Part shown: positions 1-64,000 of the stretch, one piece after another
How positions within the stretch are numbered: position 1 is the stretch's first letter
Layout: each line of letters opens with the position of its first letter
From: Chloroflexota bacterium
GTDB taxonomy: Bacteria; Chloroflexota; Anaerolineae; Anaerolineales; UBA11579
Assembly: GCA_016191875.1 (NCBI GenBank)
Contig: JACPVG010000001.1
Span: 28,482 to 92,481 of the forward strand
DNA length: 64,000 bases
Direction of reading: 5' to 3'
Position numbers and translations under genes: made by a program
Notes under the pieces: generated by a model
Told to the model about the DNA's origin: nothing
What the model saw: the letters and a program-made list of their open reading frames with translations, nothing else
Database searches by the model: none

Positions 1-2610
1 GGCGGCGTCGTGGACGTCGGCGCGATCGACCCGACGCCGTTCGCCTTTGTGGTCACCGGCCTGGGGTTTTCGTGGAGCCTGTTCAGCAACCGCCTGCTGG
101 AAGTCATCAGCATCGCCCATGAAGCCGTGGTCCGCAGCATCAACGACGGCGTCATCGTGCTGGACGCCCACGGCAGCATTGTGGACGTGAACCCGGCCGC
201 CGAGATGCTGCTGAACGATTCGGCCCGCAGCCTGGTGGGCAAGCCCGCCAGCGCACTGGAGCGGCGGCTGCCCGGCCTGGGAAACCCGGCCGACCAGGCG
301 GCCTATCAGGAGCGCGACCTGGCCGTGGAACACGCCGGGCGCCAGACGTTCCTCGGCCTGCGCGTCCACCCGGTGCATGGCCCGGAAGGCCAGCTGGTCG
401 GGCGCGTCCTGCACCTCAGCGACATCTCCCGCCGCAAGCAGGCCGAAGCCAATCTGGAGCACACCCAGGCCTCCTATTACCACATCCTCGACAACCTGGA
501 AGACCCGTTCTTCGAGGCCGACACGGAAGGCCGCCTGACCTATGTGAACAAGGCGTTCCTGCAGGCCATCGGCTACGAACGCAAAGAGGTCATCGGTCAG
601 ACCTTCCGGCGCTTCACCGCGCCCGATTCCATCCGCCGGGTGATGGAGCAGTTCCGCGACATGTACGCCACCGGCCAGCCGGTCAAGCCGTTCCAGTACA
701 ACTACCGCGGCCGGGATGGCGGCATCGGCTACGGGGAACTCTCTGCCACGCCCATCCGCTTCCTGGAGCGCATCACTGGCTCGCGCGGCGTCATCCGCGA
801 CATGACCGAGCGCATCGTGACCGAACAGGAGCTGCGCCGGGCGCGCGAAGCCGCCGAAGCGCGCGCCAGTGAACTCTCTGCCATCAACCGCGTCGCGGAT
901 GCGGTGGCCAGCACGCTCGATCTGGAGAACATGCTCCAGACGGTGTGCAAAGAAATGGCGTCCATCTTCGACGTGCGCAACGCTGGCATCGGCCTGCTGG
1001 ACAACGACCGCAAGGCGCTGCGCATCGTGGCCTTCACCAGCAATCAGGAAGGCGAGGCAGACGCCACCGGGTTGGAATTGCCGCTGGAAGGTAACGCCTC
1101 CACCGAGCAGGTGATCCGGACGCGCAGGCCGGTCATCGTCAGCAACGCCCAATCGGCGCGCGAGACCGAGGCGATACACGACCTGATGAAGGAACGCGGC
1201 ACCACCGGCATCCTGATTGTGCCATTGCTGGCGCGCGGCCAGGTCATCGGCACCATCGGCATGCCGGCGCGCCGGCCAGACCAGGTCTTTAGCGAGACCG
1301 AGGTCGCCCTGGCGGCCACCATCGCCAGCCAGATCGCCAGCGCCATTGAGAACGCCCGGCTGTACGGCAGCACGGAAAAGGCGCTGGGGGCGGTGGAACG
1401 CGACCTGGAGATCGGCCGCAACATCCAGAGCGGGTTCTTCCCCGAGGACCTGCCCGCTGTGGATGGCTGGGAGATCGCCGCCCGCTTCCGGGCCGCCCGC
1501 CAGGTGGCCGGCGACTTCTACGATTCTTTCCGGCTGGGGGATTCGAACCTGGTGGCCGTTCTCATCGCCGACGTATGCGACAAAGGCGTGGGCGCGGCCC
1601 TGTTCATGGTGCTCTTTCGCAGCCTGGTGCGCGCGTTCGCCGAGTACCACAGCGCCGTGAAATCGCCTGCCGAGCGCCTGCTCAAGATCATCACCAGCAC
1701 AAACAACTACATCGCCACCACCCATGGCCGCTCCAACATGTTCGCCACCATGTTCATCGGCCTTCTGGACGATAGGAAGAACACGATACATTACGTGAAC
1801 GCCGGGCATGAAGCCCCCCTGCTCCTGGACGCCGACGGCCAGTTGAAGCAGCGCCTGGAGCCCACTGGCCCGGCCGCTGGCCTGTTCCCGGACCTGGCTT
1901 TTGAAGTGAAGAAGGTCACACTCAAGCCGGGCGACATGCTGCTTGCCTTCACCGACGGCGTGACCGACGCCCGCGACCCCGCCGGCGAGTTCTTCAGCGA
2001 AAACCGTGTGCTGGCCGTCGCCCGCCAGGTCTGGCCCTCGGCCTTCAGTCTGATGACCGACCTCGAGTACCGTCTGCTGGCGCATAGCGGGGAGCGCAGC
2101 CAGTACGACGACATTACCATGATCGCCCTGCGGCGCAACCTGCAAGAGCAGGCTGAGACGCACGAGTTTGAGCGCCCGGCTCTGCTGGAGAACCTGCCTG
2201 CCCTGCGCGGCTTTGTGGAGCAGGCCGCCAACCGCATGCGCCTGCCTGACGAAACCTGCTTTGCCTTCAAACTGGCGGTGGACGAAGCCTGCGCCAACGT
2301 GATCGAGCACGGTTATGCGGGCCAGGAAGGCGGCCCGGTGCGCCTGCGGCTTGAACGCCAGGCGGGCGCCGCCCGGCTGACCATCGTGGACTGGGGCCAA
2401 CCCTTCGCGCCGAAAGACGCTCCCAGGCCCGACCTGCAGGCCGGCTGGGAAGAACGCCCCATCGGCGGGCTGGGACTGTACCTGATCGAAGAACTGATGG
2501 ATTCGGTGCGTTACATATCGCACCCCCAGGAAGGCAATCGCCTGATATTGGAAAAGGCCATCGCCAGCAACCCAGGAAGAGAGGAGCAAGATAATGGAAA
2601 CATCCGTTGA
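1..2610 (+). CDS. PAS/GAF-regulated SpoIIE-type PP2C phosphatase with C-terminal anti-sigma kinase domain (5' partial)
   Basis: The frame is open to base 1, so the true start lies upstream. The first residues (TPFAFVVTGLGFSWSLF, then LLEVISIAHEAVV) look like the end of the 7TM region of 7TM sensor proteins. Then follow a PAS domain (DGVIVLDAHGSIVDVNPAA), a second PAS (residues about 150-270), a GAF domain (about 290-440), a SpoIIE/PP2C phosphatase (about 470-680, with AGDFYD and FTDGVTDARD metal motifs) and an RsbW-like HATPase (about 705-850, LAVDEACANVIEHGYAG and GGLGLYLIEE). It should sense a signal, dephosphorylate a STAS antagonist and possibly rephosphorylate it. It overlaps the STAS gene by 17 nt, so the two are translationally coupled. 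Confidence 0.93.
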   Translation, partial: GGVVDVGAIDPTPFAFVVTGLGFSWSLFSNRLLEVISIAHEAVVRSINDGVIVLDAHGSIVDVNPAAEMLLNDSARSLVGKPASALERRLPGLGNPADQAAYQERDLAVEHAGRQTFLGLRVHPVHGPEGQLVGRVLHLSDISRRKQAEANLEHTQASYYHILDNLEDPFFEADTEGRLTYVNKAFLQAIGYERKEVIGQTFRRFTAPDSIRRVMEQFRDMYATGQPVKPFQYNYRGRDGGIGYGELSATPIRFLERITGSRGVIRDMTERIVTEQELRRAREAAEARASELSAINRVADAVASTLDLENMLQTVCKEMASIFDVRNAGIGLLDNDRKALRIVAFTSNQEGEADATGLELPLEGNASTEQVIRTRRPVIVSNAQSARETEAIHDLMKERGTTGILIVPLLARGQVIGTIGMPARRPDQVFSETEVALAATIASQIASAIENARLYGSTEKALGAVERDLEIGRNIQSGFFPEDLPAVDGWEIAARFRAARQVAGDFYDSFRLGDSNLVAVLIADVCDKGVGAALFMVLFRSLVRAFAEYHSAVKSPAERLLKIITSTNNYIATTHGRSNMFATMFIGLLDDRKNTIHYVNAGHEAPLLLDADGQLKQRLEPTGPAAGLFPDLAFEVKKVTLKPGDMLLAFTDGVTDARDPAGEFFSENRVLAVARQVWPSAFSLMTDLEYRLLAHSGERSQYDDITMIALRRNLQEQAETHEFERPALLENLPALRGFVEQAANRMRLPDETCFAFKLAVDEACANVIEHGYAGQEGGPVRLRLERQAGAARLTIVDWGQPFAPKDAPRPDLQAGWEERPIGGLGLYLIEELMDSVRYISHPQEGNRLILEKAIASNPGREEQDNGNIR

Positions 2611-2932
2611 AATGGTGGGCAGCGTGGCGGTCGTGGCCGTCTCCGGCAGCATCGATGCGTTGACCGCCCCGGAACTCGCCGCCGCCATAAACCAGCAGAT
2701 CGAGGAGGGCCACACCAATCTGGTGGCCGACCTGGCCGGCGTGGAGTACACCTCCAGCGCCGGGCTGCGTGTGCTCCTGGGAGCCGTGAAGGAAACCCGC
2801 AGCCGGGGCGGCGACCTGCGCCTGGCGGGCATCCGCCCGGATGTGAAGAAGGTGCTCGACCTGAGCGGCTTCACCAGCATCCTCAAGCACTACCCGGATC
2901 GCGGTTCGGCCGTGGACTCATACGGCGGCTAG
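2594..2932 (+). CDS. STAS-domain anti-anti-sigma factor (SpoIIAA/RsbV-like)
   Basis: This 112-residue protein is a single STAS domain. The motif EYTSSAGLRVLL carries the serine that is phosphorylated in SpoIIAA/RsbV proteins. Family knowledge: the unphosphorylated form binds an RsbW-type kinase and frees that kinase's partner; a SpoIIE-type phosphatase reactivates it. Both enzyme types are encoded nearby (1-2610 and 4775-5197). The start overlaps the upstream phosphatase gene, with GGAGAGG-like purines (AGAGAGGAGCAAG) just before the ATG. No sigma factor gene is visible nearby, so the final output is unknown. Confidence 0.93.
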   Translation: METSVEMVGSVAVVAVSGSIDALTAPELAAAINQQIEEGHTNLVADLAGVEYTSSAGLRVLLGAVKETRSRGGDLRLAGIRPDVKKVLDLSGFTSILKHYPDRGSAVDSYGG

Positions 2933-2938
2933 CGCCCC

Positions 2939-3781
2939 ATGCCATCCAAGAAACGCATCGCGCTGGTCATCGGCTCCGGCAGCGTCAAGTGCGCCGCGGC
3001 CCTGGGCCTGATGCGCGTCCTCGAACGCGAAGGGATCAGTGTGGATATGTATGTCGGCTGTTCGGGGGGCAGCCTGTATGCCGCTCTGCTGGCGCTTGGC
3101 ACACCGGTGGAGGCCATCGCCGAGATGAGCGCCGCCCTGTGGACGCGCGACCTGACCGCCCGGCCCAACCGCCGGGCGCTGTTGCAGGCGCTGGTCCCGG
3201 CATTGGTCAAATTCGACGCCCGCTTTTCCCTGCGAGACGACCGGCTGGTCAACCGCCGCCTGGAGGAAGTATATGGCGGTCACAGATTCGAGGAAGCCAA
3301 GACGCCGCTCTACATCACCGCCACCGATTTCATGACTGCCGAAATGGTCGTGCTTTCGCAAGGGGCCCTGTTCCCGGCCATCCGCGCCAGCATGGCGATT
3401 CCGCTCATCTTCCCGGCCTGGGAGCTTGACGGCCGCATGCTGGTGGACGGCTACCTCTCCGACCCGCTGCCGGTGGGCGTCGCCATCCGCGAAGGCGCGG
3501 ACGTCATCCTGGCGATGGGCTTCGAGGCCGCCTACCAATCGCGCCTGTCCACGCTGGCGCGCTACGTCTTCCAGTTCACCAGCGTGATGAGCAACAACCT
3601 GCTGACTGCCAATTTCGCCTTCCATAACCTGGCGCACCATTCCGAGGTGCTGCTGCTGGTGCCGGAATTCGAACAGAAAGTGGGCCTGTTCGACACCGAG
3701 AAGATTCCCTACGTCATCGAGGTGGGCGAAAAGGCCATGGAAAAGCAACTCCCCTACCTGCGGCAGTTGCTGGCCGCCTGA
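2939..3781 (+). CDS. Patatin-like phospholipase (copy 1)
   Basis: 280 residues with the patatin layout: a glycine-rich oxyanion segment near the N-terminus (GSGSVKCAAALG), the nucleophile elbow GCSGGS with Ser42, and the catalytic Asp170 in VDGYLSDPLP. It probably hydrolyses an acyl ester of a lipid at the inner face of the membrane (RssA/YlbK-like family); no signal peptide is seen. The oxyanion segment differs from the usual GGGxRG by having Lys-Cys (VKC), a feature shared with the next gene. It starts 6 nt after the STAS stop codon, so it looks like part of the partner-switching operon. Substrate unknown. Confidence 0.88.
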   Translation: MPSKKRIALVIGSGSVKCAAALGLMRVLEREGISVDMYVGCSGGSLYAALLALGTPVEAIAEMSAALWTRDLTARPNRRALLQALVPALVKFDARFSLRDDRLVNRRLEEVYGGHRFEEAKTPLYITATDFMTAEMVVLSQGALFPAIRASMAIPLIFPAWELDGRMLVDGYLSDPLPVGVAIREGADVILAMGFEAAYQSRLSTLARYVFQFTSVMSNNLLTANFAFHNLAHHSEVLLLVPEFEQKVGLFDTEKIPYVIEVGEKAMEKQLPYLRQLLAA

Positions 3782-3799
3782 CCCGCCAAGGAACTGCAC

Positions 3800-4633
3800 G
3801 TGAACTCCAAGAAAGTCTCCATCGTCATCGGTTCAGGCGGAATCAAATGCGCCGCCGCCATCGGGTTGGTGAAGGTCCTGGAAGCGGAAGGCATCCCCAT
3901 CGATCTGGTGGTGGGCTGCTCCGGCGGCAGTATGTACGCCGCCCTGATCGCTGCTGGCGTGACCGCCGAGGCCATGCAGGAAAGAACGCTGTTCCTGTGG
4001 ACCAGCGAGATCATGAAGGATTACACCAGCAACCTGAAAGCCACCCAGGACGGCTCCCTGCGCTTCAACGAGCGCAGCGGCCTGGTGGACGACTCGGTGA
4101 TGAACGAACGCCTGCATGCCGCCTTCGACGAATACCGCTTTGAGGGCCTGGCGCGCCCGCTGCGCCTGGTGGCCACCGACCTGATGAGGGGGGAACGGGT
4201 GGTGCTGGAGAAAGGCTCACTCTTTGATGCCGTGCGCGCCAGCCTGGCGATCCCGCTCATCTTCCCGCCCTGGGAGGTGAACGGGCAGCTGCTGGTGGAT
4301 GGCGCCGCCGTGGACCCCCTGCCGGTGGATGTCGCCATCCAGGAAGGCGCGGAGGTCATCATTGCCATGGGCTTCATGCTTTCCAATCGCGGGCGTATGC
4401 GCAGCATGACCGCCGTGCAGCAGCAGTTGAACAACATCTATATGAACAACCTGCTCAAGGCCACCTACGCTTTTTACAACCTGGCGCATCACGCCGAGAT
4501 CTTTCCCATCCTGCCCGATTTCGAAGAACCCCTGGGCATGTTCGACACGGATAAACTGCCGGACATCATCGCCCGCGGCGAAGCGGCGGCGCGGGCGGAA
4601 TTGCCGCGCATCGTGAGGCTGCTGGAGGCGTAG
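3800..4633 (+). CDS. Patatin-like phospholipase (copy 2)
   Basis: 277 residues, clearly paralogous to the preceding gene over its full length. It has the oxyanion region GSGGIKCAAAIG, the nucleophile elbow GCSGGS (Ser41) and the catalytic Asp167 in VDGAAVDPLP. The start is GTG at 3800 with an AAGGA-like site upstream, 18 nt after copy 1. No signal peptide or membrane segment is seen. The pair probably arose by tandem duplication. Linkage to phosphatase/STAS genes suggests lipase activity or expression under partner-switching control, which is an inference. Confidence 0.87.
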   Translation: MNSKKVSIVIGSGGIKCAAAIGLVKVLEAEGIPIDLVVGCSGGSMYAALIAAGVTAEAMQERTLFLWTSEIMKDYTSNLKATQDGSLRFNERSGLVDDSVMNERLHAAFDEYRFEGLARPLRLVATDLMRGERVVLEKGSLFDAVRASLAIPLIFPPWEVNGQLLVDGAAVDPLPVDVAIQEGAEVIIAMGFMLSNRGRMRSMTAVQQQLNNIYMNNLLKATYAFYNLAHHAEIFPILPDFEEPLGMFDTDKLPDIIARGEAAARAELPRIVRLLEA

Positions 4634-4649
4634 ATCAAGCCGACGGCTG

Positions 4650-4677
4650 ACAAAAACAACCTCCCGCGGGGGGTTGT
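4650..4677 (-). terminator. Rho-independent terminator of the RsbW-type kinase gene
   Basis: An inverted repeat at 4656-4677 (arms ACAACC and GGTTGT around CCCGCGGG) is followed, read on the minus strand, by a run of five T (plus-strand A at 4652-4656). It lies about 100 nt beyond the stop codon of the minus-strand gene at 4775. Confidence 0.75.
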
Positions 4678-4697
4678 AGGTTTCGGCCATAGTAGCA

Positions 4698-4719
4698 GGG
4701 GTGCAGCATACTGCACCCC
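4698..4719. terminator. Perfect 9-bp hairpin between convergent genes
   Basis: GGGGTGCAG, loop CATA, CTGCACCCC: a perfect stem without a T-run, between the convergent ends of patatin copy 2 and the RsbW-type gene. The same GCAGCATxCTGC core recurs at 60741-60770 and, less exactly, at 44178 and 19625, so it is likely a dispersed palindrome used at gene ends. Confidence 0.6.
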
Positions 4720-4774
4720 TATGGATTCTTCCACAGGGCGATTGCCGGGCAAGCAGCCCGGCAGATGGACACCG

Positions 4775-5197
4775 TCATTCCCCCAAATACTTCGTAAACG
4801 TCAGGATGTTCCCTTCCGGCGTGACGGCGTAATCAATATTGTCCATCGTTTCATAGATTAGGAACAGCCCCAGGCCTCCCTCCGGGCGCTTCTCCAGCGG
4901 CGCGGCGATATCCGGCGTCGGCCGTTCGGCTGGCTCAAACGCACGCCCGAAATCCGTAAGATGCACGACCGCCTTATCCGGGCCGAATTTCAATTCCAGA
5001 ATGATCGAACCCGGGTCCATCCCGGCGTAGCCGTGCTGGATGACGTTGGTGCAGGCTTCATCCACCGCCAGACGCAGGGCAAAAACGGTGTCGGCGTCAA
5101 CGCCCTCAGTCGCACAGGCCGCGGCGATGAAGTCGCGGAATTTCGCCAGGTTCTCCAGTTCGGCGGCCAGCGTCAGGCGGTGGGGAATTCTCGCCAT
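4775..5197 (-). CDS. Anti-sigma factor serine kinase, RsbW/SpoIIAB-like HATPase
   Basis: 140 residues forming one HATPase_c_2 domain: N-box LAVDEACTNVIQHGYAG, then the G1 region (DFGRAFEP) and the G2 box GGLGLFLIYE. It resembles the C-terminal domain of the phosphatase at 1-2610 (LAVDEACANVIEHGYAG, GGLGLYLIEE), so the two are paralogues. It should phosphorylate a STAS antagonist and hold an unknown partner. AGGAG stands 6 nt before the ATG. It lies 9 nt downstream of the gene at 5207-6094, so the two form an operon. Confidence 0.9.
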   Translation of the reverse strand: MARIPHRLTLAAELENLAKFRDFIAAACATEGVDADTVFALRLAVDEACTNVIQHGYAGMDPGSIILELKFGPDKAVVHLTDFGRAFEPAERPTPDIAAPLEKRPEGGLGLFLIYETMDNIDYAVTPEGNILTFTKYLGE

Positions 5198-5206
5198 GCC
5201 ATTCTC

Positions 5207-6094
5207 CTAATAAGGGACGTCCGGGGCGGTGTTCACGCCCGCCGGACGGCCGATCTGCTTGACCATCCGCAGGCCGTCCCAGCGTTTCTCGAGCGTTGCG
5301 AGGATGCCGTCGTGAATCGCCCAGGCGCGGCCACGGATTCCGGCAGCCTGCTCAGGACCTCTGAACAGTGTGCTGTCATCCAAAGCCTTTTGCAGCGCGC
5401 CGCCCGGCTGGAATTCTGTATGGATCTGCTCCATCAGTTTGTGGCCGGTCACGTAGGCAAACCCGCGTCGCTCGAACACCCAGGCTGAGACGTACGAGAC
5501 CGGCTCAAGGTAGTAGGCGTGGTGGGCCATTGTGGTGAGGAACGCCTCAAGGCGGGCAAACACCTGCCTGGAGAGCGCCAGGCCGGCGCGTACCTGGCCG
5601 GGAGCCAGCCCGGCCTGCATGGCACGGGCCTCCTCTGGCAGGTTGCGGTGCACCGCGCCGAAGTGGGTGGCGCGGCCCTGCTCATCGCGGTCGATGCCGA
5701 ACTTCTCAGCCGCCGGATCATTGAGGATGAGGAAGTTCAGGTCGATGCCATTGAAGGCATTGTCCGACAGTTCCAGGTCAAAGAAGATGTCCTCCGGATC
5801 TTCCCCGGCCCAGGCGAACAGGCGCAGCTTGCCGCCGCCTTCTTCGGCTTCCAGGGCGACCCGGGGCACGCCCTGGGCATCCTTCCAGGTGCGCGGGTTG
5901 ACAGCCACAGCGGCCAGCAGTTCGATGGGTACCAGCGCGCGGTACAGACGCAATTTGGCGTTCTCCGGCAGGCTATTGATAGCCTGAATGGAAACCGGCA
6001 GGCTGGCATCGCCAATCAATTGCGTGACCGGAATACTGCCCGGTTCGGGGCCATGGCGGACAGGTTCGGTTTTGACGCGCAGATTGCGGAACAT
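5207..6094 (-). CDS. Conserved hypothetical protein (about 295 aa)
   Basis: I do not recognise a domain. The protein looks soluble, with no signal peptide or membrane segment. It has an acidic, aromatic middle part (DPEDIFFDLELSDNAFNGID, then DLNFLILNDP) and a C-terminal half with YYLEPVSYVSAWVFERRGF. I chose the ATG at 6094 (MFRNLRVKTE); the frame also opens at 6127, eleven codons earlier. It sits 9 nt upstream of the RsbW-type kinase gene, so it may be that kinase's partner or a co-regulated protein; this is inference from position only. Confidence 0.75.
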   Translation of the reverse strand: MFRNLRVKTEPVRHGPEPGSIPVTQLIGDASLPVSIQAINSLPENAKLRLYRALVPIELLAAVAVNPRTWKDAQGVPRVALEAEEGGGKLRLFAWAGEDPEDIFFDLELSDNAFNGIDLNFLILNDPAAEKFGIDRDEQGRATHFGAVHRNLPEEARAMQAGLAPGQVRAGLALSRQVFARLEAFLTTMAHHAYYLEPVSYVSAWVFERRGFAYVTGHKLMEQIHTEFQPGGALQKALDDSTLFRGPEQAAGIRGRAWAIHDGILATLEKRWDGLRMVKQIGRPAGVNTAPDVPY

Positions 6095-6166
6095 CGTTTT
6101 CCTTACCGCTCGGACAAGACTATCCAACTATACACGCAGCCGGGATGTGCGTCCACCTCTGTTGAC

Positions 6167-6589
6167 TCATTTCCAGTTCACCAGCAGCAAACCAATGAGG
6201 CACACCACCAGGCCGGTCGCGTTCAGCGGCGTGATGTGCTCTTTGAACAGGAGCAGCCCAACCGGAATGAGCAGAAGGGCTACCGCGACATTGCTGATGA
6301 GCGCCGCGAGGCTGATGTTCCAGCCCAGCCGGTAGGCCAGCAGGAAACCCAGTTCCAGGCCGACGATGGACGCGCCCAAGCCGACGCTGGCCCAGTTCAC
6401 CTGGCGCAGTTCGGCCAGCAGACCGGTTTGGAGCGGGAAGAACGGCAGGAGGAGCAGGCTTATGACAGCGGCCACAAGATACGCGACCGTCAACGCCAGC
6501 ATGGGATTGACCTGGCCCGGCGTGAGTTTCTGGAAGATGTGGTAAATAACATTGGATACGACCGTGAGGGCTATGGCGGTATAGAACAT
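6167..6589 (-). CDS. Small DMT-superfamily membrane protein (single EamA-like unit)
   Basis: 140 residues with about five hydrophobic helices and the EamA/DMT signature near the C-terminus (FKEHITPLNATGLVVCLIGLLLV). Usual EamA transporters have two such units (about 290 residues). This one has a single unit, as in small multidrug or undecaprenyl-carrier DMT proteins that work as dimers. GGAG stands 6 nt before the ATG. Substrate unknown. Confidence 0.75.
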   Translation of the reverse strand: MFYTAIALTVVSNVIYHIFQKLTPGQVNPMLALTVAYLVAAVISLLLLPFFPLQTGLLAELRQVNWASVGLGASIVGLELGFLLAYRLGWNISLAALISNVAVALLLIPVGLLLFKEHITPLNATGLVVCLIGLLLVNWK

Positions 6590-6696
6590 GGCAGGCTCCG
6601 ATTGGGTGGAGGAAATTGCAGCGATTTTACCTGCGCTTTACACCGGCAGGATACAATCTGAGACGAATTGGCCTGATGGACGATTGGAGGATCAAG

Positions 6697-7386
6697 ATGA
6701 ACAGACCGGAATTTGCCGCCCCCACCCGCCGCGAGATCCTGAAAGTGCTCACCCTTGCGCCGCTTGCGGCCTGGCTGGCGGCCTGCGCCCGCGCCCTCGG
6801 CATCCAGACCCAACCGGCCGCGACCCCCACCGCCACGCCCTGGTCGTTGTTGCAACCCGCGCCCACCGAAACCGCTCGGCCGCTTGCTCTGGAGCCAACG
6901 CCGGCCTGCGGCGACGATGACGACGACCCCACGCCGGAGCAGACCGAGGGCCCGTTTTTCACGCCCAGCAGTCCGGAGCGGGCATCTCTGCTCGAAAATG
7001 GATTGAACGGCACGCGACTGCTGGTGACCGGGCAGGTGCTCGCAACCGGCTGCCAGCCAGTGGCCGGCGCGCTGTTGGATTTCTGGCACTGTGATTCGGA
7101 CGGCGTGTACGACAATGAAGGCTATACGCTGCGCGGCCATCAGTTCGCCGATGAGCAGGGCCGCTATGCGCTGGAAACCATCCTGCCCGGCGTGTATCCC
7201 GGCCGCACGCGCCACATCCACGTCAAGGTACAGGCCCCCAACCAGCCCATCCTGACGACACAATTGTATTTCCCGGACGAAGCCGCCAACGCCCGCGATG
7301 GGATCTTCGATGCCCGCCTGGTGATGGACATGGCGGAATCAGGTGATGGCCTGGCAGGTGCGTTCGACTTCGTGTTAGAGGTATAA
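6697..7386 (+). CDS. Tat-exported lipoprotein of the intradiol ring-cleavage dioxygenase family
   Basis: 229 residues. The N-terminus has a Tat motif (TRREILK, Arg11-Arg12), a short hydrophobic stretch and the lipobox LAAC (Cys30), then a Pro/Thr-rich linker. The rest is a protocatechuate 3,4-dioxygenase-like beta-barrel: TEGPFF, LLDFWHCDSDGVYDN, then YPGRTRHIHVKV. The two Tyr and the HxH expected to bind non-haem Fe(III) are present. Soluble homologues cleave catechols; exported lipoprotein forms have unclear substrates. The ATG at 6697 is chosen because GGAGG precedes it by 6 nt and it gives the Tat signal; the frame opens earlier at 6616. A TACAAT -10 box is seen near 6654. Confidence 0.85.
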   Translation: MNRPEFAAPTRREILKVLTLAPLAAWLAACARALGIQTQPAATPTATPWSLLQPAPTETARPLALEPTPACGDDDDDPTPEQTEGPFFTPSSPERASLLENGLNGTRLLVTGQVLATGCQPVAGALLDFWHCDSDGVYDNEGYTLRGHQFADEQGRYALETILPGVYPGRTRHIHVKVQAPNQPILTTQLYFPDEAANARDGIFDARLVMDMAESGDGLAGAFDFVLEV

Positions 7387-7406
7387 GGCAGGCTTTCGCA
7401 CTGCCC

Positions 7407-8960
7407 TTACGCGAGCTTCTCAAGGCGCGCCCAGCGGCGCAGCAGCACGCAGGCGCGGTAGCGGTCTTCCCGATATTCGCCGTAAAGATGGTCGAGGACG
7501 GCCAGGGCTTTCGAGTAGCCGAATTCCCTGCCCCAGGCCAGCGGCCCTTTGGGGTAGTTCACGCCCAGGCGCATCGCCAGGTCGATGGTGTCGGCATCGG
7601 CCACGCCTTCGAGTACGGCGAATGCGGCCTCGTTGACGAGTTGGAAGACGATGCGCGGCAGGACCAGGCCGGGCGAATCCCTGACCCAGACCGGTATCTT
7701 CCCCAAGGCCCGGATAGTCTCCTCGGCTGTGGCGCGGAATTCATCTCCCAACGCCGGGCTGGCGACCAGTGTGACCGCCTTCCCTCCGGCAAAGAACAGG
7801 CCGTCGAAACCCACCAACCGTTCCGGCTCATCCGCCTGGGCGGCCAGTTCGGCCAGGGTCATGTCGACGCACTGCACGAACACCGGCAGTTCGGCCCGCG
7901 TCCCGGCCAGATATACGTTCATATGCTCGACCAGAAACTCATCCCTCCCGGCGGCGACAAACGCCGCCTGCGGCGGCATGCCGGGCGGCGTGACCACATC
8001 GGCCTGCACGCCGATGCCTTCAAGGTATTCCTTGAGCCCAGGCGCCCACGAGCCCTCGCTTATGAAAACCGCGCCCTGCAAGGTCGGCGCGGGCGGCTGC
8101 GGCAGTTCTCGCTGGCCCTCCTCGCTGTAGGCATAGAAACCCCTGCCGGTCTTTCGTCCCAGCATGCCGGCCTGCATCTTCTGTATTTGGATGGGATGCG
8201 GGCGGTAGCGCGGCTCACCGAAGGTCTGCTCGTACATGCTCTGCATGGCCGTGGCGTTGATGTCGATGCCGATGAGATCCATCAGCCGGAACGGGCCCAT
8301 GCGGAAGCCCGCGCTCTGTTCGGCCAGCAGATCAATCGCCTCAAGGCTTGCCGCCCCTTCCCCCAACAGGCGCAGGGCTTCGCCATAATAGGGCCGCGCC
8401 ACCCGGTTGACGATGAAGCCGGGCGTGTCGCCGGTGACGACTGGCGTCTTGCCCAGGGACTCTGCCAGCGCGACCAGAGACTGCACTGCATCATCGCGGG
8501 ACTGGGCGGCGCGCACCACCTCCACCAGCGGCAGAAGCGGCGCGGGGTTGAAGAAATGCATCCCGGCGGCGCGGCCGGGGTCGGCCAGGACGGAGGCGAC
8601 GGCAGTGACCGCCAGCGTGCTGGTGTTGCTGGCCAGGATGGCAGGCGGCGGGCAGATGCCATCCAGGGCGCGGAAGAGGTCCTGCTTGGCGGCCAGGTCT
8701 TCGATGATGGCTTCGATGACGATATCCGCGGGAGCCAGGGCCGCCGGGTCCGGCGCATAGGTCACTTTGCCCGCGTTCTCACTGAGCCCCTTTTTTGCCA
8801 GGAACGTTTCGATGTACTCCCGCGCCTTTTCGAGCGCGCCGGGGAACGAATCCTGGAGGATGACGCGGTAGCCCTGGTAGAGGGCGGCCAGGGCGATGCC
8901 GCTGCCCATCGTGCCCGCGCCGACAATGCCGAGGGTGGTGGACTCCGGGGAGATATTCAT
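7407..8960 (-). CDS. 3-hydroxyacyl-CoA dehydrogenase (PaaH/FadB-like, duplicated C-terminal domain)
   Basis: 517 residues. The N-terminal NAD-binding Rossmann motif GIVGAGTMGSGIA is followed by the first C-terminal domain (ASNTSTLAVTAVAS, GMHFFNPAPLLPLVEVV, GFIVNRVARPYYGEALRL). A linker then leads to a second C-terminal domain (DSPGLVLPRIVFQLVNEAAF, GVNYPKGPLAWG). This long form is typical of 3-hydroxyacyl- or 3-hydroxyadipyl-CoA dehydrogenases. It oxidises (S)-3-hydroxyacyl-CoA to 3-ketoacyl-CoA with NAD. The ATG at 8960 is chosen because the Rossmann motif follows at once; the open frame extends further upstream. It lies 52 nt after the enoyl-CoA hydratase gene, and the two catalyse successive steps. 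Confidence 0.93.
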   Translation of the reverse strand: MNISPESTTLGIVGAGTMGSGIALAALYQGYRVILQDSFPGALEKAREYIETFLAKKGLSENAGKVTYAPDPAALAPADIVIEAIIEDLAAKQDLFRALDGICPPPAILASNTSTLAVTAVASVLADPGRAAGMHFFNPAPLLPLVEVVRAAQSRDDAVQSLVALAESLGKTPVVTGDTPGFIVNRVARPYYGEALRLLGEGAASLEAIDLLAEQSAGFRMGPFRLMDLIGIDINATAMQSMYEQTFGEPRYRPHPIQIQKMQAGMLGRKTGRGFYAYSEEGQRELPQPPAPTLQGAVFISEGSWAPGLKEYLEGIGVQADVVTPPGMPPQAAFVAAGRDEFLVEHMNVYLAGTRAELPVFVQCVDMTLAELAAQADEPERLVGFDGLFFAGGKAVTLVASPALGDEFRATAEETIRALGKIPVWVRDSPGLVLPRIVFQLVNEAAFAVLEGVADADTIDLAMRLGVNYPKGPLAWGREFGYSKALAVLDHLYGEYREDRYRACVLLRRWARLEKLA

Positions 8961-9012
8961 GGTTGCCGTTGCGCGATGGGGGACGCGCCTTGCAGGGATA
9001 TCATTGACAGCC

Positions 9013-9786
9013 TCACTCTCCCTTGAACTCCGGCGGCCGCTTTTCGAGGAACGCCGCCATGCCTTCTTTCTGGTCAGCGGTAGCGAACAGGTCAACGAAG
9101 GCCGCGCGTTCCACATCCAGCCCCTGAGTAAGCGTGTGCTCGACCCCAAAGCGCAGCGCCTCGCGGGCAGCCTTTACCGCCAGCGGCGGGCGCTCAGCGA
9201 TAAGCGCGGCCAGTTCCAGCGCCTCCTCCAGATAACGTTCGACCGGCACCACCCGGTTCACCAGATTCCACGCATACGCCTGGCGGGCGGTGATGGGTTC
9301 GCCGGTGAGGATCAGTTCCATCGCTTTGTAGGGGCCGATGACTTTCGCCAGCCGCTGCGTGCCGCCGCCGCCGGGCATGATGCCCAGCTTGATCTCCGGC
9401 TGGGCGAAACGCGCCGTCTCGCTGGCGACGATCAGGTCGCACTGCAACGCCAGTTCGCAGCCGCCGCCGAAGGCGAAACCGCTCACCGCGGCGATGACCG
9501 GCTTGCGGACGGCCTGGAAACGCCGCCAGTACTGGCGGGTGTTCATGTCTTCGATATCCTGCGGGGTGGCCCGGGCGAGCACTTCGATGTCGGCCCCCGC
9601 CGCGAACACTTTCTCGCTGCCGGTCAGGACAATGGCGCGCACCTGATCATCGCCATCCAGTTCTTCCAGCGAATCGGCGATGGCCCTGAGCATATCCGGG
9701 CTGAGGGCGTTCAGTTTGCCGGGCCGGTTCAGGCGCGCCAGCCCCACCGGGCCGCGGCGTTCAAGCAGGACGAGGGGTTCAGGCAT
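9013..9786 (-). CDS. Enoyl-CoA hydratase/isomerase family protein
   Basis: 257 residues, the usual crotonase length. The CoA/oxyanion segments FAAGADI and AVSGFAFGGGCELAL are clear, followed by FAQPEIKLGIMPGGGGTQRL, in which Glu and Gly stand where hydratases have catalytic residues. It hydrates trans-2-enoyl-CoA to 3-hydroxyacyl-CoA, the substrate of the downstream dehydrogenase. GAGGAG precedes the ATG and a TATAAT box (plus-strand ATTATA at 9818-9823) lies about 32 nt upstream, so it heads a two-gene operon. It could also act in phenylacetate degradation (PaaF-like), but no other paa genes are seen. Confidence 0.93.
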   Translation of the reverse strand: MPEPLVLLERRGPVGLARLNRPGKLNALSPDMLRAIADSLEELDGDDQVRAIVLTGSEKVFAAGADIEVLARATPQDIEDMNTRQYWRRFQAVRKPVIAAVSGFAFGGGCELALQCDLIVASETARFAQPEIKLGIMPGGGGTQRLAKVIGPYKAMELILTGEPITARQAYAWNLVNRVVPVERYLEEALELAALIAERPPLAVKAAREALRFGVEHTLTQGLDVERAAFVDLFATADQKEGMAAFLEKRPPEFKGE

Positions 9787-9866
9787 GGCTCCTCATTTCC
9801 GTGTGCGGGATGGCGCAATTATACGGCAAGGTCGCATCCCCCTCCACCCGGCGTCCATGTTCCCCT

Positions 9867-11216
9867 TTACCCCGTCACTTCCGCATCCGCGATTTCGAGC
9901 GCCTCATCCAGCACCGCCAGCCCCTCGGCCAATTGCGCTTCGGTGATGATGAGCGGCGGCACGATGAGCACGACATTCCAATGGATGAAGATGAACAATC
10001 CGTGGTCGAGGCAGTATTGGCGCAGTTTCTTCATCGGCTCAGTCGTCTGGTTGAACGGCGACATCGGCTCGCGCGTCTGGCGGTCTTTCACCAGTTCCAG
10101 CCCGGCGAACAGGCCAATCGAGCGCACCTCGCCAATCGAAGGGTGCTTCTCCCCCAGGTCCAGCAACTGCTGGCGCAGGAACACGCCGCGCCGCGCTGCC
10201 TGTCCCACAACGTCGTCCTCCTGCATGGCGCGGATGTTGGCGACTGCCGCGGCCAGCGTCAGCGTGTGGCCGCTGTAGGTCAGGCCGCTCTGAAAAACGC
10301 GTTCCTTGAAGTGCTCGGCGATGAACGGGCGCATCCCCACCGCCCCCAGCGGCAGATACGATGATGTCAGGCCCTTGGCCATCGTCATCAGGTCCGGCAC
10401 CACGCCCCAATGGTCTACCGCGAACCATTTGCCGGTGCGGCCAAATCCGGCCATCACTTCATCGGCAATCATCAGGATGCCGTACTCGTCGCACAGGGCG
10501 CGCACGCCCTGCATGTAGCCATCCGGCGGGATGAGGATGCCGTTGGTGCCCGTCACACTCTCCACCATCACCGCGGCGATGGTGTGCGGCCCTTCGTAAG
10601 TGATGATCTCCTCGAGATGGTTGAGGTAGTCGCGGGTAAACTCAGCCTCCGGGATATCTGGGTTGAGCCGGTGAAAGGTCGAGCGGTAGCGGTACGGGTC
10701 GAGGAAGTGCACCACGCCGCCCATCAGGTTCGGCTCCCAGGCGTGTCGGCGCGGGTCGCCGGTGAGGGCCATCGCGCCGGCGGTGGCGCCGTGGTAGGAG
10801 CGATAACGGGTGAGAATTTTGTGTTTGCCGGTCACCGCCCGCGCCAGTTTGATGGCGTTCTCGTTGGCCTCTGCGCCGCCCAGCGTGTAGAGGAAGTGGT
10901 CCATGTCGCCGGGGGTCAGGCTGGCGAGCAGGCGGCCGAGTTCGGCCAGCGGGCGGGTGGCCATGGAGCCGTGGGCAAAGGGCAGGGCGCGCGCCTGCTC
11001 GACGATGGCCTCGATGACGCGGGTATCGCCATGGCCCAGGTTGACGCACATCATCATCGAGTTGAAATCAAGGTAACGCTTGCCGTGGGCATCCCAGAAA
11101 TACACACCCTCGGCGCGCGTCACCGGGATGGGGTTGACATTGCCCTGCGCCGACCACGTCCAGAAATTGTGTTCAAGGGACACCTGTGCAATCTGTTCAT
11201 CAGGAAAGTCGAACAT
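9867..11216 (-). CDS. Class III (omega) PLP-dependent aminotransferase
   Basis: 449 residues of fold-type I. PLP-pocket motifs are SYHGATAGAM, IADEVMAGFGRTGKWF and the lysine region TMAKGLTSSYLPLGAV. The N-terminal part (HNFWTWSAQG) resembles taurine- or beta-alanine-pyruvate transaminases. Substrate is not certain. Since putrescine catabolism genes lie on the same strand (15-20 kb), an omega-amino acid such as 4-aminobutanoate or beta-alanine is plausible, as inference. GGAGG precedes the ATG by 4 nt. It is divergent from the creatininase gene 41 nt away, with a shared symmetric -10 element. Confidence 0.88.
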   Translation of the reverse strand: MFDFPDEQIAQVSLEHNFWTWSAQGNVNPIPVTRAEGVYFWDAHGKRYLDFNSMMMCVNLGHGDTRVIEAIVEQARALPFAHGSMATRPLAELGRLLASLTPGDMDHFLYTLGGAEANENAIKLARAVTGKHKILTRYRSYHGATAGAMALTGDPRRHAWEPNLMGGVVHFLDPYRYRSTFHRLNPDIPEAEFTRDYLNHLEEIITYEGPHTIAAVMVESVTGTNGILIPPDGYMQGVRALCDEYGILMIADEVMAGFGRTGKWFAVDHWGVVPDLMTMAKGLTSSYLPLGAVGMRPFIAEHFKERVFQSGLTYSGHTLTLAAAVANIRAMQEDDVVGQAARRGVFLRQQLLDLGEKHPSIGEVRSIGLFAGLELVKDRQTREPMSPFNQTTEPMKKLRQYCLDHGLFIFIHWNVVLIVPPLIITEAQLAEGLAVLDEALEIADAEVTG

Positions 11217-11239
11217 GGGGCCTCCGCGGCTGAAGTGCG

Positions 11240-11253
11240 GGAATTATAATTCC
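11240..11253. promoter_or_regulatory. Symmetric bidirectional -10 element between divergent genes
   Basis: The perfect 14-bp palindrome GGAATTATAATTCC contains TATAAT on both strands (plus 11245-11250, minus 11248-11243). The plus-strand box ends 7 nt before the creatininase ATG, which has no Shine-Dalgarno sequence, so that mRNA would be leaderless. The minus-strand box would give a short leader of about 20 nt carrying GGAGG before the aminotransferase ATG. No convincing -35 was found on either side. Confidence 0.65.
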
Positions 11254-11257
11254 GCCC

Positions 11258-12394
11258 ATGGCGCATTCCACCTTCCGTTACGATCACCTCACCTGGCCGG
11301 AAGTGGCCGCCCTGCCGCGCCAGACGCCGCTGGCGCTGCCGCTCGGCCCGGCCCCAGCTGCCGCCGACTTGCACACCGCCTTCGCCGCCGATGATCCCAT
11401 CGGCGTGCTGCCGTCGATCCCGTATGGCTGGGCGGGCAGCGGGCTGGAGACGTCGCCTGAGTTGTTAAGCCGCATGGTGAGCAACCTGCTGGCTGGCCTG
11501 CAGGAGGATGGTTTCACCCGCGTCGCCGCCATTGTGCCGCCCGGCTTCACCCTCAACCTGGGAAGCCGCGAGATCAACCTGTCCCCGGCCACGCCTCTGC
11601 CGGCGCTCGACCTGCCGGAACACGGCGACGGGCGCGTGCTGCTCATCCCCATCGGCCACACCGAACAACACGGCTACCACCTGGCGCTGAACGTCGACAC
11701 CGTCATCATCGATGCCATCGCCCGCGGGGCGGCCAAAGCCGCGCCGGCCGAAGCGATTGCCCTGCCCCCCATGCCTTATGGCGTCAGCACCCACCGCCGG
11801 TCGTTCGCCGCCACGCTCAACTGCGGCGGCCGGGCCTTTGAGGACTTCTGGGGCGGCATCCTCGACACGCTCGTCGGGCGCGGCTACGACCGTTTTTATT
11901 TCATCAGCGGGCATGGCGGCAACTGCTCATTCCTGACCACGGTGGTCAAATACGCCGGGGAACGCCACCCGCACATTTTCGCCGCCACCACCTGGCTGTA
12001 CCTGAACGGGCCGGCGGGCGTCGCCGCGCTCGAAGAACTGCGCCAGTCCAAGATCGGCGGCATGGGCCACGCCGGCGAACTCGAAACCTCGCTGATGCTG
12101 CACCTGGCCCCCGACCTGACCTGGATGGATCGCGTTGTGGACGAAACCGAGTTCATCGCCACACCCGCCTATTATATGGACTGGGTCGAAGGCGGCGCGC
12201 TGGTCGCTAACCCTCCGTGGGAGGACGACACCGCCACCGGCTCCTATGGCGCCGGCAGCCTCGGCACAGCCGAAAAAGGGCGCCTGTGGCTTGCGGCGGC
12301 CATCGAGGAAAAGATCGACCATGTGCGCCAGATTCACGACCAGCAGAACCGGCGCATGGCGAAGCGCGCCCAACAAAACCTCCCGCAGATATGA
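11258..12394 (+). CDS. Creatininase (creatinine amidohydrolase) family metallohydrolase
   Basis: 378 residues, longer than the usual 240-260 because of an N-terminal extension of about 110 residues (LPLGPAPAAADLHTAF). The conserved core begins at VLLIPIGHTEQHGYHLALNVDT with metal ligands Glu-His and Asp, then GHGGNCSF and HAGELETSLML. Family members cleave cyclic or linear amides (creatinine, formamidopyrimidine intermediates in Fap/MftE-like enzymes). The role here is unknown. No Shine-Dalgarno site lies before the ATG and the -10 box is 7 nt upstream. Confidence 0.87.
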   Translation: MAHSTFRYDHLTWPEVAALPRQTPLALPLGPAPAAADLHTAFAADDPIGVLPSIPYGWAGSGLETSPELLSRMVSNLLAGLQEDGFTRVAAIVPPGFTLNLGSREINLSPATPLPALDLPEHGDGRVLLIPIGHTEQHGYHLALNVDTVIIDAIARGAAKAAPAEAIALPPMPYGVSTHRRSFAATLNCGGRAFEDFWGGILDTLVGRGYDRFYFISGHGGNCSFLTTVVKYAGERHPHIFAATTWLYLNGPAGVAALEELRQSKIGGMGHAGELETSLMLHLAPDLTWMDRVVDETEFIATPAYYMDWVEGGALVANPPWEDDTATGSYGAGSLGTAEKGRLWLAAAIEEKIDHVRQIHDQQNRRMAKRAQQNLPQI

Positions 12395-12455
12395 CCCGGC
12401 GGGAGGAATGACTTCTACAAACAGCGCATAACGCTATAGTTCCTTAACGCCGGCG

Positions 12456-13280
12456 TTATCGGCTCAGGCCTGCCTCACCATCGCGCTGGCTGATACGATA
12501 GGCCAGCAGGATGGGAATTGCCATGATGAGCACCACGAACAGCGCGACGACATTGGTCACGGGGCGGTCGCGCGGGCGCGTGAGTTGCGAAAAGATCCAA
12601 ATCGGCAGGGTGGCCTGCTGACCGGCCGTAAAGGTCGTGACAATGACCTCGTCGAATGACAGCGCAAAGGCCAGCATGCCGCCGGCCAGCAGCGCGGTGG
12701 CGATATTGGGCAGGATAATACGCTTGAACGTCTCCCAGCCGTTGGCCCCCAGGTCCATCGAAGCCTCCACAATCGACCACGAGGTGCGCCGGAAGCGCGC
12801 CACGACGTTGTTGTAGACGATGACCACGCAAAACGTGGCATGCCCGACGATGATGGTCCAGAACGAAAACGGAATCTCGAACAGGCCCAACGCCGAGCGC
12901 AGCGCGATGCCAGTGACGATGCCGGGCAGAGCGATTGGAAGGAGCAGTATGAAGGATATCGCTTCGCGGCCAAAGAATCTGGTGCGCGCCACCGCCGCCG
13001 CCGCCAACGTGCCCAGCACCAGCGCCACCGCCGTCGCGATAGCCGCCACCCGCACCGACAAGCCCAGCGCAGCCCACAGGTCCTCCCGCGCCCAGGCCAC
13101 ACCAAACCACTTTAGCGTGAGCCCCGGCAACGGGAAGGTGAAGGTCTGCTCATCGGTCGTGAAGGCGTACAGGAAGATGATAAAGATTGGAAAGTTTATG
13201 AATAGCACCGCAAGCAGCGCGCCAAGCGATACCAGCCATGGCGCGCGTTCAGCGTTGGGGTCGCGTGTCTTAGAGCGCAT
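12456..13280 (-). CDS. Polyamine ABC transporter permease, PotC/YdcV-type (system 1)
   Basis: 274 residues with six predicted membrane helices. The binding-protein-dependent permease signature is [19 protein letters not shown] (the EAA loop, which docks on the ATPase). Inner-membrane subunit for putrescine/spermidine-type uptake. It overlaps the upstream permease gene by 11 nt and ends the minus-strand polyamine cluster. The set potD-patD-potA-potB-potC in this half recalls the E. coli ydcSTUVW group, where the importer and the aldehyde dehydrogenase share an operon. Confidence 0.9.
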
Positions 13281-14208
13281 CGAAGGCTCCCAGTCGGCGG
13301 GCGGCGTAAAGATACGCGCCCATGATGAGCATAGGGATGGTGGTCATCGCCGCCGCCAGCGGGATATTGCCGGATGTGCCTTGGTGGGCGAGCACCGCCT
13401 GGCCGATGAAGTAACTGGAATTTCCCATCACTGACGGCACGATGAAGTCGCCTAGAGTGAGGGAAAAGGTGAAGATTGACCCTGCCACCACCCCTGGAAA
13501 CGCCAGCGGCAGGATGATGCGCCGGAAGGTGACTCCCGGCCGGCCGCCCAAGTCGCCGCTGGCCTCGATCAGCGATTTGGGGACGCGTTCCAGGGCTGTC
13601 GCAACCGGCAGGACCATGTACGGCAGCCAAACATACAGAAAGACGAGGTAGATGCCGATCAGACTGATCGAGAGTGAAGGGCCGCCGATGCCCGGCAGGC
13701 CGAGCAGCCAATCCAGCGCTGCGTTGAGTTGCAGCACGTTGATCAGCCAGCTCACCATGCCCTCCTTCGCCAGGATCAACTTCCACGAGTAGACCTTGAC
13801 GAGGTACGAAGACCATAGGGGAAGCGTAATCGAAAGGTAGAGCAGCGCGCGCGCCCGCCCACTGGCGTAGCGCGCCATGAAGTAGGCTAACGGAAACCCA
13901 AGCAGGGCGGCGGACAGCGTCACCGCAGCAGCCATGCCAGCCGTGCGCTGGATGATATCCAGGTTGGCGCGCGTGAGGAGTTGGGCATAGCTGCTCAGGC
14001 TGAACTGGCGCACCACCTGGCCGGTGAAATCATCGAGGTGGAAGAAGGATTGCACCATCAGCGTCGCCAGCGAACCGATGTAGACCACCAGGAACCACAA
14101 CAGCGGCAAGGCCAGCAACAACGCCAGCATGGCCCTGGGGCGCACATATAGATAGTTTGATAGTCGCTGGGCAAGGCCGGCGCGGGCGGGGGTCGCGGTC
14201 GCGCTCAT
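13270..14208 (-). CDS. Polyamine ABC transporter permease, PotB/YdcU-type (system 1)
   Basis: 312 residues, six helices after a short N-terminal basic region ([16 protein letters not shown]). The EAA loop reads [19 protein letters not shown]. It pairs with the PotC-type subunit (11-nt overlap) to form the membrane channel. The ATG at 14208 is chosen because it overlaps the stop codon of the ATPase gene in ATGA, a typical coupled junction; the frame opens upstream at 14247. Confidence 0.9.
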
Positions 14209-15251
14209 GCCGGCCCGTCCAGTTTGCGGCTGTGCACCTTTTCCCACACCAAACGCACCTCGCGCCCCCGGGCGGTGTGCACGTCCATGGAAGAAGTGGC
14301 AAGGTTCTGCTGAGCAACGGTCAACCGGCTGCCGCCCTCCAGCGCCACTTCGTAGCGCGTGTACATGCCCAGATAGATGACGTCTTCAATGCGGCCGCGC
14401 ACGCTGTCCATGCCGCTTTCAATCGGCGCATCCGGCCCCAGGATGTGAATCTTCTCCGGGCGCACCGAAAAGGTCGACTCAACGCCGAGAATCGCGCGCG
14501 CCATGTCGCCGCGCACCAGGTTGGAGATTCCGACAAATCCGGCGACAAACTCGGTGGCGGGCGACTCGTAGATATCGGCCGGGGCGCCGATCTGTTCGAT
14601 ACGGCCATGGTTGAACACCGCCAGCCGGTCGCTCATCGTCAGGGCTTCCTCCTGGTCGTGAGTCACGTAGACAAACGTGATGCCGACCTGTTCCTGCAGC
14701 GCCTTCAACTCGACCTGCATCTCCTGGCGCAGCTTGAGGTCCAGCGCGCCCAGCGGCTCATCCAGCAGCAGGACGCGCGGCCGCAGGATGAGGGCGCGCG
14801 CCAGGGCGACGCGCTGGCGTTGCCCGCCGGAAAGTTGCGATGGCTTGCGTTTGCCCAGCCCCGGCAGGCGCACCAGCTCAAGCATTTCCTCCACCCGACG
14901 CTGGCGCTGCTCCTTCGGCGCCTTGCGCACCGTCAACCCATAGGCCACGTTTTCGCCGACGGTCATGTGGGGGAACAGGGCATAATCCTGAAAGACGGTA
15001 TTGACGTCGCGCTCATACGGCGGCAACTGGGATACATCGTCGCCGTGCAGGAAGATGCGCCCGGCGGTGGGACGGTCGAACCCGGCCACCATACGCAGGC
15101 AGGTCGTCTTCCCGGAACCGGACGGGCCAAGGAAGGTGAAGAACTCGCCATCCATCACGTCCAGCGTGACGCCGTCCACCGCCTTGACTTCCCCAAAATG
15201 GCGGTGGACGTTTTCAAAGCGGATTGCGGGGAGGGGTCCTGTGGCGCTCAC
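14205..15251 (-). CDS. Polyamine ABC transporter ATP-binding protein, PotA-type (system 1)
   Basis: 348 residues. Walker A GPSGSGKTT, signature LSGGQRQRVALARAL, Walker B VLLLDEPLGALD and H-loop VTHDQEEALTMSD are all intact. A C-terminal TOBE region (about 260-348) is typical of PotA/MalK-type ATPases. The start is GTG at 15251, overlapping the dehydrogenase stop (GTGA), and the stop overlaps the next permease start (ATGA), so three genes are translationally coupled. It energises uptake with the two permeases below and the binding protein at 16761. Confidence 0.93.
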   Translation of the reverse strand: MSATGPLPAIRFENVHRHFGEVKAVDGVTLDVMDGEFFTFLGPSGSGKTTCLRMVAGFDRPTAGRIFLHGDDVSQLPPYERDVNTVFQDYALFPHMTVGENVAYGLTVRKAPKEQRQRRVEEMLELVRLPGLGKRKPSQLSGGQRQRVALARALILRPRVLLLDEPLGALDLKLRQEMQVELKALQEQVGITFVYVTHDQEEALTMSDRLAVFNHGRIEQIGAPADIYESPATEFVAGFVGISNLVRGDMARAILGVESTFSVRPEKIHILGPDAPIESGMDSVRGRIEDVIYLGMYTRYEVALEGGSRLTVAQQNLATSSMDVHTARGREVRLVWEKVHSRKLDGPA

Positions 15252-16693
15252 GAGGTATGCGATATCATCACATGCTTGGTGATCTGGTAATCGCCCACGG
15301 CTTCGGCGGAAAGATCTTTGCCGAACCCGGACTGCTTGAAACCGCCGTGCGGCGTCTCGGAAGTCAGCGGGATGTGGTCGTTGATCCAGACGGTACCAAA
15401 CTCCAACGCCGCGGCGGCGCGCATGGCCCGGCCGACGTCTTTGGTGAACAGCGAGGCTGCCAGGCCATAAGCCACGTCATTGCCATATGCCACCGCCTCG
15501 TCGTCCTTCTTGAATGGCTGGATGGTGATGACCGGGCCAAAGACCTCGCTCTGGATGATCTCGGCCTTCTGGTCGACATCGCAAATCACCGTCGGCTCGA
15601 AGTAATAGCCCTTATCCATCCCGCCGGGGATGCCGCCGCCCGTCAGGACTGTGGCGCCGTCTTTCTTCGCCCGCTCGACAAAGCCCATCACCCGCTCGCG
15701 TTGCGCGGCAGAGATCAGCGGCCCGACAGTGACGCCGCTTTCAAACGGGTCACCGACCCTGACGGCCTTCATGGCTTCGGAGAGCGCCTCTTTGGCCTTT
15801 TCAAACTGCCTGCCCTGCGCATAGACGCGCGTGGCTGCCGTGCAGTCCTGGCCGGTATTGAAGGTCGCGCCGAGCACAACTTTTTCGACCACCAGGTCGA
15901 GGTTGGCGTCATCGAACACTAGAATCGGGGCTTTGCCGCCCAATTCCAGGTGCACCCGCTTGAGGGTGTCGGCGGCGGCCTTCATCACTTTCTTGCCGGT
16001 GCCGGTCGAGCCGGTGAGGCTGACCATGCGCACATCCGGGTGTTCCACCAGCGCCTGCCCGGTCTCGTTGCCGCCGGAAACGACGTTGACCACCCCGGCC
16101 GGGATGCCGGCTTCGGCCAGCAGTTCGCCGAGCATCAGGGCGGTGAGCGGCGTGGCGGGCGCGGGCTTGAGCACCACGGTGCATCCCGCGGCCAGCGCCG
16201 GGCCCAGTTTCCAGATCGCCATCATCAGCGGGTAATTCCAGGGGGCGATCTGCCCCACCACGCCCACCGGCTCGCGCCGGAACATCGAGGTGAAGCCGGC
16301 CATGAACTCGCCGGCATGCGAGCCATGCACATCGCGCGCCGCGGCGGCAAAGAAGCGCACGTTATCGATCATGAAAGGGAAATCGGCGCCCACGCTGACG
16401 AACTCGTAGGGCTTGCCGGTGTTGAGCGATTCGGTCTTCGCCAGTTCAGCGGTGTTCTTCTCCAGAAGGTCGGCCAGTTTGAGCAGCGCCAGCGAGCGCG
16501 CCGACGGCGTGAGTTTTGACCAGCGGCCGTCGTAGAAGGCGGTTTTGGCGGCCTGCACGGCGCGGTCCACGTCCTCGCGGCTGGCATCCACCACGCTGGC
16601 GAAGGTTTCGCCAGTGGCCGGATTGGTAACATCCATCTTCCCGCCGCCCTTGCTGCCCGTCCACTTGCCATCAATCCACAGTTTATAGTCCAT
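15248..16693 (-). CDS. Gamma-aminobutyraldehyde dehydrogenase-like (PatD type) aldehyde dehydrogenase
   Basis: 481 residues of the NAD(P)-dependent ALDH superfamily. Visible motifs are VGQIAPWNYPLMMAIWK (cofactor site), SLTGSTGTGKKVM, LELGGKAPILVFDDA with the catalytic Glu, and FNTGQDCTAATRVYAQ with the catalytic Cys. The GQDCTAA variant and general likeness match E. coli PatD/YdcW, which converts 4-aminobutanal to 4-aminobutanoate. The ATG at 16693 has GAGGAG 7 nt upstream. It sits between the binding protein and the ATPase of a polyamine importer, which supports the substrate. A strong hairpin separates it from the binding-protein gene. Confidence 0.87.
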   Translation of the reverse strand: MDYKLWIDGKWTGSKGGGKMDVTNPATGETFASVVDASREDVDRAVQAAKTAFYDGRWSKLTPSARSLALLKLADLLEKNTAELAKTESLNTGKPYEFVSVGADFPFMIDNVRFFAAAARDVHGSHAGEFMAGFTSMFRREPVGVVGQIAPWNYPLMMAIWKLGPALAAGCTVVLKPAPATPLTALMLGELLAEAGIPAGVVNVVSGGNETGQALVEHPDVRMVSLTGSTGTGKKVMKAAADTLKRVHLELGGKAPILVFDDANLDLVVEKVVLGATFNTGQDCTAATRVYAQGRQFEKAKEALSEAMKAVRVGDPFESGVTVGPLISAAQRERVMGFVERAKKDGATVLTGGGIPGGMDKGYYFEPTVICDVDQKAEIIQSEVFGPVITIQPFKKDDEAVAYGNDVAYGLAASLFTKDVGRAMRAAAALEFGTVWINDHIPLTSETPHGGFKQSGFGKDLSAEAVGDYQITKHVMISHTS

Positions 16694-16714
16694 GGGTTCC
16701 TCCTCAATCCTGCG

Positions 16715-16743
16715 GGGTCCCCCGCGCGGGGCGCGGGGGACCC
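16715..16743 (-). terminator. 12-bp hairpin after the binding-protein gene (attenuator-like)
   Basis: Arms GGGTCCCCCGCG and CGCGGGGGACCC with a 5-nt loop. It lies between the polyamine-binding protein gene (stop 16761) and the dehydrogenase gene (start 16693), with no T-run. Such hairpins after binding-protein genes commonly protect upstream mRNA or reduce read-through, keeping the binding protein in excess. Confidence 0.6.
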
Positions 16744-16760
16744 TTCGATTCACAAGCCGA

Positions 16761-17942
16761 TTAACGGCCGCCGATGACGGCGATATAGTTGGTCACCCAC
16801 TCGTGATAGGGCACACAGTTCTCCGTGCCGTCCGAACAGGTGGTGGTGGGGGTGCGCCAGAACGAGATCTTGTCGAAATCGTCCAGGCCGTTGATGGTGC
16901 AGCCTTCCGGGCCGAGCAGTTCATTGCCCTCACAGGCGGCCAGCACAGCCGGCACTGAACCGAACCATGCCGCCAGGTCGCCCTGCAATTGCAGATTGAG
17001 CGAGTGCTCCAGCCAGAGGTAAGCGCAGTTCGGGTGCGGCGCGTCGATGTGCATCATCGTCGAATCCGACCAGCCGGTGGCGCCTTCGACCGGCACCACG
17101 CTGGCAACCGGCACTTCGCTGAACTGCAGGAAGTTCACCTGGAACGGCCAGGAAGACGAAGCCGCCACGCCTTCGTTGGTGAAGTCATCCATCTGAATGA
17201 AGGCATCGTGCCAGTAGCGGCCGATGATCCCGCGCTGCTGGCGCAGCAGGTCCAGCGCGGCGTTGAACTGCTCGCGGGTGAGCGAGTATGGATCGGTGAT
17301 GCCCAGTTCCGGGTTGTGGTATTTCAGGTACAGGGCGGCATCGGCAATGTAGATAGCGCCGTCGTAGGCCTGCACGCGCCCAACGTTGCTGGCGCCATCC
17401 GGCAGGGTCGTCTCTTCGAAGACCACGTCCCAGGAGGTCGGCGGGCTATCGCCGAACACGTCCGTGCGATACATCAGCACATTGGAGCCCCATTGATAAG
17501 GAACGCCGTAGTGTTTGCCGTCCACGGTGTTCCAGGGCGCGCTCTGCAGGCGCGGGTCGACCGAATCCCAGGAAGGAATCAGGTCTATGTTGATCTCCTG
17601 CACCTTGCCGCCGGAGATCAGGCGGTTGCTGGCATCGCCGGAGGCCGTCACCAGGTCGAAGCCGCCTTCGTTCATCAGGGCCACCATTTCGTCGGAGGTG
17701 GCGGCGACCTTCACGTTGACCGTGCAGCCGGTAGCAGCCTCGAAATCCGTCACCCAGTCGTAGCCTGGGTCAGTTTCGCCGCGCTCGATGTAACCGGCCC
17801 AGGCGATGATATCCACCTGGCCCTCCCCCGGGCCGATCTCCTGGAGCGGGCCACCGCTCGTGGCCGCCCCTCCACCGCAGGCAGCCAACAGCAGGGCACA
17901 CACAGCCAGCAGAATTACAAGCGTTTTGCTTTTTTGCAGCAT
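16761..17942 (-). CDS. Polyamine-binding lipoprotein, PotD/YdcS-like (system 1)
   Basis: 393 residues. A signal peptide with lipobox LLAAC is followed by a Gly/Ser linker and a periplasmic-binding-protein fold: IIAWAGYIERGET, DLVTASGDASNRLI, GVPYQWGSNVLMYRTDV, typical of extracellular solute-binding family 1 (PotD/YdcS). It is anchored outside the cell and delivers polyamine to the permeases encoded at 12456-14208. The ATG at 17942 has GGAGAG about 6 nt upstream and gives a good signal peptide; the longer frame to 17993 does not. Confidence 0.9.
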   Translation of the reverse strand: MLQKSKTLVILLAVCALLLAACGGGAATSGGPLQEIGPGEGQVDIIAWAGYIERGETDPGYDWVTDFEAATGCTVNVKVAATSDEMVALMNEGGFDLVTASGDASNRLISGGKVQEINIDLIPSWDSVDPRLQSAPWNTVDGKHYGVPYQWGSNVLMYRTDVFGDSPPTSWDVVFEETTLPDGASNVGRVQAYDGAIYIADAALYLKYHNPELGITDPYSLTREQFNAALDLLRQQRGIIGRYWHDAFIQMDDFTNEGVAASSSWPFQVNFLQFSEVPVASVVPVEGATGWSDSTMMHIDAPHPNCAYLWLEHSLNLQLQGDLAAWFGSVPAVLAACEGNELLGPEGCTINGLDDFDKISFWRTPTTTCSDGTENCVPYHEWVTNYIAVIGGR

Positions 17943-18105
17943 GACAATCTCTCCTCGTCGATTTACTTCTGATTGGATAACTTGAACGTGCACTTTGTAA
18001 CGGTCCGCTCGATCCTAAACTATGCCTCCTTCACCCTATGGGGTGACGTGTTTGGCTGCGCCGCCAGATGGATTTCCCCAGCTGCGCTCGGCTGGCGCGC
18101 CATCC

Positions 18106-18124
18106 GCCGGGCTGGCCGCCCGGC
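18106..18124 (-). terminator. Short GC hairpin downstream of the putrescine aminotransferase gene
   Basis: GCCGGGC, loop TGGCC, GCCCGGC, in the 236-nt gap between the aminotransferase stop (18179) and the next binding-protein gene (start 17942). No T-run. The gap also holds TCACCCTATGGGGTGA, an imperfect palindrome, near 18030-18045. A separate promoter for the downstream operon may lie here, but I cannot point to a clear -35/-10 pair. Confidence 0.4.
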
Positions 18125-18178
18125 AAGCAGTAAGTACATCGGGGTACAGACTTCAGGCGAATCGGCATAGGTTCTAAT

Positions 18179-19531
18179 TCACATCCCGGCCTTTATCTCT
18201 TTGAGTGTGTCATCCAGCCGGTCGAGCACCGTGTCCATCTGCTCCTGGGTAATGTAGATGGGCGGCTCAATGCGGATCGATTTGGCGTTGGTGAGCGTAC
18301 CAGCCACCAGCACGCCACGCCTGAACAGGCCGGCAGCCACCCGATAGCCAATCTCGGTGTCGTGGAAGTGCTGGCCGATCAGCAGGCCGCGCCCAGTGAT
18401 ACGCTCGTAGATCATCGGGTAGCCTTCCGCCATTTCCTGGAGCCGCCCCATGAAGTAGCCGCCTTTGTCGGCGGCGACCCCCGGCAGGTCTTCCTCCAGT
18501 GTCACGCTGATGGCGGCGATGGCCGCCGCGCAGGCCAGCGGATTGCCGCCCGTGGTGGTGGTATGCATGAACGGGTTAGGGCTCATCAGCCCTTCCCACA
18601 ATTCCGGGCGCGCCCCGAAAGCCGATACCGGCATCACACCGCCGCCCAGCGATTTCGCCATGCAGATGATGTCGGGCTCGACGCCCCAATGGTCAACGCC
18701 GAACAGCCTGCCGGTGCGGCCCATGCCGGTCTGGACTTCGTCGGCGATGAGCAGCACGCCGTGCTCGGTGCACAGTTCGCGCACCCTCGGCCAGTAGTCG
18801 TCGGGCGGCACGATGGCGCCGGCCTCGCCCTGAATCGGTTCCAGCACCACGGCGGCGATGTCCTGCCCGACCATGTGCGCCACTTCCAGCCGCTGCTGGA
18901 TGGCGGCCGCATCGCCGAATGGCACCCACTGGATGTTTGGATAAAGCGGCATCACCCGCTGACGGAAATCCGATTTGCCCATCAGGCTCAGGGAACCGAG
19001 GGTCTTGCCATGAAAACCGCGCGTGGCGGCGATGAAGCCGCTCTTGCCGGTGTACAGCTTGGCGACCTTGAGCGCGCCTTCGATGGCCTCCGTACCGCTG
19101 GCGGCCAGGAAGAAATACTGAATGTCGCCGGGCGTGATCAGCGCCAGCAGGCGCGCCAGCACACCGCGCAGCGGGTCGAGCAGTTCCTGGCTGGGCATCG
19201 GCGAGCGGTTGAGCTGAGCGCGCACGGCGTCAATGACTTTGGGGTGCGACCAGCCCAGGTTGAGCAGGCCGTAGCCACCCAGGCAGTCGATCCATTCGCG
19301 GCCGGTGGTGTCGCGGATGAGCGCACCGTTGCCTGTCCATTCGACGGCGGCGCTTTCGCCGCCGCCTTCCACAGATTTGCGGAATTCGAGGAAACCACGA
19401 TTGAAGTGATTGGCAAAGTTCTCGACGGTTTCGCGCATCACCGCCTGGGCTTCATCAGGCGAGAGCGACTCCTTGTGGATGATTTCCAGCCAGCGGCTGG
19501 CGTATTGCTGGGCTTCCGTGAATGAGCGCAT
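18179..19531 (-). CDS. patA: Putrescine aminotransferase, PatA/YgjG-like
   Basis: 450 residues, near the 459 of E. coli PatA. By eye it follows E. coli PatA closely: AVEW, then EWIDCLGGYGLLNLG, SQELLDPLRGVLARLLALIT, GFHGKTLGSLS, VVLEPIQGEAGAIVPP, LLIADEVQTGMGRTGRLF and MAKSLGGGVMPVSAF with the PLP lysine, then the C-terminal VAGTLTNAKSIRIEPP. PatA transfers the amino group of putrescine to 2-oxoglutarate, giving 4-aminobutanal, the substrate of the PatD-type enzyme at 15248. The ATG at 19531 (MRSFTEAQQ) fits the family start; the open frame runs upstream without homology. Confidence 0.93.
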   Translation of the reverse strand: MRSFTEAQQYASRWLEIIHKESLSPDEAQAVMRETVENFANHFNRGFLEFRKSVEGGGESAAVEWTGNGALIRDTTGREWIDCLGGYGLLNLGWSHPKVIDAVRAQLNRSPMPSQELLDPLRGVLARLLALITPGDIQYFFLAASGTEAIEGALKVAKLYTGKSGFIAATRGFHGKTLGSLSLMGKSDFRQRVMPLYPNIQWVPFGDAAAIQQRLEVAHMVGQDIAAVVLEPIQGEAGAIVPPDDYWPRVRELCTEHGVLLIADEVQTGMGRTGRLFGVDHWGVEPDIICMAKSLGGGVMPVSAFGARPELWEGLMSPNPFMHTTTTGGNPLACAAAIAAISVTLEEDLPGVAADKGGYFMGRLQEMAEGYPMIYERITGRGLLIGQHFHDTEIGYRVAAGLFRRGVLVAGTLTNAKSIRIEPPIYITQEQMDTVLDRLDDTLKEIKAGM

Positions 19532-19624
19532 AATATTCCAGGGTATCCAGATGTGGTCAATCAAAGCGAACTTGATCAATAAAACAACCAACGTGCATTT
19601 CGGGAGCCACTCGATCCGCTCAGT

Positions 19625-19664
19625 AGGGGCGGGTTTAGGATGCGCAGCATCCCAACCCGCCCCT
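19625..19664 (-). terminator. Long two-part hairpin after the second binding-protein gene
   Basis: Outer arms AGGGGCGGGTT and AACCCGCCCCT enclose an inner stem GGATGC/GCATCC. It lies 24 nt after the stop of the binding protein at 19689 and before the aminotransferase start (19531). It mirrors the hairpin at 16715, so both polyamine-binding protein genes are followed by a strong stem-loop. Confidence 0.65.
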
Positions 19665-19688
19665 GCAGATCTTGAGCAGATGTTTTTG

Positions 19689-20843
19689 CTAGTTCCCTGA
19701 ACCGACGGCAGCCTTGAATTCGGTCCAGATGCGGTCGTACAGCTCCAGCGCGTCGCCCACGTCCTCGATCCATTGCAGGCGGGCGGCGACTTCCGGCGGC
19801 GGGTAGATGCCTTCATCCGCCAGGATCTCAGGATCGATGAACTCCTTGGCAGCCTCGTTGGGCGTGCCATAGCCCACCCACTCGGCGTTCTGGGCAGCCA
19901 CTTCCGGCTGGTGCAGGAAGTTGATGAAGATATGGGCCGTGTAGGTGTTCGGCGCGCCAACCGGGATGGCCAGGTTGTCCTGCCAGATGGTGCAGCCCTC
20001 TTCAGGGATGACGTAGACGATGCCCTCACGGCCACCATAATCCGGCAGGCCGGCCAGGATGGCGTCTCCGGTCCACATGTGGCCGATGACGGTCTCGCCC
20101 TGAATGATCAGGTCATCGTTGGTCTGGCTGTCGTAGGCCTTGACGCACTCGGACTGTGCGATGAGCAGGTTCTTGGCCTCTTCCAGGTGGGCCGGGTCGG
20201 TGTCGTTGATGCCGTAACCGAGATACATCAGGGCCGCGCCCAAGGTCTCGCGCTGGTCGTCGAGCATGCTGATCTTGCCGCACCAGGCCGGGTCGGGTTC
20301 GAAAACCATCGACCACGAAGCCACCGGCTCGGCGATGACGTTGGTGTCCACCGCGAAGCCGGAAGTGCCAAAGAAGTACGGTACGGTGTATTTCTGTTCC
20401 GGGTCAAAGTATTGGTTGACGTTCTGCGGGTTCATGTTGGCGATGTTGGGAATCAGACTGAAATCGAGTTCCTGCAGCATGCCCTCATCGATCATGATCT
20501 GCACCATGTAATCGGAAGGCACGATGACGTCGTAGCCCGTACCGCCGGCCTGGAGCGTCGCCAGCAGGGTTTCGTTGGAGTCGAAGTTGGTCTCGATGAC
20601 CTTGACGCCACAGTCCACTTCAAAGCGGTCCTTCAGTTCCGGGTCAATGTACTCCACCCAGGTATAGAGCAGCAGTTCGGCGGAGAGCTGGGCCGGGTCG
20701 CCGCAGTATTCGGGCAGTTCCGCGACCGGCTCACCGCCCGTGTCTCCCCCGGCATCGACCGGCGGAGCGACCGGTGTGCTTGGCGAGCCGCAGGCGGAAA
20801 GCAACATGGACAGAACAAACAGCAGGGTAAAGAGCTTCTTCAT
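19689..20843 (-). CDS. Polyamine-binding lipoprotein, PotD-like (system 2)
   Basis: 384 residues. The signal peptide MKKLFTLLFVLSMLLSAC ends in a lipobox (Cys18), followed by a Pro/Asp-rich linker and a PotD-type fold: LLLYTWVEYIDPEL, YDVIVPSDYMVQIMIDEG, YTVPYFFGTSGFAVDTNV, then NYGG-like QDNLAIPVGAPNTYTAHIFI. It is closer to classical PotD than the system 1 protein is. GGAGG lies 7 nt before the ATG. It is encoded 81 nt after its permease genes, so the order is potA-B-C-D. Confidence 0.92.
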   Translation of the reverse strand: MKKLFTLLFVLSMLLSACGSPSTPVAPPVDAGGDTGGEPVAELPEYCGDPAQLSAELLLYTWVEYIDPELKDRFEVDCGVKVIETNFDSNETLLATLQAGGTGYDVIVPSDYMVQIMIDEGMLQELDFSLIPNIANMNPQNVNQYFDPEQKYTVPYFFGTSGFAVDTNVIAEPVASWSMVFEPDPAWCGKISMLDDQRETLGAALMYLGYGINDTDPAHLEEAKNLLIAQSECVKAYDSQTNDDLIIQGETVIGHMWTGDAILAGLPDYGGREGIVYVIPEEGCTIWQDNLAIPVGAPNTYTAHIFINFLHQPEVAAQNAEWVGYGTPNEAAKEFIDPEILADEGIYPPPEVAARLQWIEDVGDALELYDRIWTEFKAAVGSGN

Positions 20844-20924
20844 TTCTCATCCTCCAGGGTGATTTGGTGGGTCTGGAAAGCACTACAACCGGGCGCTACA
20901 CATCACCTGCCTTTCATCCAGGGA

Positions 20925-22046
20925 TCAGCCAATGATGAATATACGCAGCGACACGAGCACTGCCGCCGCCACGGTCAACACGGTTGCCAGGCCCAGGGCG
21001 CGCCCGGCCGGGTTGGCGGCCTGCCATTCGGCGTACCACGCCCGCCACGCCCGCCGGGAACCATACAGCGGAAGGGCTGTCATGAGGGCATAAACGGCGA
21101 ACCAGAACGCAGGCGCGGGGCCGGCCGCCAGATGGGTGAGGCCGGAGAGGGCGATCCCCAGGCGCGCGCCCAGACCCATGCTGCGCGTGTAGACCTCCAC
21201 CCCGCTCTGGGCGGCCAACGAAAGCCCCACCAGGGCCATCGAACCGGCCAGCAAAACCGTGGAAAGGGCGTTAATTTCCGGGGTGACGCCGCGCCGCACC
21301 AGACTGTAGATGTACAACGGCATGGTCTGGGACTGCACGCCCTTGGTGAAGGCTGTGATCAGGTAGTCATCCAGCGAGAGGGTGAAGGCCATCAGTGCGC
21401 CCCCCAGGATGCCGGGCATGAGCAGCGGCAGGGTGACGCGCCGGAAGGTGCGCCAGCCGTTCGCGCCCAGGTCCTGGGCGGCCTCTTCCAGCGTACGGTC
21501 GAAATCGGCCAGACGGGCGCGCACGATGACATAAACGAACGGGACATCGAAGGCGATATGGGATACCGTGATGGTCCCCAGGCCGGTGCTCAAACGTAGG
21601 CCTAACCAGGTGTGCAGGAACGGGAAGAGCGCCTGGTTGAAGAACAAGAGCAGCGAAATGCCCATCACGATCTCGGGGATGACGATGGGCAGGTACAGGT
21701 TGGCATCCACGACCTTGCGCCCGCGAAAGCGGAAGCGATCCATCGCCAGAGCCAGCATAGTGCCGATGACCGTCGAGGCGGCGGTGGCCAGCGTGCCGAC
21801 GATCAGGCTGTTGCGGGCTGCGTCCAGCAGTTCATCGTTGCCTGCAAGTTTGAGATACCACTCCGCGCTGAAGCCGGTGAACACCGCCACCGAGCGGGTG
21901 TTGTTGAAGGAGTAGAGGATGAGGATGATAACCGGCAGGTAGAGGAAGAGAAACACCAGCGCGGCGTTTGAACCCAGGGCCGCTTTCCCCAGACGCACGC
22001 CCAGGCGCGGCCGTCCTTTGCCCAACGAAGTCAGCGCCTGGGTCAT
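20925..22046 (-). CDS. Polyamine ABC transporter permease, PotC-type, with C-terminal membrane extension (system 2)
   Basis: 373 residues, about 100 more than PotC. The first 270 residues are a normal permease with six helices and the EAA loop AAQDLGANGWRTFRRVTLP. The extra C-terminal part holds two further hydrophobic stretches (APAFWFAVYALMTALPLY and LGLATVLTVAAAVLVSLRIF) separated by a basic, Trp-rich loop (SRRAWRAWYAEW). The function of the extension is unknown. The start overlaps the PotB stop as ATGA. Confidence 0.9.
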   Translation of the reverse strand: MTQALTSLGKGRPRLGVRLGKAALGSNAALVFLFLYLPVIILILYSFNNTRSVAVFTGFSAEWYLKLAGNDELLDAARNSLIVGTLATAASTVIGTMLALAMDRFRFRGRKVVDANLYLPIVIPEIVMGISLLLFFNQALFPFLHTWLGLRLSTGLGTITVSHIAFDVPFVYVIVRARLADFDRTLEEAAQDLGANGWRTFRRVTLPLLMPGILGGALMAFTLSLDDYLITAFTKGVQSQTMPLYIYSLVRRGVTPEINALSTVLLAGSMALVGLSLAAQSGVEVYTRSMGLGARLGIALSGLTHLAAGPAPAFWFAVYALMTALPLYGSRRAWRAWYAEWQAANPAGRALGLATVLTVAAAVLVSLRIFIIG

Positions 22047-22906
22047 AGCGCCCGCCGATCTTCTTCGCCGGAGCGAAAATAGAGGATCACGCCAACCAGC
22101 ACCAGGAGCATCAGGACGAGCGAAATAGCTGAACCAAACGGCCAGTTGCGCGCCACGCCGAACTGACGGTTGATGAGCGTTCCGATCATCTCCACCTTGC
22201 CGCCACCCATGATGTCCGGCGTGATGAAGGCGCCCACCACCGGCACGAACACCAGCACGAAGGCGGCCACCACGCCCGGCAGGGTCTGCGGCAGCATCAC
22301 GCGCCAGAACGCCCGCGCCGGGCCAGCCCCCAGGTCAGCGGCGGCTTCCATCAGAGCGAAATCGAACTTCTCGATCGAGGCGTACAACGGCAGCACCGCA
22401 AACGGCAGGTAGCCGTAGATCAGTCCGATGACGACCGCTGTTTCGTTGAACAGCAGGTCAAGCGGCTGGGGGATCAGCCGCAGCGTCTGCAGCCCAAAAT
22501 TCAGCAGGCCGTCCGCGCCAAGCACTTGCTTGAGCGCATACGTGCGCACCAGGAAGTTCGTCCAGAACGGGATCATTACCAGCAGGATGAGGGTGTTGCG
22601 CAGGCGTTCGTCCCGCCTGGCGATATAGAACGCCAGCGGGTAACTGACCAGCAGGCACCAGAACGTGACGACCGCGGCAATGCGCACGGAATGGCCGAAG
22701 ATTCCCAGGTAGAGCGGGTCGAAGAACTGTTGATAGCTGGCAAGCGAATAGACCGGCGGCATTTTGATGCCGCCGGCTCGGCCGCGCTCCACAAAACTGA
22801 TGAAGAGGACGATAACCAGCGGCAGGTTGAAAAACAGCCACAGCCAGGCCGTGCCGGGGAGCATCAGCAGGAACAACTGGAGCCGCGACTTCGTCCGACC
22901 GATCAT
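22043..22906 (-). CDS. Polyamine ABC transporter permease, PotB-type (system 2)
   Basis: 287 residues, six helices. The EAA loop is AAADLGAGPARAFWRVMLP. I chose the ATG at 22906 (MIGRTKSRLQ), one base after the ATPase stop codon, because residues before it in the open frame have no membrane-protein character. It overlaps the PotC start by 4 nt. Together with the PotC-type protein it forms the transmembrane path of the second importer. Confidence 0.9.
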   Translation of the reverse strand: MIGRTKSRLQLFLLMLPGTAWLWLFFNLPLVIVLFISFVERGRAGGIKMPPVYSLASYQQFFDPLYLGIFGHSVRIAAVVTFWCLLVSYPLAFYIARRDERLRNTLILLVMIPFWTNFLVRTYALKQVLGADGLLNFGLQTLRLIPQPLDLLFNETAVVIGLIYGYLPFAVLPLYASIEKFDFALMEAAADLGAGPARAFWRVMLPQTLPGVVAAFVLVFVPVVGAFITPDIMGGGKVEMIGTLINRQFGVARNWPFGSAISLVLMLLVLVGVILYFRSGEEDRRAL

Positions 22907-22907
22907 T

Positions 22908-24008
22908 TCATTCCACCAGCACCACGGCCGACTCGGCCTTGAGGGTGACCTGCACCTTGTCGCCCACGTTCGCCAGCACCCGCTCGGTGGGGTCGGCGTT
23001 CTGCTCGCGCACCCGCAGCGCCTGCCCGCCCTCCAGCCGCACCGTGTAGTACGTGTCCGTGCCAATGTAGACCAGGTCGGTCACCTGCCCGGCGAAGCAG
23101 TTCATGTTATCGAAGCCGCGATTGATGGCGATGCGTTCCGGCCGCACCGCCACCGTGACGGCCGCGCCGGCCGGCAGGCCCGCCCCGCCCACAGCCTGTA
23201 CGCTCAGTCCGCCGGCGCACTCCACTTCCACCGCCGTTCCGCCGCCGGGCGTCTTCAGCACCCCATCAATGAAGTTCGTCTCGCCGATAAAATCGGCCAC
23301 ATAGCGCGAGTTAGGGCGCTCATACACTTCGGCCGGGGAACCCAGTTGCAGCGCCTTGCCGTGATTCATGACCATGATGCGGTCGCTCATCGTCATGGCC
23401 TCTTCCTGGTCGTGCGTGACGTAGATGAACGTAATACCGACCTCGCGTTGCAAGGTCTTGAGTTCCAGCTGCATTTCCTTGCGCAGTTTCAGGTCGAGCG
23501 CCCCCAGGGGCTCGTCCAGCAAGAGCACTTCAGGACGGTTGATGAGGGCGCGGGCGACGGCCACGCGCTGCTGCTGGCCGCCCGAAAGCTGGCTGGGACG
23601 GCGTTTCTCCAGGCCGGCGAGGCGCACCATATCCAGGGCTTCGCCCACCCGGCGGTCGATCTCCGCCCTGGTCATGCTTTTCATTTCCAGGCCAAAGCCC
23701 ACGTTCTGGCCGACGGTCATGTGCGGGAAGAGGGCGTAATGCTGGAAGACGGTGTTGACGTTGCGCTGGTGCGGCGGGGTCTGGCCGATATCCTTGCCAT
23801 GCAGCAGGATGCGCCCCTGGGTGGGGTACTCGAAGCCGGCGATCATGCGCAGCGTGGTGGTCTTGCCGCAGCCGGACGGGCCGAGCAGGGAGAAGAACTC
23901 GCCGTCTCTGACCTGGAAACTGACGTGGTCGACGGCGTTGACGATTCCGCCCGCCGGGTTGGGAAACTGCTTGACGATATCCGCCAGTTCAACGGCGTTT
24001 GATTTCAA
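22908..24008 (-). CDS. Polyamine ABC transporter ATP-binding protein, PotA-type (system 2)
   Basis: About 366 residues. Walker A GPSGCGKTT, signature LSGGQQQRVAVARAL, Walker B VLLLDEPLGALD and H-loop VTHDQEEAMTMSD are intact, with a TOBE domain at the C-terminus. The start is proposed as TTG at 24008 because GGAGG stands 5 nt upstream and the protein then begins KSNAVELADIVKQF. An in-frame start at 24077 would overlap the regulator gene. It lies 28 nt after the Lrp-type regulator gene, so it is the first structural gene of the operon. Confidence 0.9.
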   Translation of the reverse strand: MKSNAVELADIVKQFPNPAGGIVNAVDHVSFQVRDGEFFSLLGPSGCGKTTTLRMIAGFEYPTQGRILLHGKDIGQTPPHQRNVNTVFQHYALFPHMTVGQNVGFGLEMKSMTRAEIDRRVGEALDMVRLAGLEKRRPSQLSGGQQQRVAVARALINRPEVLLLDEPLGALDLKLRKEMQLELKTLQREVGITFIYVTHDQEEAMTMSDRIMVMNHGKALQLGSPAEVYERPNSRYVADFIGETNFIDGVLKTPGGGTAVEVECAGGLSVQAVGGAGLPAGAAVTVAVRPERIAINRGFDNMNCFAGQVTDLVYIGTDTYYTVRLEGGQALRVREQNADPTERVLANVGDKVQVTLKAESAVVLVE

Positions 24009-24036
24009 CGGTTCCTCCACATCCAGAAACGAAGCG

Positions 24037-24528
24037 TCAATCCAGGCCTGCCCGGTGGCCGCCGGCAAATGCCTCATCCGGTGGCCGCCATTCGTAGGTT
24101 TCTTTCACAATACGCGGCACGAGTACCGTGCGCGTGCGCCGGATGCCGGGGATGGTGTGCAGCCGCCGGGTGATGAAATCGTGCATTTCGTCGCTGTCGG
24201 TGAAGATGGCCTGGATACTCAAGTCCTGGTCACCGGTCGAATACGCCAGGTAGGTCACCTCGCGCATCGGCAGTACAGCCTCGATGACCTGTTTCTGAGC
24301 GCCCATCTCCAATTCGCAGAAAATATCGACCGCCAGGTGATACCCGAACTTGGCCGGGTTGAGGACGCCGACCGGTTTGATGATCTCGTCCCTGAGCAGG
24401 CGGTTGATGCGGTTGCGAACGGTGCGTTCGGGGAGTTCCAGCCGCCGGCCGATCTCGGCGCTGGACAGCCGTGCATCCTGGTTCAAGAGCCAGATGATCT
24501 CGCGGTCGGTCTGGTCCAACCTTGTCAA
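24037..24528 (-). CDS. Lrp/AsnC-family transcriptional regulator
   Basis: About 163 residues. The N-terminal HTH reads TRLDQTDREIIWLLNQDARLSSAEIGRRL, with the recognition helix near ERTVRNRINRLL, followed by an AsnC ligand-binding (RAM) domain (VTYLAYSTGDQDLSIQAIF). These regulators bind small effectors, often amino acids. Here a polyamine or its breakdown product is plausible because the gene heads the polyamine operon. The start is likely TTG at 24528 (GGAG 7 nt upstream) or GTG at 24534; the open frame to 24594 runs into the operator. Confidence 0.88.
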   Translation of the reverse strand: MTRLDQTDREIIWLLNQDARLSSAEIGRRLELPERTVRNRINRLLRDEIIKPVGVLNPAKFGYHLAVDIFCELEMGAQKQVIEAVLPMREVTYLAYSTGDQDLSIQAIFTDSDEMHDFITRRLHTIPGIRRTRTVLVPRIVKETYEWRPPDEAFAGGHRAGLD

Positions 24529-24552
24529 GGCCACTCTCCTTTGATAGGATTC

Positions 24553-24582
24553 AGTATAGTCGAAACCCGGCTGAAAAGTCAA
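24553..24582 (-). promoter_or_regulatory. Sigma70-type promoter of the regulator and polyamine operon
   Basis: Read on the minus strand: TTGACT (plus 24577-24582), an 18-nt spacer, and TATACT (plus 24553-24558). Transcription would start near 24546, about 18 nt before the regulator start. This is the best -35/-10 pair I see in the window. Confidence 0.75.
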
Positions 24583-24594
24583 TATTGACGTCAA
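24578..24594. promoter_or_regulatory. Overlapping palindromes at the -35 box, probable Lrp-type operator
   Basis: GTCAATATTGAC (24578-24589, perfect 12-bp palindrome) overlaps TTGACGTCAA (24585-24594, perfect 10-bp palindrome), giving repeated GTCAAT half-sites. The first covers the -35 box of the regulator promoter, as expected for autoregulation. Confidence 0.6.
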
Positions 24595-24746
24595 TTAACT
24601 GCCGAATCGGCCATGCAATTGCAGTTCTTTCGCCGCAAGCCGTAGAGGATCCGTACGCCAAAAGAGACAAAGTAGCAGGAACTCTATTCACTCCGGCATG
24701 CTAAAATGCATGACCGTCAACCCGCCACTCTGCTTCGGGAGCAAGC

Positions 24747-26351
24747 GTGCCACCCAGCGCCGATATCCTGTTTGAAAACGTAAATGTGACTACGCAAGAC
24801 CCTGAGCGCGCGACGGCCGAGGCCGTCGCCGTGCAGGGCGGCCAGATCCTATTCGTTGGTTCGTTGGAAGAGGCAAGCGCCTTTAGCGGGGCGGCCACCC
24901 GCCGCATCGACGGCCAGCACGGCACCCTGCTGCCCGGCCTGATCGACAGCCACTTCCACCTGCTGACCGGCTCGCTTACTCTTGAGGACCTGCTGCTCAA
25001 CTCGGCCTTCGACGGCGAATCGCTGGGGCGCGCCATCCGGGTTTACACCGAACGTTACCTGGAAAAGGAATGGGTCGTCGGGCATGGGCTGCGCTACAAC
25101 ATCCTGCCCGGCCGCCAACCGCTCACCCGCCAGTTCCTGGATGCCCTCCTGCCGGATAAACCGCTCATCCTGATGGCCTACGATGTGCACACCGCCTGGG
25201 CCAACACAGCCGCGCTCAAGCGCGGCGGCTTGCTGCACGGCGGCTCGGGCAGCCCCAACAGCGAGGTTGTCATGGCCGCTGACGGCACGACCAGCGGCGA
25301 ACTGCGCGAAGGCGGCGCCTACCGCCCGATTCTCGACCTGATCCCCACCCCGGACGACGCGGCGATAGACCGCCTGCTGAAGAAAGGTCTGGCGCAGGCC
25401 GCCGCCCTGGGCATTACCAGCATCCACAACATGGATGGCGATGCCGTCCAGATGGCGCGCTACCGGTCCCTGCTGGAAAACGGCGAACTCAGCCTGCGCG
25501 TCTACCTGCCGTACAGCGTCCGGCCGGAGGCGCCCGCGGAAGCCCTGCAGGAAGCCGCCGACCTCGCCCGGCAATACAGCGGCGATTGGCTGCGCGCCGG
25601 CGCGGTCAAGTTCTTCATGGACGGCGTGATCGAAAGTTACACCGCCCTGATGCTGGAAGACTACGCCGACCGGTCCACCCGCGGCGATGCCAACTTCAGC
25701 GCCGAGCACTTCACCCGCATGGCCCAGGAAGCCGACCGGCTTGGCCTGCAGATCTTCGTGCATGCCATTGGCGATGCCGCCGTGCGGCGCACGCTGGACG
25801 CGTACGAGGCTGTGGCCAGCGCCAACGGCCCGCGCGACCGCCGCCACCGGGTCGAACACATTGAGGTCGTCCATCCGGATGACGTTCCACGCTTCGCTGA
25901 GTTGGGCGTTATCGCCTCAATGCAACCGCTGCACGCCCCGGAGCGCGCCGACGGCTGGGACATCTGGCCGGCGCGGGTCGGTCCGGAACGCTGGCCGTTC
26001 TCCTTCGCCTGGCGCACATTGCAGCAGGCCGGGGCGCGCCTGGCCTTCGGCAGCGACTGGCCGGTGGTCTCCCAGGACCCGCTCCAGGGCATCGCCAGCG
26101 CCCTGAACCGGCGCGCCTGGGCGGCCGGGCAGCCGGAGCAGTGCCTGATGTTGGCGGAAGCCCTGAATGGCTATACGCGCGCGGCCGCCTATGCCGAGTT
26201 CCAGGAAGACCGCAAAGGCATGCTCAAACCCGGCTATCTGGCCGACCTGGTCCTCCTGCCGGGCGACACCCTGGCGACGCCCCCGGAACAATTGGCCGGC
26301 CTGCGGCCTGCCCTCACGATGGTCGACGGGCGTATCGTCTATGAAAGCTGA
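24747..26351 (+). CDS. YtcJ-like amidohydrolase (amidohydrolase 3 family)
   Basis: 534 residues. The amidohydrolase motifs are in order: LLPGLIDSHFHL (metal HxH), FFMDGVIESYTALM, FVHAIGDAAVRRTLDAY, RHRVEHIEVV and FGSDWPV with the catalytic Asp, and a C-terminal beta segment (PGYLADLVLLPGD). Such enzymes hydrolyse amides or N-acyl compounds with bound zinc; exact substrates are rarely known. Start GTG at 24747 with GGGAGC upstream. It diverges from the regulator gene with a 150-nt gap and could respond to it, but that is conjecture. Confidence 0.88.
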   Translation: MPPSADILFENVNVTTQDPERATAEAVAVQGGQILFVGSLEEASAFSGAATRRIDGQHGTLLPGLIDSHFHLLTGSLTLEDLLLNSAFDGESLGRAIRVYTERYLEKEWVVGHGLRYNILPGRQPLTRQFLDALLPDKPLILMAYDVHTAWANTAALKRGGLLHGGSGSPNSEVVMAADGTTSGELREGGAYRPILDLIPTPDDAAIDRLLKKGLAQAAALGITSIHNMDGDAVQMARYRSLLENGELSLRVYLPYSVRPEAPAEALQEAADLARQYSGDWLRAGAVKFFMDGVIESYTALMLEDYADRSTRGDANFSAEHFTRMAQEADRLGLQIFVHAIGDAAVRRTLDAYEAVASANGPRDRRHRVEHIEVVHPDDVPRFAELGVIASMQPLHAPERADGWDIWPARVGPERWPFSFAWRTLQQAGARLAFGSDWPVVSQDPLQGIASALNRRAWAAGQPEQCLMLAEALNGYTRAAAYAEFQEDRKGMLKPGYLADLVLLPGDTLATPPEQLAGLRPALTMVDGRIVYES

Positions 26352-26466
26352 ACCGCCGGGACGAATGTCCCGCCGTATTTGGGACACACAACCCTCCAGC
26401 AATACGCCGCTTCCCTTTACAATCTATTCACATAAGCGCATATGCAACTGACTGCTGGAGTGAATT

Positions 26467-26799
26467 GTGCCGAACTATCAGAAAGATGAGATCATCCGCC
26501 TGCATGCCGAATTCTGCAGCGCGCTCTCCGATACCAATCGCCTGTTGATTCTCTACACCCTTTCCGAAGGGCCGCTCAAGGTCACCGACCTGGCCGAGCA
26601 ACTGGACATTCCGCAGCCGACCATTTCACGCCACCTCAAAGTGCTACGCGAGCGCGGCATGGTGAGCGCCCGCCGCGACGGGCCGGCGGTGTTTTACAGC
26701 CTGGGCGACAGGCGCGTCATCCAGGCGTTGGATTTATTGCGGGCAATGATGGCCGATAACCTCAAGAACCAGCTGGCGCTTACTGCCGCCATAGAATAA
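26467..26799 (+). CDS. ArsR/SmtB-family transcriptional regulator
   Basis: 110 residues, a winged helix: CSALSDTNRLLILYTLSEGP, VTDLAEQLDIPQPTISRHLK (recognition helix), then the wing MVSARRDGPAVFYSLGD. I see no cysteine pair of the ELCVCDL type, so a metal-thiolate sensor is unlikely. Start GTG at 26467 with GGAG 8 nt upstream. A weak promoter may be TTTACA at 26416 with CATATG at 26439. GCATATGC, a palindrome at 26438-26445, could be an operator. The YwiC-like gene follows after a terminator. Confidence 0.87.
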   Translation: MPNYQKDEIIRLHAEFCSALSDTNRLLILYTLSEGPLKVTDLAEQLDIPQPTISRHLKVLRERGMVSARRDGPAVFYSLGDRRVIQALDLLRAMMADNLKNQLALTAAIE

Positions 26800-26815
26800 T
26801 CCTCCTCCTTCCCCC

Positions 26816-26852
26816 AACGACGAGGCAGCCGCACCCCGGCTGCTTTGTCGTT
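26816..26852 (+). terminator. Hairpin terminator of the ArsR gene
   Basis: AACGACGAGGCAGCC pairs with GGCTGCTTTGTCGTT over 15 positions (two G-U pairs) around a 7-nt loop. The wobble pairs fit transcription on the plus strand. It starts 17 nt after the ArsR stop. No T-run follows. Confidence 0.55.
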
Positions 26853-26887
26853 AACGGGCGTGGCGGATATTCAGGTAAGATACGACC

Positions 26888-27715
26888 ATGGCCCTGAAAA
26901 CCCTCTTCCGCCGCAACATCGCCCTGCCCTCAGACCACGGCGCATGGGTGTTCCTCTTCAGCCCGCTGCTCATCGGCTGTTTCCTGGCGGGCCGCTTCCT
27001 GCCCGCCTCATGGGTTCTGCTGGCCGGCGCGCTGACGGCTTTTCTCCTGCGCCAGCCGGTTTCCATCCTTGTAAAGATATACTCCGGCCGCCGGGCGCGG
27101 CAGGACCTGCCCGCGGCCTGGCTGTGGAGCGCCGTCTATGGGCTGGCAGCCCTTGCCGCGCTGGCCTGGCTGGCAGCGCTCGGGCACGGCTATCTGACCG
27201 CCCTGGCTCTGCCGGGGACGATTGTCTTTGCGTGGCATTTGTGGCTGGTGAGCCGCCGGCAGGAACGCCGCCAGGTGGGTGTGGACCTTTTCGCCAGCGG
27301 CGCGCTGGCGCTGGCCGCGCCGGCGGCCTATTGGGTGGGCTTGGGCGAACCTGCGCCCCTCGGCTGGTGGCTGTGGCTGCTGGCCTGGCTGCAATCGGCC
27401 GCATCCATCGTGCATGCCTTCATGCGGCTGGAGCAGCGCGCCGCGCAGGAAACGCCGGAGAACACGGGAGCCAAGCGCGCCGGCCGCCGGGCGGTGGGTT
27501 ACACCGGTTTCAATCTGCTGCTGGCCGCCGGACTGAGCCTGCGGGCGGGTTTCCCGGATGCTTTGTGGCTGCCCTATTTGCTGCAATTCGTCGAGACAGT
27601 TTATGGTGTTCTTCGGCCCGCAACCGGGTTGCGGCCGACCCAGATCGGGCTGCGGCAGTTGCTGGTCAGCAGTTTGTTTACGCTGGTTTTCATTCTGGTA
27701 TGGCGCGTCGGGTAG
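26888..27715 (+). CDS. YwiC-like integral membrane protein
   Basis: 275 residues, multi-spanning. The N-terminus NIALPSDHGAWVFLFSPLL is the hallmark of the YwiC family, found in B. subtilis near nitrate respiration genes; its molecular function is unknown. About seven or eight helices are predicted. A TAAGAT box at 26876-26881 lies only 6 nt before the ATG and there is no Shine-Dalgarno site, so the message may be leaderless. It ends 10 nt before the converging gene at 27726. Confidence 0.8.
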   Translation: MALKTLFRRNIALPSDHGAWVFLFSPLLIGCFLAGRFLPASWVLLAGALTAFLLRQPVSILVKIYSGRRARQDLPAAWLWSAVYGLAALAALAWLAALGHGYLTALALPGTIVFAWHLWLVSRRQERRQVGVDLFASGALALAAPAAYWVGLGEPAPLGWWLWLLAWLQSAASIVHAFMRLEQRAAQETPENTGAKRAGRRAVGYTGFNLLLAAGLSLRAGFPDALWLPYLLQFVETVYGVLRPATGLRPTQIGLRQLLVSSLFTLVFILVWRVG

Positions 27716-27725
27716 AAATGGTCCG

Positions 27726-28553
27726 TCAGCGGTTGGCGCGGCGGGCGGCGGCGAACCCGTATGCCCCCATGAAGGTCATGAAGACAAGACCGGCCACATA
27801 GGCCCATCCGCCTGGACCCCAGGTCATCTCCGCGGGATAGCGGGCCAGCGCGGCGAATTGCAGGAACCCCAGCACGAACATCGTGGCGGTCAGGAACTGG
27901 GCGTTGTTCCAGTCCCCGTCCTGTGCCGCCAGCGACTGTACGGTTCCCAATCCCAGCAGCCAGACGGCGATGGCGCGCGCCGTAAGTGGCGTGAGCCCCC
28001 ACGGCCAGGCCGCGCCTGCGCCGTCCGGGAACGCGAACAATCCTGCGCCAAAAGCCAGGACGACGACACCGAAAACAATGGACGCCGCCCGGGCCCAACC
28101 GGCCATCGGCGCGACCGGTGACTCCGGCTGACCCTTCTGAGCGCGATTCTGGGAAATGGCGACTACGAGGCCAGCCACCGGAACAACGAGGTAAACCGCC
28201 AGCCACACCCACCCGGTTACGGAATCCATGTGGAACTTGTCTACATGCACTAGCGTAGCCAGCAGGGTGAAGCCGCCGAACACGACCACGCCCGCAGCGC
28301 CGTGCCGGGCGTTCTGCCAGCGCAGGCCGCGTTGCGTCCATAGGGCAAGGAATGCCGGGATGGTTCCCCAGTAGGCCGCGCCCAAGAAGGCCGCCGTGAG
28401 CGGCGAGGCGATGGTCCAGGCGAAGTATCTGTCGGTCTGGTCGGTGAGGATGAACAACTGCACTCCGGCCAGAAGCACCAGCACCAGCGAGGTCGCCAGC
28501 ACCGCCTGCACGGCGGGGGCGAGACCAGGTCTTGAGGGTGGTTGGTAAGCCAT
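27726..28553 (-). CDS. Multi-spanning membrane protein of unknown function (8 predicted helices)
   Basis: 275 codons counting the stop. About eight hydrophobic helices spread over the whole length (for example LATSLVLVLLAGVQLFIL, VWLAVYLVVPVAGLVVAI, AQFLTATMFVLGFLQFAAL), with no recognisable catalytic motif. The ATG at 28553 is preceded by AAGGAGG; the open frame runs on into the tRNA gene, which cannot be coding. It lies 20 nt downstream of tRNA-Leu on the same strand and may be co-transcribed with it. Confidence 0.7.
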   Translation of the reverse strand: MAYQPPSRPGLAPAVQAVLATSLVLVLLAGVQLFILTDQTDRYFAWTIASPLTAAFLGAAYWGTIPAFLALWTQRGLRWQNARHGAAGVVVFGGFTLLATLVHVDKFHMDSVTGWVWLAVYLVVPVAGLVVAISQNRAQKGQPESPVAPMAGWARAASIVFGVVVLAFGAGLFAFPDGAGAAWPWGLTPLTARAIAVWLLGLGTVQSLAAQDGDWNNAQFLTATMFVLGFLQFAALARYPAEMTWGPGGWAYVAGLVFMTFMGAYGFAAARRANR

Positions 28554-28573
28554 GAGGACCTCCTTCGTGCCTG

Positions 28574-28657
28574 TGGCGCGGGTGGGAATCGAACCCACAA
28601 GGGCCGAAGCCCGGAGGATTTTAAGTCCCCTGCGTCTGCCAGTTCCGCCACCGCGCC
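28574..28657 (-). tRNA. tRNA-Leu (anticodon UAA)
   Basis: 84 nt on the minus strand. Acceptor arms GGCGCGG and CCGCGCC pair fully, the D-arm region is TGGCGGAACTGGCAGACGC, the anticodon loop is CTTAAAA (anticodon TAA), a class II variable arm CGGGCTTCGGCCC is present, and the T-arm is GTGGG-TTCGATT-CCCAC. The discriminator is A and the 3' CCA is not encoded. A TAGAAT -10 box stands about 11 nt upstream. Confidence 0.95.
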
Positions 28658-28683
28658 GTGGTTGGCGGTATTCTACTGCATTA

Positions 28684-28699
28684 GCACCCGGCCGGGTGC
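28684..28699 (-). terminator. Palindrome downstream of the FecR-like gene
   Basis: GCACCCGGCCGGGTGC is a perfect 16-bp inverted repeat 11 nt past the FecR-like stop codon and upstream of the tRNA gene on the same strand. It could separate the two transcripts. Confidence 0.5.
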
Positions 28700-28709
28700 A
28701 GCCTCACCC

Positions 28710-30122
28710 TCAATCATTCGATTCGAGATCAAACGCGTCCGTGGACACATCCGAGAACATCAGGGCATCTTCCCAGTTCTCGTATTCATCTTCATCAACG
28801 CCGCTAACAGTCATGTTGGTCTCAATATTGGCGTAGCGGTCATGGCTGTCCTTCACTTCCGTCCGCTTCCTCAAAGTCAGGTCGGCGGTTTCATCACCGA
28901 TTTGGATTTGGGCCTCCCCGGCCAGGACCGTCACCTGCAAGTCATCGTTCGCCGAATCATAGGAGACGTGTACACCTACCTGGCGGTCTTCGTCCGGCTT
29001 GATGTGGATCTCCGCGCCGCCCGGTATTTCGATCACCCACTCATGCTCCGGGTCGGCCTGGTTGGTGTGAATGAGATAGAACTCACCGGATTCCAACGCG
29101 ATGTGGACATCGTCATCTTCCTCGCGCCCGGCGCTTCCTCCGAAGTGCACGGTGGAATGCTCGCGAATGTCCAGCACCGCTCCGTCTTGCAGGTGCAGGG
29201 CTGCCCGGGAATCTTCATCCGTGTGGAGCGAATGCCCGCTCGCCAGCACCTCGCCGTCTGTGGCGGGATGAAGTTGCAATCCGTCTTCGGCCTGCGGCGC
29301 GCCTTCAAGCCTGTGAACTGTGGCGAACGCGACTTCCGCGCTCCCATCGGAGTGCGCATCCAACACGAGGTTCTCGAATAGCCCTGGCTCGATTCCCGCC
29401 GCGGCCAGCGCGGTGACCACAGATCCATTGTCCCGGCTCCATTTGAATGTGGCCCTTCGAGCCGCGCTCTCCTCATCGGCGACGATCGTGACGGACTCTC
29501 CGGGAGGAATGAGGCTCTCATGTCCGTCCACTTCGATGACGCACACCCCCGCAAGGCAGGCCGCCGAAGGCTCTCCTCCGCCGTTCGCGGATACCTCCGC
29601 CAGGCGAGCGCCTTCTCCCCCCACCGGAAGATGAACCAAGAATCCGCCTCCGGAATCTTGCACCTCGATGATCACTTCCCCCGGCGAACCCTGGGAAACT
29701 ATCGCCTGCCCGCTGATGAGCGAGAATTGGAAAGCGTCTTCCCCACCCTCAGAGGGCGGCAGGGCCACAACGGCCAGCGTGGATTGCGGCCCCAGAATCA
29801 GCACATCATCCGATGACAGCCTCAAGAAGGCATGCGTTTCGCTTCCGGTGCGCACTTCGGCGCCAGCGGCGAGCATCTGCCCCTCTTCAGCGGGTGCAAA
29901 TTCCGCGCCTCCCTGGAGCCGGAACTCCACGCTGGGCCCGGCCACTTGCAGGGCAATGCCTGCCTGGCCTGCTTCCCCGACGAGGGGAGGGATGTCGGCG
30001 GTTTCCGTCTGAGGAACGGCATCTGGCGATGCAACGCTACCCGCCGGTCCGGCACAGGCCGCCAGAGCCAGGTCGATCATGATGATCGCCAGGGCGATGG
30101 GGAGCAAATGGTGGGCTCGCAT
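28710..30122 (-). CDS. Lipoprotein with FecR-like domains
   Basis: 470 residues. A signal peptide with lipobox LALAAC is followed by two FecR-type regions. The first is about residues 75-240 (AEVRTGSETHAFLRLSSDDVLILGPQSTLAV has the typical pattern) and the second is about 275-410 (DEDSRAALHLQDGAVLDIREHSTVHFG). FecR domains outside sigma-factor systems often occur in surface proteins. The protein is acidic, especially at the C-terminus (VDEDEYENWEDAL). GGAGGAGGA lies before the ATG. No FecI-type sigma gene is near. Confidence 0.78.
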   Translation of the reverse strand: MRAHHLLPIALAIIMIDLALAACAGPAGSVASPDAVPQTETADIPPLVGEAGQAGIALQVAGPSVEFRLQGGAEFAPAEEGQMLAAGAEVRTGSETHAFLRLSSDDVLILGPQSTLAVVALPPSEGGEDAFQFSLISGQAIVSQGSPGEVIIEVQDSGGGFLVHLPVGGEGARLAEVSANGGGEPSAACLAGVCVIEVDGHESLIPPGESVTIVADEESAARRATFKWSRDNGSVVTALAAAGIEPGLFENLVLDAHSDGSAEVAFATVHRLEGAPQAEDGLQLHPATDGEVLASGHSLHTDEDSRAALHLQDGAVLDIREHSTVHFGGSAGREEDDDVHIALESGEFYLIHTNQADPEHEWVIEIPGGAEIHIKPDEDRQVGVHVSYDSANDDLQVTVLAGEAQIQIGDETADLTLRKRTEVKDSHDRYANIETNMTVSGVDEDEYENWEDALMFSDVSTDAFDLESND

Positions 30123-30160
30123 GGTCTCCTCCTCCGTATATCTGGTCGTTCGGCTTCATT

Positions 30161-30850
30161 CTACCGCCGTAGGCTCTCACGGGGACCTGCCGCCAGCCCC
30201 AGCCGCCGGGCCAGCGACGCGTAACGAGAAATCAGGCGCACCCCCGGCCCGGAATGGCGCGGCGTGAACGATGCCTGCTTCAGCGATTGGCGCAGACCCT
30301 CAGCATCCCCGAAGGCCGGCAGGCGCATGGCCGCCCGGCCGACTTCCCTCCGGCTGTGCGCATCCGAGCCGGCCGTGCCCGCCACGCCGTGTTCGGCCGC
30401 AAAGGCCGCCGCCTCGGCGTTGAACCGGCGCGGAAGACAGCGGGCGTTGAACACTTCAATGGCGTCCACCAGGGGGAGAATTTTCAGCAGGTCGGTTTCC
30501 GCCCACCCGCCTTTGCGGAAACGGTCGAAAGGGTGCGAGACGCTGATGAAGGCCGCCTGGGCGCGCAGGCGGCGGATGGCCTCCTCCGGCTCCAGCCCGG
30601 CGGGTATCTCATCCCTTACGAAGAAGGCCAGCAGTTCGCCGCGCGTGGTCATGATCTCCTCGCCCACGATGACTCGCCCCGGCTCGAGGGCCTGAGCCGC
30701 CAGCGCCCCGGCCAGCGTGTTGTGGTCGGTGATCGCCACCCGATCGATGCCCCCCGCCCGGCAGGCCGCCAGCAGGGCCTCCGGCCGCGTCAGGCAGTCT
30801 TGGGACGCGCGCGTGTGGCAGTGGAATTCAACCGTGAGCGTTTCGGGCAT
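30161..30850 (-). CDS. PHP-domain metal-dependent phosphoesterase
   Basis: 229 residues. PHP motifs are in order: VEFHCHTRASQD (metal His-x-His), AITDHNTLAG, GEEIMTTRGELLAFF, SVSHPFDRF and GTAGSDAHSRREVG. This matches the YciV/TrpH-like family, which includes 3',5'-nucleotide phosphatases and 5'-3' exonucleases. It should be a cytosolic, trinuclear metal hydrolase; the substrate is not predictable. It is 27 nt downstream of the small membrane-protein gene at 30878. Confidence 0.87.
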   Translation of the reverse strand: MPETLTVEFHCHTRASQDCLTRPEALLAACRAGGIDRVAITDHNTLAGALAAQALEPGRVIVGEEIMTTRGELLAFFVRDEIPAGLEPEEAIRRLRAQAAFISVSHPFDRFRKGGWAETDLLKILPLVDAIEVFNARCLPRRFNAEAAAFAAEHGVAGTAGSDAHSRREVGRAAMRLPAFGDAEGLRQSLKQASFTPRHSGPGVRLISRYASLARRLGLAAGPRESLRR

Positions 30851-30877
30851 GGAACCCTGCGGGTGCGGGCAATCCGG

Positions 30878-31156
30878 CTACGGCACCGGCAACCCGCCCT
30901 GCTGGACGAAGACGATGGCCTTGTTGAAAGCCAGCAGCCCCAGAAACGCCATGGAGAAAAAGAAGATGCGGAACGGGCGGTTGGGATACAGGCGCGGGTT
31001 GCGGGCGTGCACAGCCTCCGACCAAGCCACCACGGCCAGGAAGCCCCACAGGTAGTACTGAAAATCCTGGGTGATTTCGGCGACGATCAGCAGCCATTCC
31101 GTCAGCACAATGCCGGTGACCAACAGAAGCGGGGGCATGCTGGGGCGGGCGTCCAT
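30878..31156 (-). CDS. Small membrane protein, unknown
   Basis: 92 residues with two or three hydrophobic segments (PPLLLVTGIVLTEWLLIVAEI, YYLWGFLAVVAWSEAV, IFFFSMAFLGLLAFNKAIVFV). No known domain recognised. The -10-like box TACAAT (plus ATTGTA 31163-31168) is only 6 nt before the ATG, suggesting a leaderless transcript. It precedes the PHP gene on the same strand and is divergent from the band-7-like gene pair. Confidence 0.65.
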   Translation of the reverse strand: MDARPSMPPLLLVTGIVLTEWLLIVAEITQDFQYYLWGFLAVVAWSEAVHARNPRLYPNRPFRIFFFSMAFLGLLAFNKAIVFVQQGGLPVP

Positions 31157-31230
31157 GCCCGTATTGTAGCGTTACTTCCAAATCCGCGCAGGCGCAGGGC
31201 GGCGTTTGTTTGCTGGAATGCGGACTTCGT

Positions 31231-31236
31231 TATAAA
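31231..31236 (+). promoter_or_regulatory. -10 box close to the start of the band-7-like gene
   Basis: TATAAA lies 8 nt before the ATG at 31245 with TTGCTG/TTTGCT about 15-16 nt upstream as a weak -35. Transcription would begin at or next to the ATG, giving a leaderless mRNA. Confidence 0.5.
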
Positions 31237-31244
31237 ATCGAGGC

Positions 31245-32759
31245 ATGAGGCGATTCAATTGGCGCGACCCCAGCCTGCGCATCGGGTGGATCATCTTCCT
31301 ATGCGTCGCGCTCTATATCTACTACACCGCCCGCCTGGGCGCGTTCAAGGCCGAAGACATCATCTTCACGCTGTATGGCCTGCTGTTGTTCCAGCCGCAT
31401 CTCGTCAATGCCAACGTCGTCGCCCTGGGAGTGGATCTTTTCTTTCTGGCCGCGGGCAGCGTGGTATGGATCGCCTTCTTCGGCCAGTTCGTGCTGCCGG
31501 TGCGCACGGTACAGGAGCGCGCCAAGATCATCGACCGGCTGCTCTATACCCTCGGCAGAGGCCAGGGGCCGGCCATCCTGATCCAGAACGGCCAGATCAT
31601 CGACAATTCCACCGAAGAACAGAAGCGCGGCGCGGGCGTCATCCTCCTCGATTCGGCCAGCGCCGCCGTACTGCACAACCAGTCGTCGTTCACCCAGGCG
31701 GTTGGCCCGGGGCTGGTGTTCACCGAGCGCGGTGAATTCATCTTCAGCCCGGTGGACCTGCGCATCCAGATGCGCCGCATCGGCCCGCTCGAAGACGACC
31801 CGGACCCCGAAGGCCCCGAAGCCAAAGACGCCAGCGAAGAAGACCGCGAGGCCTGGCGCGAGCGCCGGAAGCAGACCAGCGGGATGACCCGCGACGGAGT
31901 CGAAGTCATCCCGCAGATACTGGCCATCTTCCGCCTGCGCGCCAACCCCGGCGAGGGCAATACCCGCTTCGGCTACCGCCAGGACTCGGTCTGGCGGGCG
32001 GTGGCTCATCAGGGCATTGATCCCCAGGCGCCCCAGGATGCCGAATCCCGGCTGGTGGCCTGGGACTGGCTGCCCGTGCAGATGGCCGCCGACCTGTGGC
32101 GCGAATACCTGCGCAAATACACCTTCACCGAACTGTTCGAGTTCCCGCCCTTCCCGGTGCAGATCGCCGATGGCCAGACAGAGCCCTACAAGCGCAGCAC
32201 CATCCTGGAAACCATTGTCCAGCAGATCAACGCCCGCCTCAAGCAGGACCTCATCGAGGTGTTCGACGAAGTGGGCAGGCCCACCGGCCGCAAGCAAAGC
32301 AGCCGCGAACGTTTCCTGCTCCTGCAGCGCGGCCTGGATGTGATCGCCGTAAGCGTCGGCAACCTGCAATTCTCGAAAGACCCGGTGGAGAAGAGCCTGA
32401 TCGAACGCTGGCCCAATACCTGGATGCTGCGCGCCCGGGACGAAGAGCGCATCATCGAACAGCAGCGCGCCATCCAGAAATCGCGCGGCCAGCAGCAGGC
32501 TGAAGAACAGTTCGCCGCGCTGGTCAGCCGCCCGCTCTACCGCCGCATCCTGCCACGCCCGGAAAGCGAGATCCCCGAACCTTCGCTGCACGAAGCCCTG
32601 GAACTCCTGGTGCAGGGCACGTTGGACAGCATCCGCACCAGCCCGGAACTGCTGCCGCAGTTGAACGATGTGGAAGCCGAACTGAACGAAATCAAAGACT
32701 GGCTGCGCCTGGCTCGGAACGGCAGTGGTGCGCAGAACGAGGTGGCCGAAGATGGCTGA
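31245..32759 (+). CDS. Membrane-anchored SPFH/band-7-like protein (first of a pair)
   Basis: 504 residues. Two N-terminal helices (IGWIIFLCVALYIYYTA and VALGVDLFFLAAGSVVWIAF) are followed by a beta-rich region with band-7-like phrases (GVILLDSASAAVL, VGPGLVFTERGEFIFSPVDL, TRDGVEVIPQILAIFRLRAN). A charged helical part comes next (LRARDEERIIEQQRAIQKS), then a C-terminal acidic helix (LNDVEAELNEIKDWLRLA). Band-7 proteins form oligomeric membrane scaffolds. Assignment is by pattern, not certain. It overlaps the second gene by 8 nt. Confidence 0.6.
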   Translation: MRRFNWRDPSLRIGWIIFLCVALYIYYTARLGAFKAEDIIFTLYGLLLFQPHLVNANVVALGVDLFFLAAGSVVWIAFFGQFVLPVRTVQERAKIIDRLLYTLGRGQGPAILIQNGQIIDNSTEEQKRGAGVILLDSASAAVLHNQSSFTQAVGPGLVFTERGEFIFSPVDLRIQMRRIGPLEDDPDPEGPEAKDASEEDREAWRERRKQTSGMTRDGVEVIPQILAIFRLRANPGEGNTRFGYRQDSVWRAVAHQGIDPQAPQDAESRLVAWDWLPVQMAADLWREYLRKYTFTELFEFPPFPVQIADGQTEPYKRSTILETIVQQINARLKQDLIEVFDEVGRPTGRKQSSRERFLLLQRGLDVIAVSVGNLQFSKDPVEKSLIERWPNTWMLRARDEERIIEQQRAIQKSRGQQQAEEQFAALVSRPLYRRILPRPESEIPEPSLHEALELLVQGTLDSIRTSPELLPQLNDVEAELNEIKDWLRLARNGSGAQNEVAEDG

Positions 32760-34458
32760 AAAACCTCGCGCGCCGGGCATGTTCCAGGTCTTTGTCAATG
32801 ACCTGCCGCGCATCGCCGCCTGGCTGCGCCAGCGGCTGAACGATGCCTTCAACGGACTGTTCAGCACCAGCGCCGTCAGCGGGGCGCGCCGGCAATTGCT
32901 GTTCACCCTCGTCCTGGGTACCATCTGGGCGCGGGCGGCCTTCAACGCGCACCCAATTCAATTCAGCCACAGCATCGTCAACGACCTGCTCGTTTACCCC
33001 TTCGTGGCGTTGTTCTCTGCCAGCATCATGCGCCATGTGCTGGTGATGGTGCTGGTCTTCCTGTTTGGGCTGCGGGTGGCGGCCGCGTTCCTGGACGATG
33101 TCTTCGAACTCAACGACGTCCTCCTGGCAGAACGCTACATCCTTCAGGCGGTGTTCGCCAGCCAATACGACCTGATCACCATCAAAGACGGCGGCGTGGC
33201 CCCCGAGAATCGCAATTCGCCGGTCTCCCGCATCGGCGGGCCGGGGCGCGTAAAGGTGCACCTGGAAAACGTGGCCCTCTTTGAGAAGGCTACCGGTCAA
33301 CCCAACCCGATCGGCCCGCAGGACACCCTAAAAGCCCGCCGCCTGGATCGCTTCGAACGCCTGCGGGCGGTGGTAGACCTACGCGAACAGACGGTCTCGT
33401 TGAACGTGCGCACCCGCACCAAGGATGGCATCTACGTGACCGCCCAGGGCGCCCAGATCCTCTACAGCGTGGCGCGCAGCCGCCGGAAAGAACCCAGCCT
33501 CAAAAGCCCGATGACCTACGACCGGGAGGCCATTCAGAAGATCGTCTATGGGGAAACCGTCTTCAAGCACTTTCGCTCCAAACTGGACAAATCCCCGCCG
33601 CAATCCAAGCCGCCGGGCGGGACCATTGACCTCAAGATGGGGAGTTTCATCGAATCCCAGTTGAAAGCCTTCATCAGCGGCCGCTTCCTGAGTGAGTTCC
33701 TCACCCAGACCCAGGAACCGGAACGCGAGAAGAAGGAGCAGGATGAAGAAACCCTGCGCATGGCCGCCGAGGAACTGGCCGCCACCCAGCCCGCCCCCGA
33801 TTCCGACGTCAACGACTCGACCCCCGGCGAGGCCGTTGCGGCCGCCCCAACCCGCGCGCCCACCACAGGCCGCCTCACCCAGGCCCTGGCGGCCACCCAG
33901 CCCAGCCTGAGCGCCACGGATGGGCACAAGGGGGACGACGCGCCTGCCGTGGCTACACGCGGCGGCCAGCCGCTGCAATTCATCAGCCGCGATGAGATCA
34001 CGCGCCAGTTTTATGAAGAGGTTAACCGGAAGGCCCTGGAACGCGGGCTACAGTTGCACTGGATCGACATCGGCACCTGGGTGCTTCCGGATGAGGCCCG
34101 CCTCATTGCCCGCCAGCACCTGGATGCCTGGGATCTATCCGTGAAGAACCAGACGCGCGGCAACGCCATGGCGCTCGACCGTGTGCTGCGCGAAAGCCGA
34201 AACCTTGAAATGCTGCGCCTCTTTCGCGAGACTCCGTTGAACGTCTATTACGAGTTCCACGCCCTGCGTGAAGAAGACCCCGGCGGGCTGGTGCGCCGCG
34301 TGCTGGCCGCTTACCGTGAACGCATCCGGCGCATCTGGGGCGTCTACCAGGACCGCGGCGAGGAGATTCCCGAAGAGATCGACCTGGTCACAGATTACCT
34401 GAATCGCCACCTGGTGCATTTCGTGCCTCGCAAGCGGAATGCAGGCCCAGATGACTGA
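32752..34458 (+). CDS. Membrane-anchored SPFH/band-7-like protein (second of a pair)
   Basis: 568 residues. Several N-terminal hydrophobic segments (RQLLFTLVLGTIWARAAF, LLVYPFVALFSASI, VLVMVLVFLFGLRVAAAFL) are followed by a band-7-like region (RLRAVVDLREQTVSLNVRTR, TKDGIYVTAQGAQILYSV). A Thr/Pro-rich low-complexity linker (about 350-400) and a C-terminal domain (IGTWVLPDEARLIARQHLDAW) complete it. The ATG at 32752 overlaps the first gene, so the products are probably made in equal amounts and form a hetero-oligomer, as with HflK/HflC or prohibitin pairs; this is inference. Confidence 0.6.
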   Translation: MAEKPRAPGMFQVFVNDLPRIAAWLRQRLNDAFNGLFSTSAVSGARRQLLFTLVLGTIWARAAFNAHPIQFSHSIVNDLLVYPFVALFSASIMRHVLVMVLVFLFGLRVAAAFLDDVFELNDVLLAERYILQAVFASQYDLITIKDGGVAPENRNSPVSRIGGPGRVKVHLENVALFEKATGQPNPIGPQDTLKARRLDRFERLRAVVDLREQTVSLNVRTRTKDGIYVTAQGAQILYSVARSRRKEPSLKSPMTYDREAIQKIVYGETVFKHFRSKLDKSPPQSKPPGGTIDLKMGSFIESQLKAFISGRFLSEFLTQTQEPEREKKEQDEETLRMAAEELAATQPAPDSDVNDSTPGEAVAAAPTRAPTTGRLTQALAATQPSLSATDGHKGDDAPAVATRGGQPLQFISRDEITRQFYEEVNRKALERGLQLHWIDIGTWVLPDEARLIARQHLDAWDLSVKNQTRGNAMALDRVLRESRNLEMLRLFRETPLNVYYEFHALREEDPGGLVRRVLAAYRERIRRIWGVYQDRGEEIPEEIDLVTDYLNRHLVHFVPRKRNAGPDD

Positions 34459-35407
34459 CCTCGATCCTGCCCTGGAGGGCGAACGCCCGGCTCTGGCGCT
34501 GGGCGCATGCAGCATCGACTTCGTCGGCCGCCTTGAACAGGCCCTGGCGGGCGGCACATCCAACCCGGCCGAGATCCGCACGTCCTTCGGCGGGACAGCC
34601 CGCAACTTCGCTGAGAATCTGGCCCGGCTCGGCCTGCCGGTCACGCTGCTTTCAGCCGTCGGGCGCGACCAGCTCGGCCGCCAGTTAGTGCGCCACGCCC
34701 AATCGGCTGGCGTGAATACCAGCCAGGTCATCGAAACGAAAGACTTCAACACCGGCTCGTACCTGGCGGTCGTCAACCAGCAGGGCGAACTCCAGTTCGC
34801 TCTGGACGACATGCGCGCCGCCGCAGTCCTGACCCCGGAGTACATCCATGAACGGGCCGGGTTGTTTACCGGCGCCGGCCTGCTCTTTGTGGATACCAAC
34901 CCCCCGGCGGAAACGCTGGCGGCGGCGCTGGCCCTGGCGCAGGAGCACGGCGTGCCAGTGGCCGCCGACCCGACTTCCTTCTCGCTGGCTCCCAAACTGA
35001 AACCGCATCTGCAACAGCTCGCCATCGTTACACCCAACAGCCGCGAGGCCGGCATCCTGCTGGGCGCGGAATTCTCCAATGCCGACAGCCAGGCCGGCGT
35101 CGAGGCCGCCAAGCAACTGGTGCAGCGCGGCGTGGGCATGGCCATCATCACTCTGGCGGAGTTCGGGGTGGCCTATGCGACCTCTGAAGCCAGCGGCCAT
35201 ATCCCGGCCATCCGCACCCGCATCATCGACCCCACCGGCGCCGGAGATGCCCTCACCGCCGCGGTCGCCTTTGCCCGCCTGAATGACATCTCGGTGGACG
35301 AGGCGGTGCGGCTGGGAATGGCGGCTGCCGCCCTCACCTTGCGGCATATGGGCGCGGTGGTGCCTGAGCTTACCCTCGAATCGCTCTACGACCAGTTGGG
35401 AAGTTGA
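34451..35407 (+). CDS. PfkB-family kinase, probable pseudouridine kinase
   Basis: 318 residues. Ribokinase-fold motifs are GGTARNFAENLARLG near the N-terminus and the C-terminal ATP/anion-hole motif DPTGAGDALTAAVAFA with the catalytic Asp. PfkB kinases phosphorylate many sugars and nucleosides. Adjacency (10 nt) to a pseudouridine-5'-phosphate glycosidase gene points to pseudouridine as substrate (PsuK role). The ATG at 34451 overlaps the upstream stop (ATGACTGA); 34439 is an alternative. Confidence 0.85.
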   Translation: MTDLDPALEGERPALALGACSIDFVGRLEQALAGGTSNPAEIRTSFGGTARNFAENLARLGLPVTLLSAVGRDQLGRQLVRHAQSAGVNTSQVIETKDFNTGSYLAVVNQQGELQFALDDMRAAAVLTPEYIHERAGLFTGAGLLFVDTNPPAETLAAALALAQEHGVPVAADPTSFSLAPKLKPHLQQLAIVTPNSREAGILLGAEFSNADSQAGVEAAKQLVQRGVGMAIITLAEFGVAYATSEASGHIPAIRTRIIDPTGAGDALTAAVAFARLNDISVDEAVRLGMAAAALTLRHMGAVVPELTLESLYDQLGS

Positions 35408-35417
35408 GCACACCATC

Positions 35418-36428
35418 ATGCGGCCGCTGCCTGCCTCCTACATCGTTGACCCGGCCGTGGCGCGCGCCCTGGAAATGGGCAAACCGGTGGTGGCCCTCGA
35501 AAGCACCGTAATCACCCACGGCCTGCCCCACCCTGAGAACCAGAAGGTGGCAGAAGAGATGGAAGGCGAGGTGCACCGCTTGCATGCCGTGCCGGCCACC
35601 ATCGCCGTGCTGGATGGGCGCGTACGCGTGGGCCTTAATGGCCAGCAGCTGGAACGTTTGGCGCGCGAATCCGCCGAGGCCCGCGAGCGCAGGAAAAACG
35701 TTGAAAAGGGCACGAGCAGCGGCACGCCTACCAGCCTGGAGGCAGGCCGGGAGCCGCGCAAGCTCAGCGCCCGCGACCTGGGCCCGGCCATCGCCCTGCG
35801 CCAATCCGGCGGCACCACCGTGGCGGGCACACTAGCCGTCGCCGCCCAGGCCGGCATCGAGGTTTTCGCCACCGGCGGCATTGGCGGCGTGCACCGCGGC
35901 GCGCCCGCCGATGTCTCGGCCGACCTGCCCCAACTGGCGCGCAGCCCGCTGGTGGTGGTGTGCAGCGGGGCCAAGGCCATCCTTGACCTGCCCGCCACAC
36001 TGGAGGCTCTGGAGACGTTGGGCGTTCCCGTCGTTGGCTACCAGACCGGCGAATTCCCGGCCTTCTATTCGCGCTCGTGCGGTCTGCCGGTGACACACCG
36101 GGCCGAAACGCCTGAACAGGTGGCGCGCATCGCCCGCGCCCACTGGGGGCTTGGGCTCCAAAGCGCCGTGCTGGTCGTGAACCCGCCGCCCGCCGATGTC
36201 GCCCTGCCTTACGACAAGATGGAAGGCATCATTCAGAAAGCCCTGGAAGAGGCCAAAAAGGAAGGCAAGAGCGGCCAGGAAGTGACGCCGTATTTGCTCG
36301 GCAAAGTGAGCGAATTATCCGGCGGGGAGAGCCTGCACACAAACCTGGCGCTCCTGCGCAACAACGCCCGGCTGGCCGCCCAGGTGGCGGGTCAGCTGGC
36401 CCGCCACGGCGGTGAACTACGCGCCTAG
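35418..36428 (+). CDS. psuG: Pseudouridine-5'-phosphate glycosidase
   Basis: 336 residues, about 25 more than E. coli PsuG. Strong family motifs are KPVVALESTVITHGLPHPEN, VPATIAVLDG, ATGGIGGVHRGAP, VVCSGAKAILDLPATLE, GVPVVGYQTGEFPAFYSRS and FLL-like PYLLGKVSELSGGESL. It cleaves the C-C glycosidic bond of pseudouridine 5'-phosphate to uracil and ribose 5-phosphate; the substrate would come from the kinase encoded just upstream. Residues about 91-114 (KNVEKGTSSGTPTSLEAG and following) are an insertion before the KxSxRDL motif. Confidence 0.95.
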   Translation: MRPLPASYIVDPAVARALEMGKPVVALESTVITHGLPHPENQKVAEEMEGEVHRLHAVPATIAVLDGRVRVGLNGQQLERLARESAEARERRKNVEKGTSSGTPTSLEAGREPRKLSARDLGPAIALRQSGGTTVAGTLAVAAQAGIEVFATGGIGGVHRGAPADVSADLPQLARSPLVVVCSGAKAILDLPATLEALETLGVPVVGYQTGEFPAFYSRSCGLPVTHRAETPEQVARIARAHWGLGLQSAVLVVNPPPADVALPYDKMEGIIQKALEEAKKEGKSGQEVTPYLLGKVSELSGGESLHTNLALLRNNARLAAQVAGQLARHGGELRA

Positions 36429-36444
36429 AATCTGAACCCTGGGA

Positions 36445-37761
36445 TCAGAGAACGGCCGTCAACTGGCGCTGCAAGTCTTTGACCTCTTCGAGCGATTCTC
36501 CCAGCACGATGTAGCCCACGCTGCCCTTGAACAACGTGGACGTCAGCAGGAAGATCACCCCACGCTCCTCACCCCCAATGGGATACAACAGGTCACGGAC
36601 GGCTTCCTCCAGCGCCGCCAGGCTGGTGTGCTGGGTGCTGGCTTTGTTCTGGCTCAAGGCCGCCACCTGTTCGCAATAGCCGGGGCCAAATTTGTTCACG
36701 AGGAAATCGTGAGCGAAAGTTCCGCCGGTGCGGCGCGAGTTGATCTCCACGATGTACACGCGGCCGTTGTCATCGACGACCGCGTCGATGTCGAAATAAC
36801 CGGCATAGCCGTAGTTCTGCAGACGCTCGGCGATCTTGGCTCCCATGGCCTCAAAGGCCGGATACCAGGGCGCCTTGTAGAACTTGCCGGCGATCATCAC
36901 CCCGGCAAACCGGCCGGACTCTTCGAAGTGCTGGATGCTCAGATAGGTCAGTTTCGGCTCGCCTTCTTCCAGCCGCGGAACGTAATACTCCAGCGATGGC
37001 GAAAGCCGTTCGCGCGCTTCGATCAGCTGCTCGACGATCGAAAGGTCATTCTGCAGGAAGATGTTTTCGTCCAGCAGGCCGCGGAAATCGGCGGCGCCTT
37101 TCAACTGATTGTAGGGCAGGAAGAGATTGCCCACCCCGCTGCCGCCTTTGTTGGCCTTCACCACGCAGCCGTGGCCGCGTGCCTCGAACCAGGCCACCAT
37201 TCGGGCGGCCTCGGCCAGGTCGTCGGTGATGAAGCCGCGCGGCAAAGGCAATTCCACTTCCAGCCACTGTGGCACCAATGTACGGAAACCCGCCTTGGTG
37301 TCGATGTAGTCCTTGAGCCACAGGTTCTGGCGGTGCGGGCTTTCCGGCATGTGCACGGTCAGACCGTGTTTGCTCCGCAGGGTGTCCGCCAGCGTGTACA
37401 GTTCCTTGGTGCTGGCGTAGGGGATGAGCGTGATGGCCTGCTGCTCGCCGGCATGCCGGACGATCTCAGCCACGAACTCCGGTGAATTGACGATATCCAG
37501 GCTCAGGAACGGGCTGGGAATTTCAGGGAATAGCAGGCGCGTGCCCTCATAACCCCAACGCTGTCTGAGTTGCTCGGCATGCTCCACCCTGGCGGAAGAG
37601 AATACAAGTTTTTCAGGCCCATACCAGAATAGCGCCTGGTCGCCGTTGAAACGGCGCGCCATCAACGTTTCGGGGTTCCCTGAGCGCGACAGGAACTCCC
37701 GAAACGTTTCCAGATAGTTATGGACGACGACGAGCGGCGCCTTGAGGCTGTAAGGTGTCAT
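36445..37761 (-). CDS. ATP-grasp domain protein
   Basis: 438 residues. The N-terminal 160 residues are a Rossmann-like region. The ATP-grasp fold follows with the nucleotide-binding lysine and glycine loop (VVKANKGGSGVGN) and the metal-binding end (YFDIDAVVDDNGRVYIVEINSRRTGG, written here as two segments: YFDIDAVVDDNG and VYIVEINSRRTGG). ATP-grasp ligases join a carboxylate to an amine or thiol through an acyl phosphate. The substrate is unknown. It is the last gene of the minus-strand run that starts with KamA, 11 nt after the HAMP sensor gene. Confidence 0.83.
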   Translation of the reverse strand: MTPYSLKAPLVVVHNYLETFREFLSRSGNPETLMARRFNGDQALFWYGPEKLVFSSARVEHAEQLRQRWGYEGTRLLFPEIPSPFLSLDIVNSPEFVAEIVRHAGEQQAITLIPYASTKELYTLADTLRSKHGLTVHMPESPHRQNLWLKDYIDTKAGFRTLVPQWLEVELPLPRGFITDDLAEAARMVAWFEARGHGCVVKANKGGSGVGNLFLPYNQLKGAADFRGLLDENIFLQNDLSIVEQLIEARERLSPSLEYYVPRLEEGEPKLTYLSIQHFEESGRFAGVMIAGKFYKAPWYPAFEAMGAKIAERLQNYGYAGYFDIDAVVDDNGRVYIVEINSRRTGGTFAHDFLVNKFGPGYCEQVAALSQNKASTQHTSLAALEEAVRDLLYPIGGEERGVIFLLTSTLFKGSVGYIVLGESLEEVKDLQRQLTAVL

Positions 37762-37772
37762 CCCGCTAACGG

Positions 37773-38954
37773 CTACTTGGAGCTTTCCTCGCCTTTTTCA
37801 CCGCCGCGCGTGGTACGCAGGTTGGAAGCGCGCGACTTCAAGTCTTTGAAGAAATCCGACTCGACGATCTCGGCCACTTCGGATTGCTTCTTGACCTCGT
37901 CGATCTCGATCTTCAATTGGGCGACCTGCTGCTTCAGGGATTGCTCGCGCTTGTGGACCTTGTCCACCATGATCTCGAACACCCCGGCCAGCACGCCGAT
38001 TTCGTCCTTCAGGCGCTGGTCGCGCAGGTCGCTGAAGTCCACCGAGTAATCGCCCTCGCCGGTGCGCTCGGCGGCCGCGGTCAGGTCGCGCAGCGGGCGG
38101 GTGAACAGGGTGGTGATGACCGCCAGCAAGCCGAGCATGATCGGGTAGACAACCAGGAAGGCATTGCGCACATCGGTGCGGACGCGTTCGCGCACGGTGT
38201 TCACATAGTCGGCCTGGAAGTCCACCCCCACGGCCGCCACCGGTTCGCCAGCCGCGTTGGTGAGCGGCTGGTACCCAGACGCCCAGCGGCCGAACTGGTC
38301 TCCATACGTCCCGAATTCCCGCAAGGGCAGGATATTGCTCTCGGTCAACCACACACCGAAGGCGGACAATCGTTCCGCCAGCCAAGGAGCAGTCTCTTCG
38401 ATCGAGGCGGCGTAGTTCTTGATATCCTGGACGATCGGATGGTCAACCGCCCGATACGTGCGCTCGGAAAGCCCGATCAGGATGTATCCGGAACGCGAGG
38501 TGTAGTCGTCCATGAACACAAAGGACGCGTCGGGGTCGTAACGCGCCAACAGGTCCACCACCGCGAAGATGTTGTTCTCCTTGTCCCCGCGGATGTACAG
38601 GTACGGCCAGGCGTCTGGTTCAGCCGCGTGAATGCCATCCAGGAAATCCAGGATCTCCACGAAGCGCGGGTCATCGGAGAAACCGTCAGCGTTGGGCTCG
38701 CCCGTAGCGGCCAGGGCCAGCAATTTGTCAAGGTCCACCTTCGCGGCGATGCCTTCCATGGTTTGGGTCAGGTCATCCTGGATCTGGCGCTCGGCGGCCG
38801 CCACAGCGATGCCGGTGAAGCCGTTCAGCGCAATCAGATACGCCAGGCTGAACAGCACCGTGGCGCCAAGCAACACCTTCCAGCGGATGCTCAGGAAGCG
38901 GCCCGCATGCACCTGGGCGTCCCGTTGTTCGGAAACTGAAGCGAGGTTGGTCAT
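37773..38954 (-). CDS. Membrane sensor with extracytoplasmic domain and HAMP, no catalytic output domain
   Basis: 393 residues. TM1 (VLLGATVLFSLAYLIALNGF), an extracellular Cache-like domain (about 50-265), TM2 (NAFLVVYPIMLGLLAVITTLF), a HAMP domain (RPLRDLTAAAERTGEGDYSV) and a coiled coil. It ends without kinase or cyclase. The C-terminal segment IDEVKKQSEVAEIVESDFF is similar to IDEAKRKADLAEITQSEFF at the end of the cyclic-nucleotide-binding protein encoded at 44258, so both may dock on the same partner. GGAGG before the ATG. Confidence 0.82.
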   Translation of the reverse strand: MTNLASVSEQRDAQVHAGRFLSIRWKVLLGATVLFSLAYLIALNGFTGIAVAAAERQIQDDLTQTMEGIAAKVDLDKLLALAATGEPNADGFSDDPRFVEILDFLDGIHAAEPDAWPYLYIRGDKENNIFAVVDLLARYDPDASFVFMDDYTSRSGYILIGLSERTYRAVDHPIVQDIKNYAASIEETAPWLAERLSAFGVWLTESNILPLREFGTYGDQFGRWASGYQPLTNAAGEPVAAVGVDFQADYVNTVRERVRTDVRNAFLVVYPIMLGLLAVITTLFTRPLRDLTAAAERTGEGDYSVDFSDLRDQRLKDEIGVLAGVFEIMVDKVHKREQSLKQQVAQLKIEIDEVKKQSEVAEIVESDFFKDLKSRASNLRTTRGGEKGEESSK

Positions 38955-38990
38955 TCCATCATCCTCCTGAATCGCTGACAGGACAGGTTG

Positions 38991-40328
38991 TCAATCGGTG
39001 AGTTTGTCCAGCAGAGAAGCGTTCGTGTGCCGCTGGCGGCGCTTGAGCCGCCAGTTGAGCATGCTGGTATCGTAGTGGCGGGATAGGTTGAAGGCCGACC
39101 ACAGCGCGAACAGGCCCGCCAGCGCGGCGATGCCCAAATAGTACAGAGAGAAATCCTCGCCGCTGCGCACCCCCAGGGTGACGATGAGCAGCGCCACGAG
39201 CGCGCCGAGGATCGTCCCGGCCGAGTTGAAATACGTCTCGAACATGGTGCTCACGCGGCCGCGCCGTTCTTCCGGCACCAGGCCAAGGAAGGAAGCCCGC
39301 CCCGATTCGTGCACGGTATCGCGCACCAGTTTGACGGCCGCCATGGCCGCTACGGCCACGCCCACACCGGGCACCAGCAGCATCCCCGTCGCGCCGGCAA
39401 CGGCCGCGATCGGGAAGAAATAAAAGGTGCTCTTGATCTGCATCTGCTTGATCAGGTAGCCGGTGACGAACGCCTGCACCAGCAGGGCCGCCAGCGTGAG
39501 CGCCAGGCGGTAGATGCTGAAGAAAGTCTGGTAGGCCGCCTGAGTGATGAACACCTGGTCGGTGACCACCAGGAACCGGAATTCGATGATGGTGTCGGCT
39601 ATGGTCAGCGCCAGGATGGCATACATCAGGTACTTGAAGGCCGGCACGTTGCGCACGAAATCCCAGCCTTCTGAAAGGGTCTCTTTGAGAGACTCGCCCT
39701 TCTGGACCGTCTTGCGGATTTCCACATCCCGCAGGGCGGTGAACAGCACCATAAAGGCGATCATATAGACCGCCACGTTCAGCAGCAGAATCTCTTCCGG
39801 CTTGATCTCCAGGCGCAGGAAAATGGCCGGCGAGAGAGCCGCAATGCCGATGCCAAGCAGTTTACCGATGAAGTTCCAGCCCGAGATGAGCGGGAACAGA
39901 CGTTTGGCCTGGGCGATGTTGAAAATGTCGTTCGCCAGCACCCAGAACACCAGCGGGAACAGCACGAACTGCTGCTCCGAGAGAATGTACATGGCGGCGT
40001 AATTGAGCCAGCTGGGGGCCTTAATCAGGAACATGAACCGCAGCACAATGAACGAGAACGCGAAGATCATCGTGATCCACTGGATGAGCGTGGCGCGGTT
40101 GAACTTGTCGATGATCACCGACTGGAGCGAACCGATGAGCATGATGAGGCCGTAGTCCACGGCCATCACGATCAGGATCTGGTTCACATTGTCCCCGCTC
40201 AGGAAACCGCTGATGCCAACGATGCCCGAGATCTGCATCGCCATGGCGTTAATCATCAGCGCAAAACCCAGCGCCGCCACCAAAGCGCCTTCCTTGCCTT
40301 TGAGTCTGAAGATTTCAAATGCTTTCAT
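38991..40328 (-). CDS. Major-facilitator-type transporter, Npt1/Npt2 nucleotide-translocase-like
   Basis: 445 residues with about twelve helices. A signature such as VKLVRDTVHESGRASFLGLVPEERRGR resembles the region near the last helices of NTT/Npt1-family and related MFS proteins (residues to R-R-G-R shown in part). In free-living bacteria such proteins are not necessarily ATP/ADP exchangers, so the substrate is open. It lies between the MinD-like gene and the HAMP sensor gene on the same strand. The C-terminus is long and basic (NWRLKRRQRHTNASLLDKL). Confidence 0.65.
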   Translation of the reverse strand: MKAFEIFRLKGKEGALVAALGFALMINAMAMQISGIVGISGFLSGDNVNQILIVMAVDYGLIMLIGSLQSVIIDKFNRATLIQWITMIFAFSFIVLRFMFLIKAPSWLNYAAMYILSEQQFVLFPLVFWVLANDIFNIAQAKRLFPLISGWNFIGKLLGIGIAALSPAIFLRLEIKPEEILLLNVAVYMIAFMVLFTALRDVEIRKTVQKGESLKETLSEGWDFVRNVPAFKYLMYAILALTIADTIIEFRFLVVTDQVFITQAAYQTFFSIYRLALTLAALLVQAFVTGYLIKQMQIKSTFYFFPIAAVAGATGMLLVPGVGVAVAAMAAVKLVRDTVHESGRASFLGLVPEERRGRVSTMFETYFNSAGTILGALVALLIVTLGVRSGEDFSLYYLGIAALAGLFALWSAFNLSRHYDTSMLNWRLKRRQRHTNASLLDKLTD

Positions 40329-40422
40329 GGTCTTACTGGCGCTCCCATGGCTGCAGGGTTACGCCCGCCGCCGGACATAGCCGGGCGATGCGGCCGGGCG
40401 TGTGCGGGTTGGCTGCCGGCTC

Positions 40423-41178
40423 TCAGGACAGGATGGCGTCAGCCAGTTCGTTGAGGGCCTTGGTCACCTCGCTGTCGGGGAACTCGAACACGAACAGACT
40501 GCTGCTGCCCAGGATCATCATGTCGTCCGAGTGCGGCATCAGCGCCGCCACTGGGGTCTTGTAGGTCTCTGCCACGGTCTTGCGGATTTGCGCAAAATCG
40601 AAGACCGAGGGCACCTTGTTGACCGCCAGCATCAGGCCATGCACGTCCAGCTTGCGAGCCACCTCGACCGTGACGCTGGTGCCGAGGTAGTCCTGGGTGT
40701 CGGGGCGCAGAATCAGGACGACTTTGTCTGAAATGGCGATGGAAAGCAGGGTTTCTTCGTTCAGCCCCGGGTGGGTGTCGATCAGCAGCGCGTCCAGTTC
40801 CAGCACCTGAATCAACTCCTGAAAGCCGGCATCCAGCAGGCCAACATCGTAGCCTTCCCGTAACACGCGGGCAATCTCGCCCGGGTTCAGGCTGGAGGGG
40901 ATCAGAAATATCTTGCCGTCCACCTTTTCCTTCAACCGGTCGGTGACATCGTAGCTGGCATCGGCGATGCCGCACAGACCCCACAGGTAGTCGTTGAGCG
41001 AGTGCTTGAACTCGCCCTCGTCCAGCCCGAAGATCGCATGGATGCCGGGGGACTGGATATCGGTATCGACCACGCCGACCCGCAGGCCGCGCTGGGCCAG
41101 CAGGGTGGCTAGGTTGGCGGTGGTGTTCGATTTACCCGTGCCGCCGCGGTAGGAATGGACTGAAACGATGATCGACAT
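40423..41178 (-). CDS. MinD/ParA-like ATPase
   Basis: 251 residues. The deviant Walker A is YRGGTGKSNTTANLA, followed by VGVVDTDIQSPGIHAIFGLD (Walker A'), LLIDTHPGLNEETLL (Walker B) and LMLAVNKVPSVFD. The signature first lysine of the KGGxGK motif is an arginine here (RGGTGKSN). The last residues do not form an obvious MinD amphipathic membrane helix. It is not next to minC/minE or parB, so a role in placing the products of neighbouring genes, or in signalling, is more likely than cell division. It is 53 nt after KamA. Confidence 0.85.
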   Translation of the reverse strand: MSIIVSVHSYRGGTGKSNTTANLATLLAQRGLRVGVVDTDIQSPGIHAIFGLDEGEFKHSLNDYLWGLCGIADASYDVTDRLKEKVDGKIFLIPSSLNPGEIARVLREGYDVGLLDAGFQELIQVLELDALLIDTHPGLNEETLLSIAISDKVVLILRPDTQDYLGTSVTVEVARKLDVHGLMLAVNKVPSVFDFAQIRKTVAETYKTPVAALMPHSDDMMILGSSSLFVFEFPDSEVTKALNELADAILS

Positions 41179-41231
41179 ATTTTCCTCACTCCCGAATCAG
41201 GTTTTTCGCTCGTAACGCTGCCGGCGCGGGC

Positions 41232-42503
41232 CTAAGACCCGTCCGGCCTTTCCCGGCGGTGGGTGGTTTCCCAGTCCGCCGGTCTGATGGACCGCGCCCG
41301 TCCCCGCAACAGACCGAAAACACCCTGCTGATTTCCGGGCCGGGCCTGTGCCCGGCAATGGGCGCACTCTTCCGGGTTGTGGGGACGGTAGTCGGCGGGC
41401 TGGGAATAGGCGCTGATAAAGCCCTCGTAATTGCGCAACACCACTCGCTCGTCGCTCATGCTGATGAGATAGTTGGGCTGCACAGGCACCTTGCCGCCGC
41501 CTTCCGGCATGTCCACAACGAAAGTGGGAATAGTATACCCCGAAGTGTGGCCGCGCAAGGCTTCGATGATCTCCACGCCTTTGGCCACCGGCGTGCGGAA
41601 GTGCGCCGCCCCCACCACCAGATCGCATTGGTACAGGTAGTAGGGGCGGACGCGATTGCGCACAAGCCGGTGCACCAGGTCCAACATCACGTTCGGGCAG
41701 TCATTGACCCCGGCCATCAGCACCGATTGGCAGCCAAGCACGATGCCGGCATCCGCCAAGCGGGCGATGGCGGCCTCCAGTTCGGGTGTGAGCTCTTTGG
41801 GGTGGTTGATGTGCAGATTCAGCCACATCGGCTGGAAGCGGCGCAGCGTCGCAATGAGTTCTTCCGTCACCCGTTGGGGCAGGAAGACCGGCACACGCGT
41901 ATTGATGCGCACGATCTCGACATGGGGAATGGCGTTCAGGCGTTCCAGCAAGCCGCCCAGCACCCGGTCGGACAAGACGAGCGGGTCGCCGCCGGAGAGC
42001 AGCACGTCCCGTATCTGCGGTGTACGCTCGATGTAGTCGATCTGGGCCTCGAAATCAACCTGGCCGAAATTCTCGTGCGGGTCGCCCACAATTCGGCTGC
42101 GGGTGCAGAAGCGGCAGTAGGAGGCGCACTGGGTTGTCACGAGCATCAGCACTCGATCGGGATAACGGTGCACCAGGCCGCGAACCGGCGAATGGCTTTC
42201 TTCGTTAAGCGAATCGACCATAACGGCCGGATCCTGGAGGAGTTCCTGCTCAGTAGGCAGCACCTGGCGGCGGATGGGGCAGTTGGGGTCGTGCGGGTCG
42301 ATCAGCGAGGCGAAATAAGGCGTGATGTCCACCCGAAAGAGGCCCTGAACGGACAGGGCTGTCTTTTCGCTGGGCGTCAGGTCAATGAAGGCGTCAAAAT
42401 CGGCGACGGTATTGAGCCGGTTGGCGAGCTGCCACTTCCAATTCGACCAGTCGCCGGGGCTGACCTCCCGCCAGGGAGCAGGCGCGGTTTGTTCCAAACC
42501 CAT
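41232..42503 (-). CDS. kamA: Lysine 2,3-aminomutase (KamA) family radical SAM enzyme
   Basis: 423 residues, the length of clostridial KamA. The radical SAM cluster motif is CASYCRFC (Cys126, 130, 133). The PLP lysine lies in VDMPEGGGKVPVQPNYLIS, and acidic residues expected to hold lysine are present (YLYQCDLVVG, VVDMPEGG). It would convert L-lysine to L-beta-lysine. The length and C-terminal tail (ECAHCRAQARPG) argue against the EF-P enzyme EpmB. The ATG at 42503 has GGAGAG 8 nt upstream; a TATAAT box (minus strand, plus 42611-42616) lies about 110 nt upstream. It heads the operon down to 36445. Confidence 0.9.
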   Translation of the reverse strand: MGLEQTAPAPWREVSPGDWSNWKWQLANRLNTVADFDAFIDLTPSEKTALSVQGLFRVDITPYFASLIDPHDPNCPIRRQVLPTEQELLQDPAVMVDSLNEESHSPVRGLVHRYPDRVLMLVTTQCASYCRFCTRSRIVGDPHENFGQVDFEAQIDYIERTPQIRDVLLSGGDPLVLSDRVLGGLLERLNAIPHVEIVRINTRVPVFLPQRVTEELIATLRRFQPMWLNLHINHPKELTPELEAAIARLADAGIVLGCQSVLMAGVNDCPNVMLDLVHRLVRNRVRPYYLYQCDLVVGAAHFRTPVAKGVEIIEALRGHTSGYTIPTFVVDMPEGGGKVPVQPNYLISMSDERVVLRNYEGFISAYSQPADYRPHNPEECAHCRAQARPGNQQGVFGLLRGRARSIRPADWETTHRRERPDGS

Positions 42504-42968
42504 CAGACGAACTCTCCTCACATATCAGGTCGAGCGCATGCCGGAAATAGTGTCGAATGTGTTTCCGCAGCATCCAACAGGCCAATGGCGATGCTCTCAA
42601 ACTGGTTTCAATTATAGCATTTGAACCCCGGTTAGCGTTTATGTAGTTGGCCGTAAGTGATTAGAAATCGCAGTGCGCCAAAACAGACAACTATTAAAAG
42701 TAGCCTTGGAGGTTCTCTGAGAGCGAACAGGCCAAAACTTGAGGGCGCCCTTGTCCAAAAACTTTCGGTGGACTACTTCATATGCGTGGCGGGTTTTTTG
42801 CATTCACGGTAATTGGCGTGTAGTCTTGCAAAGTCCTCGAAGAAAGGACACTTTGTCTCAACCCATCACGACTAAGGTACTATATATCCTGAGCCTGCAA
42901 GGCAGTCGGGCTCTTGGGAACCGAACGTGCCCACGCACCCGTGCAGCAACCACAAGGATAGAGCCGCC
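42504..42968. other. 465-nt divergent intergenic region between kamA and the TolB-like gene
   Basis: No convincing protein gene; the 77-codon frame at 42739-42972 has no recognisable features. The region holds a minus-strand TATAAT (plus 42611-42616) serving kamA, the ~134-nt structured element at 42644-42778, and near the right end a possible plus-strand promoter (TTGTCT at 42853, TACTAT at 42878) serving the TolB-like gene. Confidence 0.7.
42644..42778. repeat. Dispersed ~134-nt structured intergenic element, copy A
   Basis: Shares AGTTGGCCGTAAG, CAAC(T/C)ATTAAA, AG(T/C)AGCC and TTTCGGTGG(A/G)CTACT, in the same order and almost the same spacing, with copy B at 50971-51104. Each copy can fold into two consecutive closing stems: here TAGTTG/CAACTA (42644-42649 with 42688-42693) and AAGTAG/CTACTT (42698-42703 with 42773-42778). 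Strand of function, if any, is unknown. Confidence 0.6.
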
Positions 42969-44126
42969 GTGACAATGACACATCTCGCCGCCAAGCGCAA
43001 GTCTCTTGCCCGTTTACTCTTCTTCCTGGCGGCCATGCTGGTCCTGGCGGCCTGCACCCTGCCCGGCGGGGGTCTTACCGGCGGCGCGGGCATCATCCTG
43101 GACGGCGAGACCCTCACGCCTTCGCTGACGCCCACAGAAACATTCACGCCGACGCCCGTTTTCACGCCCACCCCCACGCCCTACCCCAACCCATCCGGCT
43201 ACATCGCTTTTGTCTCCAACCGCACCGGGGATAACGACATCTTCCTGCTGCGGCCGGAACGCGGCGAAGTACGCAACCTGACCAATTCTCCCGGCGATGA
43301 CCAGCAGCCGGTCTGGGCGCCCAACGGCAACTACCTGGCCTTCGCCTCGAACCGGGATGGCAACTTCAACATCTTCACCATCCACCGCGATGGCGGCCAG
43401 TTGCTGCGCATCACCGACGACGAGAGCAACGACAACAACCCGGCCTGGGCGCCGGATGGCGTGCGCATCGCCTTCGAATCGTTCCGGGACGGCAACTGGG
43501 AGATCTATACCATCTTCAGCGACGGCACCAACCTGCGGCGCATCACCAACGACCCGGCGGGCGACACCCACCCGGTCTGGGCGCCCTTCAGCGGCCTGCT
43601 GGCTTTCGTCTCCAACCGCAGCGGCAACGCCGATATCTACACGGTGGCCGGCGACGGGAGCGGATTGCGCCAGCTGACCGACAACCCGGCGGCGGATGGC
43701 GACCCGGTATGGTCGCCGGATGGCCGGCGCATCGCCTTTCGTTCGTGGCGCAACGGCAACGCCGACATCTATGTGATGAACGCCGATGGCAGCGGGGTAC
43801 TACAGATCACCGACATGCTCTCGGATGAAGGCATCCCGGTCTGGTCGCCGGATGGCCGCCAGCTGGCGTTCCGCTCGGAATACGACGGCGATTGGGAGAT
43901 CTACGTGGCAAACGCCGACGGCAGCGGCCTGACCCAGCTGACATTCAATATCGGCTTCGACGGCGACCCTTCCTGGTCTGCCAATGGTCTGCATCTGGCC
44001 TACCAATCTGACCTCAACGGGAACCCGGAGATCTTCGCCGCCAATCTGGATGGCAGCGGCTTCCACCTGCTCACCACACAGGACCCCGGCTTCGACGGAT
44101 TCCCGGTCTGGTGGCCGATTCCATAA
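42969..44126 (+). CDS. TolB-like beta-propeller lipoprotein
   Basis: About 385 residues. A signal peptide with lipobox VLAAC is followed by a Thr/Pro-rich linker (TPTETFTPTPVFTPTPTP). About seven repeats of the TolB/WD40-like PD40 type follow, each with variants of PVWSPDGRRIAFRS and a GNxDIYxxxxDGSGLxQLT phrase. It should form a single propeller outside the cell, probably for protein or ligand binding. Start GTG at 42969 (AAGGA about 10 nt upstream) or ATG at 42975; the frame opens at 42927. Confidence 0.88.
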   Translation: MTMTHLAAKRKSLARLLFFLAAMLVLAACTLPGGGLTGGAGIILDGETLTPSLTPTETFTPTPVFTPTPTPYPNPSGYIAFVSNRTGDNDIFLLRPERGEVRNLTNSPGDDQQPVWAPNGNYLAFASNRDGNFNIFTIHRDGGQLLRITDDESNDNNPAWAPDGVRIAFESFRDGNWEIYTIFSDGTNLRRITNDPAGDTHPVWAPFSGLLAFVSNRSGNADIYTVAGDGSGLRQLTDNPAADGDPVWSPDGRRIAFRSWRNGNADIYVMNADGSGVLQITDMLSDEGIPVWSPDGRQLAFRSEYDGDWEIYVANADGSGLTQLTFNIGFDGDPSWSANGLHLAYQSDLNGNPEIFAANLDGSGFHLLTTQDPGFDGFPVWWPIP

Positions 44127-44177
44127 TCCTCAAGGAGGGTGGGCTGGTCATCCCATCCGCCAAACGCACAGGAAAAA

Positions 44178-44199
44178 GGGGCGCTGCATGCAGCCCCCC
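44178..44199. terminator. Hairpin between the convergent TolB-like and cNMP-binding genes
   Basis: GGGG, one unpaired C, then GCTGCATGCAGC followed by CCCC: a short-loop hairpin in the 131-nt convergent gap, of the same general kind as those at 4698 and 60741. Confidence 0.45.
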
Positions 44200-44257
44200 T
44201 ACGACATAGGCAGGAAATTTGGATTGTGCCGAGGATTCAGGCCAATCCAGGGCCGCT

Positions 44258-44998
44258 TTACTCGTCGCCTTTTTTCTTTTTGCGCAGATTCTGGAAGAAC
44301 TCGGATTGGGTGATCTCCGCCAGGTCGGCCTTGCGCTTGGCTTCGTCGATCTCCACCCGCAACTTCACCAACTCCTTTTTCAGTTCTTCTTCACGAGCCT
44401 TGATGTCCTGCACCATCTGGAAGAACGTGCCGAGGAAGCGTTTGGCGCGTTCCTGATCGGAGGCGTTCTCGCTGTCGCCCAGACGGCTCTCATCCACCGA
44501 CTCAATGAACGAGTAATCGCCCTTGGCGATCAACTGGCTCCACTCGATAGCGTTCTCAATATAGGTCGTGGCGAAGCGCAGGCGCTGGATGAGGTTGCGG
44601 GAGATCTCCAGGCCCATCAGCGGTTGAGCAGAGAGGGTGTTGAGGAAATCCTCTGTGCTCAGACGCAGCAGGGCGGCTTCCGTCAGGGCCACCACCCCGG
44701 CCGAACGCGGCTCGCGATCGATGAGCGCCATCTCTCCGATGACTGCCCCCGGCCCGACCTGGTTGAGCACCATCTCGTTGCCCTCGCTGTCCTTGCTCAC
44801 CATCTTCAGCCGGCCGCGCCGCAGGATGTAGAGTGCATCGCCAGCGTCGCCCTTGTTGAACAGCACCTGGTCTTTCTCCAGGTCCACCTGTTTGAATCGC
44901 AGGCTGAGGTCGCTCACCACCTCATCGGGCAGAGATTTGAACAACTCGAACTGCTTGAGTTGCCCAGCCAGTTGGCTTGTTTCGGTCATGTCGCTCAT
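44258..44998 (-). CDS. Cyclic nucleotide-binding (Crp-like sensor domain) protein without HTH
   Basis: 246 residues. The cNMP-binding domain (residues about 15-135) has VLFNKGDAGDALYILRRGRL and the phosphate-binding cassette VIGEMALIDREPRSAGVVA, with the Glu and Arg that bind cyclic nucleotide. The rest is helical and ends in a coiled coil; no DNA-binding domain. Its end, IDEAKRKADLAEITQSEFF, matches the end of the HAMP sensor at 37773. It is divergent from the cyclase gene at 45145, so it is a likely receptor for that enzyme's product. The ATG at 44998 is preceded by GGAG at 10 nt. Confidence 0.87.
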   Translation of the reverse strand: MSDMTETSQLAGQLKQFELFKSLPDEVVSDLSLRFKQVDLEKDQVLFNKGDAGDALYILRRGRLKMVSKDSEGNEMVLNQVGPGAVIGEMALIDREPRSAGVVALTEAALLRLSTEDFLNTLSAQPLMGLEISRNLIQRLRFATTYIENAIEWSQLIAKGDYSFIESVDESRLGDSENASDQERAKRFLGTFFQMVQDIKAREEELKKELVKLRVEIDEAKRKADLAEITQSEFFQNLRKKKKGDE

Positions 44999-45078
44999 CG
45001 GCAGTTGCTCCAGGGAAAATCCCCTCCTCCAATTCAATTTTAGCGGATAAAACCGCTCTGTCCAGACGACTATCTGTT

Positions 45079-45084
45079 TATAAT
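45079..45084 (+). promoter_or_regulatory. -10 box of the cyclase gene
   Basis: Perfect TATAAT 60 nt upstream of the cyclase ATG, in the divergent gap with the cNMP-binding gene. No good -35 at the expected distance (45056-45061 reads CTCTGT), so an activator may be used. Confidence 0.5.
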
Positions 45085-45144
45085 GGATTAACCTTCAAGG
45101 TCTTACAGGAAGGAAACCTGCCATCCGGAGAGGTGAGGACTCCA

Positions 45145-46701
45145 ATGGAGTATATCAGTTCAGAGATTTCGCCCCTGATTTCAGTAGAGAGCCGCCTGCG
45201 CGACCTGACCCCGGCCAAAATGTACGCCGAGGTCTGGATCAACCCATCCGTGCGCAACCTGATCCGTATCTTCAACCACCTGCGCACCGTGTACCGCATC
45301 CTCTACAACTATTTGCCGCGCCAGGTGGTGGCCGCCCTGCCGGAGCCGGGGGTCAACCGCTTCAAGTGGGACACCGGCACGTTGATGTTCACCGACCTGG
45401 CCGGTTTCACCCCGCTGATGGAGAAGAACGCCCGGCATGGCGTAGAGGGCGCCGAGGCGCTGCACGCCATGCTCAACAGCTACTTCTCCGAGATGATCCA
45501 GATCATCAGCAAATCCACCGGGAACCTGCTTGAATTCACCGGCGACGCCATGCTGGTGCAGTTCCCGGCCGACGCCCGCGAACAGGACACACTCCAGGCC
45601 ATCCGCACCGGCCTGCGCATGCAGCGCGCCATGGCCAAATTCGCCAAGTTCGAAATTCTGGGCGAGGAGTTCTCCATCGGCATGCGCATCGGCCTGCACG
45701 TGGGCAAGTTCCTCTCCGCCGATGTGGGCACGCCCCACCGTATGGAGCACATCCTGCTGGGGCAGTCCGTGCTGGAGGCCAAGCACGCCGAGAGCAAAGG
45801 CAAGACCAGCTTCGTCTGCCTTACGCCGCAGGCCAGCGAACGCGCCAAAGAACAGTTCCGCCTCACGCCGGTGGATGACGGCTTCCATCTCGTGGACGAC
45901 GACCTGAGCGAAAAGGAACTCGGCGATTACGACATCCTGATGCCCACCGAACGCATGGCCAGTATGGTGCTGTTCGACAACAGCCGCGAAGGGCTGATCT
46001 CGTCCATTCAGGAAGCCATCGACAAAGTCGAGCCGCTGGCGAGTTTCATCCCGCGCCCGGTGCTCAACCTGCTGGTGGAAAACGCCAGCGCGCGCGGCCT
46101 GCCGCCGGATTTCCCCGAAGCCACCATCCTGTTCATCAACCTGCTGGGCCTGCCGGACAAACTTGAAGAGGTGGAGGGTGCGGACCTGGAGGCTCTTGTG
46201 AACGGCTTCTCGCGTCTCATCTCGGTCATCAACGCCGAGATCGAAACGCACGGCGGCGTGATGAAGAAGGTCACCTACCACCACGCCGGGCCGGACATCA
46301 TGGCCTTCTTTGGCACACCTTCCGCCCACACCAACGACAGCCAGCGCGCCATCCGCGCCGCTCGCGAGATTCGTTTGATCGTCAACCAGTCCGAACCCAT
46401 CAAGATCGGCGAACAGGAATACAAGATCGAGTCCCACATCGGGCTCAACCGGGGGCAGGTCTTCGCCGCCGAGATCGGCGACCGGCAAGGCCGCCGCGAG
46501 TTCAACGTGCTGGGCAACGCGGTGAACACCGCCGCCCGCCTGATGGACTTTGCGAAAGTCAACCAGATCATCCTTTCGGAGTCGGTATTTGAAGACCTGC
46601 GGGGGGATGCGCCGGCGAACAAACTGGAGAACGTGCAGTTGAAGGGGCGCTCGCAGAAACTGACGCTTTACGAACTGGCCGATGAGGAGGAGAAGAAGTA
46701 G
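45145..46701 (+). CDS. Class III nucleotide cyclase with two complementary catalytic domains
   Basis: 518 residues, no membrane segment. Domain 1 (about 78-250) has both metal Asp motifs, FTDLAGF (Asp84) and FTGDAML (Asp134), but the transition-state Asn/Arg motif is lost (GQSVLEAKHAE). Domain 2 (about 325-515) has lost the first metal Asp (FINLLG, Asn332) but keeps GNAVNTAARL (Asn461, Arg465). Together they would form one active site, as in mammalian C1/C2 adenylyl cyclases. The specificity positions read His and Asn by eye, so cAMP versus cGMP is open. GAGG lies 7 nt before the ATG. Confidence 0.88.
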   Translation: MEYISSEISPLISVESRLRDLTPAKMYAEVWINPSVRNLIRIFNHLRTVYRILYNYLPRQVVAALPEPGVNRFKWDTGTLMFTDLAGFTPLMEKNARHGVEGAEALHAMLNSYFSEMIQIISKSTGNLLEFTGDAMLVQFPADAREQDTLQAIRTGLRMQRAMAKFAKFEILGEEFSIGMRIGLHVGKFLSADVGTPHRMEHILLGQSVLEAKHAESKGKTSFVCLTPQASERAKEQFRLTPVDDGFHLVDDDLSEKELGDYDILMPTERMASMVLFDNSREGLISSIQEAIDKVEPLASFIPRPVLNLLVENASARGLPPDFPEATILFINLLGLPDKLEEVEGADLEALVNGFSRLISVINAEIETHGGVMKKVTYHHAGPDIMAFFGTPSAHTNDSQRAIRAAREIRLIVNQSEPIKIGEQEYKIESHIGLNRGQVFAAEIGDRQGRREFNVLGNAVNTAARLMDFAKVNQIILSESVFEDLRGDAPANKLENVQLKGRSQKLTLYELADEEEKK

Positions 46702-46759
46702 GGCCGGGCGGCAACAAACTGCGGGGCGCTTCTGCCCGCGCCGCGAATCTGAAGCGCTT

Positions 46760-47101
46760 CTAGATCTGGATCACGCAGAAGGTGTTCCCGTCAGGGTCTG
46801 CCAGTACGACGTAATCCGCGTGCGCTTCATAGCGCCAATCGACGCGCGTTGCCCCCAGGGTAATCAACCGTTCCACCTCAGCGCCCTGATCATGTGTGAA
46901 CAGGTCAAGGTGATGCCGTCTCGGTTTGGGCGAGGTTACTTTGTTGAGGGACAACTGCATCCCTTCCCCATTCCTGGGTACCAGGATGGCAAAGTCAACA
47001 TCCGGCTCACGGGCCAACCGGTAGTCCAGAGCCGCGCTCCAGAACTGAATGCTCCGCGAAAGGTCCCGAACGCCCCAGACTACAGCGCCAATTTTCAGCA
47101 T
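46760..47101 (-). CDS. VOC-family (glyoxalase/bleomycin-resistance-like) protein
   Basis: 113 residues with two beta-alpha-beta-beta-beta units: VVWGVRDLSRSIQFWSAALD, HHLDLFTHD, and the typical end YVVLADPDGNTFCVIQ. Possible metal ligands are His in HHLDL and a Glu or Gln equivalent. The substrate cannot be told. The ATG at 47101 has GGAG 8 nt upstream. It is 44 nt downstream of the GH1 gene on the same strand. Confidence 0.83.
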   Translation of the reverse strand: MLKIGAVVWGVRDLSRSIQFWSAALDYRLAREPDVDFAILVPRNGEGMQLSLNKVTSPKPRRHHLDLFTHDQGAEVERLITLGATRVDWRYEAHADYVVLADPDGNTFCVIQI

Positions 47102-47144
47102 GCTGCACACTCCTTAGGGCATTGGAATGTCCAGCGCCCGTCGT

Positions 47145-48473
47145 TTACCCAGGGAACAACTTCTCGAACACTTCTGGCGCGTATTCCCGCACCATCGCCG
47201 AGGAGAGTGAATTGGACTTGCAGATGGCTTCATAGAGATCCGCGCTCCGGCGCTTGCGCCGCGCCTGGGTCCCCATGTCCAGGTCCCACAGGCCAAACCG
47301 CTGCGTCCAGCCGCGGTCCCATTCGAAGTTATCGACCAGCGTCCAGTGGATGTAGCCTTTGATGCGGTAGTTGAAATTCACCGCCCGCCACATCTGGTGG
47401 ATGTGCTCGACCAGATAGCGCGGCCGCAGTTCGTCGGTGTGGTCTTCGACGCCGTTCTCCGTGACGATGAGCGGCACGCCCTTACGATAGCCCCACTTGA
47501 GCGCCTCGAATAATCCCTCCGGTTCGTTGGCGATGAATCCAGCCGGGCTGAGTTCCGATTCCGGGCGAAAGCGCTGGTTGGTGAAAGCCGTGTTGGGTGA
47601 GCGCAGGTCGAAGAAGACCTGCTGGCGGGAGTAGTAATTGATGCCCAGGAAGTCCAACGTGCCTTTCACTTCCGGGGCCGGGGCGCGCTTGTACAGGTAG
47701 TTGAGCCTGCCGGTCAGCAGGGTATCCACGAAAAAGTCGTTGTACAGCCTGCGCTGAAACCATGTGGCCGCCCGGTCCAGCGGCAGCCAGGGCCGGCGCG
47801 GCACAAGGCTGCGGTAGTTGATGACCGGCCCCACCCGCGCTTCAGGCTGGATACTGTGTATCGCATGGAAGGCGGCGGCGTGCGCCCGCACCTGGTTCGC
47901 CATCACCGCAAATGCCTGGCCCAGGTCCTGCACCCCGGGCGGATGGTCGCCGAGCAGGTACGCCAGCGAAGCCACCACATTGGGCTCATTGATGGTGCAC
48001 CACGTCTTCGCGTAGGTCTTGAGCGCCTCGACGACTTTGGCGACGTAGGCGGCGAACAACCCGACGATTTCCGGATTGGCCCAGCCGCCCAACTCCTCCA
48101 GCCACAGCGGGTCGGTGAAGTGATGCAGCGTCACCAGCGGCAGCAGGCCGCGCTCATCCAGCCCGCGCAGCATCTCGCGGTAGTGATCAAGCGCGCCTTC
48201 ATCCCAGCGGCCGGGGGCGGGCTGGATACGACTCCACTCGATGCTCAGGCGGTGGGCGTTCTGGCCGGTCTCGGCTGCCCGGTCGAAGTCTTCCTTCCAC
48301 CGGCCGCCCCACCAATCGTTGGCCAGGCCGGACTTATGGCCATGCAGGATGCGCCCCTCCTGCTGTTCCCAGCGGTGCCAGTTGTTGTTGGTGTTGTTGC
48401 CTTCCACCTGGTGGGAGGAAGTGGCGCAGCCCCACAGGAAGCCGCGTGGGAAATTGAAGGTCGCATCGGGCAT
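47145..48473 (-). CDS. Glycoside hydrolase family 1 beta-glycosidase
   Basis: 442 residues, TIM barrel. The start FPRGFLWGCATSSHQVEG is typical. The acid/base Glu163 is in TINEPNV, the nucleophile Glu339 in IVTENGVED, and the aglycone region is WTLVDNFEWDRGW. No signal peptide, so it acts in the cytoplasm on beta-glucosides or beta-galactosides. Compared with GH1 means it is slightly short but complete. A -10 box (TACAAT, plus 48480-48485) is 6 nt before the ATG with no Shine-Dalgarno site, so the mRNA is probably leaderless. Confidence 0.93.
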   Translation of the reverse strand: MPDATFNFPRGFLWGCATSSHQVEGNNTNNNWHRWEQQEGRILHGHKSGLANDWWGGRWKEDFDRAAETGQNAHRLSIEWSRIQPAPGRWDEGALDHYREMLRGLDERGLLPLVTLHHFTDPLWLEELGGWANPEIVGLFAAYVAKVVEALKTYAKTWCTINEPNVVASLAYLLGDHPPGVQDLGQAFAVMANQVRAHAAAFHAIHSIQPEARVGPVINYRSLVPRRPWLPLDRAATWFQRRLYNDFFVDTLLTGRLNYLYKRAPAPEVKGTLDFLGINYYSRQQVFFDLRSPNTAFTNQRFRPESELSPAGFIANEPEGLFEALKWGYRKGVPLIVTENGVEDHTDELRPRYLVEHIHQMWRAVNFNYRIKGYIHWTLVDNFEWDRGWTQRFGLWDLDMGTQARRKRRSADLYEAICKSNSLSSAMVREYAPEVFEKLFPG

Positions 48474-48479
48474 TACGGT

Positions 48480-48485
48480 ATTGTA
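48480..48485 (-). promoter_or_regulatory. -10 box of the GH1 gene, leaderless type
   Basis: Minus-strand TACAAT ending 6 nt before the ATG at 48473. No -35 element or ribosome-binding site is evident. Confidence 0.45.
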
Positions 48486-48551
48486 GCAGACGCCCTCTTT
48501 CATCCCTATTCATGGAGTCGGGGCTTCAGCGGAGGTGTCGCCCGCCTGCTT

Positions 48552-48557
48552 TATACT
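48552..48557 (+). promoter_or_regulatory. -10 box of folK, leaderless type
   Basis: TATACT ending 7 nt before the ATG at 48565. No ribosome-binding site is evident between them, and the -35 position (48529-48534, GCGGAG) is poor. Confidence 0.5.
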
Positions 48558-48564
48558 ATCGGGG

Positions 48565-49068
48565 ATGACCATGCACACCGTCTACCTCGGCCTGGGCAGT
48601 AACCTCGGCGACCGGGCCGCCAACCTGGCCGCCGCCATCGCCGCCCTGCCGCCCAATGTCAGAGTCGCCGCCCAATCCAGCATCTATGAGACCGCGCCCT
48701 GGGGCTACGCCGACCAGCCCGCCTTCCTCAATCAGGTTTTCGCTACCCGTACCGCGTTCAGGCCGCGCGGCCTGCTGGCCTTTCTCAAGAACATCGAACG
48801 CCGGGTCGGCCGCACGCCCAGCTTCCGTAATGGCCCGCGTGAAATTGACATCGACATCCTCTTCTATGACGACCTCCAACTGGACGAGCCCGGGCTGACC
48901 ATACCCCATCCGCGCCTGCACGAACGCGCGTTTGTGCTCGTGCCGCTGACTGAGATCGCGCCGGATCTGATTCACCCGGCCGCTCACAAGACCATTCAAA
49001 CACTGCTTGGGACAATTGACACAGCCGGGGTACACGCCTATCAGCAACAGGCAGGCGCCGATGCCTGA
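48565..49068 (+). CDS. folK: 2-amino-4-hydroxy-6-hydroxymethyldihydropteridine pyrophosphokinase
   Basis: 167 residues, the normal HPPK length. Motifs are VYLGLGSNLGDRAANLAAAI, SSIYETAPWGYADQPAFLNQ, then RRVGRTPSFRNGPREIDIDI with the two metal Asp, and IPHPRLHERAFVLVPL. It transfers pyrophosphate from ATP to hydroxymethyldihydropterin in folate synthesis. It overlaps folP by 8 nt, so the two successive enzymes are coupled. An alternative ATG is two codons downstream (48571). Confidence 0.96.
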   Translation: MTMHTVYLGLGSNLGDRAANLAAAIAALPPNVRVAAQSSIYETAPWGYADQPAFLNQVFATRTAFRPRGLLAFLKNIERRVGRTPSFRNGPREIDIDILFYDDLQLDEPGLTIPHPRLHERAFVLVPLTEIAPDLIHPAAHKTIQTLLGTIDTAGVHAYQQQAGADA

Positions 49069-49945
49069 TTCACTGACCCTCGCTGACCGCGTTTTTACCT
49101 GGGGGACGCGCACCTACATTATGGGCATCCTAAACGTCACGCCCGACTCGTTCTCCGGCGATGGCCTTCAGCAGGGCGGCGACCCTGTACAGGCTGCTCT
49201 TGAACAGGCGCGCCGCTTCGCAGCCGCCGGGGCGGACATCCTCGATGTGGGCGGCGAGAGCACCCGGCCCGGTTCCGCGCCCATCTCCGGCGACGAGGAA
49301 CTCATCCGCGTCCTGCCGGTCATCCAAGCCGTGCGGGCTGAGCTCGACCTGCCTATCAGCATCGACACCTACAAATCCGAAGTCGCCGCCGCCGCGCTGG
49401 ACGCGGGCGCCAACCTGATTAACGATGTCTGGGCGCTGGAGGCCGACCCACATATGGCTCCTCTGGCGGCTGGACGCGGCGCGGCGGTCATCCTCATGCA
49501 CAACCGCAGCCAGCCCAAGAACGCCCGCCTGGAGGCCAGCCTGGGCGGACGCTATGTCGGCGTGGAATATGATGACCTCATCGCCGACATTCGCCGTGAA
49601 CTCCTGGCCCGCGTCGCTGCCGCCCGTTCCGCTGGCATCCCCGATGAGCACATTATCCTGGATACCGGCATCGGCTTCGGCAAAACTGTCGAGCAGAATC
49701 TGGAACTGCTCGACCGGAGCCGCGAGTTCAAAGACCTCGGCTTCCCTCTGCTGGTCGGCCCATCACGCAAATCGTTCATCGGCTACACCCTCGACCTGCC
49801 GCCCGACCAGCGCGCCGAAGGCACAGCCGCGGCCGTGGCCGTCGCCATCGCCCGCGGCGCGGATATCGTGCGCGTCCACGATGTGGAGACAATGGCGCGG
49901 GTCGCTAAGATGACGGACGCCATCGTGCGGAGGGCAAATGCCTGA
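49061..49945 (+). CDS. folP: Dihydropteroate synthase
   Basis: 294 residues. The family signatures are MGILNVTPDSFSGDG, DILDVGGESTRPGS, NDVWALEAD, LMHNR and the C-terminal GPSRKSFIGYTL and VRVHDVETM. It condenses p-aminobenzoate with the folK product to form dihydropteroate. The ATG at 49061 overlaps the folK stop. The following hypothetical gene overlaps its end by 8 nt, making a three-gene coupled unit. folE and folB are not in the window. Confidence 0.96.
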   Translation: MPDSLTLADRVFTWGTRTYIMGILNVTPDSFSGDGLQQGGDPVQAALEQARRFAAAGADILDVGGESTRPGSAPISGDEELIRVLPVIQAVRAELDLPISIDTYKSEVAAAALDAGANLINDVWALEADPHMAPLAAGRGAAVILMHNRSQPKNARLEASLGGRYVGVEYDDLIADIRRELLARVAAARSAGIPDEHIILDTGIGFGKTVEQNLELLDRSREFKDLGFPLLVGPSRKSFIGYTLDLPPDQRAEGTAAAVAVAIARGADIVRVHDVETMARVAKMTDAIVRRANA

Positions 49946-50399
49946 GCCGCGCCCCCAACCGTACATCTTCGCCCATCTCGCCCTGCCGGCGTTGTTCTTC
50001 CGCGCTCCGGAAAGCATGTTGCGCAACTTCGAGCAGGAAGGACCGGAATTCCTGCGCTACCTGTGGCGGCAGATCGGCCTGGAAAAAGGCGGGCATGATG
50101 AGGCCGCCGGGATGCAGATTCAGGTTGAGATTCACAAGGAAGCGCGGGAGATCATCGGGCTGATCAGCCTGCCCGCGCCGCAGAACGCCACCGAGGCATT
50201 CTTCGTCGCCGCCGTCCACTCCCCGGAGCGCGCCCGTTACTTCACCCTCGAGCTCGGTGAGCGCCTCGATGGTTCGGCCTATACCGTGCTTTGCGAGTGG
50301 GATACCGAGGGCCGCCATCTGAACTACGGCGAAGGCCCGGCCCCGGACGACGTCCGGGCCTTCCTGGCGGCAATCCGGCAGCACATACGCCAGTTCTAA
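49938..50399 (+). CDS. Hypothetical protein coupled to folP
   Basis: 153 residues, soluble, no recognised domain. It has an amphipathic start (YIFAHLALPALFFRAPESML) and a middle beta-rich part (FFVAAVHSPERARYFTLELG, YTVLCEWDTEGRHLNYGEG). The start overlaps the folP stop by 8 nt, so it is translated with it, but a folate role is only inferred from position. It could be a small chaperone- or SRPBCC-like protein; I cannot decide. Confidence 0.7.
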   Translation: MPEPRPQPYIFAHLALPALFFRAPESMLRNFEQEGPEFLRYLWRQIGLEKGGHDEAAGMQIQVEIHKEAREIIGLISLPAPQNATEAFFVAAVHSPERARYFTLELGERLDGSAYTVLCEWDTEGRHLNYGEGPAPDDVRAFLAAIRQHIRQF

Positions 50400-50483
50400 G
50401 AAACCTCCCGCGGCTCCAAGGCCCCAAAGTCGCCCCTTAAAGAATCACCAATGCCGGCCAAACTCAGGTCTGGCCGGGCGCGC

Positions 50484-50954
50484 TCAACGCCCGTTGGATT
50501 TCTCCATCACCAGGCCGTCTTCGCCGCCGCGGTAATAACGCGGCCAGCGCCCCACCTCGGTGTAACCCGCCCGCTGGTACATCTCGATGGCTGCCGTGTT
50601 GCTGGCCCGAACCGTCAGGCGCACGCGCGGCAGTTTCATGCGCCGCTCGCATTCCGCCAGCAGCGCCCGGCCTATGCCGCGCCCGCGCTGGCCCGGGTGC
50701 ACGCAGATGGTGGCGATCCAGGCCGTAGCCTCACCGCGGCGCACTTCGCCAGCCACGAAGCCGATCACCTCGCCACGCTCCACCGCCTTGAGCCGAACCA
50801 CGCCCGGCAGGGTGAGCACAGCAATCACCTCCAGCAGCGGCCAAGCATCCTGCGGAAAGCAGGCCGCTTCCAATTCTTTGACCGCGGCCAGATCGCGCCA
50901 GGAGGCCCGCCGGATGGCGATGGCCGTTTCGAGTCCGGTAAAGGTGGTATCCAT
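50484..50954 (-). CDS. GNAT-family N-acetyltransferase (RimI-like)
   Basis: 156 residues. Typical GNAT order: IRRASWRDLAAVKELEAACF, VIGFVAGEV, then ATICVHPGQRGRGIGRALLA with the acetyl-CoA pyrophosphate loop (QRGRGIG), and VRASNTAAIEMYQRAGYTEV. This resembles RimI, which acetylates N-terminal alanines of ribosomal proteins, but the substrate is unproven. The ATG at 50954 is the only good start; structured element copy B ends 16 nt upstream of it. Confidence 0.87.
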   Translation of the reverse strand: MDTTFTGLETAIAIRRASWRDLAAVKELEAACFPQDAWPLLEVIAVLTLPGVVRLKAVERGEVIGFVAGEVRRGEATAWIATICVHPGQRGRGIGRALLAECERRMKLPRVRLTVRASNTAAIEMYQRAGYTEVGRWPRYYRGGEDGLVMEKSNGR

Positions 50955-50970
50955 AAGTATGCGTCCGCGC

Positions 50971-51104
50971 AGTTGGCCGTAAGAGTTTTGAATTCCGTCG
51001 GAGGGGAACAGCGGCCAACCATTAAAGCAGCCCAAAGGCATCTTACGAAGAGACCCGCGCGGGTAAGTCGGAGTCCTCTGCATAAGGTTTTTCGGTGGGC
51101 TACT
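50971..51104. repeat. Dispersed ~134-nt structured intergenic element, copy B
   Basis: Diverged copy of the element at 42644-42778, almost equal in length. Closing stems here are AGTTGGCC/GGCCAAC (50971-50978 with 51013-51019) and AGCAGCCC/GGGCTACT (51026-51033 with 51097-51104, one mismatch). The pairing is kept although bases differ from copy A. It fills most of the divergent gap between the GNAT and nitrilase genes. Confidence 0.6.
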
Positions 51105-51128
51105 CAGTTCCCAGAAAACAGATAGAAT

Positions 51129-51134
51129 TATACT
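51129..51134 (+). promoter_or_regulatory. -10 box of the nitrilase/nadE pair
   Basis: TATACT, 31 nt upstream of the ATG at 51166, leaving room for a short leader with AGGAG. The -35 region (51106-51111, AGTTCC) is weak. Confidence 0.45.
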
Positions 51135-51165
51135 TGTTTCAACCGTAAGCACCGGCAGGAGCGCC

Positions 51166-52020
51166 ATGGAATTCACGCTGGCTCTGGCACAGATCGACAC
51201 CAAACTGGGGGTCGTGGCTGACAATCTCGAAAAGCACCTCGAGTACATCGGCAGGGCCAGGAAGGAAGGCGCCGACCTGGTGGCCTTTCCGGAACTCTCG
51301 CTCACCGGCTACATTCTCCAGGACCTCGTCCCAACCGTGGTCTCCCGCCCGGAGGCCGACGACCCGACCTTCGCGCCGCTCCTGAAAGCCAGCAAGGACA
51401 TCGACATCCTGGTCGGCTTTGTGGACCGGGATGAACGCTCCCGCCACTACATCGCCGCCGCCTACCTGGCGGGCGGGGCGCTGACCCACGTGCACCGTAA
51501 ACTCTACCTGCCCACCTACGGGATGTTTGACGAGGGCCGCTTCTGGGCGGCTGGCGATTCGCTGCGCGCCTTCGATACCCGCTTCGGGCGCATCGGCGTG
51601 CTAATCTGCGAAGATTTTTGGCACGCCAGCCCGCCCTACCTGCTATGGCTGGACGGCGCCGAACTGCTGTTGTTCATCTCCGCCTCGCCCGGGCGCGGCC
51701 TGAGCGCCGCCCCGAAACTGGAATCGGCTCACTGGGTGGAACATGTCTGCGCCGCCTACGCCAGCCTGTTCACCTGCTTCGTCGCCAGCAACAACCGGGT
51801 GGGCTTCGAGGACGGCGTGACCTTCTGGGGCGGCGCATCCGCCTTCGGTCCCACCGGCGCGCTCCTCGCCCAGGGCCCCTACCACGAAGAAGCCCTGACG
51901 CTGGCGACCATCGACCTGCGGGAAATGGAACGCACCCGGGCGCGTCTGCCCCTGCTGCGCGACGAACGCCCCGACCTGGTGCAGCGCGAACTCGCCCGCA
52001 TCCTTGCCAGAGAACCCTGA
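51166..52020 (+). CDS. Carbon-nitrogen hydrolase (nitrilase family), probable glutaminase subunit of NAD synthase
   Basis: 284 residues. The catalytic triad Glu-Lys-Cys is clear: FPELSLTGY (Glu43), HRKLYLPTYG (Lys112), LICEDFWH (Cys148). The sequence style (DLVAFPELSLTGYILQDLV) resembles the N-terminal glutaminase domain of glutamine-dependent NAD synthases. The stop overlaps the nadE start (TGATG), so the two proteins are made together; the likely job is to supply ammonia from glutamine to NadE. The family also includes other amidases, so the substrate is inferred from context. Confidence 0.85.
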   Translation: MEFTLALAQIDTKLGVVADNLEKHLEYIGRARKEGADLVAFPELSLTGYILQDLVPTVVSRPEADDPTFAPLLKASKDIDILVGFVDRDERSRHYIAAAYLAGGALTHVHRKLYLPTYGMFDEGRFWAAGDSLRAFDTRFGRIGVLICEDFWHASPPYLLWLDGAELLLFISASPGRGLSAAPKLESAHWVEHVCAAYASLFTCFVASNNRVGFEDGVTFWGGASAFGPTGALLAQGPYHEEALTLATIDLREMERTRARLPLLRDERPDLVQRELARILAREP

Positions 52021-52841
52021 TGGACGAACTGAACATCCACACCGGCCTGGCCCGGGTGATCCTCACCGGCTTTGTCCACAGCGAAGTCACCCGCGCCGGT
52101 TTCCAGCGGGCGGTGGTCGGCGTGTCCGGCGGCGTCGATTCGGCCCTGTCCTGCGTACTGGCCGCCGAAGCCCTTGGCCCCGACAATGTATTGGCTATAC
52201 GCATGCCATACAAGTCGAGCAGCCCGGACTCACTCGAAGACGCCCAGACCTTCATCGACCAGTTAGGCGTGCAGTCTGCCACCTTCCCCATCACTGAGAT
52301 GGTCGAACCGCTGCTGGCCGTCATCCCGGAAGGCGAGAAGGTGCGGCGCGGCAACGTGATGGCGCGGGCGCGCATGCTCGTTCTGTACGATTTCTCGGCC
52401 GCCACCAAGGGGCTGGTCATCGGTACCAGCAACAAGACCGAGATTCTCCTCGGCTATTCCACCCAATGGGGCGACGCCGCCGCGGCCCTCAATCCGTTGG
52501 GGGACCTCTACAAGTGCCAGGTGCGCCAGTTAGCCGCCGCCCTGGGCGTGCCGGAGGCCATCCTTAAGAAGGCTCCTTCGGCCGACTTGTGGCCCGGCCA
52601 GACCGACGAAGGCGAATTGGGCTTCACCTACGATGAGGCCGACCGCCTGCTCTACCGTCTGGTGGACCTGCGCTACTCTGTTCAAGACTGCCTGTCCGCA
52701 GGGTTCGACGAAGGCTTCGTGCGCCAGGTACTCGAGCGCATCCGCCGCAACCAGTACAAGCGCGTCATGCCGCCGGTGGCCAAACTCTCCAACCGCACCT
52801 TCGGCTACGATTTCCTCTACCTGCGCGACTGGGGCACCTGA
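52020..52841 (+). CDS. nadE: NAD+ synthase, synthetase subunit
   Basis: 273 residues, the length of ammonia-type NadE. The ATP pyrophosphatase loop is GVSGGVDSALSCVLA. Further motifs are IRMPYKSSSPDSLEDAQ, GNVMARARMLVLYDFSA, GTSNKTEILLGYSTQWGD, NPLGDLYKCQVRQLAAALG and PSADLWPGQTDEGELGF. It adenylates nicotinate adenine dinucleotide and amidates it. The start at 52020 overlaps the nitrilase stop, so a two-subunit, glutamine-dependent enzyme is likely, in contrast to the usual fused form. Confidence 0.95.
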   Translation: MDELNIHTGLARVILTGFVHSEVTRAGFQRAVVGVSGGVDSALSCVLAAEALGPDNVLAIRMPYKSSSPDSLEDAQTFIDQLGVQSATFPITEMVEPLLAVIPEGEKVRRGNVMARARMLVLYDFSAATKGLVIGTSNKTEILLGYSTQWGDAAAALNPLGDLYKCQVRQLAAALGVPEAILKKAPSADLWPGQTDEGELGFTYDEADRLLYRLVDLRYSVQDCLSAGFDEGFVRQVLERIRRNQYKRVMPPVAKLSNRTFGYDFLYLRDWGT

Positions 52842-52888
52842 GCCCCCTGCGCCCATCGCCACCAACCTCACAGGAACCGCCGCCCACC

Positions 52889-54136
52889 ATGCCCAGAATT
52901 CACATTCCTCCTGCGCTGAAACACCGCAGGTTCGTCCTGCTGTGGAGCGGCCTCACCGTCTCGGTGGCCGGCTCGCGCATGCAGTTCGCCGCCCTGCTCT
53001 GGCACATCGCCACGCTCACCAGCGACCCGATCTACCTCGGCTACGTCGGTCTGGTGCGGGTGCTGCCCGTCATGGCATTCGGCCTCGTCGGCGGCGCGGT
53101 GGCGGACGCCTTCGACCGCCGACGCATCATCCTCATCACCCAAAGCATTCAGACGCTGGTGGCCTTCGCGCTCGGTTTCCTCACGCTCTCCGGCCGCGTG
53201 GAGTTGTGGCATCTCTACGTGCTCACCTTCCTGGAAGCCGCAGCCCAGGCCTTCGACCTGCCCGCCCGTCAGTCGCTCACTCCCAACATCGTGCCGGCGC
53301 GCGACCTGCCCAATGCCTTCAGCATGCAGAGCATCGCCTTCACAGTCGCCTCCATCGCCGGCCCGGTTTTCTCCGGCTGGATTCTCGCCGCCCCGGGCCT
53401 CGGCCAGCCCTATACCTACCTGTTCAACGGCGTTTCGTATTTCGCCATGATCTTTGCCATCCTCGCCATCGGTCAGGTGCCTCAGGCTCAATCCGGGGTC
53501 AGGCCAGTCAGCGTATCGGCCATTGCCGAGGGCATTCGCTACATCGTCCGCCAGCCGATCATCATTTCAAGCATGCTCCTCGATTTCATCGCCACGTTCT
53601 TCTCCTCGGCCACCGCTCTGCTGCCCATCTTCGCCAAGGACATCCTGCACGTGGGCGTCATCGGCTACGGCTGGCTGAGCGCCGCCCAGGCGGTGGGCGC
53701 GGCGCTGGCGGCCGGCGTGATGTCGCAGCTGGACGAGATTAAGCGCCAGGGGCCGGTGCTGCTTGGTTCGGTGGTCATCTACGGCCTTGCAACCATTGCC
53801 TTCGGCCTGGCCACCGCGTTCGTCCCGGCCTTCGTCGCCCTGGCGTTGGTGGGCGGAGGCGATTCGGTCAGCACCATCATCCGCAACACCATCCGTCAGC
53901 TGCAGACCCCCGACCACCTGCGCGGCCGCATGACCAGCGTGAACCAGATCTTCTTCATGGGCGGCCCGCAACTGGGCGAATTCGAAGCCGGCGCGGTGGC
54001 GCAGTTCTTCGGGCCGGTGGCGGCAGTGGTTTCCGGCGGTATCGGCTGCATCCTGGGAGTGGCCTGGGTGGTCCGGAAGTGGCCCGCCCTGCTGCGCTAC
54101 GACGGCAGCGAACCTGCCCTTGCCCCGGCCGATTGA
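52889..54136 (+). CDS. MFS exporter (MFS_3/EntS-like)
   Basis: 415 residues, about 11-12 helices. The N-terminal RRFVLLWSGLTVSVAGSRMQ and GGAVADAFDRRRIILITQ (loop 2-3 motif with basic residues) and the late GGGDSVSTIIRNTIRQLQTP with DHLRGRMTSVNQIFFMGGPQ are typical of the MFS_3 group, which includes enterobactin and macrolide exporters. The substrate is unknown. A weak AGGA site lies upstream of the ATG. It follows nadE by 47 nt and could share its transcript. Confidence 0.87.
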   Translation: MPRIHIPPALKHRRFVLLWSGLTVSVAGSRMQFAALLWHIATLTSDPIYLGYVGLVRVLPVMAFGLVGGAVADAFDRRRIILITQSIQTLVAFALGFLTLSGRVELWHLYVLTFLEAAAQAFDLPARQSLTPNIVPARDLPNAFSMQSIAFTVASIAGPVFSGWILAAPGLGQPYTYLFNGVSYFAMIFAILAIGQVPQAQSGVRPVSVSAIAEGIRYIVRQPIIISSMLLDFIATFFSSATALLPIFAKDILHVGVIGYGWLSAAQAVGAALAAGVMSQLDEIKRQGPVLLGSVVIYGLATIAFGLATAFVPAFVALALVGGGDSVSTIIRNTIRQLQTPDHLRGRMTSVNQIFFMGGPQLGEFEAGAVAQFFGPVAAVVSGGIGCILGVAWVVRKWPALLRYDGSEPALAPAD

Positions 54137-54258
54137 ACCAGGCAGGATTGATTGCTGACCATTCGTTGAGATTACCTTAGTACCAAGCGCGTCACACTTC
54201 CCCGTGTCCATCGTTGTCACAGGCATGGCGGTCTGACCAACAGACCACTGGCCTGGAC

Positions 54259-55899
54259 ATGCTGATCAAACCCATCCCCCGCAAATCCCTACCCGACCTG
54301 GTGGCGGGCAAACTCGCCGCCGCCATCCTCGCCGGGCAATTCACCACCGGCGCGCAGCTGCCGCCCGAACGCGACCTCATCAAAGACTTTGAGGTCAGCC
54401 GTTCCTCGCTGCGCGAAGCGCTACGCATCCTGGCCGACGCCGGCGTCATCGAGGCCCAGCAGGGCGTTGGCTGGTTCGTTTCACGGCCCAGCGAGCGTGG
54501 TCTGCTGAAAGCGCGCGCCCTGGCCGCCGAGATCGAACCAGCCCACCCCAAAGCCGCCAGGGCCAGCGCGCCCGCCGGGCCGCAGCGCCTGCCGGTGGCC
54601 GGCGAAAAACCCCTGCGCATCCCGAATCTGAAGAAAGACCGCCTCGGCACGTTCGAGTTCATTTCCTGGTGGGAACGCGAAAAGGTCAGGGCTGCCAGAG
54701 TGCTGGTGGTCGGGGCCGGCGCGCTGGGCAATGAGGTCGTCAAGAACCTGGCCCTGATGGGCATCGGCAATCTTTTCATCCTCGATTTCGACAATGTCGA
54801 AGCCGCCAACCTCAGCCGCTCGATTCTCTTCCGCGAATCCGATAGCGGGCGCGAGAAGGCCATGCTGGCCGCCGCCCGCGCCAAAGAGATCAACCCGGAG
54901 ATCAACGTCCAGTATCTGCACGGCGACGTGACCACCGCCATCGGCCTGGGCATTTTCCGCCGCATGGATGTCATCATCGGCTGCCTGGACAACCGCGAGG
55001 CCCGGCTGGCGGTGAATCGCTTCGCCTACTGGGTTAACAAACCCTGGGTGGATGGCGCTATCCAGGAACTGCTCGGGCTGGTGCGCGTGTTCGTGCCTGG
55101 TCAGGGCGCCTGCTTTGAATGCACCCTCACCGAACAGGCGCGCCGCGACCTGGCCCTGCGCTATTCCTGCCCGCTGCTGGCGCGCCAGAACATCCTGATG
55201 GGCAAAGTGCCCACCACGCCCACCATCGCCTCGATCATCGGGGCCATGCAGGCCCAGGAGGCTCTCAAACTCATCCACGCCATGCCCGTGGATGCCGGCA
55301 AGGTGGTTCACTTCAACGGCCTGAATAATTACATGCACACCACCGCTTACGTGCCGGACGAGAATTGCGAAAGCCATTGGACCTACGGCGAGATCACCGA
55401 AGTGCCGTTGCGGGCCGAGACCAGCACCCTGGAAGAACTGCTCAATGTGGCGCGCGCCGACCTTGGGCCAGAGGCGGTCATCGAACTCGACCAGGAACTG
55501 ATCCTCTCGCTGGCCTGCTCGCGTTGCGGCACCAAAGAGGCGGCGCTTAAGCCGATGTCGGCGGTGAGCTTCGAAGCCGCCCACTGTCCGACCTGCAACG
55601 AGATGCGCGACGTGCAGATGACCCACGTGATCACCGGAGGCGAATCGTTCCTGCGGCATTCGCTGCTCAGCGTGGGCGTGCCGCCTCTGCACATCCTGCG
55701 GGCCAACAACGGCGTGGAATACCGCTTCTATGAACTCACCGGTGACCTGCCGGAGACCCTGCACTTCAGGCACTTCCAGGAGACCAACGGCCGCCAGAGC
55801 GGGCGCGCCGGCAACCGGGTTCGCCTGGGCCGCCGGGTGAAGCTCCCTGCCGGGAATCGGCCCGGCCCCAGCCGCAAGCGCGTCCGCCTGCGGAAGTGA
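54259..55899 (+). CDS. E1-like ubiquitin-activating enzyme with N-terminal GntR HTH and C-terminal zinc ribbon
   Basis: 546 residues from the ATG at 54259 (the frame opens at a TTG, 54214). Residues about 10-80 are a GntR winged helix (GAQLPPERDLIKDFEVSRSS, VIEAQQGVGWFVS). After a linker comes the ThiF/E1 Rossmann domain: VLVVGAGALGNEVVKNLALM (GAGALG 152-157), DFDNVEAANLSRS, GCLDNREARLAVN. The crossover region GACFECTL (Cys285, Cys288) leads to YSCPLL (Cys304), where UBA3-type E1s have the thioester Cys. A ribbon CSRC/CPTC (420, 423, 443, 446) follows. The tail ends RKRVRLRK. It should adenylate the Ubl C-terminus. MoeB/ThiF roles are unlikely given the E2, RING and JAMM genes that follow. 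Confidence 0.88.
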   Translation: MLIKPIPRKSLPDLVAGKLAAAILAGQFTTGAQLPPERDLIKDFEVSRSSLREALRILADAGVIEAQQGVGWFVSRPSERGLLKARALAAEIEPAHPKAARASAPAGPQRLPVAGEKPLRIPNLKKDRLGTFEFISWWEREKVRAARVLVVGAGALGNEVVKNLALMGIGNLFILDFDNVEAANLSRSILFRESDSGREKAMLAAARAKEINPEINVQYLHGDVTTAIGLGIFRRMDVIIGCLDNREARLAVNRFAYWVNKPWVDGAIQELLGLVRVFVPGQGACFECTLTEQARRDLALRYSCPLLARQNILMGKVPTTPTIASIIGAMQAQEALKLIHAMPVDAGKVVHFNGLNNYMHTTAYVPDENCESHWTYGEITEVPLRAETSTLEELLNVARADLGPEAVIELDQELILSLACSRCGTKEAALKPMSAVSFEAAHCPTCNEMRDVQMTHVITGGESFLRHSLLSVGVPPLHILRANNGVEYRFYELTGDLPETLHFRHFQETNGRQSGRAGNRVRLGRRVKLPAGNRPGPSRKRVRLRK

Positions 55900-56759
55900 C
55901 CATGGCAGAGCATATCAGCCCTATGCGTTGGATTTCGTTGAGCGAAGGCGGTTTTGTGGAGAGCGTGGTGGGCCGCATCACCGTGGTGGTGCTGTTCGCC
56001 ATTCTCACCGCTATCACCCTGGCGCTGATCTTTCTCGTCAACCAAGTGGTGTGGCCGGTGGTGTTGAAGTTCACGCTCCTGGCCGCCACGGGGTTATTCA
56101 CCGGCCTGGTCTCGCGCCGCGTGCTGGACGGACACACCCGCCTGCTGCAATTCCTGGCGGCCGCCCTGGGTCTGCTGTTAGCCCTGGGGCTGGTGAACCC
56201 CGTGACGCGCGGTTTCATCGGCATCAATATGCTGCGCGCCTACCCGAACTTCCCGGAGTGGGACGGCGCGCTGCAATCGGGCGTGGGCTTCTTCTTCATC
56301 TGGCTGGCCGTGCGGGCAGGCCCCCGAACGCGCCTGGCCCCAATTCCGCCGGCCGTAAAGCCCAGGCGCGCCCCCCGCCGCGTCCGCCGGGCGGCCGCCC
56401 CGCCGGCCCCGCGGCCGGCCCGGGCGTCTGCCGCCAATGGTCGTCCGCAAATTTCCAGAACCCCGCGCATTAAGTCGCGCCCTGTGGTTTCGATTCTTAA
56501 GGCGACGCGCGGCTGGTTCGCCGGCCTGTGGCCCAGGGTACGGACCGGGCAACCGGTCGGGCCTCGCCCGGCACGCCGCCGGCGCGGGCGCGCCGTGCAA
56601 CTGAATGGTCGCGTTGAACACCGCTGCCCGTTCTGCCTGGAACTGGTCGAAAAGCGCGACCCGCGCGGGGTCAAGATCTGCCCGCAATGCAAGACCCACC
56701 ACCACGCCGACTGTTGGGAAGTGACCGGCATGTGCCAGGTCCCGCACGAGCATCACTGA
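55896..56759 (+). CDS. Membrane-anchored RING-type zinc finger protein (candidate E3)
   Basis: About 287 residues. Start GTG at 55896, overlapping the E1 stop (GTGA), or ATG at 55902. The N-terminal 140 residues hold three or four helices (ITVVVLFAILTAITLALIFL, VVLKFTLLAATGLFTGLV, LLQFLAAALGLLLALGLV, VGFFFIWLAV). A long Pro/Arg/Ala linker follows (about 140-240). The last 45 residues are a prokaryotic RING-like finger: CPFC, CPQC, then HHHADCWE, GMC and a final His-rich PHEHH. That is a C2-C2-HC-CH set able to hold two zinc ions. Position between E1 and E2 genes suggests E3 function at the membrane. Confidence 0.82.
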   Translation: MTMAEHISPMRWISLSEGGFVESVVGRITVVVLFAILTAITLALIFLVNQVVWPVVLKFTLLAATGLFTGLVSRRVLDGHTRLLQFLAAALGLLLALGLVNPVTRGFIGINMLRAYPNFPEWDGALQSGVGFFFIWLAVRAGPRTRLAPIPPAVKPRRAPRRVRRAAAPPAPRPARASAANGRPQISRTPRIKSRPVVSILKATRGWFAGLWPRVRTGQPVGPRPARRRRGRAVQLNGRVEHRCPFCLELVEKRDPRGVKICPQCKTHHHADCWEVTGMCQVPHEHH

Positions 56760-56796
56760 AGCGGCCGGCCGGAAGACGACAAGGAGAAGAACAGCC

Positions 56797-57648
56797 ATGA
56801 CCGATATCGAGATCACCCTGGTGCTGCCCAACGGTGGGGCGCGCAACGCCGAAGTGCCCGACGATGTACCTGTCAGGGAATTGCTGCCCGAACTGACCAC
56901 CTCGCTCGAATTGCCCACCACTGGCCCGGACGGCCGCCCGATGGGTTACCGGCTGGACAGCAAGGCCCTCGGCCACGAACTGAAGGAAGACGAGACGCTC
57001 GCCTCGGCCGGTGTGCCCGCCGACGACCGGCTCATCCTGACCGCCGACATCACCGCCGGCAGCGTAACGATCGGCGAAAGCCCGCGCATGCGGCGTTTGA
57101 AAGCCGACCACCAGCGCATGAATGAACTGGCGGCCCAGAGCGACCTGATCGAGTTCCAGGCCATTTCGACCCGCAAGGGCCTGCCGCCCGAGCGTTACAT
57201 CGTCACCTACCGCTGCAAGGGCATCATCGGCGTCGACCGCAGCGGCAAGCCGCGCTTCGGCGACAAGCACCAGGTGGAGATCTACCTGCACGCCCAGTAC
57301 CCTCAGCGCTGGCCGGGCATGAAGTGGCTGACGCCCATCTGGCATCCCAACATCAACCACATCAACGGCAGCGTCTGCGTGGATGCCGCCTGGTGGACCG
57401 CCAGCCGCTCACTGGACCGGCTGGTGCTGATGATCGGCGAAATGGTGCAGTACAAGAACTACCACGACGACCCGACCAAGCCGCCCTTCCCCTGGGACCC
57501 GGAAGCCGCCCGGTGGTGCCGCGACTTCCGCCGCGCCAACCCGCGCGCCTTCCCGGTGGATACCCGCGAACTGCTGCGCCCCGAACGGGTGCGCCTCAAG
57601 AAAACCGCCCCGCCGGCCAAAAAGTCCCCACGCGTCCGGCTGAAGTGA
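56797..57648 (+). CDS. Ubiquitin-like (YukD-type) domain fused to an E2 conjugating enzyme
   Basis: 283 residues. Residues 1-88 are a beta-grasp Ubl ending LTADITAG. Residues about 105-245 are a UBC fold: VTYRCKGIIGVDRSG, EIYLHAQYPQRWPGMKW, IWHPNINHINGSVCVDAAWW with the HPN triad (183-185) and the active Cys194, then LDRLVLMIGEMVQYKNY. The tail RPERVRLKKTAPPAKK and PRVRLK is basic. The Ubl part is about 83% identical (73 of 88 by hand count) to the free Ubl encoded at 57734. AAGGAG lies before the ATG. It receives activated Ubl from the E1; the fused Ubl may be a tethered donor, a regulator or a precursor. Confidence 0.92.
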   Translation: MTDIEITLVLPNGGARNAEVPDDVPVRELLPELTTSLELPTTGPDGRPMGYRLDSKALGHELKEDETLASAGVPADDRLILTADITAGSVTIGESPRMRRLKADHQRMNELAAQSDLIEFQAISTRKGLPPERYIVTYRCKGIIGVDRSGKPRFGDKHQVEIYLHAQYPQRWPGMKWLTPIWHPNINHINGSVCVDAAWWTASRSLDRLVLMIGEMVQYKNYHDDPTKPPFPWDPEAARWCRDFRRANPRAFPVDTRELLRPERVRLKKTAPPAKKSPRVRLK

Positions 57649-57733
57649 TGCACGATTCCCCCCGTGGATGATCGGAGCATGCACGTGCGAATCCGATTAT
57701 TGGTATCTCTATCCGTAGAAAGGAGTGTGTGAA

Positions 57734-58000
57734 ATGGCTGACGTACCTGTGACCGTTGTGCTTCCCTCTGGAGGCAGCCGCAATGCGGAGGTCCCCGACG
57801 ATGTGCCGGTCAAGGAGTTGCTGCCGGAACTGACCACGTCGCTGGAACTGCCCACCACCGGCCCGGACGGCCGCCCGATGGGCTACCGGCTGGACAGCAA
57901 GGCCCTCGGCCGCGAGCTCAAGGAAGAAGAGACGCTCTCCGAGGCCGGCGTGCCCGTCGATGACCGGCTGATCATGACCGCCGACGTCACCGCGGGATAA
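57734..58000 (+). CDS. Free ubiquitin-like protein (YukD-type beta-grasp)
   Basis: 88 residues. VTVVLPSGGSRNAEVPDDVP and VKELLPELTTSLELPTTG form the beta-grasp start, DSKALGRELKEEETLSEAGV the later part, and the chain ends DVTAG. A single C-terminal Gly is exposed, so no processing is needed before E1 activation; the usual Gly-Gly is not present. The ATG at 57734 is preceded by AAAGGAG at 8 nt, the best ribosome-binding site of the operon. A strong hairpin follows the gene. Substrate tag of the neighbouring E1/E2/RING/JAMM proteins. Confidence 0.9.
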   Translation: MADVPVTVVLPSGGSRNAEVPDDVPVKELLPELTTSLELPTTGPDGRPMGYRLDSKALGRELKEEETLSEAGVPVDDRLIMTADVTAG

Positions 58001-58011
58001 CCGCGGTCGCA

Positions 58012-58041
58012 AGGTGGGCGGGGTACTGACCCCGCCCACCT
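58012..58041 (+). terminator. 13-bp hairpin between the Ubl gene and the JAMM gene
   Basis: AGGTGGGCGGGGT pairs fully with ACCCCGCCCACCT around a 4-nt loop, 12 nt after the Ubl stop. No T-run. It may stop part of the transcription or protect the upstream mRNA, giving more Ubl than JAMM and downstream proteins. Confidence 0.6.
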
Positions 58042-58056
58042 GCCGCGGCGTGCCAC

Positions 58057-58719
58057 GTGCCGACCCAACGCATTCGTCTGTTACCGCCCATGCTGCAACA
58101 ACCGCGCTTCACGTCCATCCCCACCCGCAAAGCCCGGCGCTGGCTGATTCCCGGCGAAGAAGCCATCTCGCCGGCGGTGCAGGTCTTTCTCTCCCAGCGC
58201 GCCTTTGTGCGCATCTGCGCCCACGCCGGCAGCGACCTGGAGAACGAGGTCGGCGGCTGGCTGGTGGGCGTCTGGTGCTGGGACAAGACCCGTCAGGAGG
58301 AATTCATCCTGGTGCAGGCCATCATCCCGGCCGACCACACCCGCAACGGCAGCGCCTTCCTCACCTTCACCCACGAGAGCCAGTTGGAAATGCTGGCGGT
58401 GATGGAAGCGCGCTACCCCGGCAAGCACCTGGTGGGTTGGTTCCACACGCATCCGCGCATGGGCGTTTTTCTCTCCGGCTACGACCTGTTCCTGCACAAC
58501 AATTTCTTCCCCCACCCCTGGCAGGTGGCGCTGGTAATCGAGCCGCACAGTGCAGTGGGCGGCTTCTTCATCCGCGACCAGGACCACCACCTGGACGGCC
58601 GCCACCACTACGGCTTCCACGAGATTCACAACGGCCTGGAGCGCAGCGTGGTGCACTGGAAAAACCTGGAACTGGCCCAGGCCAACCTGGCCGCGGCCAA
58701 GAAGGAGCAATTGAGATGA
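58057..58719 (+). CDS. JAMM/MPN-domain metalloprotease (candidate Ubl deconjugase)
   Basis: 220 residues. The JAMM motif is complete: Glu64 in LENEVGGWLVG and HTHPRMGVFLSGYD with His130, His132, Ser140 and Asp143. It should bind zinc and cleave isopeptide or peptide bonds after Ubl. It could remove Ubl from targets and also cut the fusion at the Thr-Ala-Gly end of the E2-linked Ubl. The last part (about 175-220) is helical. Start GTG at 58057 or ATG at 58090; neither has a clear ribosome-binding site. The stop overlaps the next start (ATGA). Confidence 0.9.
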   Translation: MPTQRIRLLPPMLQQPRFTSIPTRKARRWLIPGEEAISPAVQVFLSQRAFVRICAHAGSDLENEVGGWLVGVWCWDKTRQEEFILVQAIIPADHTRNGSAFLTFTHESQLEMLAVMEARYPGKHLVGWFHTHPRMGVFLSGYDLFLHNNFFPHPWQVALVIEPHSAVGGFFIRDQDHHLDGRHHYGFHEIHNGLERSVVHWKNLELAQANLAAAKKEQLR

Positions 58720-59573
58720 CCCGTTATTCACGGTTGTACTACTACACCATCCTGGGCGCCATCGGCGGCCTGATCAGCTGGCAGGTCAGCAACATCCTTG
58801 GCCTGTCCTTCCTGCAGAACGTCTACCTCAGCGAGGTGGTCGTGGGCGGCTTGATCGGACTGTGCATCGGCCTGCTCATCGGTCTCTCCGAAGGGCTGGC
58901 GCGCCGCAGCCCGGTCTACGCCCTGCGGGCGGGGCTGACCAGCGGCGGGCTGGGGCTGGCCGCGGGCGCGTTGGGCCTGCCGCTGGCCGAGGGCGCGTTC
59001 CAGTGGCTGGGCGGCGAAATCTGGAGCCGGGCCCTGGGGTGGGGGCTGTTCGGGCTGCTGCTCGGCCTGGGCGTGGGCGTGACCACCGGCTCGCAATTGT
59101 GGAAGCCGGCCCTGGGCGGCCTGCTGGGCGGCGCTTTGGGCGGCGCACTGCTGGAAGCCGCCCGCGTCCGGCTGGCCGACCCGCTGGCCGGAAAGGCGCT
59201 CGGCCTCAGCCTGTTGGGGGCGGCCGTCGGCGCTTTCATTGCCCTCGTCGTGCTGCTGCTCTCGCGCGCCTGGCTGGAGGTCACCTCCGGCAAACTTAAA
59301 GGCTCTGAATTCATCCTGGACAAGTTCATCAAAGCCAGCGGTCCCTCGGCCTACATCGGCAGCAGCGCCCTCAAGGCAGATATCGTCCTGCCGGATCCGG
59401 ATATCGCCCCGCAGCACGCCATGCTCAAAGGCGCCGACCAGCACATGCTCCTCAAGGACATGAGCCGGGCGGGCACCTTTGTGAACAATCGCAAGATCGA
59501 ACAGGCCCAGCTCGGCGACCGCAACAAGCTCCGGCTCGGCAACACCGAACTGGTGTATCACGAAAGAAGGTAA
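58716..59573 (+). CDS. Membrane protein with C-terminal FHA-like domain
   Basis: 285 residues. The first 185 residues are Gly-rich membrane helices in paired repeats (VVGGLIGLCIGLLIGLSEG, GWGLFGLLLGLGVGVTTG, PALGGLLGGALGGALLEAAR), about six segments. Residues about 195-280 are an FHA fold: YIGSSALKADIVLPDPDI, APQHAMLKG, DMSRAGTFVNNRKI, LRLGNTELVYH. The residues that contact phosphothreonine are changed: GR is GS, and the Ser before xxH is Ala; the His is kept. It starts inside the JAMM stop codon (ATGA). Probably a membrane partner of the Ubl system. Confidence 0.8.
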   Translation: MTRYSRLYYYTILGAIGGLISWQVSNILGLSFLQNVYLSEVVVGGLIGLCIGLLIGLSEGLARRSPVYALRAGLTSGGLGLAAGALGLPLAEGAFQWLGGEIWSRALGWGLFGLLLGLGVGVTTGSQLWKPALGGLLGGALGGALLEAARVRLADPLAGKALGLSLLGAAVGAFIALVVLLLSRAWLEVTSGKLKGSEFILDKFIKASGPSAYIGSSALKADIVLPDPDIAPQHAMLKGADQHMLLKDMSRAGTFVNNRKIEQAQLGDRNKLRLGNTELVYHERR

Positions 59574-59578
59574 TCGCC

Positions 59579-60709
59579 ATGCACAATTTCTCCAGATACC
59601 TGACTCACGCGGCGTTGCTGTTTAGCGCCATCACGCTGGCCGGTTTCGGCCCGCCCATGCAGGCGGAAGAACCGGCCGAGGTCCGCATCACCCAGGTGGA
59701 TACCTCGAATTTCCCGCGCGTAACCGTCTACATCTCATCCGTGGACTCTGAAGGCAATCCGGTTCCCATCGACCCCAGCCGCCTGCAACTGGCCGAGAAC
59801 GGTGAAGCCATCCCACTCGACCAGATCGAAGGTATGGGAGAGGTCGGGCCGCTGACCACCCTGCTGGTGATGGACGTCTCCGGGAGCATGAACAGCGGGG
59901 GCAAACTCGATTCGGCCAAGGCCGCCGCCCGCGCCTACGTGGAGCAAATGCGTCCCGGCGACCAGGCCGGCCTGCTGGTTTTCAACACGCAGGCGACCTA
60001 CATCCAGGCCATCACCAGCGACCATGCCCTGCTCCTCGACGCCATCGACAGCATGCGCGCCCAGGACAATACCGCCATGTTCGATGCCCTCAACGAAGCC
60101 GTGGGCATCCTCGAACCGGTTTCCGGCCGCAAGGCCATCATCGTGCTGACTGACGGTCTGGATAATGTGAGTCAAGCCACTCCCGATGCGGTCATCGAAC
60201 GCATTGGCCCGGCCGGGCTTTCCATTTCGACCGTCGGGCTGGGCGTGCCGGGCCAGGGGCGCGGCGCACTCACTGCCCTGGACGAAGAAGCCCTGCGTGG
60301 CCTCGCCGCCAATGCCGGCGGGGTCTACGGCTATGCCGAGGACGAAGACAGCCTCCAGCGCCTTTACCAGACTTATGCCATCGCCATGCAGAGCGAGTAC
60401 GTTATCACCTACACCTCGCCCGCTGCGCTGCACGATGGCGTCAACCGGGCCCTGACGGTCTCGCTGGCTTCCCCGGCTGGCGCGGCCGATGCCGGCGCGC
60501 CTCAGGCAGTCTACAACCCCGGCGGGCTGGTACCCGAAGTCGCCCAGCCGGCTCCCTGGCCCGTGTTCGCAGCCATGCTGGCCGTCCTGGCGGGCTTGCT
60601 GTTGCTGCCCATACTGGCCGGCGCGCTGGGCGGAGTATTTGGCGGGCTGTCCGGGGCGGCGCGCCGCGGCTTCCGCCAACCGAAGGCCCGCGTGAAGTTG
60701 AAGGATTAG
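59579..60709 (+). CDS. Membrane-anchored von Willebrand factor A protein
   Basis: 376 residues. A signal peptide (AALLFSAITLAGFGPPMQA) is followed by a beta-sandwich region (35-90) and a vWA domain (about 93-275) with a complete MIDAS: DVSGSM (Asp99, Ser101, Ser103), NTAMFDAL (Thr165) and LTDGLDN (Asp192). A C-terminal helix (FAAMLAVLAGLLLLPILAGA) then leads to a short basic tail ARVKLKD that should lie in the cytoplasm. The tail resembles those of the E1 and E2 proteins. It starts 5 nt after the FHA gene and ends the operon. Confidence 0.85.
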   Translation: MHNFSRYLTHAALLFSAITLAGFGPPMQAEEPAEVRITQVDTSNFPRVTVYISSVDSEGNPVPIDPSRLQLAENGEAIPLDQIEGMGEVGPLTTLLVMDVSGSMNSGGKLDSAKAAARAYVEQMRPGDQAGLLVFNTQATYIQAITSDHALLLDAIDSMRAQDNTAMFDALNEAVGILEPVSGRKAIIVLTDGLDNVSQATPDAVIERIGPAGLSISTVGLGVPGQGRGALTALDEEALRGLAANAGGVYGYAEDEDSLQRLYQTYAIAMQSEYVITYTSPAALHDGVNRALTVSLASPAGAADAGAPQAVYNPGGLVPEVAQPAPWPVFAAMLAVLAGLLLLPILAGALGGVFGGLSGAARRGFRQPKARVKLKD

Positions 60710-60740
60710 GCGCGCGACATCGGAATCCCGCTCAGAAACC

Positions 60741-60770
60741 AGTAAGGGCGCAGCATGCTGCGCCCTTACT
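60741..60770. terminator. 13-bp hairpin at the convergent end of the ubiquitin-like operon
   Basis: AGTAAGGGCGCAG, loop CATG, CTGCGCCCTTACT: perfect stem, 31 nt after the vWA stop and facing the end of the glycosyltransferase-like gene. Same core as the hairpin at 4698-4719. Confidence 0.65.
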
Positions 60771-60819
60771 CTGTAAACCTATCGCCCAAAGATATGAAAA
60801 GCATATTTGCAGCATCCGC

Positions 60820-61947
60820 TCACGGCCGCTCTTCGTCGCGATGCCGGAAATAATGGCGGCACCACTCGTGCAGGCGCGGCTTCTGCGACGCCCATTCAAA
60901 CAGGCCGTCCGGGTTGATTTCCAGGTCGCTGCACGGGTCGAACTCCGTTTCAACCAAGATCTGGAAGCGGTGGCCGTAGGCGCGGTTCATCGGGTTGCCA
61001 TGCCACAGATGGAACAGGCTCCCCTCCAGATAGCCCACACTGCCGCGCACTCGCGGATAAAGCCGCGCCGCCCAGGCGGCCAGGTCTTCCGCCAGCGCCG
61101 GACTGAAGCGCTCCAGCCCAAGATGCTCTGTGCCCGAAAACATCGCCCGCGACATCACCAGGTCCCCGCCCCCGGTGATGAGGCGGTCGTAGAGGCCCAG
61201 CCCGTCGAACACTTCGCGGCGCGCCGCCCAGGCGAACCCGCTCAGGCCGGCCCGGCGGTAATCTTGCAGTACGTCATAACCTTTATGGGCGACGCCGTAT
61301 GCCATACCATAATAGCGCTGCCCGGATAGCGTGCCCACCGGATAAGCACCGGCATTCCTCAACGGCGGGCGCGTTCCCGCCTTGAGATTGAAGGTCTGGG
61401 AGAAGGGCTGGACGATGGCATAATCCTCCAGCAGCCGCCGCGTCTCGGCGGCCCAATCCGGCCGGTCGAAGACCACATCGGCATCCAGCCAGACGATTCT
61501 GTCGCAGTCTGCCGGCAAGCGGGCCAACGCCAGGTTGAGCAAGCGCTCCTTCTGCCACATCACGTGGCGGCCCCTCAACTGCAGCAGGGCATCCGCGTCC
61601 GTATCCGGGGAGAGTTCATCCGCCCCATCATCGAACCTCAGTTCCACCGCCAGCAGCGGAATGCCCTGCGCCCCCAGGTGTTCCCGAAACACACGGTAGT
61701 TTTGAATCTTGTTGGCGTACGAGGCGGGGTTAAAGTAACAGGCGATCGCCCAGAGCCGGCCCGCCAGACTGCGCGGCCGCCGATGCGCCGGTGTGGGCTG
61801 TTCAGCGGCAAACGCATTGCGCTCCGGGTTCACCAGCCGATAGACCGCCAGGATGACCGGCATGAAGATGCGATTGTTCAGGAAACTCCAGGAGCGCGAA
61901 ACGGCCATTCGATCCCTGAGAGAGCGAAGAAGAGAAGTGAAGTTCAT
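60820..61947 (-). CDS. Glycosyltransferase-like protein
   Basis: 375 residues. A metal-binding DxD motif is present in DRIVWLDADVVFDRPDW. Preceding motifs (AIACYFNPASYANKIQNY, HVMWQKERLLNLALARLP) and the later LITGGGDLVMSRAMFSG with SLFHLWHG fit a GT-A-like nucleotide-sugar transferase with a late His region. The N-terminal 70 residues are basic with a weak hydrophobic stretch (FMPVILAVYRLV). The ATG at 61947 (MNFTSLLRSL) is chosen because residues before it overlap the ABC permease gene. Substrate unknown. Confidence 0.72.
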   Translation of the reverse strand: MNFTSLLRSLRDRMAVSRSWSFLNNRIFMPVILAVYRLVNPERNAFAAEQPTPAHRRPRSLAGRLWAIACYFNPASYANKIQNYRVFREHLGAQGIPLLAVELRFDDGADELSPDTDADALLQLRGRHVMWQKERLLNLALARLPADCDRIVWLDADVVFDRPDWAAETRRLLEDYAIVQPFSQTFNLKAGTRPPLRNAGAYPVGTLSGQRYYGMAYGVAHKGYDVLQDYRRAGLSGFAWAARREVFDGLGLYDRLITGGGDLVMSRAMFSGTEHLGLERFSPALAEDLAAWAARLYPRVRGSVGYLEGSLFHLWHGNPMNRAYGHRFQILVETEFDPCSDLEINPDGLFEWASQKPRLHEWCRHYFRHRDEERP

Positions 61948-62033
61948 CGACGAAGCCAAACTTCTTGGTCGCACGCCCGGCGCATATGCACTCCCTGGCG
62001 AACCCCCACCAGTCTTCGCCTCTGAACCGGCGG

Positions 62034-62813
62034 CTACCGGCCGTTCTCGCGGTCCCAAGGCACCAGCACGCGGGTGGCGCGTTCCAGGCTGCGGTTGATC
62101 GCCAGCCCGAGGACCGAGATTGTGAACAGAGCGGCGTACAGGTGGTCGGTCTTGAGCGTTTCCCACGACAACCAGATCATCGAGCCCAGGCCGGTCCGGC
62201 CAACGATCATCTCCACCACAATCGTCAGGAGGATGGCATTGTTCATCGCCAGGCGCACGCCGCTCAACACGAACGGCAGGCTGCCCGGCAGCACCACCCG
62301 CCGGAAGATCTGCCCGCGGCTGGCGCCGTAGTTCTGGGCGATGTCGAAAAAGATCGGGTCGATCTGACGCACACCGGCCATGCTGTTTATCAGCATCGGA
62401 AAAAACGCCGCGATGCTGATCATGACGATCTTGGACGATTCCCCCAAACCGAAGAGAATCAGCACCAGCGGAAAGAGCGCCATCTTCGGAACCGGGTGAA
62501 TCGACGCGATGATCGGGTCGAGGAGATTCCGCAACCAGGACAGCCAGCCCATGCTCAGGCCCAGCAGCAACCCGACCGCGCTTCCAATGAGGAAGCCTGA
62601 GATCATGCGCAGCATGGAGATGCCGACATTGGAGGCCAGCGTGCCGTTAGCAATGGTCTTGAGCAGGGCCGCCCCAATCCGGCTGGGCGGAGGGAAGAAC
62701 AGTTTGGAGACCAGCCCCAAAGATGAAAACACCTGCCAGATGACCAGGAGAAGCACCAACGGAAACAGGTAGCGCAGGACATTGAGCACCAGGGAGTCTT
62801 GGGCGCGCTTCAT
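62034..62813 (-). CDS. ABC transporter permease, TauC/SsuC-type
   Basis: 259 residues, five or six helices. The EAA loop reads IAQNYGASRGQIFRRVVLP, followed by GVRLAMNNAILLTIVVEMIV, the usual pattern of the nitrate/sulfonate/taurine (NitT/TauT) group. Inner-membrane part of an importer for an anion or a pyrimidine-like compound. It overlaps the ATPase gene by 4 nt (ATGA). The matching binding protein is not in the window. Confidence 0.9.
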   Translation of the reverse strand: MKRAQDSLVLNVLRYLFPLVLLLVIWQVFSSLGLVSKLFFPPPSRIGAALLKTIANGTLASNVGISMLRMISGFLIGSAVGLLLGLSMGWLSWLRNLLDPIIASIHPVPKMALFPLVLILFGLGESSKIVMISIAAFFPMLINSMAGVRQIDPIFFDIAQNYGASRGQIFRRVVLPGSLPFVLSGVRLAMNNAILLTIVVEMIVGRTGLGSMIWLSWETLKTDHLYAALFTISVLGLAINRSLERATRVLVPWDRENGR

Positions 62814-63589
62814 TGTTCTGCCTCCAAAGAGCTTTTGACTTCCGATTCCAGCTGCGCCCAGATGCCGCGCTTGATTTCGCTGACCTTCTCCGGCTCCGCC
62901 GGCTGCACCAGGTTGCGCGGGCGTTCGAACGGCACGATGATCTCCTGCACGATGCGCCCCGGCCGCCCCGACATGACGATGATGCGGTCGCTCAGCAAAA
63001 TACTCTCCTCGATGTCATGGGTCACAAAGATGATCGTCTTGCGGTAATTCTGCCACATACGCAGCAGTTCCTGCTGGAGCAGCAGGCGCGACTGGGCGTC
63101 CAGCGCGGCAAACGGCTCATCCATCAGCAGCACCTGCGGGTTGGTGAGAAACGCCCGCGCCAGGGCGGCGCGTTGTTTCATCCCGCCTGAAAGCTCATAG
63201 GGGAAGTGCCGTTGGAATTTCTCCAGCCCGAACTGCTCCAGGATATCCGACACCCGCCGGGAGGATTCGGCGTCGCTCACGCCGTTCATCTTCAGGCCAA
63301 AACGCACATTTTCAGTCAGGGTCATCCAGGGAAACAACCCCTGTCCCTGGAAGACCATGGCGTTCTGCGGGCGGTCTTCCTCGCCCTCAATGTCGATGGC
63401 GATGCTGCCGGAGGAGGGTTCGATCAGCCCGGCGATGATGCGCAGCAGGGTGGACTTGCCGCAGCCGCTTGGCCCCAACACACTCACAAATTCATGGGCC
63501 TTGACCTCGAACGTGACATCGTTCAGCGCCTGCACTTCCCCTTGTTTGGATGGATAGAGTTTATGTAAATGAGAAATTTGAATGCTCAT
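62810..63589 (-). CDS. ABC transporter ATP-binding protein, TauB/SsuB-type
   Basis: 259 residues. Walker A GPSGCGKSTLL, signature LSGGMKQRAALARAF, Walker B VLLMDEPFAALD and H-loop VTHDIEESILLSDR are intact. The short length and GGMKQR signature are typical of NitT/TauT ATPases. It drives the permease downstream. No binding-protein gene lies within the 275 nt upstream. Confidence 0.92.
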   Translation of the reverse strand: MSIQISHLHKLYPSKQGEVQALNDVTFEVKAHEFVSVLGPSGCGKSTLLRIIAGLIEPSSGSIAIDIEGEEDRPQNAMVFQGQGLFPWMTLTENVRFGLKMNGVSDAESSRRVSDILEQFGLEKFQRHFPYELSGGMKQRAALARAFLTNPQVLLMDEPFAALDAQSRLLLQQELLRMWQNYRKTIIFVTHDIEESILLSDRIIVMSGRPGRIVQEIIVPFERPRNLVQPAEPEKVSEIKRGIWAQLESEVKSSLEAEQ

Positions 63590-63867
63590 AGGGGTTCAAG
63601 TTAGCCATGCGGCCGTCGATGGCGCAGCCTCACAGCCGGTTTGGTCATTTCTCCTTTTCCAGCGTCCAATCCAGTGAGCAGACTCCGGAAGGCTGCTCGT
63701 CTGGCGAGGAGCGGTCGGCTGATGCCGCTGTTCACATCACATTCACAGAGACATAGTACGGGGACCGCCGGGCAAAAGTTGGCGGTACCGAGCGCCTCCT
63801 CACAATCCTGGCCCAGTTATACCTGATGTGTCATCGGCCTGCAATGGGGAACAGGCATTGGGAGTGG

Positions 63868-64000
63868 CTAAATTAGTGGGGCAAGGAAATCCTTGACATG
63901 CGCCTTGTCCTTGTATTTGGGGTATTGGTGTTTGTAGAGTTGGCGGCTGTTGAAGCAATAGATGAACAGCTTCAAGGCGCAGACCAGCGCATAGGGACAA
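63868..64000 (-). CDS. C-terminal fragment of an unidentified protein, cut by the window edge
   Basis: The minus strand is open from base 64000 down to a TAG at 63868-63870. The 43 visible residues include YALVCALKLFIYCFNSRQLY and the end DFLAPLI. The Lys/Tyr/His-rich composition and lower GC differ from neighbouring genes, which would fit the end of a transposase, but I do not recognise a specific family. The 278 nt between this frame and the ABC operon hold no other feature I can support. Confidence 0.4.
   Translation of the reverse strand, partial: CPYALVCALKLFIYCFNSRQLYKHQYPKYKDKAHVKDFLAPLI

What the first reader, a model, noticed from the sequence alone, without database searches (positions are those of the whole stretch)
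54259..60709. Complete bacterial ubiquitin-like conjugation and deconjugation operon with membrane FHA and vWA partners
Seven consecutive plus-strand genes encode an E1-like enzyme (ThiF fold, GAGALG loop, UBA3-like thioester Cys), a RING-type finger protein, a Ubl-E2 fusion with HPN and the active Cys, a free Ubl ending in Gly, a full JAMM protease, an FHA protein and a vWA protein. Several stops and starts overlap (GTGA at 55896, ATGA at 58716), so one operon is likely. Bacterial Ubl operons are known from comparative genomics, and the Bil and Bub types act against phage. The gene set and fusions here differ from those I know: GntR on the E1, Ubl on the E2, RING on a membrane anchor, and membrane FHA plus vWA proteins.
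Basis: partly seen in the sequence, partly recalled or inferred. Interest (0 to 1): 0.95.

Follow-up and report, generated by a model that had tools for sequence, protein, structure and literature searches.

The report
Self-regulated bacterial ubiquitin-like conjugation operon
A conserved seven-gene operon of Anaerolineales bacteria encodes a predicted eukaryote-like protein-tagging pathway whose activating enzyme is fused to a GntR DNA-binding domain and likely switches its own operon, because a matching palindrome sits just upstream of that enzyme's gene in 55 of 58 loci examined.

Summary
Seven plus-strand genes at 54259-60709 encode GntR-ThiF E1, membrane RING-like protein, Ubl-E2 fusion, free YukD-type Ubl ending in AG, JAMM protease, membrane FHA protein and membrane vWA protein. 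All seven are in the same order in 55 of 64 loci, with invariant catalytic residues. A JAB + E1 + RING + Ubl-E2 set is already in print (PMC7159879, passage), so the chemistry is a known kind. Two points are new to me. (1) A FadR/PdhR-type operator, TGGTCTGACCA, lies directly upstream of the E1 start in 55 of 58 loci and, in the family's genomes, only there. Nine GntR-less E1 loci have none at that place. The E1 is likely the repressor of its own operon, as BirA is. (2) A short basic-hydrophobic tail (R-I/V-K/R-L-K) ends most Ubl-E2 and vWA proteins and about half of the E1s, against 0 of 563 other ORFs. It may be a SUMO-interaction-like dock for the acidic Ubl; AlphaFold2 gave no support. Defence is not supported by what was searched. 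The FHA has lost its phosphothreonine Arg.

The parts
54230..54247 (+). predicted GntR operator GGTCTGACC-AACAGACCA (inner palindrome GGTCTGACC at 54230-54238), just upstream of the E1 start codon
   Evidence: GGTNNNACC at -25 to -45 in 55 of 58 loci; the only exact match of the extended site in the own genome
54259..55899 (+). E1 (546 aa): GntR wHTH 15-74, disordered linker, ThiF adenylation domain 134-370 with catalytic Cys304 (zinc ligands by analogy Cys285/Cys288/Cys370/His373), zinc-ribbon-like Cys4 420-446 and a C-terminal domain placed like a UFD up to about 495, disordered tail with RVRL/RVKL/RVRLRK
55896..56759 (+). membrane protein with N-terminal hydrophobic segments, basic proline-rich linker and C-terminal RING-like C4-H-C-C-H finger (candidate E3)
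   Evidence: (Cys244/247/262/265, His270, Cys273/280, His284 invariant in 25 rows)
56797..57648 (+). Ubl-E2 fusion: YukD-type Ubl 1-88 ending TAG, E2 with HPN 183-185 and Cys194, basic tail PERVRLKK...PRVRLK
57734..58000 (+). free Ubl, 88 aa, ends TADVTAG; distinct paralogue of the fused Ubl
58057..58719 (+). JAMM/JAB metalloprotease with E64...HTHP...S140..D143 and N-terminal QRIRLLPP
58716..59573 (+). multi-pass membrane protein (hydrophobic segments) with C-terminal FHA domain lacking the canonical phosphothreonine-binding Arg/Ser/Asn
59579..60709 (+). vWA protein with intact MIDAS residues, hydrophobic (predicted transmembrane) segment at 324-360 and C-terminal tail ARVKLKD

Best explanation
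The operon encodes a predicted membrane-anchored ubiquitin-like conjugation and removal pathway, and its E1, which carries a GntR DNA-binding domain, likely represses its own operon by binding the conserved palindrome just upstream of its start codon. Steps inferred: the E1 adenylates the C-terminal Gly of the free Ubl, takes it on Cys304 and passes it to Cys194 of the Ubl-E2. The RING-like protein would hold the charged E2 at the membrane so that membrane or membrane-near proteins are tagged, and the JAMM would remove the tag (and could cut the fused Ubl off the E2 after its TAG). The basic beta-strand-like tails of E1, E2 and the vWA protein would dock on the acidic Ubl, as SUMO-interaction motifs do, and so gather the machine. 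The vWA domain would sense something outside and the degenerate FHA would serve as a protein-protein module, not a phosphothreonine reader. Feedback: when Ubl and conjugation are in balance, free E1 dimers would sit on the operator. Shown: gene order, residues, operator sequence, tails. Not shown: any biochemical activity, repression, the docking partner, membrane orientation, the substrate.
Against: No experiment. AlphaFold2 left the tails unstructured and did not place the E2 tail on the fused Ubl (pLDDT 44-50 over 261-283), and the E2 active-site stretch 187-194 is itself below 50. The RING hit is under the Pfam cut-off, and the best PDB match of its profile is ribosomal eL43 at 0.022. The tail is less regular in E1: 11 of 63 at a higher threshold, where Ubl-E2 keeps 40 of 63 and vWA 35 of 55 against 3 of 563; over the last 60 residues the looser rule is not specific (FHA 36 of 57, RING 16 of 63, background 86 of 563); the JAMM copy is found in 13 of 61 against 37 of 563. 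Armatimonadota loci have acidic tails and still an Ubl of charge -4, so charge complementarity is not clean. One of nine GntR-less E1 loci does have GGTCTGACC, at -190. In one search the reversed control pattern gave one stray match in each of 5 of 24 genomes. A sigma-70-like promoter scan found none. Presence is patchy: 77 of 397 class genomes have any match. Repression, not activation, is inferred from the position of the site only.
Confidence: 0.68

Rival explanations
1. The GntR winged helix of the E1 does not regulate; it serves as a protein- or peptide-binding module, as the N-terminal winged-helix part of MccB-type E1 enzymes does (recalled), and the upstream palindrome is bound by some other GntR protein.
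For: MccB, an E1 with an N-terminal winged-helix part (recalled), is among the structural matches (3h9j_D aligned over model 4-374, but at 11.8 A). No DNA binding has been shown.
Against: The domain is a true GntR by sequence (2.3e-18) with invariant DNA-contact Arg residues. The site tracks the fused gene in 12 of 24 family genomes and is absent at that place in nine GntR-less E1 loci with a whole 5' end (L095-L103; L095 has GGTCTGACC at -190).
Confidence: 0.12
2. It is an anti-phage defence system of the Bil/CBASS kind that tags phage proteins.
For: E1, E2, Ubl and JAMM are the parts of Bil. PMC12687455 says such bacterial systems appear to act primarily against phages (passage). Generic PADLOC E1-E2 and JAB models hit (E1 3.5e-17). 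Presence is patchy, as defence systems often are.
Against: No PADLOC hit to the Ubl-E2 in any of 42 members. Immediate neighbours: 56 representatives of 106 scanned at 1e-10, and each of the 25 families shown (of 48) matches one member only, mostly methyltransferase models. nusG lies upstream in 19 and lexA downstream in 22 of 64 loci. The E2 was not found in phages or viral contigs, and one distant plasmid E2 at 30% identity was.
Confidence: 0.15
3. The tails are acceptors, not docks: the terminal Lys of PRIKLK in E2 and vWA is the site to which the Ubl is attached, so the vWA protein is the main substrate.
For: Most Ubl-E2 and many vWA proteins end in Lys.
Against: Many vWA and E1 proteins end in D, G or H after the same core, so the alternating hydrophobic-basic core is kept and the terminal Lys is not.
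Confidence: 0.1
4. The Ubl-E2 is chiefly a precursor: the JAMM cuts after TAG-88 and the fused Ubl is a second tag, as suggested for other Ubl-E2 proteins.
For: Gly88 is invariant in the fused domain (62 of 62 rows with a letter) and its TAG is preceded by I in 57 of 57, followed by a linker of low confidence (87-91). PMC7159879 proposes JAB release of such a lodged Ubl (passage).
Against: Free and fused Ubls are separate lineages with class-specific residues (free nearest to its own fused copy in 3 of 57 loci), which also fits a fixed structural role. Not exclusive with the main model.
Confidence: 0.25

Closest known systems
JAB + E1 + RING + Ubl-E2 set of vWA-MoxR subsystem 3 (PMC7159879, passage; cites Burroughs et al. 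2011, which is not held here)
   Same: separate JAB, E1 and prokaryotic RING genes and one protein joining Ubl and E2
   Different: there the Ubl also bears EAD1 and the operon encodes an effector, typically caspase-like, in an FtsH-ternary vWA-MoxR system (passages); here there is a GntR-E1, a free second Ubl, and membrane FHA and vWA proteins
Bil (BilABCD) anti-phage operon
   Same: Ubl, E1, E2 and JAB/JAMM in one operon
   Different: BilA has two Ubl domains and BilD has an inactive plus an active adenylation domain (PMC11354881 passages); here single Ubl and single ThiF domain, RING-like and membrane partners. PADLOC BilD hit is weak (2.1e-6)
Bub operons with CapW, CapH+CapP or CapK+CapS
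   Same: bacterial Ubl conjugation operon under a transcription regulator encoded next to it (PMC13373217 passages)
   Different: there the regulator is a separate gene answering DNA damage; here the DNA-binding domain is part of the E1
Caldiarchaeum subterraneum ubiquitin cluster
   Same: Ubl, E1, E2, RING and deubiquitinase in one cluster (PMC11354881 passage); CsUb and its Rpn11 homologue are among structure and sequence matches
   Different: YukD-type Ubl ending AG, E1 with GntR, Ubl-E2 fusion, membrane FHA and vWA
BirA biotin ligase-repressor (recalled)
   Same: an adenylate-forming enzyme with an N-terminal winged helix that would control its own pathway
   Different: different enzyme fold and substrate; the E1 would adenylate a protein
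FadR/PdhR-type GntR repressors
   Same: winged helix and operator consensus
   Different: the helical effector domain is replaced by an E1

Membership tests
bacterial Ubl conjugation-deconjugation operon | E1 with ThiF fold and catalytic residues incl. Cys | tested here: met
bacterial Ubl conjugation-deconjugation operon | E2 (UBC fold) with catalytic Cys and HPN | tested here: met
   UQ_con 8.2e-11, E2-25K/UBE2K 4.9e-9, 63 of 63; model weak around 187-194
bacterial Ubl conjugation-deconjugation operon | Ubl with free C-terminal Gly | tested here: met
   YukD; ends in TAG in 58 of the 60 rows called Ubl; of the other two, L075 is cut by the contig end and L094 is out of frame
bacterial Ubl conjugation-deconjugation operon | JAMM protease with Glu and HxH...SxxD | tested here: met
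bacterial Ubl conjugation-deconjugation operon | covalent conjugation in cells | not testable with these tools
   needs wet-lab work
Bil | tandem-Ubl BilA and E1 with two adenylation domains | tested here: not met
   single free Ubl of 88 aa and single ThiF domain; definition from PMC11354881 passages
Bub | family-specific protein models | not testable with these tools
   the defining paper is not held; the 25 of 34 PADLOC rows shown for the E1 name no Bub
RING E3 | eight zinc ligands in cross-brace order | tested here: inconclusive
   C-C-C-C-H-C-C-H invariant in 25 rows, but Prok-RING_1 below cut-off and no significant PDB profile match
FHA phosphothreonine reader | Arg of GR, Ser of SRxH and Asn of NGT (recalled canonical residues) | tested here: not met
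   Arg replaced by Ser in 58 of 58, Ser absent in 52 of 58 (kept in 6), Asn absent in 57 of 58
GntR winged-helix DNA-binding domain | sequence match and DNA-contact Arg | tested here: met
GntR FadR subfamily | alpha-helical C-terminal effector domain (PMC4494728) | tested here: not met
   the part after the winged helix is linker plus ThiF
GntR autoregulator | matching operator in its own promoter region | tested here: met
   binding itself not testable here
anti-phage defence system | defence-island context or mobility | tested here: inconclusive
   leans against: (56 of 106 immediate neighbours); protection itself not testable here

The most novel reading that the evidence does not exclude
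A ubiquitin-type E1 that is its own gene's repressor: the charge state of the enzyme (empty, adenylate- or Ubl-bound) sets operator binding, so a bacterium measures its Ubl supply with the activating enzyme itself, and a SIM-like tail code shared by E1, E2 and a transmembrane vWA protein wires the pathway to an outside signal.
Probability: 0.4. Interest if true: 0.88.

Novelty: new variant of a known kind. Interest (0 to 1): 0.74.

Why it matters
Bacterial ubiquitin-like systems known so far are mostly discussed as phage defence, and where regulators are described they are separate genes. Here is a chromosomal one with an E3-like RING, membrane partners and, it seems, a direct molecular link from Ubl activation to transcription. 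If true, it would be, to my knowledge, the first E1 acting as a transcription factor, and one carrier, Pelolinea submarina MO-CFX1 (locus L061), is a cultured species (recalled). The shared tail would offer a bacterial parallel to SUMO-interaction motifs.

Tried and rejected
Tail docking on the fused Ubl in cis: tested with AlphaFold2 on 42 rows; tail disordered, not supported, not excluded in trans (no complex prediction available). Charge complementarity: free Ubl -7.9 (58 loci) with E2 tails +5.2, against -1.45 (11 loci of the other type) with tails -3 to -6; only two or three lineages, so not a test, and Armatimonadota (Ubl -4, tails 0 to -4) do not fit well. Gene conversion between the two Ubls: rejected. 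Proteasome link: no PF00227 match in the own genome of about 91% completeness (control rang in 10 of 14). Kinase-FHA link: 15 kinase matches in the genome, none in the operon, and the FHA lost its key residues; its nearest solved FHA (3gqs) also reads GS at that place. Second YukD system (type VII secretion): only the two operon Ubls match YukD in the own genome. Prok-E2_B family: no match and no control rang, so uninformative. RING identity by PDB profile: no useful match. In the structure search with the Ubl-E2 model the first row by E-value is Bqt4 (TM 0.31, 16.4 A), ahead of the E2 and ubiquitin rows. Regulon beyond the operon: one further site with 2 mismatches in the own genome, no better than the reversed-pattern control. 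A first pass on operators used only 30 loci (27 with a site) and was replaced. L092 was first counted as a GntR-less control, but its held stretch begins inside the E1, so only L095-L103 are counted. Literature: ten searches; one search found 0 papers with all of gntr, thif, ubiquitin-activating, fusion, and the listings of the others showed no title on an E1 regulator fusion (the listed papers were not all opened). Burroughs et al. 2011 (recalled as the source for prokaryotic RING/E1/E2/JAB/YukD operons) and Ye et al. 2026 are not held, so it cannot be excluded that they already figure this gene order.
Full report

How conserved it is. 76 loci came from public genomes. Of the window plus 63 close loci (64 in all), 55 hold all seven genes in order on one strand; of the nine others, seven run off the contig, L046 contains Ns and L094 is split over several frames. 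Catalytic residues are invariant. Eleven loci (L092, L095-L104) are a simpler relative with separate Ubl and E2 and JAMM genes of about 400 aa, usually two. In nine of them (L095-L103) the E1 start is held and has no GntR; L092 begins inside the E1 and L104 holds no E1. In the class, 77 of 397 genomes hold any match; in the first set of 61 genomes, own included, 19. It is thus widespread but patchy.

Self-regulation. The E1 begins with a GntR winged helix (2.3e-18) whose Arg residues at the FadR DNA-contact places (recalled numbering) are invariant in 59, 60 and 60 rows with a letter. Directly before the estimated E1 start, at -25 to -45, 55 of 58 loci have GGTNNNACC and 48 the strict palindrome GGTCNGACC; three more keep TGGTCTGACTACCATACCA, and five loci were dropped because the stretch is cut. 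The common form reads TGGTCTGACCAnCATACCA. Background density in the same loci is 0.003 (strict) and 0.030 (loose) per 135 bp. Published FadR-type sites follow GTM-N0-1-KAC with TKGT/ACMA boxes (PMC4494728, passages), and this site fits. In the 24 genomes of the family the 19-bp site (up to 1 mismatch) occurs at one place in each of 12 genomes: the 11 with the operon and G023, whose contig ends inside a GntR-E1 just after the site; the 12 others have none; the reversed control pattern gave one stray match in each of 5 genomes. In the own genome the extended site has one exact match, at 54230-54247. Of the nine GntR-less E1 loci with a held start, none has the site at that place; L095 has GGTCTGACC at -190. 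Autoregulation by the E1 is therefore the best reading. Repression, and tuning by Ubl load, are inferences.

Tail motif. Most Ubl-E2 and vWA proteins and about half of the E1s end in a short basic-hydrophobic stretch (R-I/V-K/R-L-K): 43 of 63, 36 of 56 and 31 of 63 by a strict rule on the last 8 residues, 0 in the other four operon proteins and 0 of 563 other ORFs of the loci; 61 of 63, 54 of 55 and 32 of 63 against 18 of 563 by a looser rule on the last 12. At a higher threshold E1 falls to 11 of 63, and over the last 60 residues the looser rule is not specific. E1 often has a second copy near -25. The tails are disordered in both models. The simpler loci instead have acidic E2 ends such as DDLGINIL, and Armatimonadota loci have D-rich I/L-x-I/L stretches near the ends of E1, JAMM, FHA and E2. 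A SUMO-interaction-like dock for the Ubl is my reading. A SIM at the extreme C-terminus of SAE2 is described in PMC12687455 (passage). The in-cis model does not support it.

Membrane side. The RING-like, FHA and vWA proteins have hydrophobic segments; orientation is inferred. The vWA MIDAS residues are kept (58 of 58, 57 of 58, 57 of 57, 56 of 56 and 56 of 56 rows with a letter; role recalled). The FHA lacks the phosphothreonine Arg in 58 of 58 rows, the Ser in 52 and the Asn in 57.

Context. In 22 of 64 loci a lexA-type gene follows on the other strand, and in 19 a nusG and in 18 an rplA precede (one member of each named; other ribosomal genes named by eye). In the window the neighbours are a carbon-nitrogen hydrolase, NAD synthase, an MFS protein and an ABC transporter. 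No defence family stood out among 56 representatives of 106 immediate neighbours (25 of 48 families shown), none hit the Ubl-E2, and the E2 was not found in phages or viral contigs; plasmids gave one distant hit.

Relation to the known. A JAB + E1 + RING + Ubl-E2 set is described in PMC7159879 (passage) and bacterial Ubl operons under separate regulators in PMC13373217 (passages). Hence a new variant of a known kind, with the E1-regulator fusion and its operator as the new point as far as the searches named here reach.

Noticed in passing
L092, L095-L104: Simpler relatives in other Chloroflexota: separate Ubl and E2, JAMM genes of about 400 aa (usually two), acidic E2 C-termini (DDLGINIL); E1 without GntR where its start is held (L095-L103).
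   Followed up: partly
L105:9992-18612, L106:3375-13752: Armatimonadota clusters with two E2s, several JAMMs (one with LysM in L105), Ubl, E1 and FHA; acidic I/L-x-I/L stretches recur at protein ends.
   Followed up: partly
L094:9902-12938: Ubl-E2 and FHA are each spread over several frames in this one genome; described only.
   Followed up: no
L047, L064, L078, L085 and similar loci: In about a third of the loci the operon lies after nusG/rplA-type genes or before a reversed lexA, unlike in the window.
   Followed up: partly
window 51166-52841: Carbon-nitrogen hydrolase and NAD synthase genes next to each other, the two halves of a glutamine-dependent NadE (recalled).
   Followed up: no
plasmid NC_019754.1:40587-41045 (Crinalium epipsammum): A plasmid-borne E2 distantly related to the operon's E2 (30% identity).
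   Followed up: no
fused Ubl, window 57046-57060: DITAG is kept in the fused Ubl although it is not a free end, which suggests processing or a binding role.
   Followed up: partly
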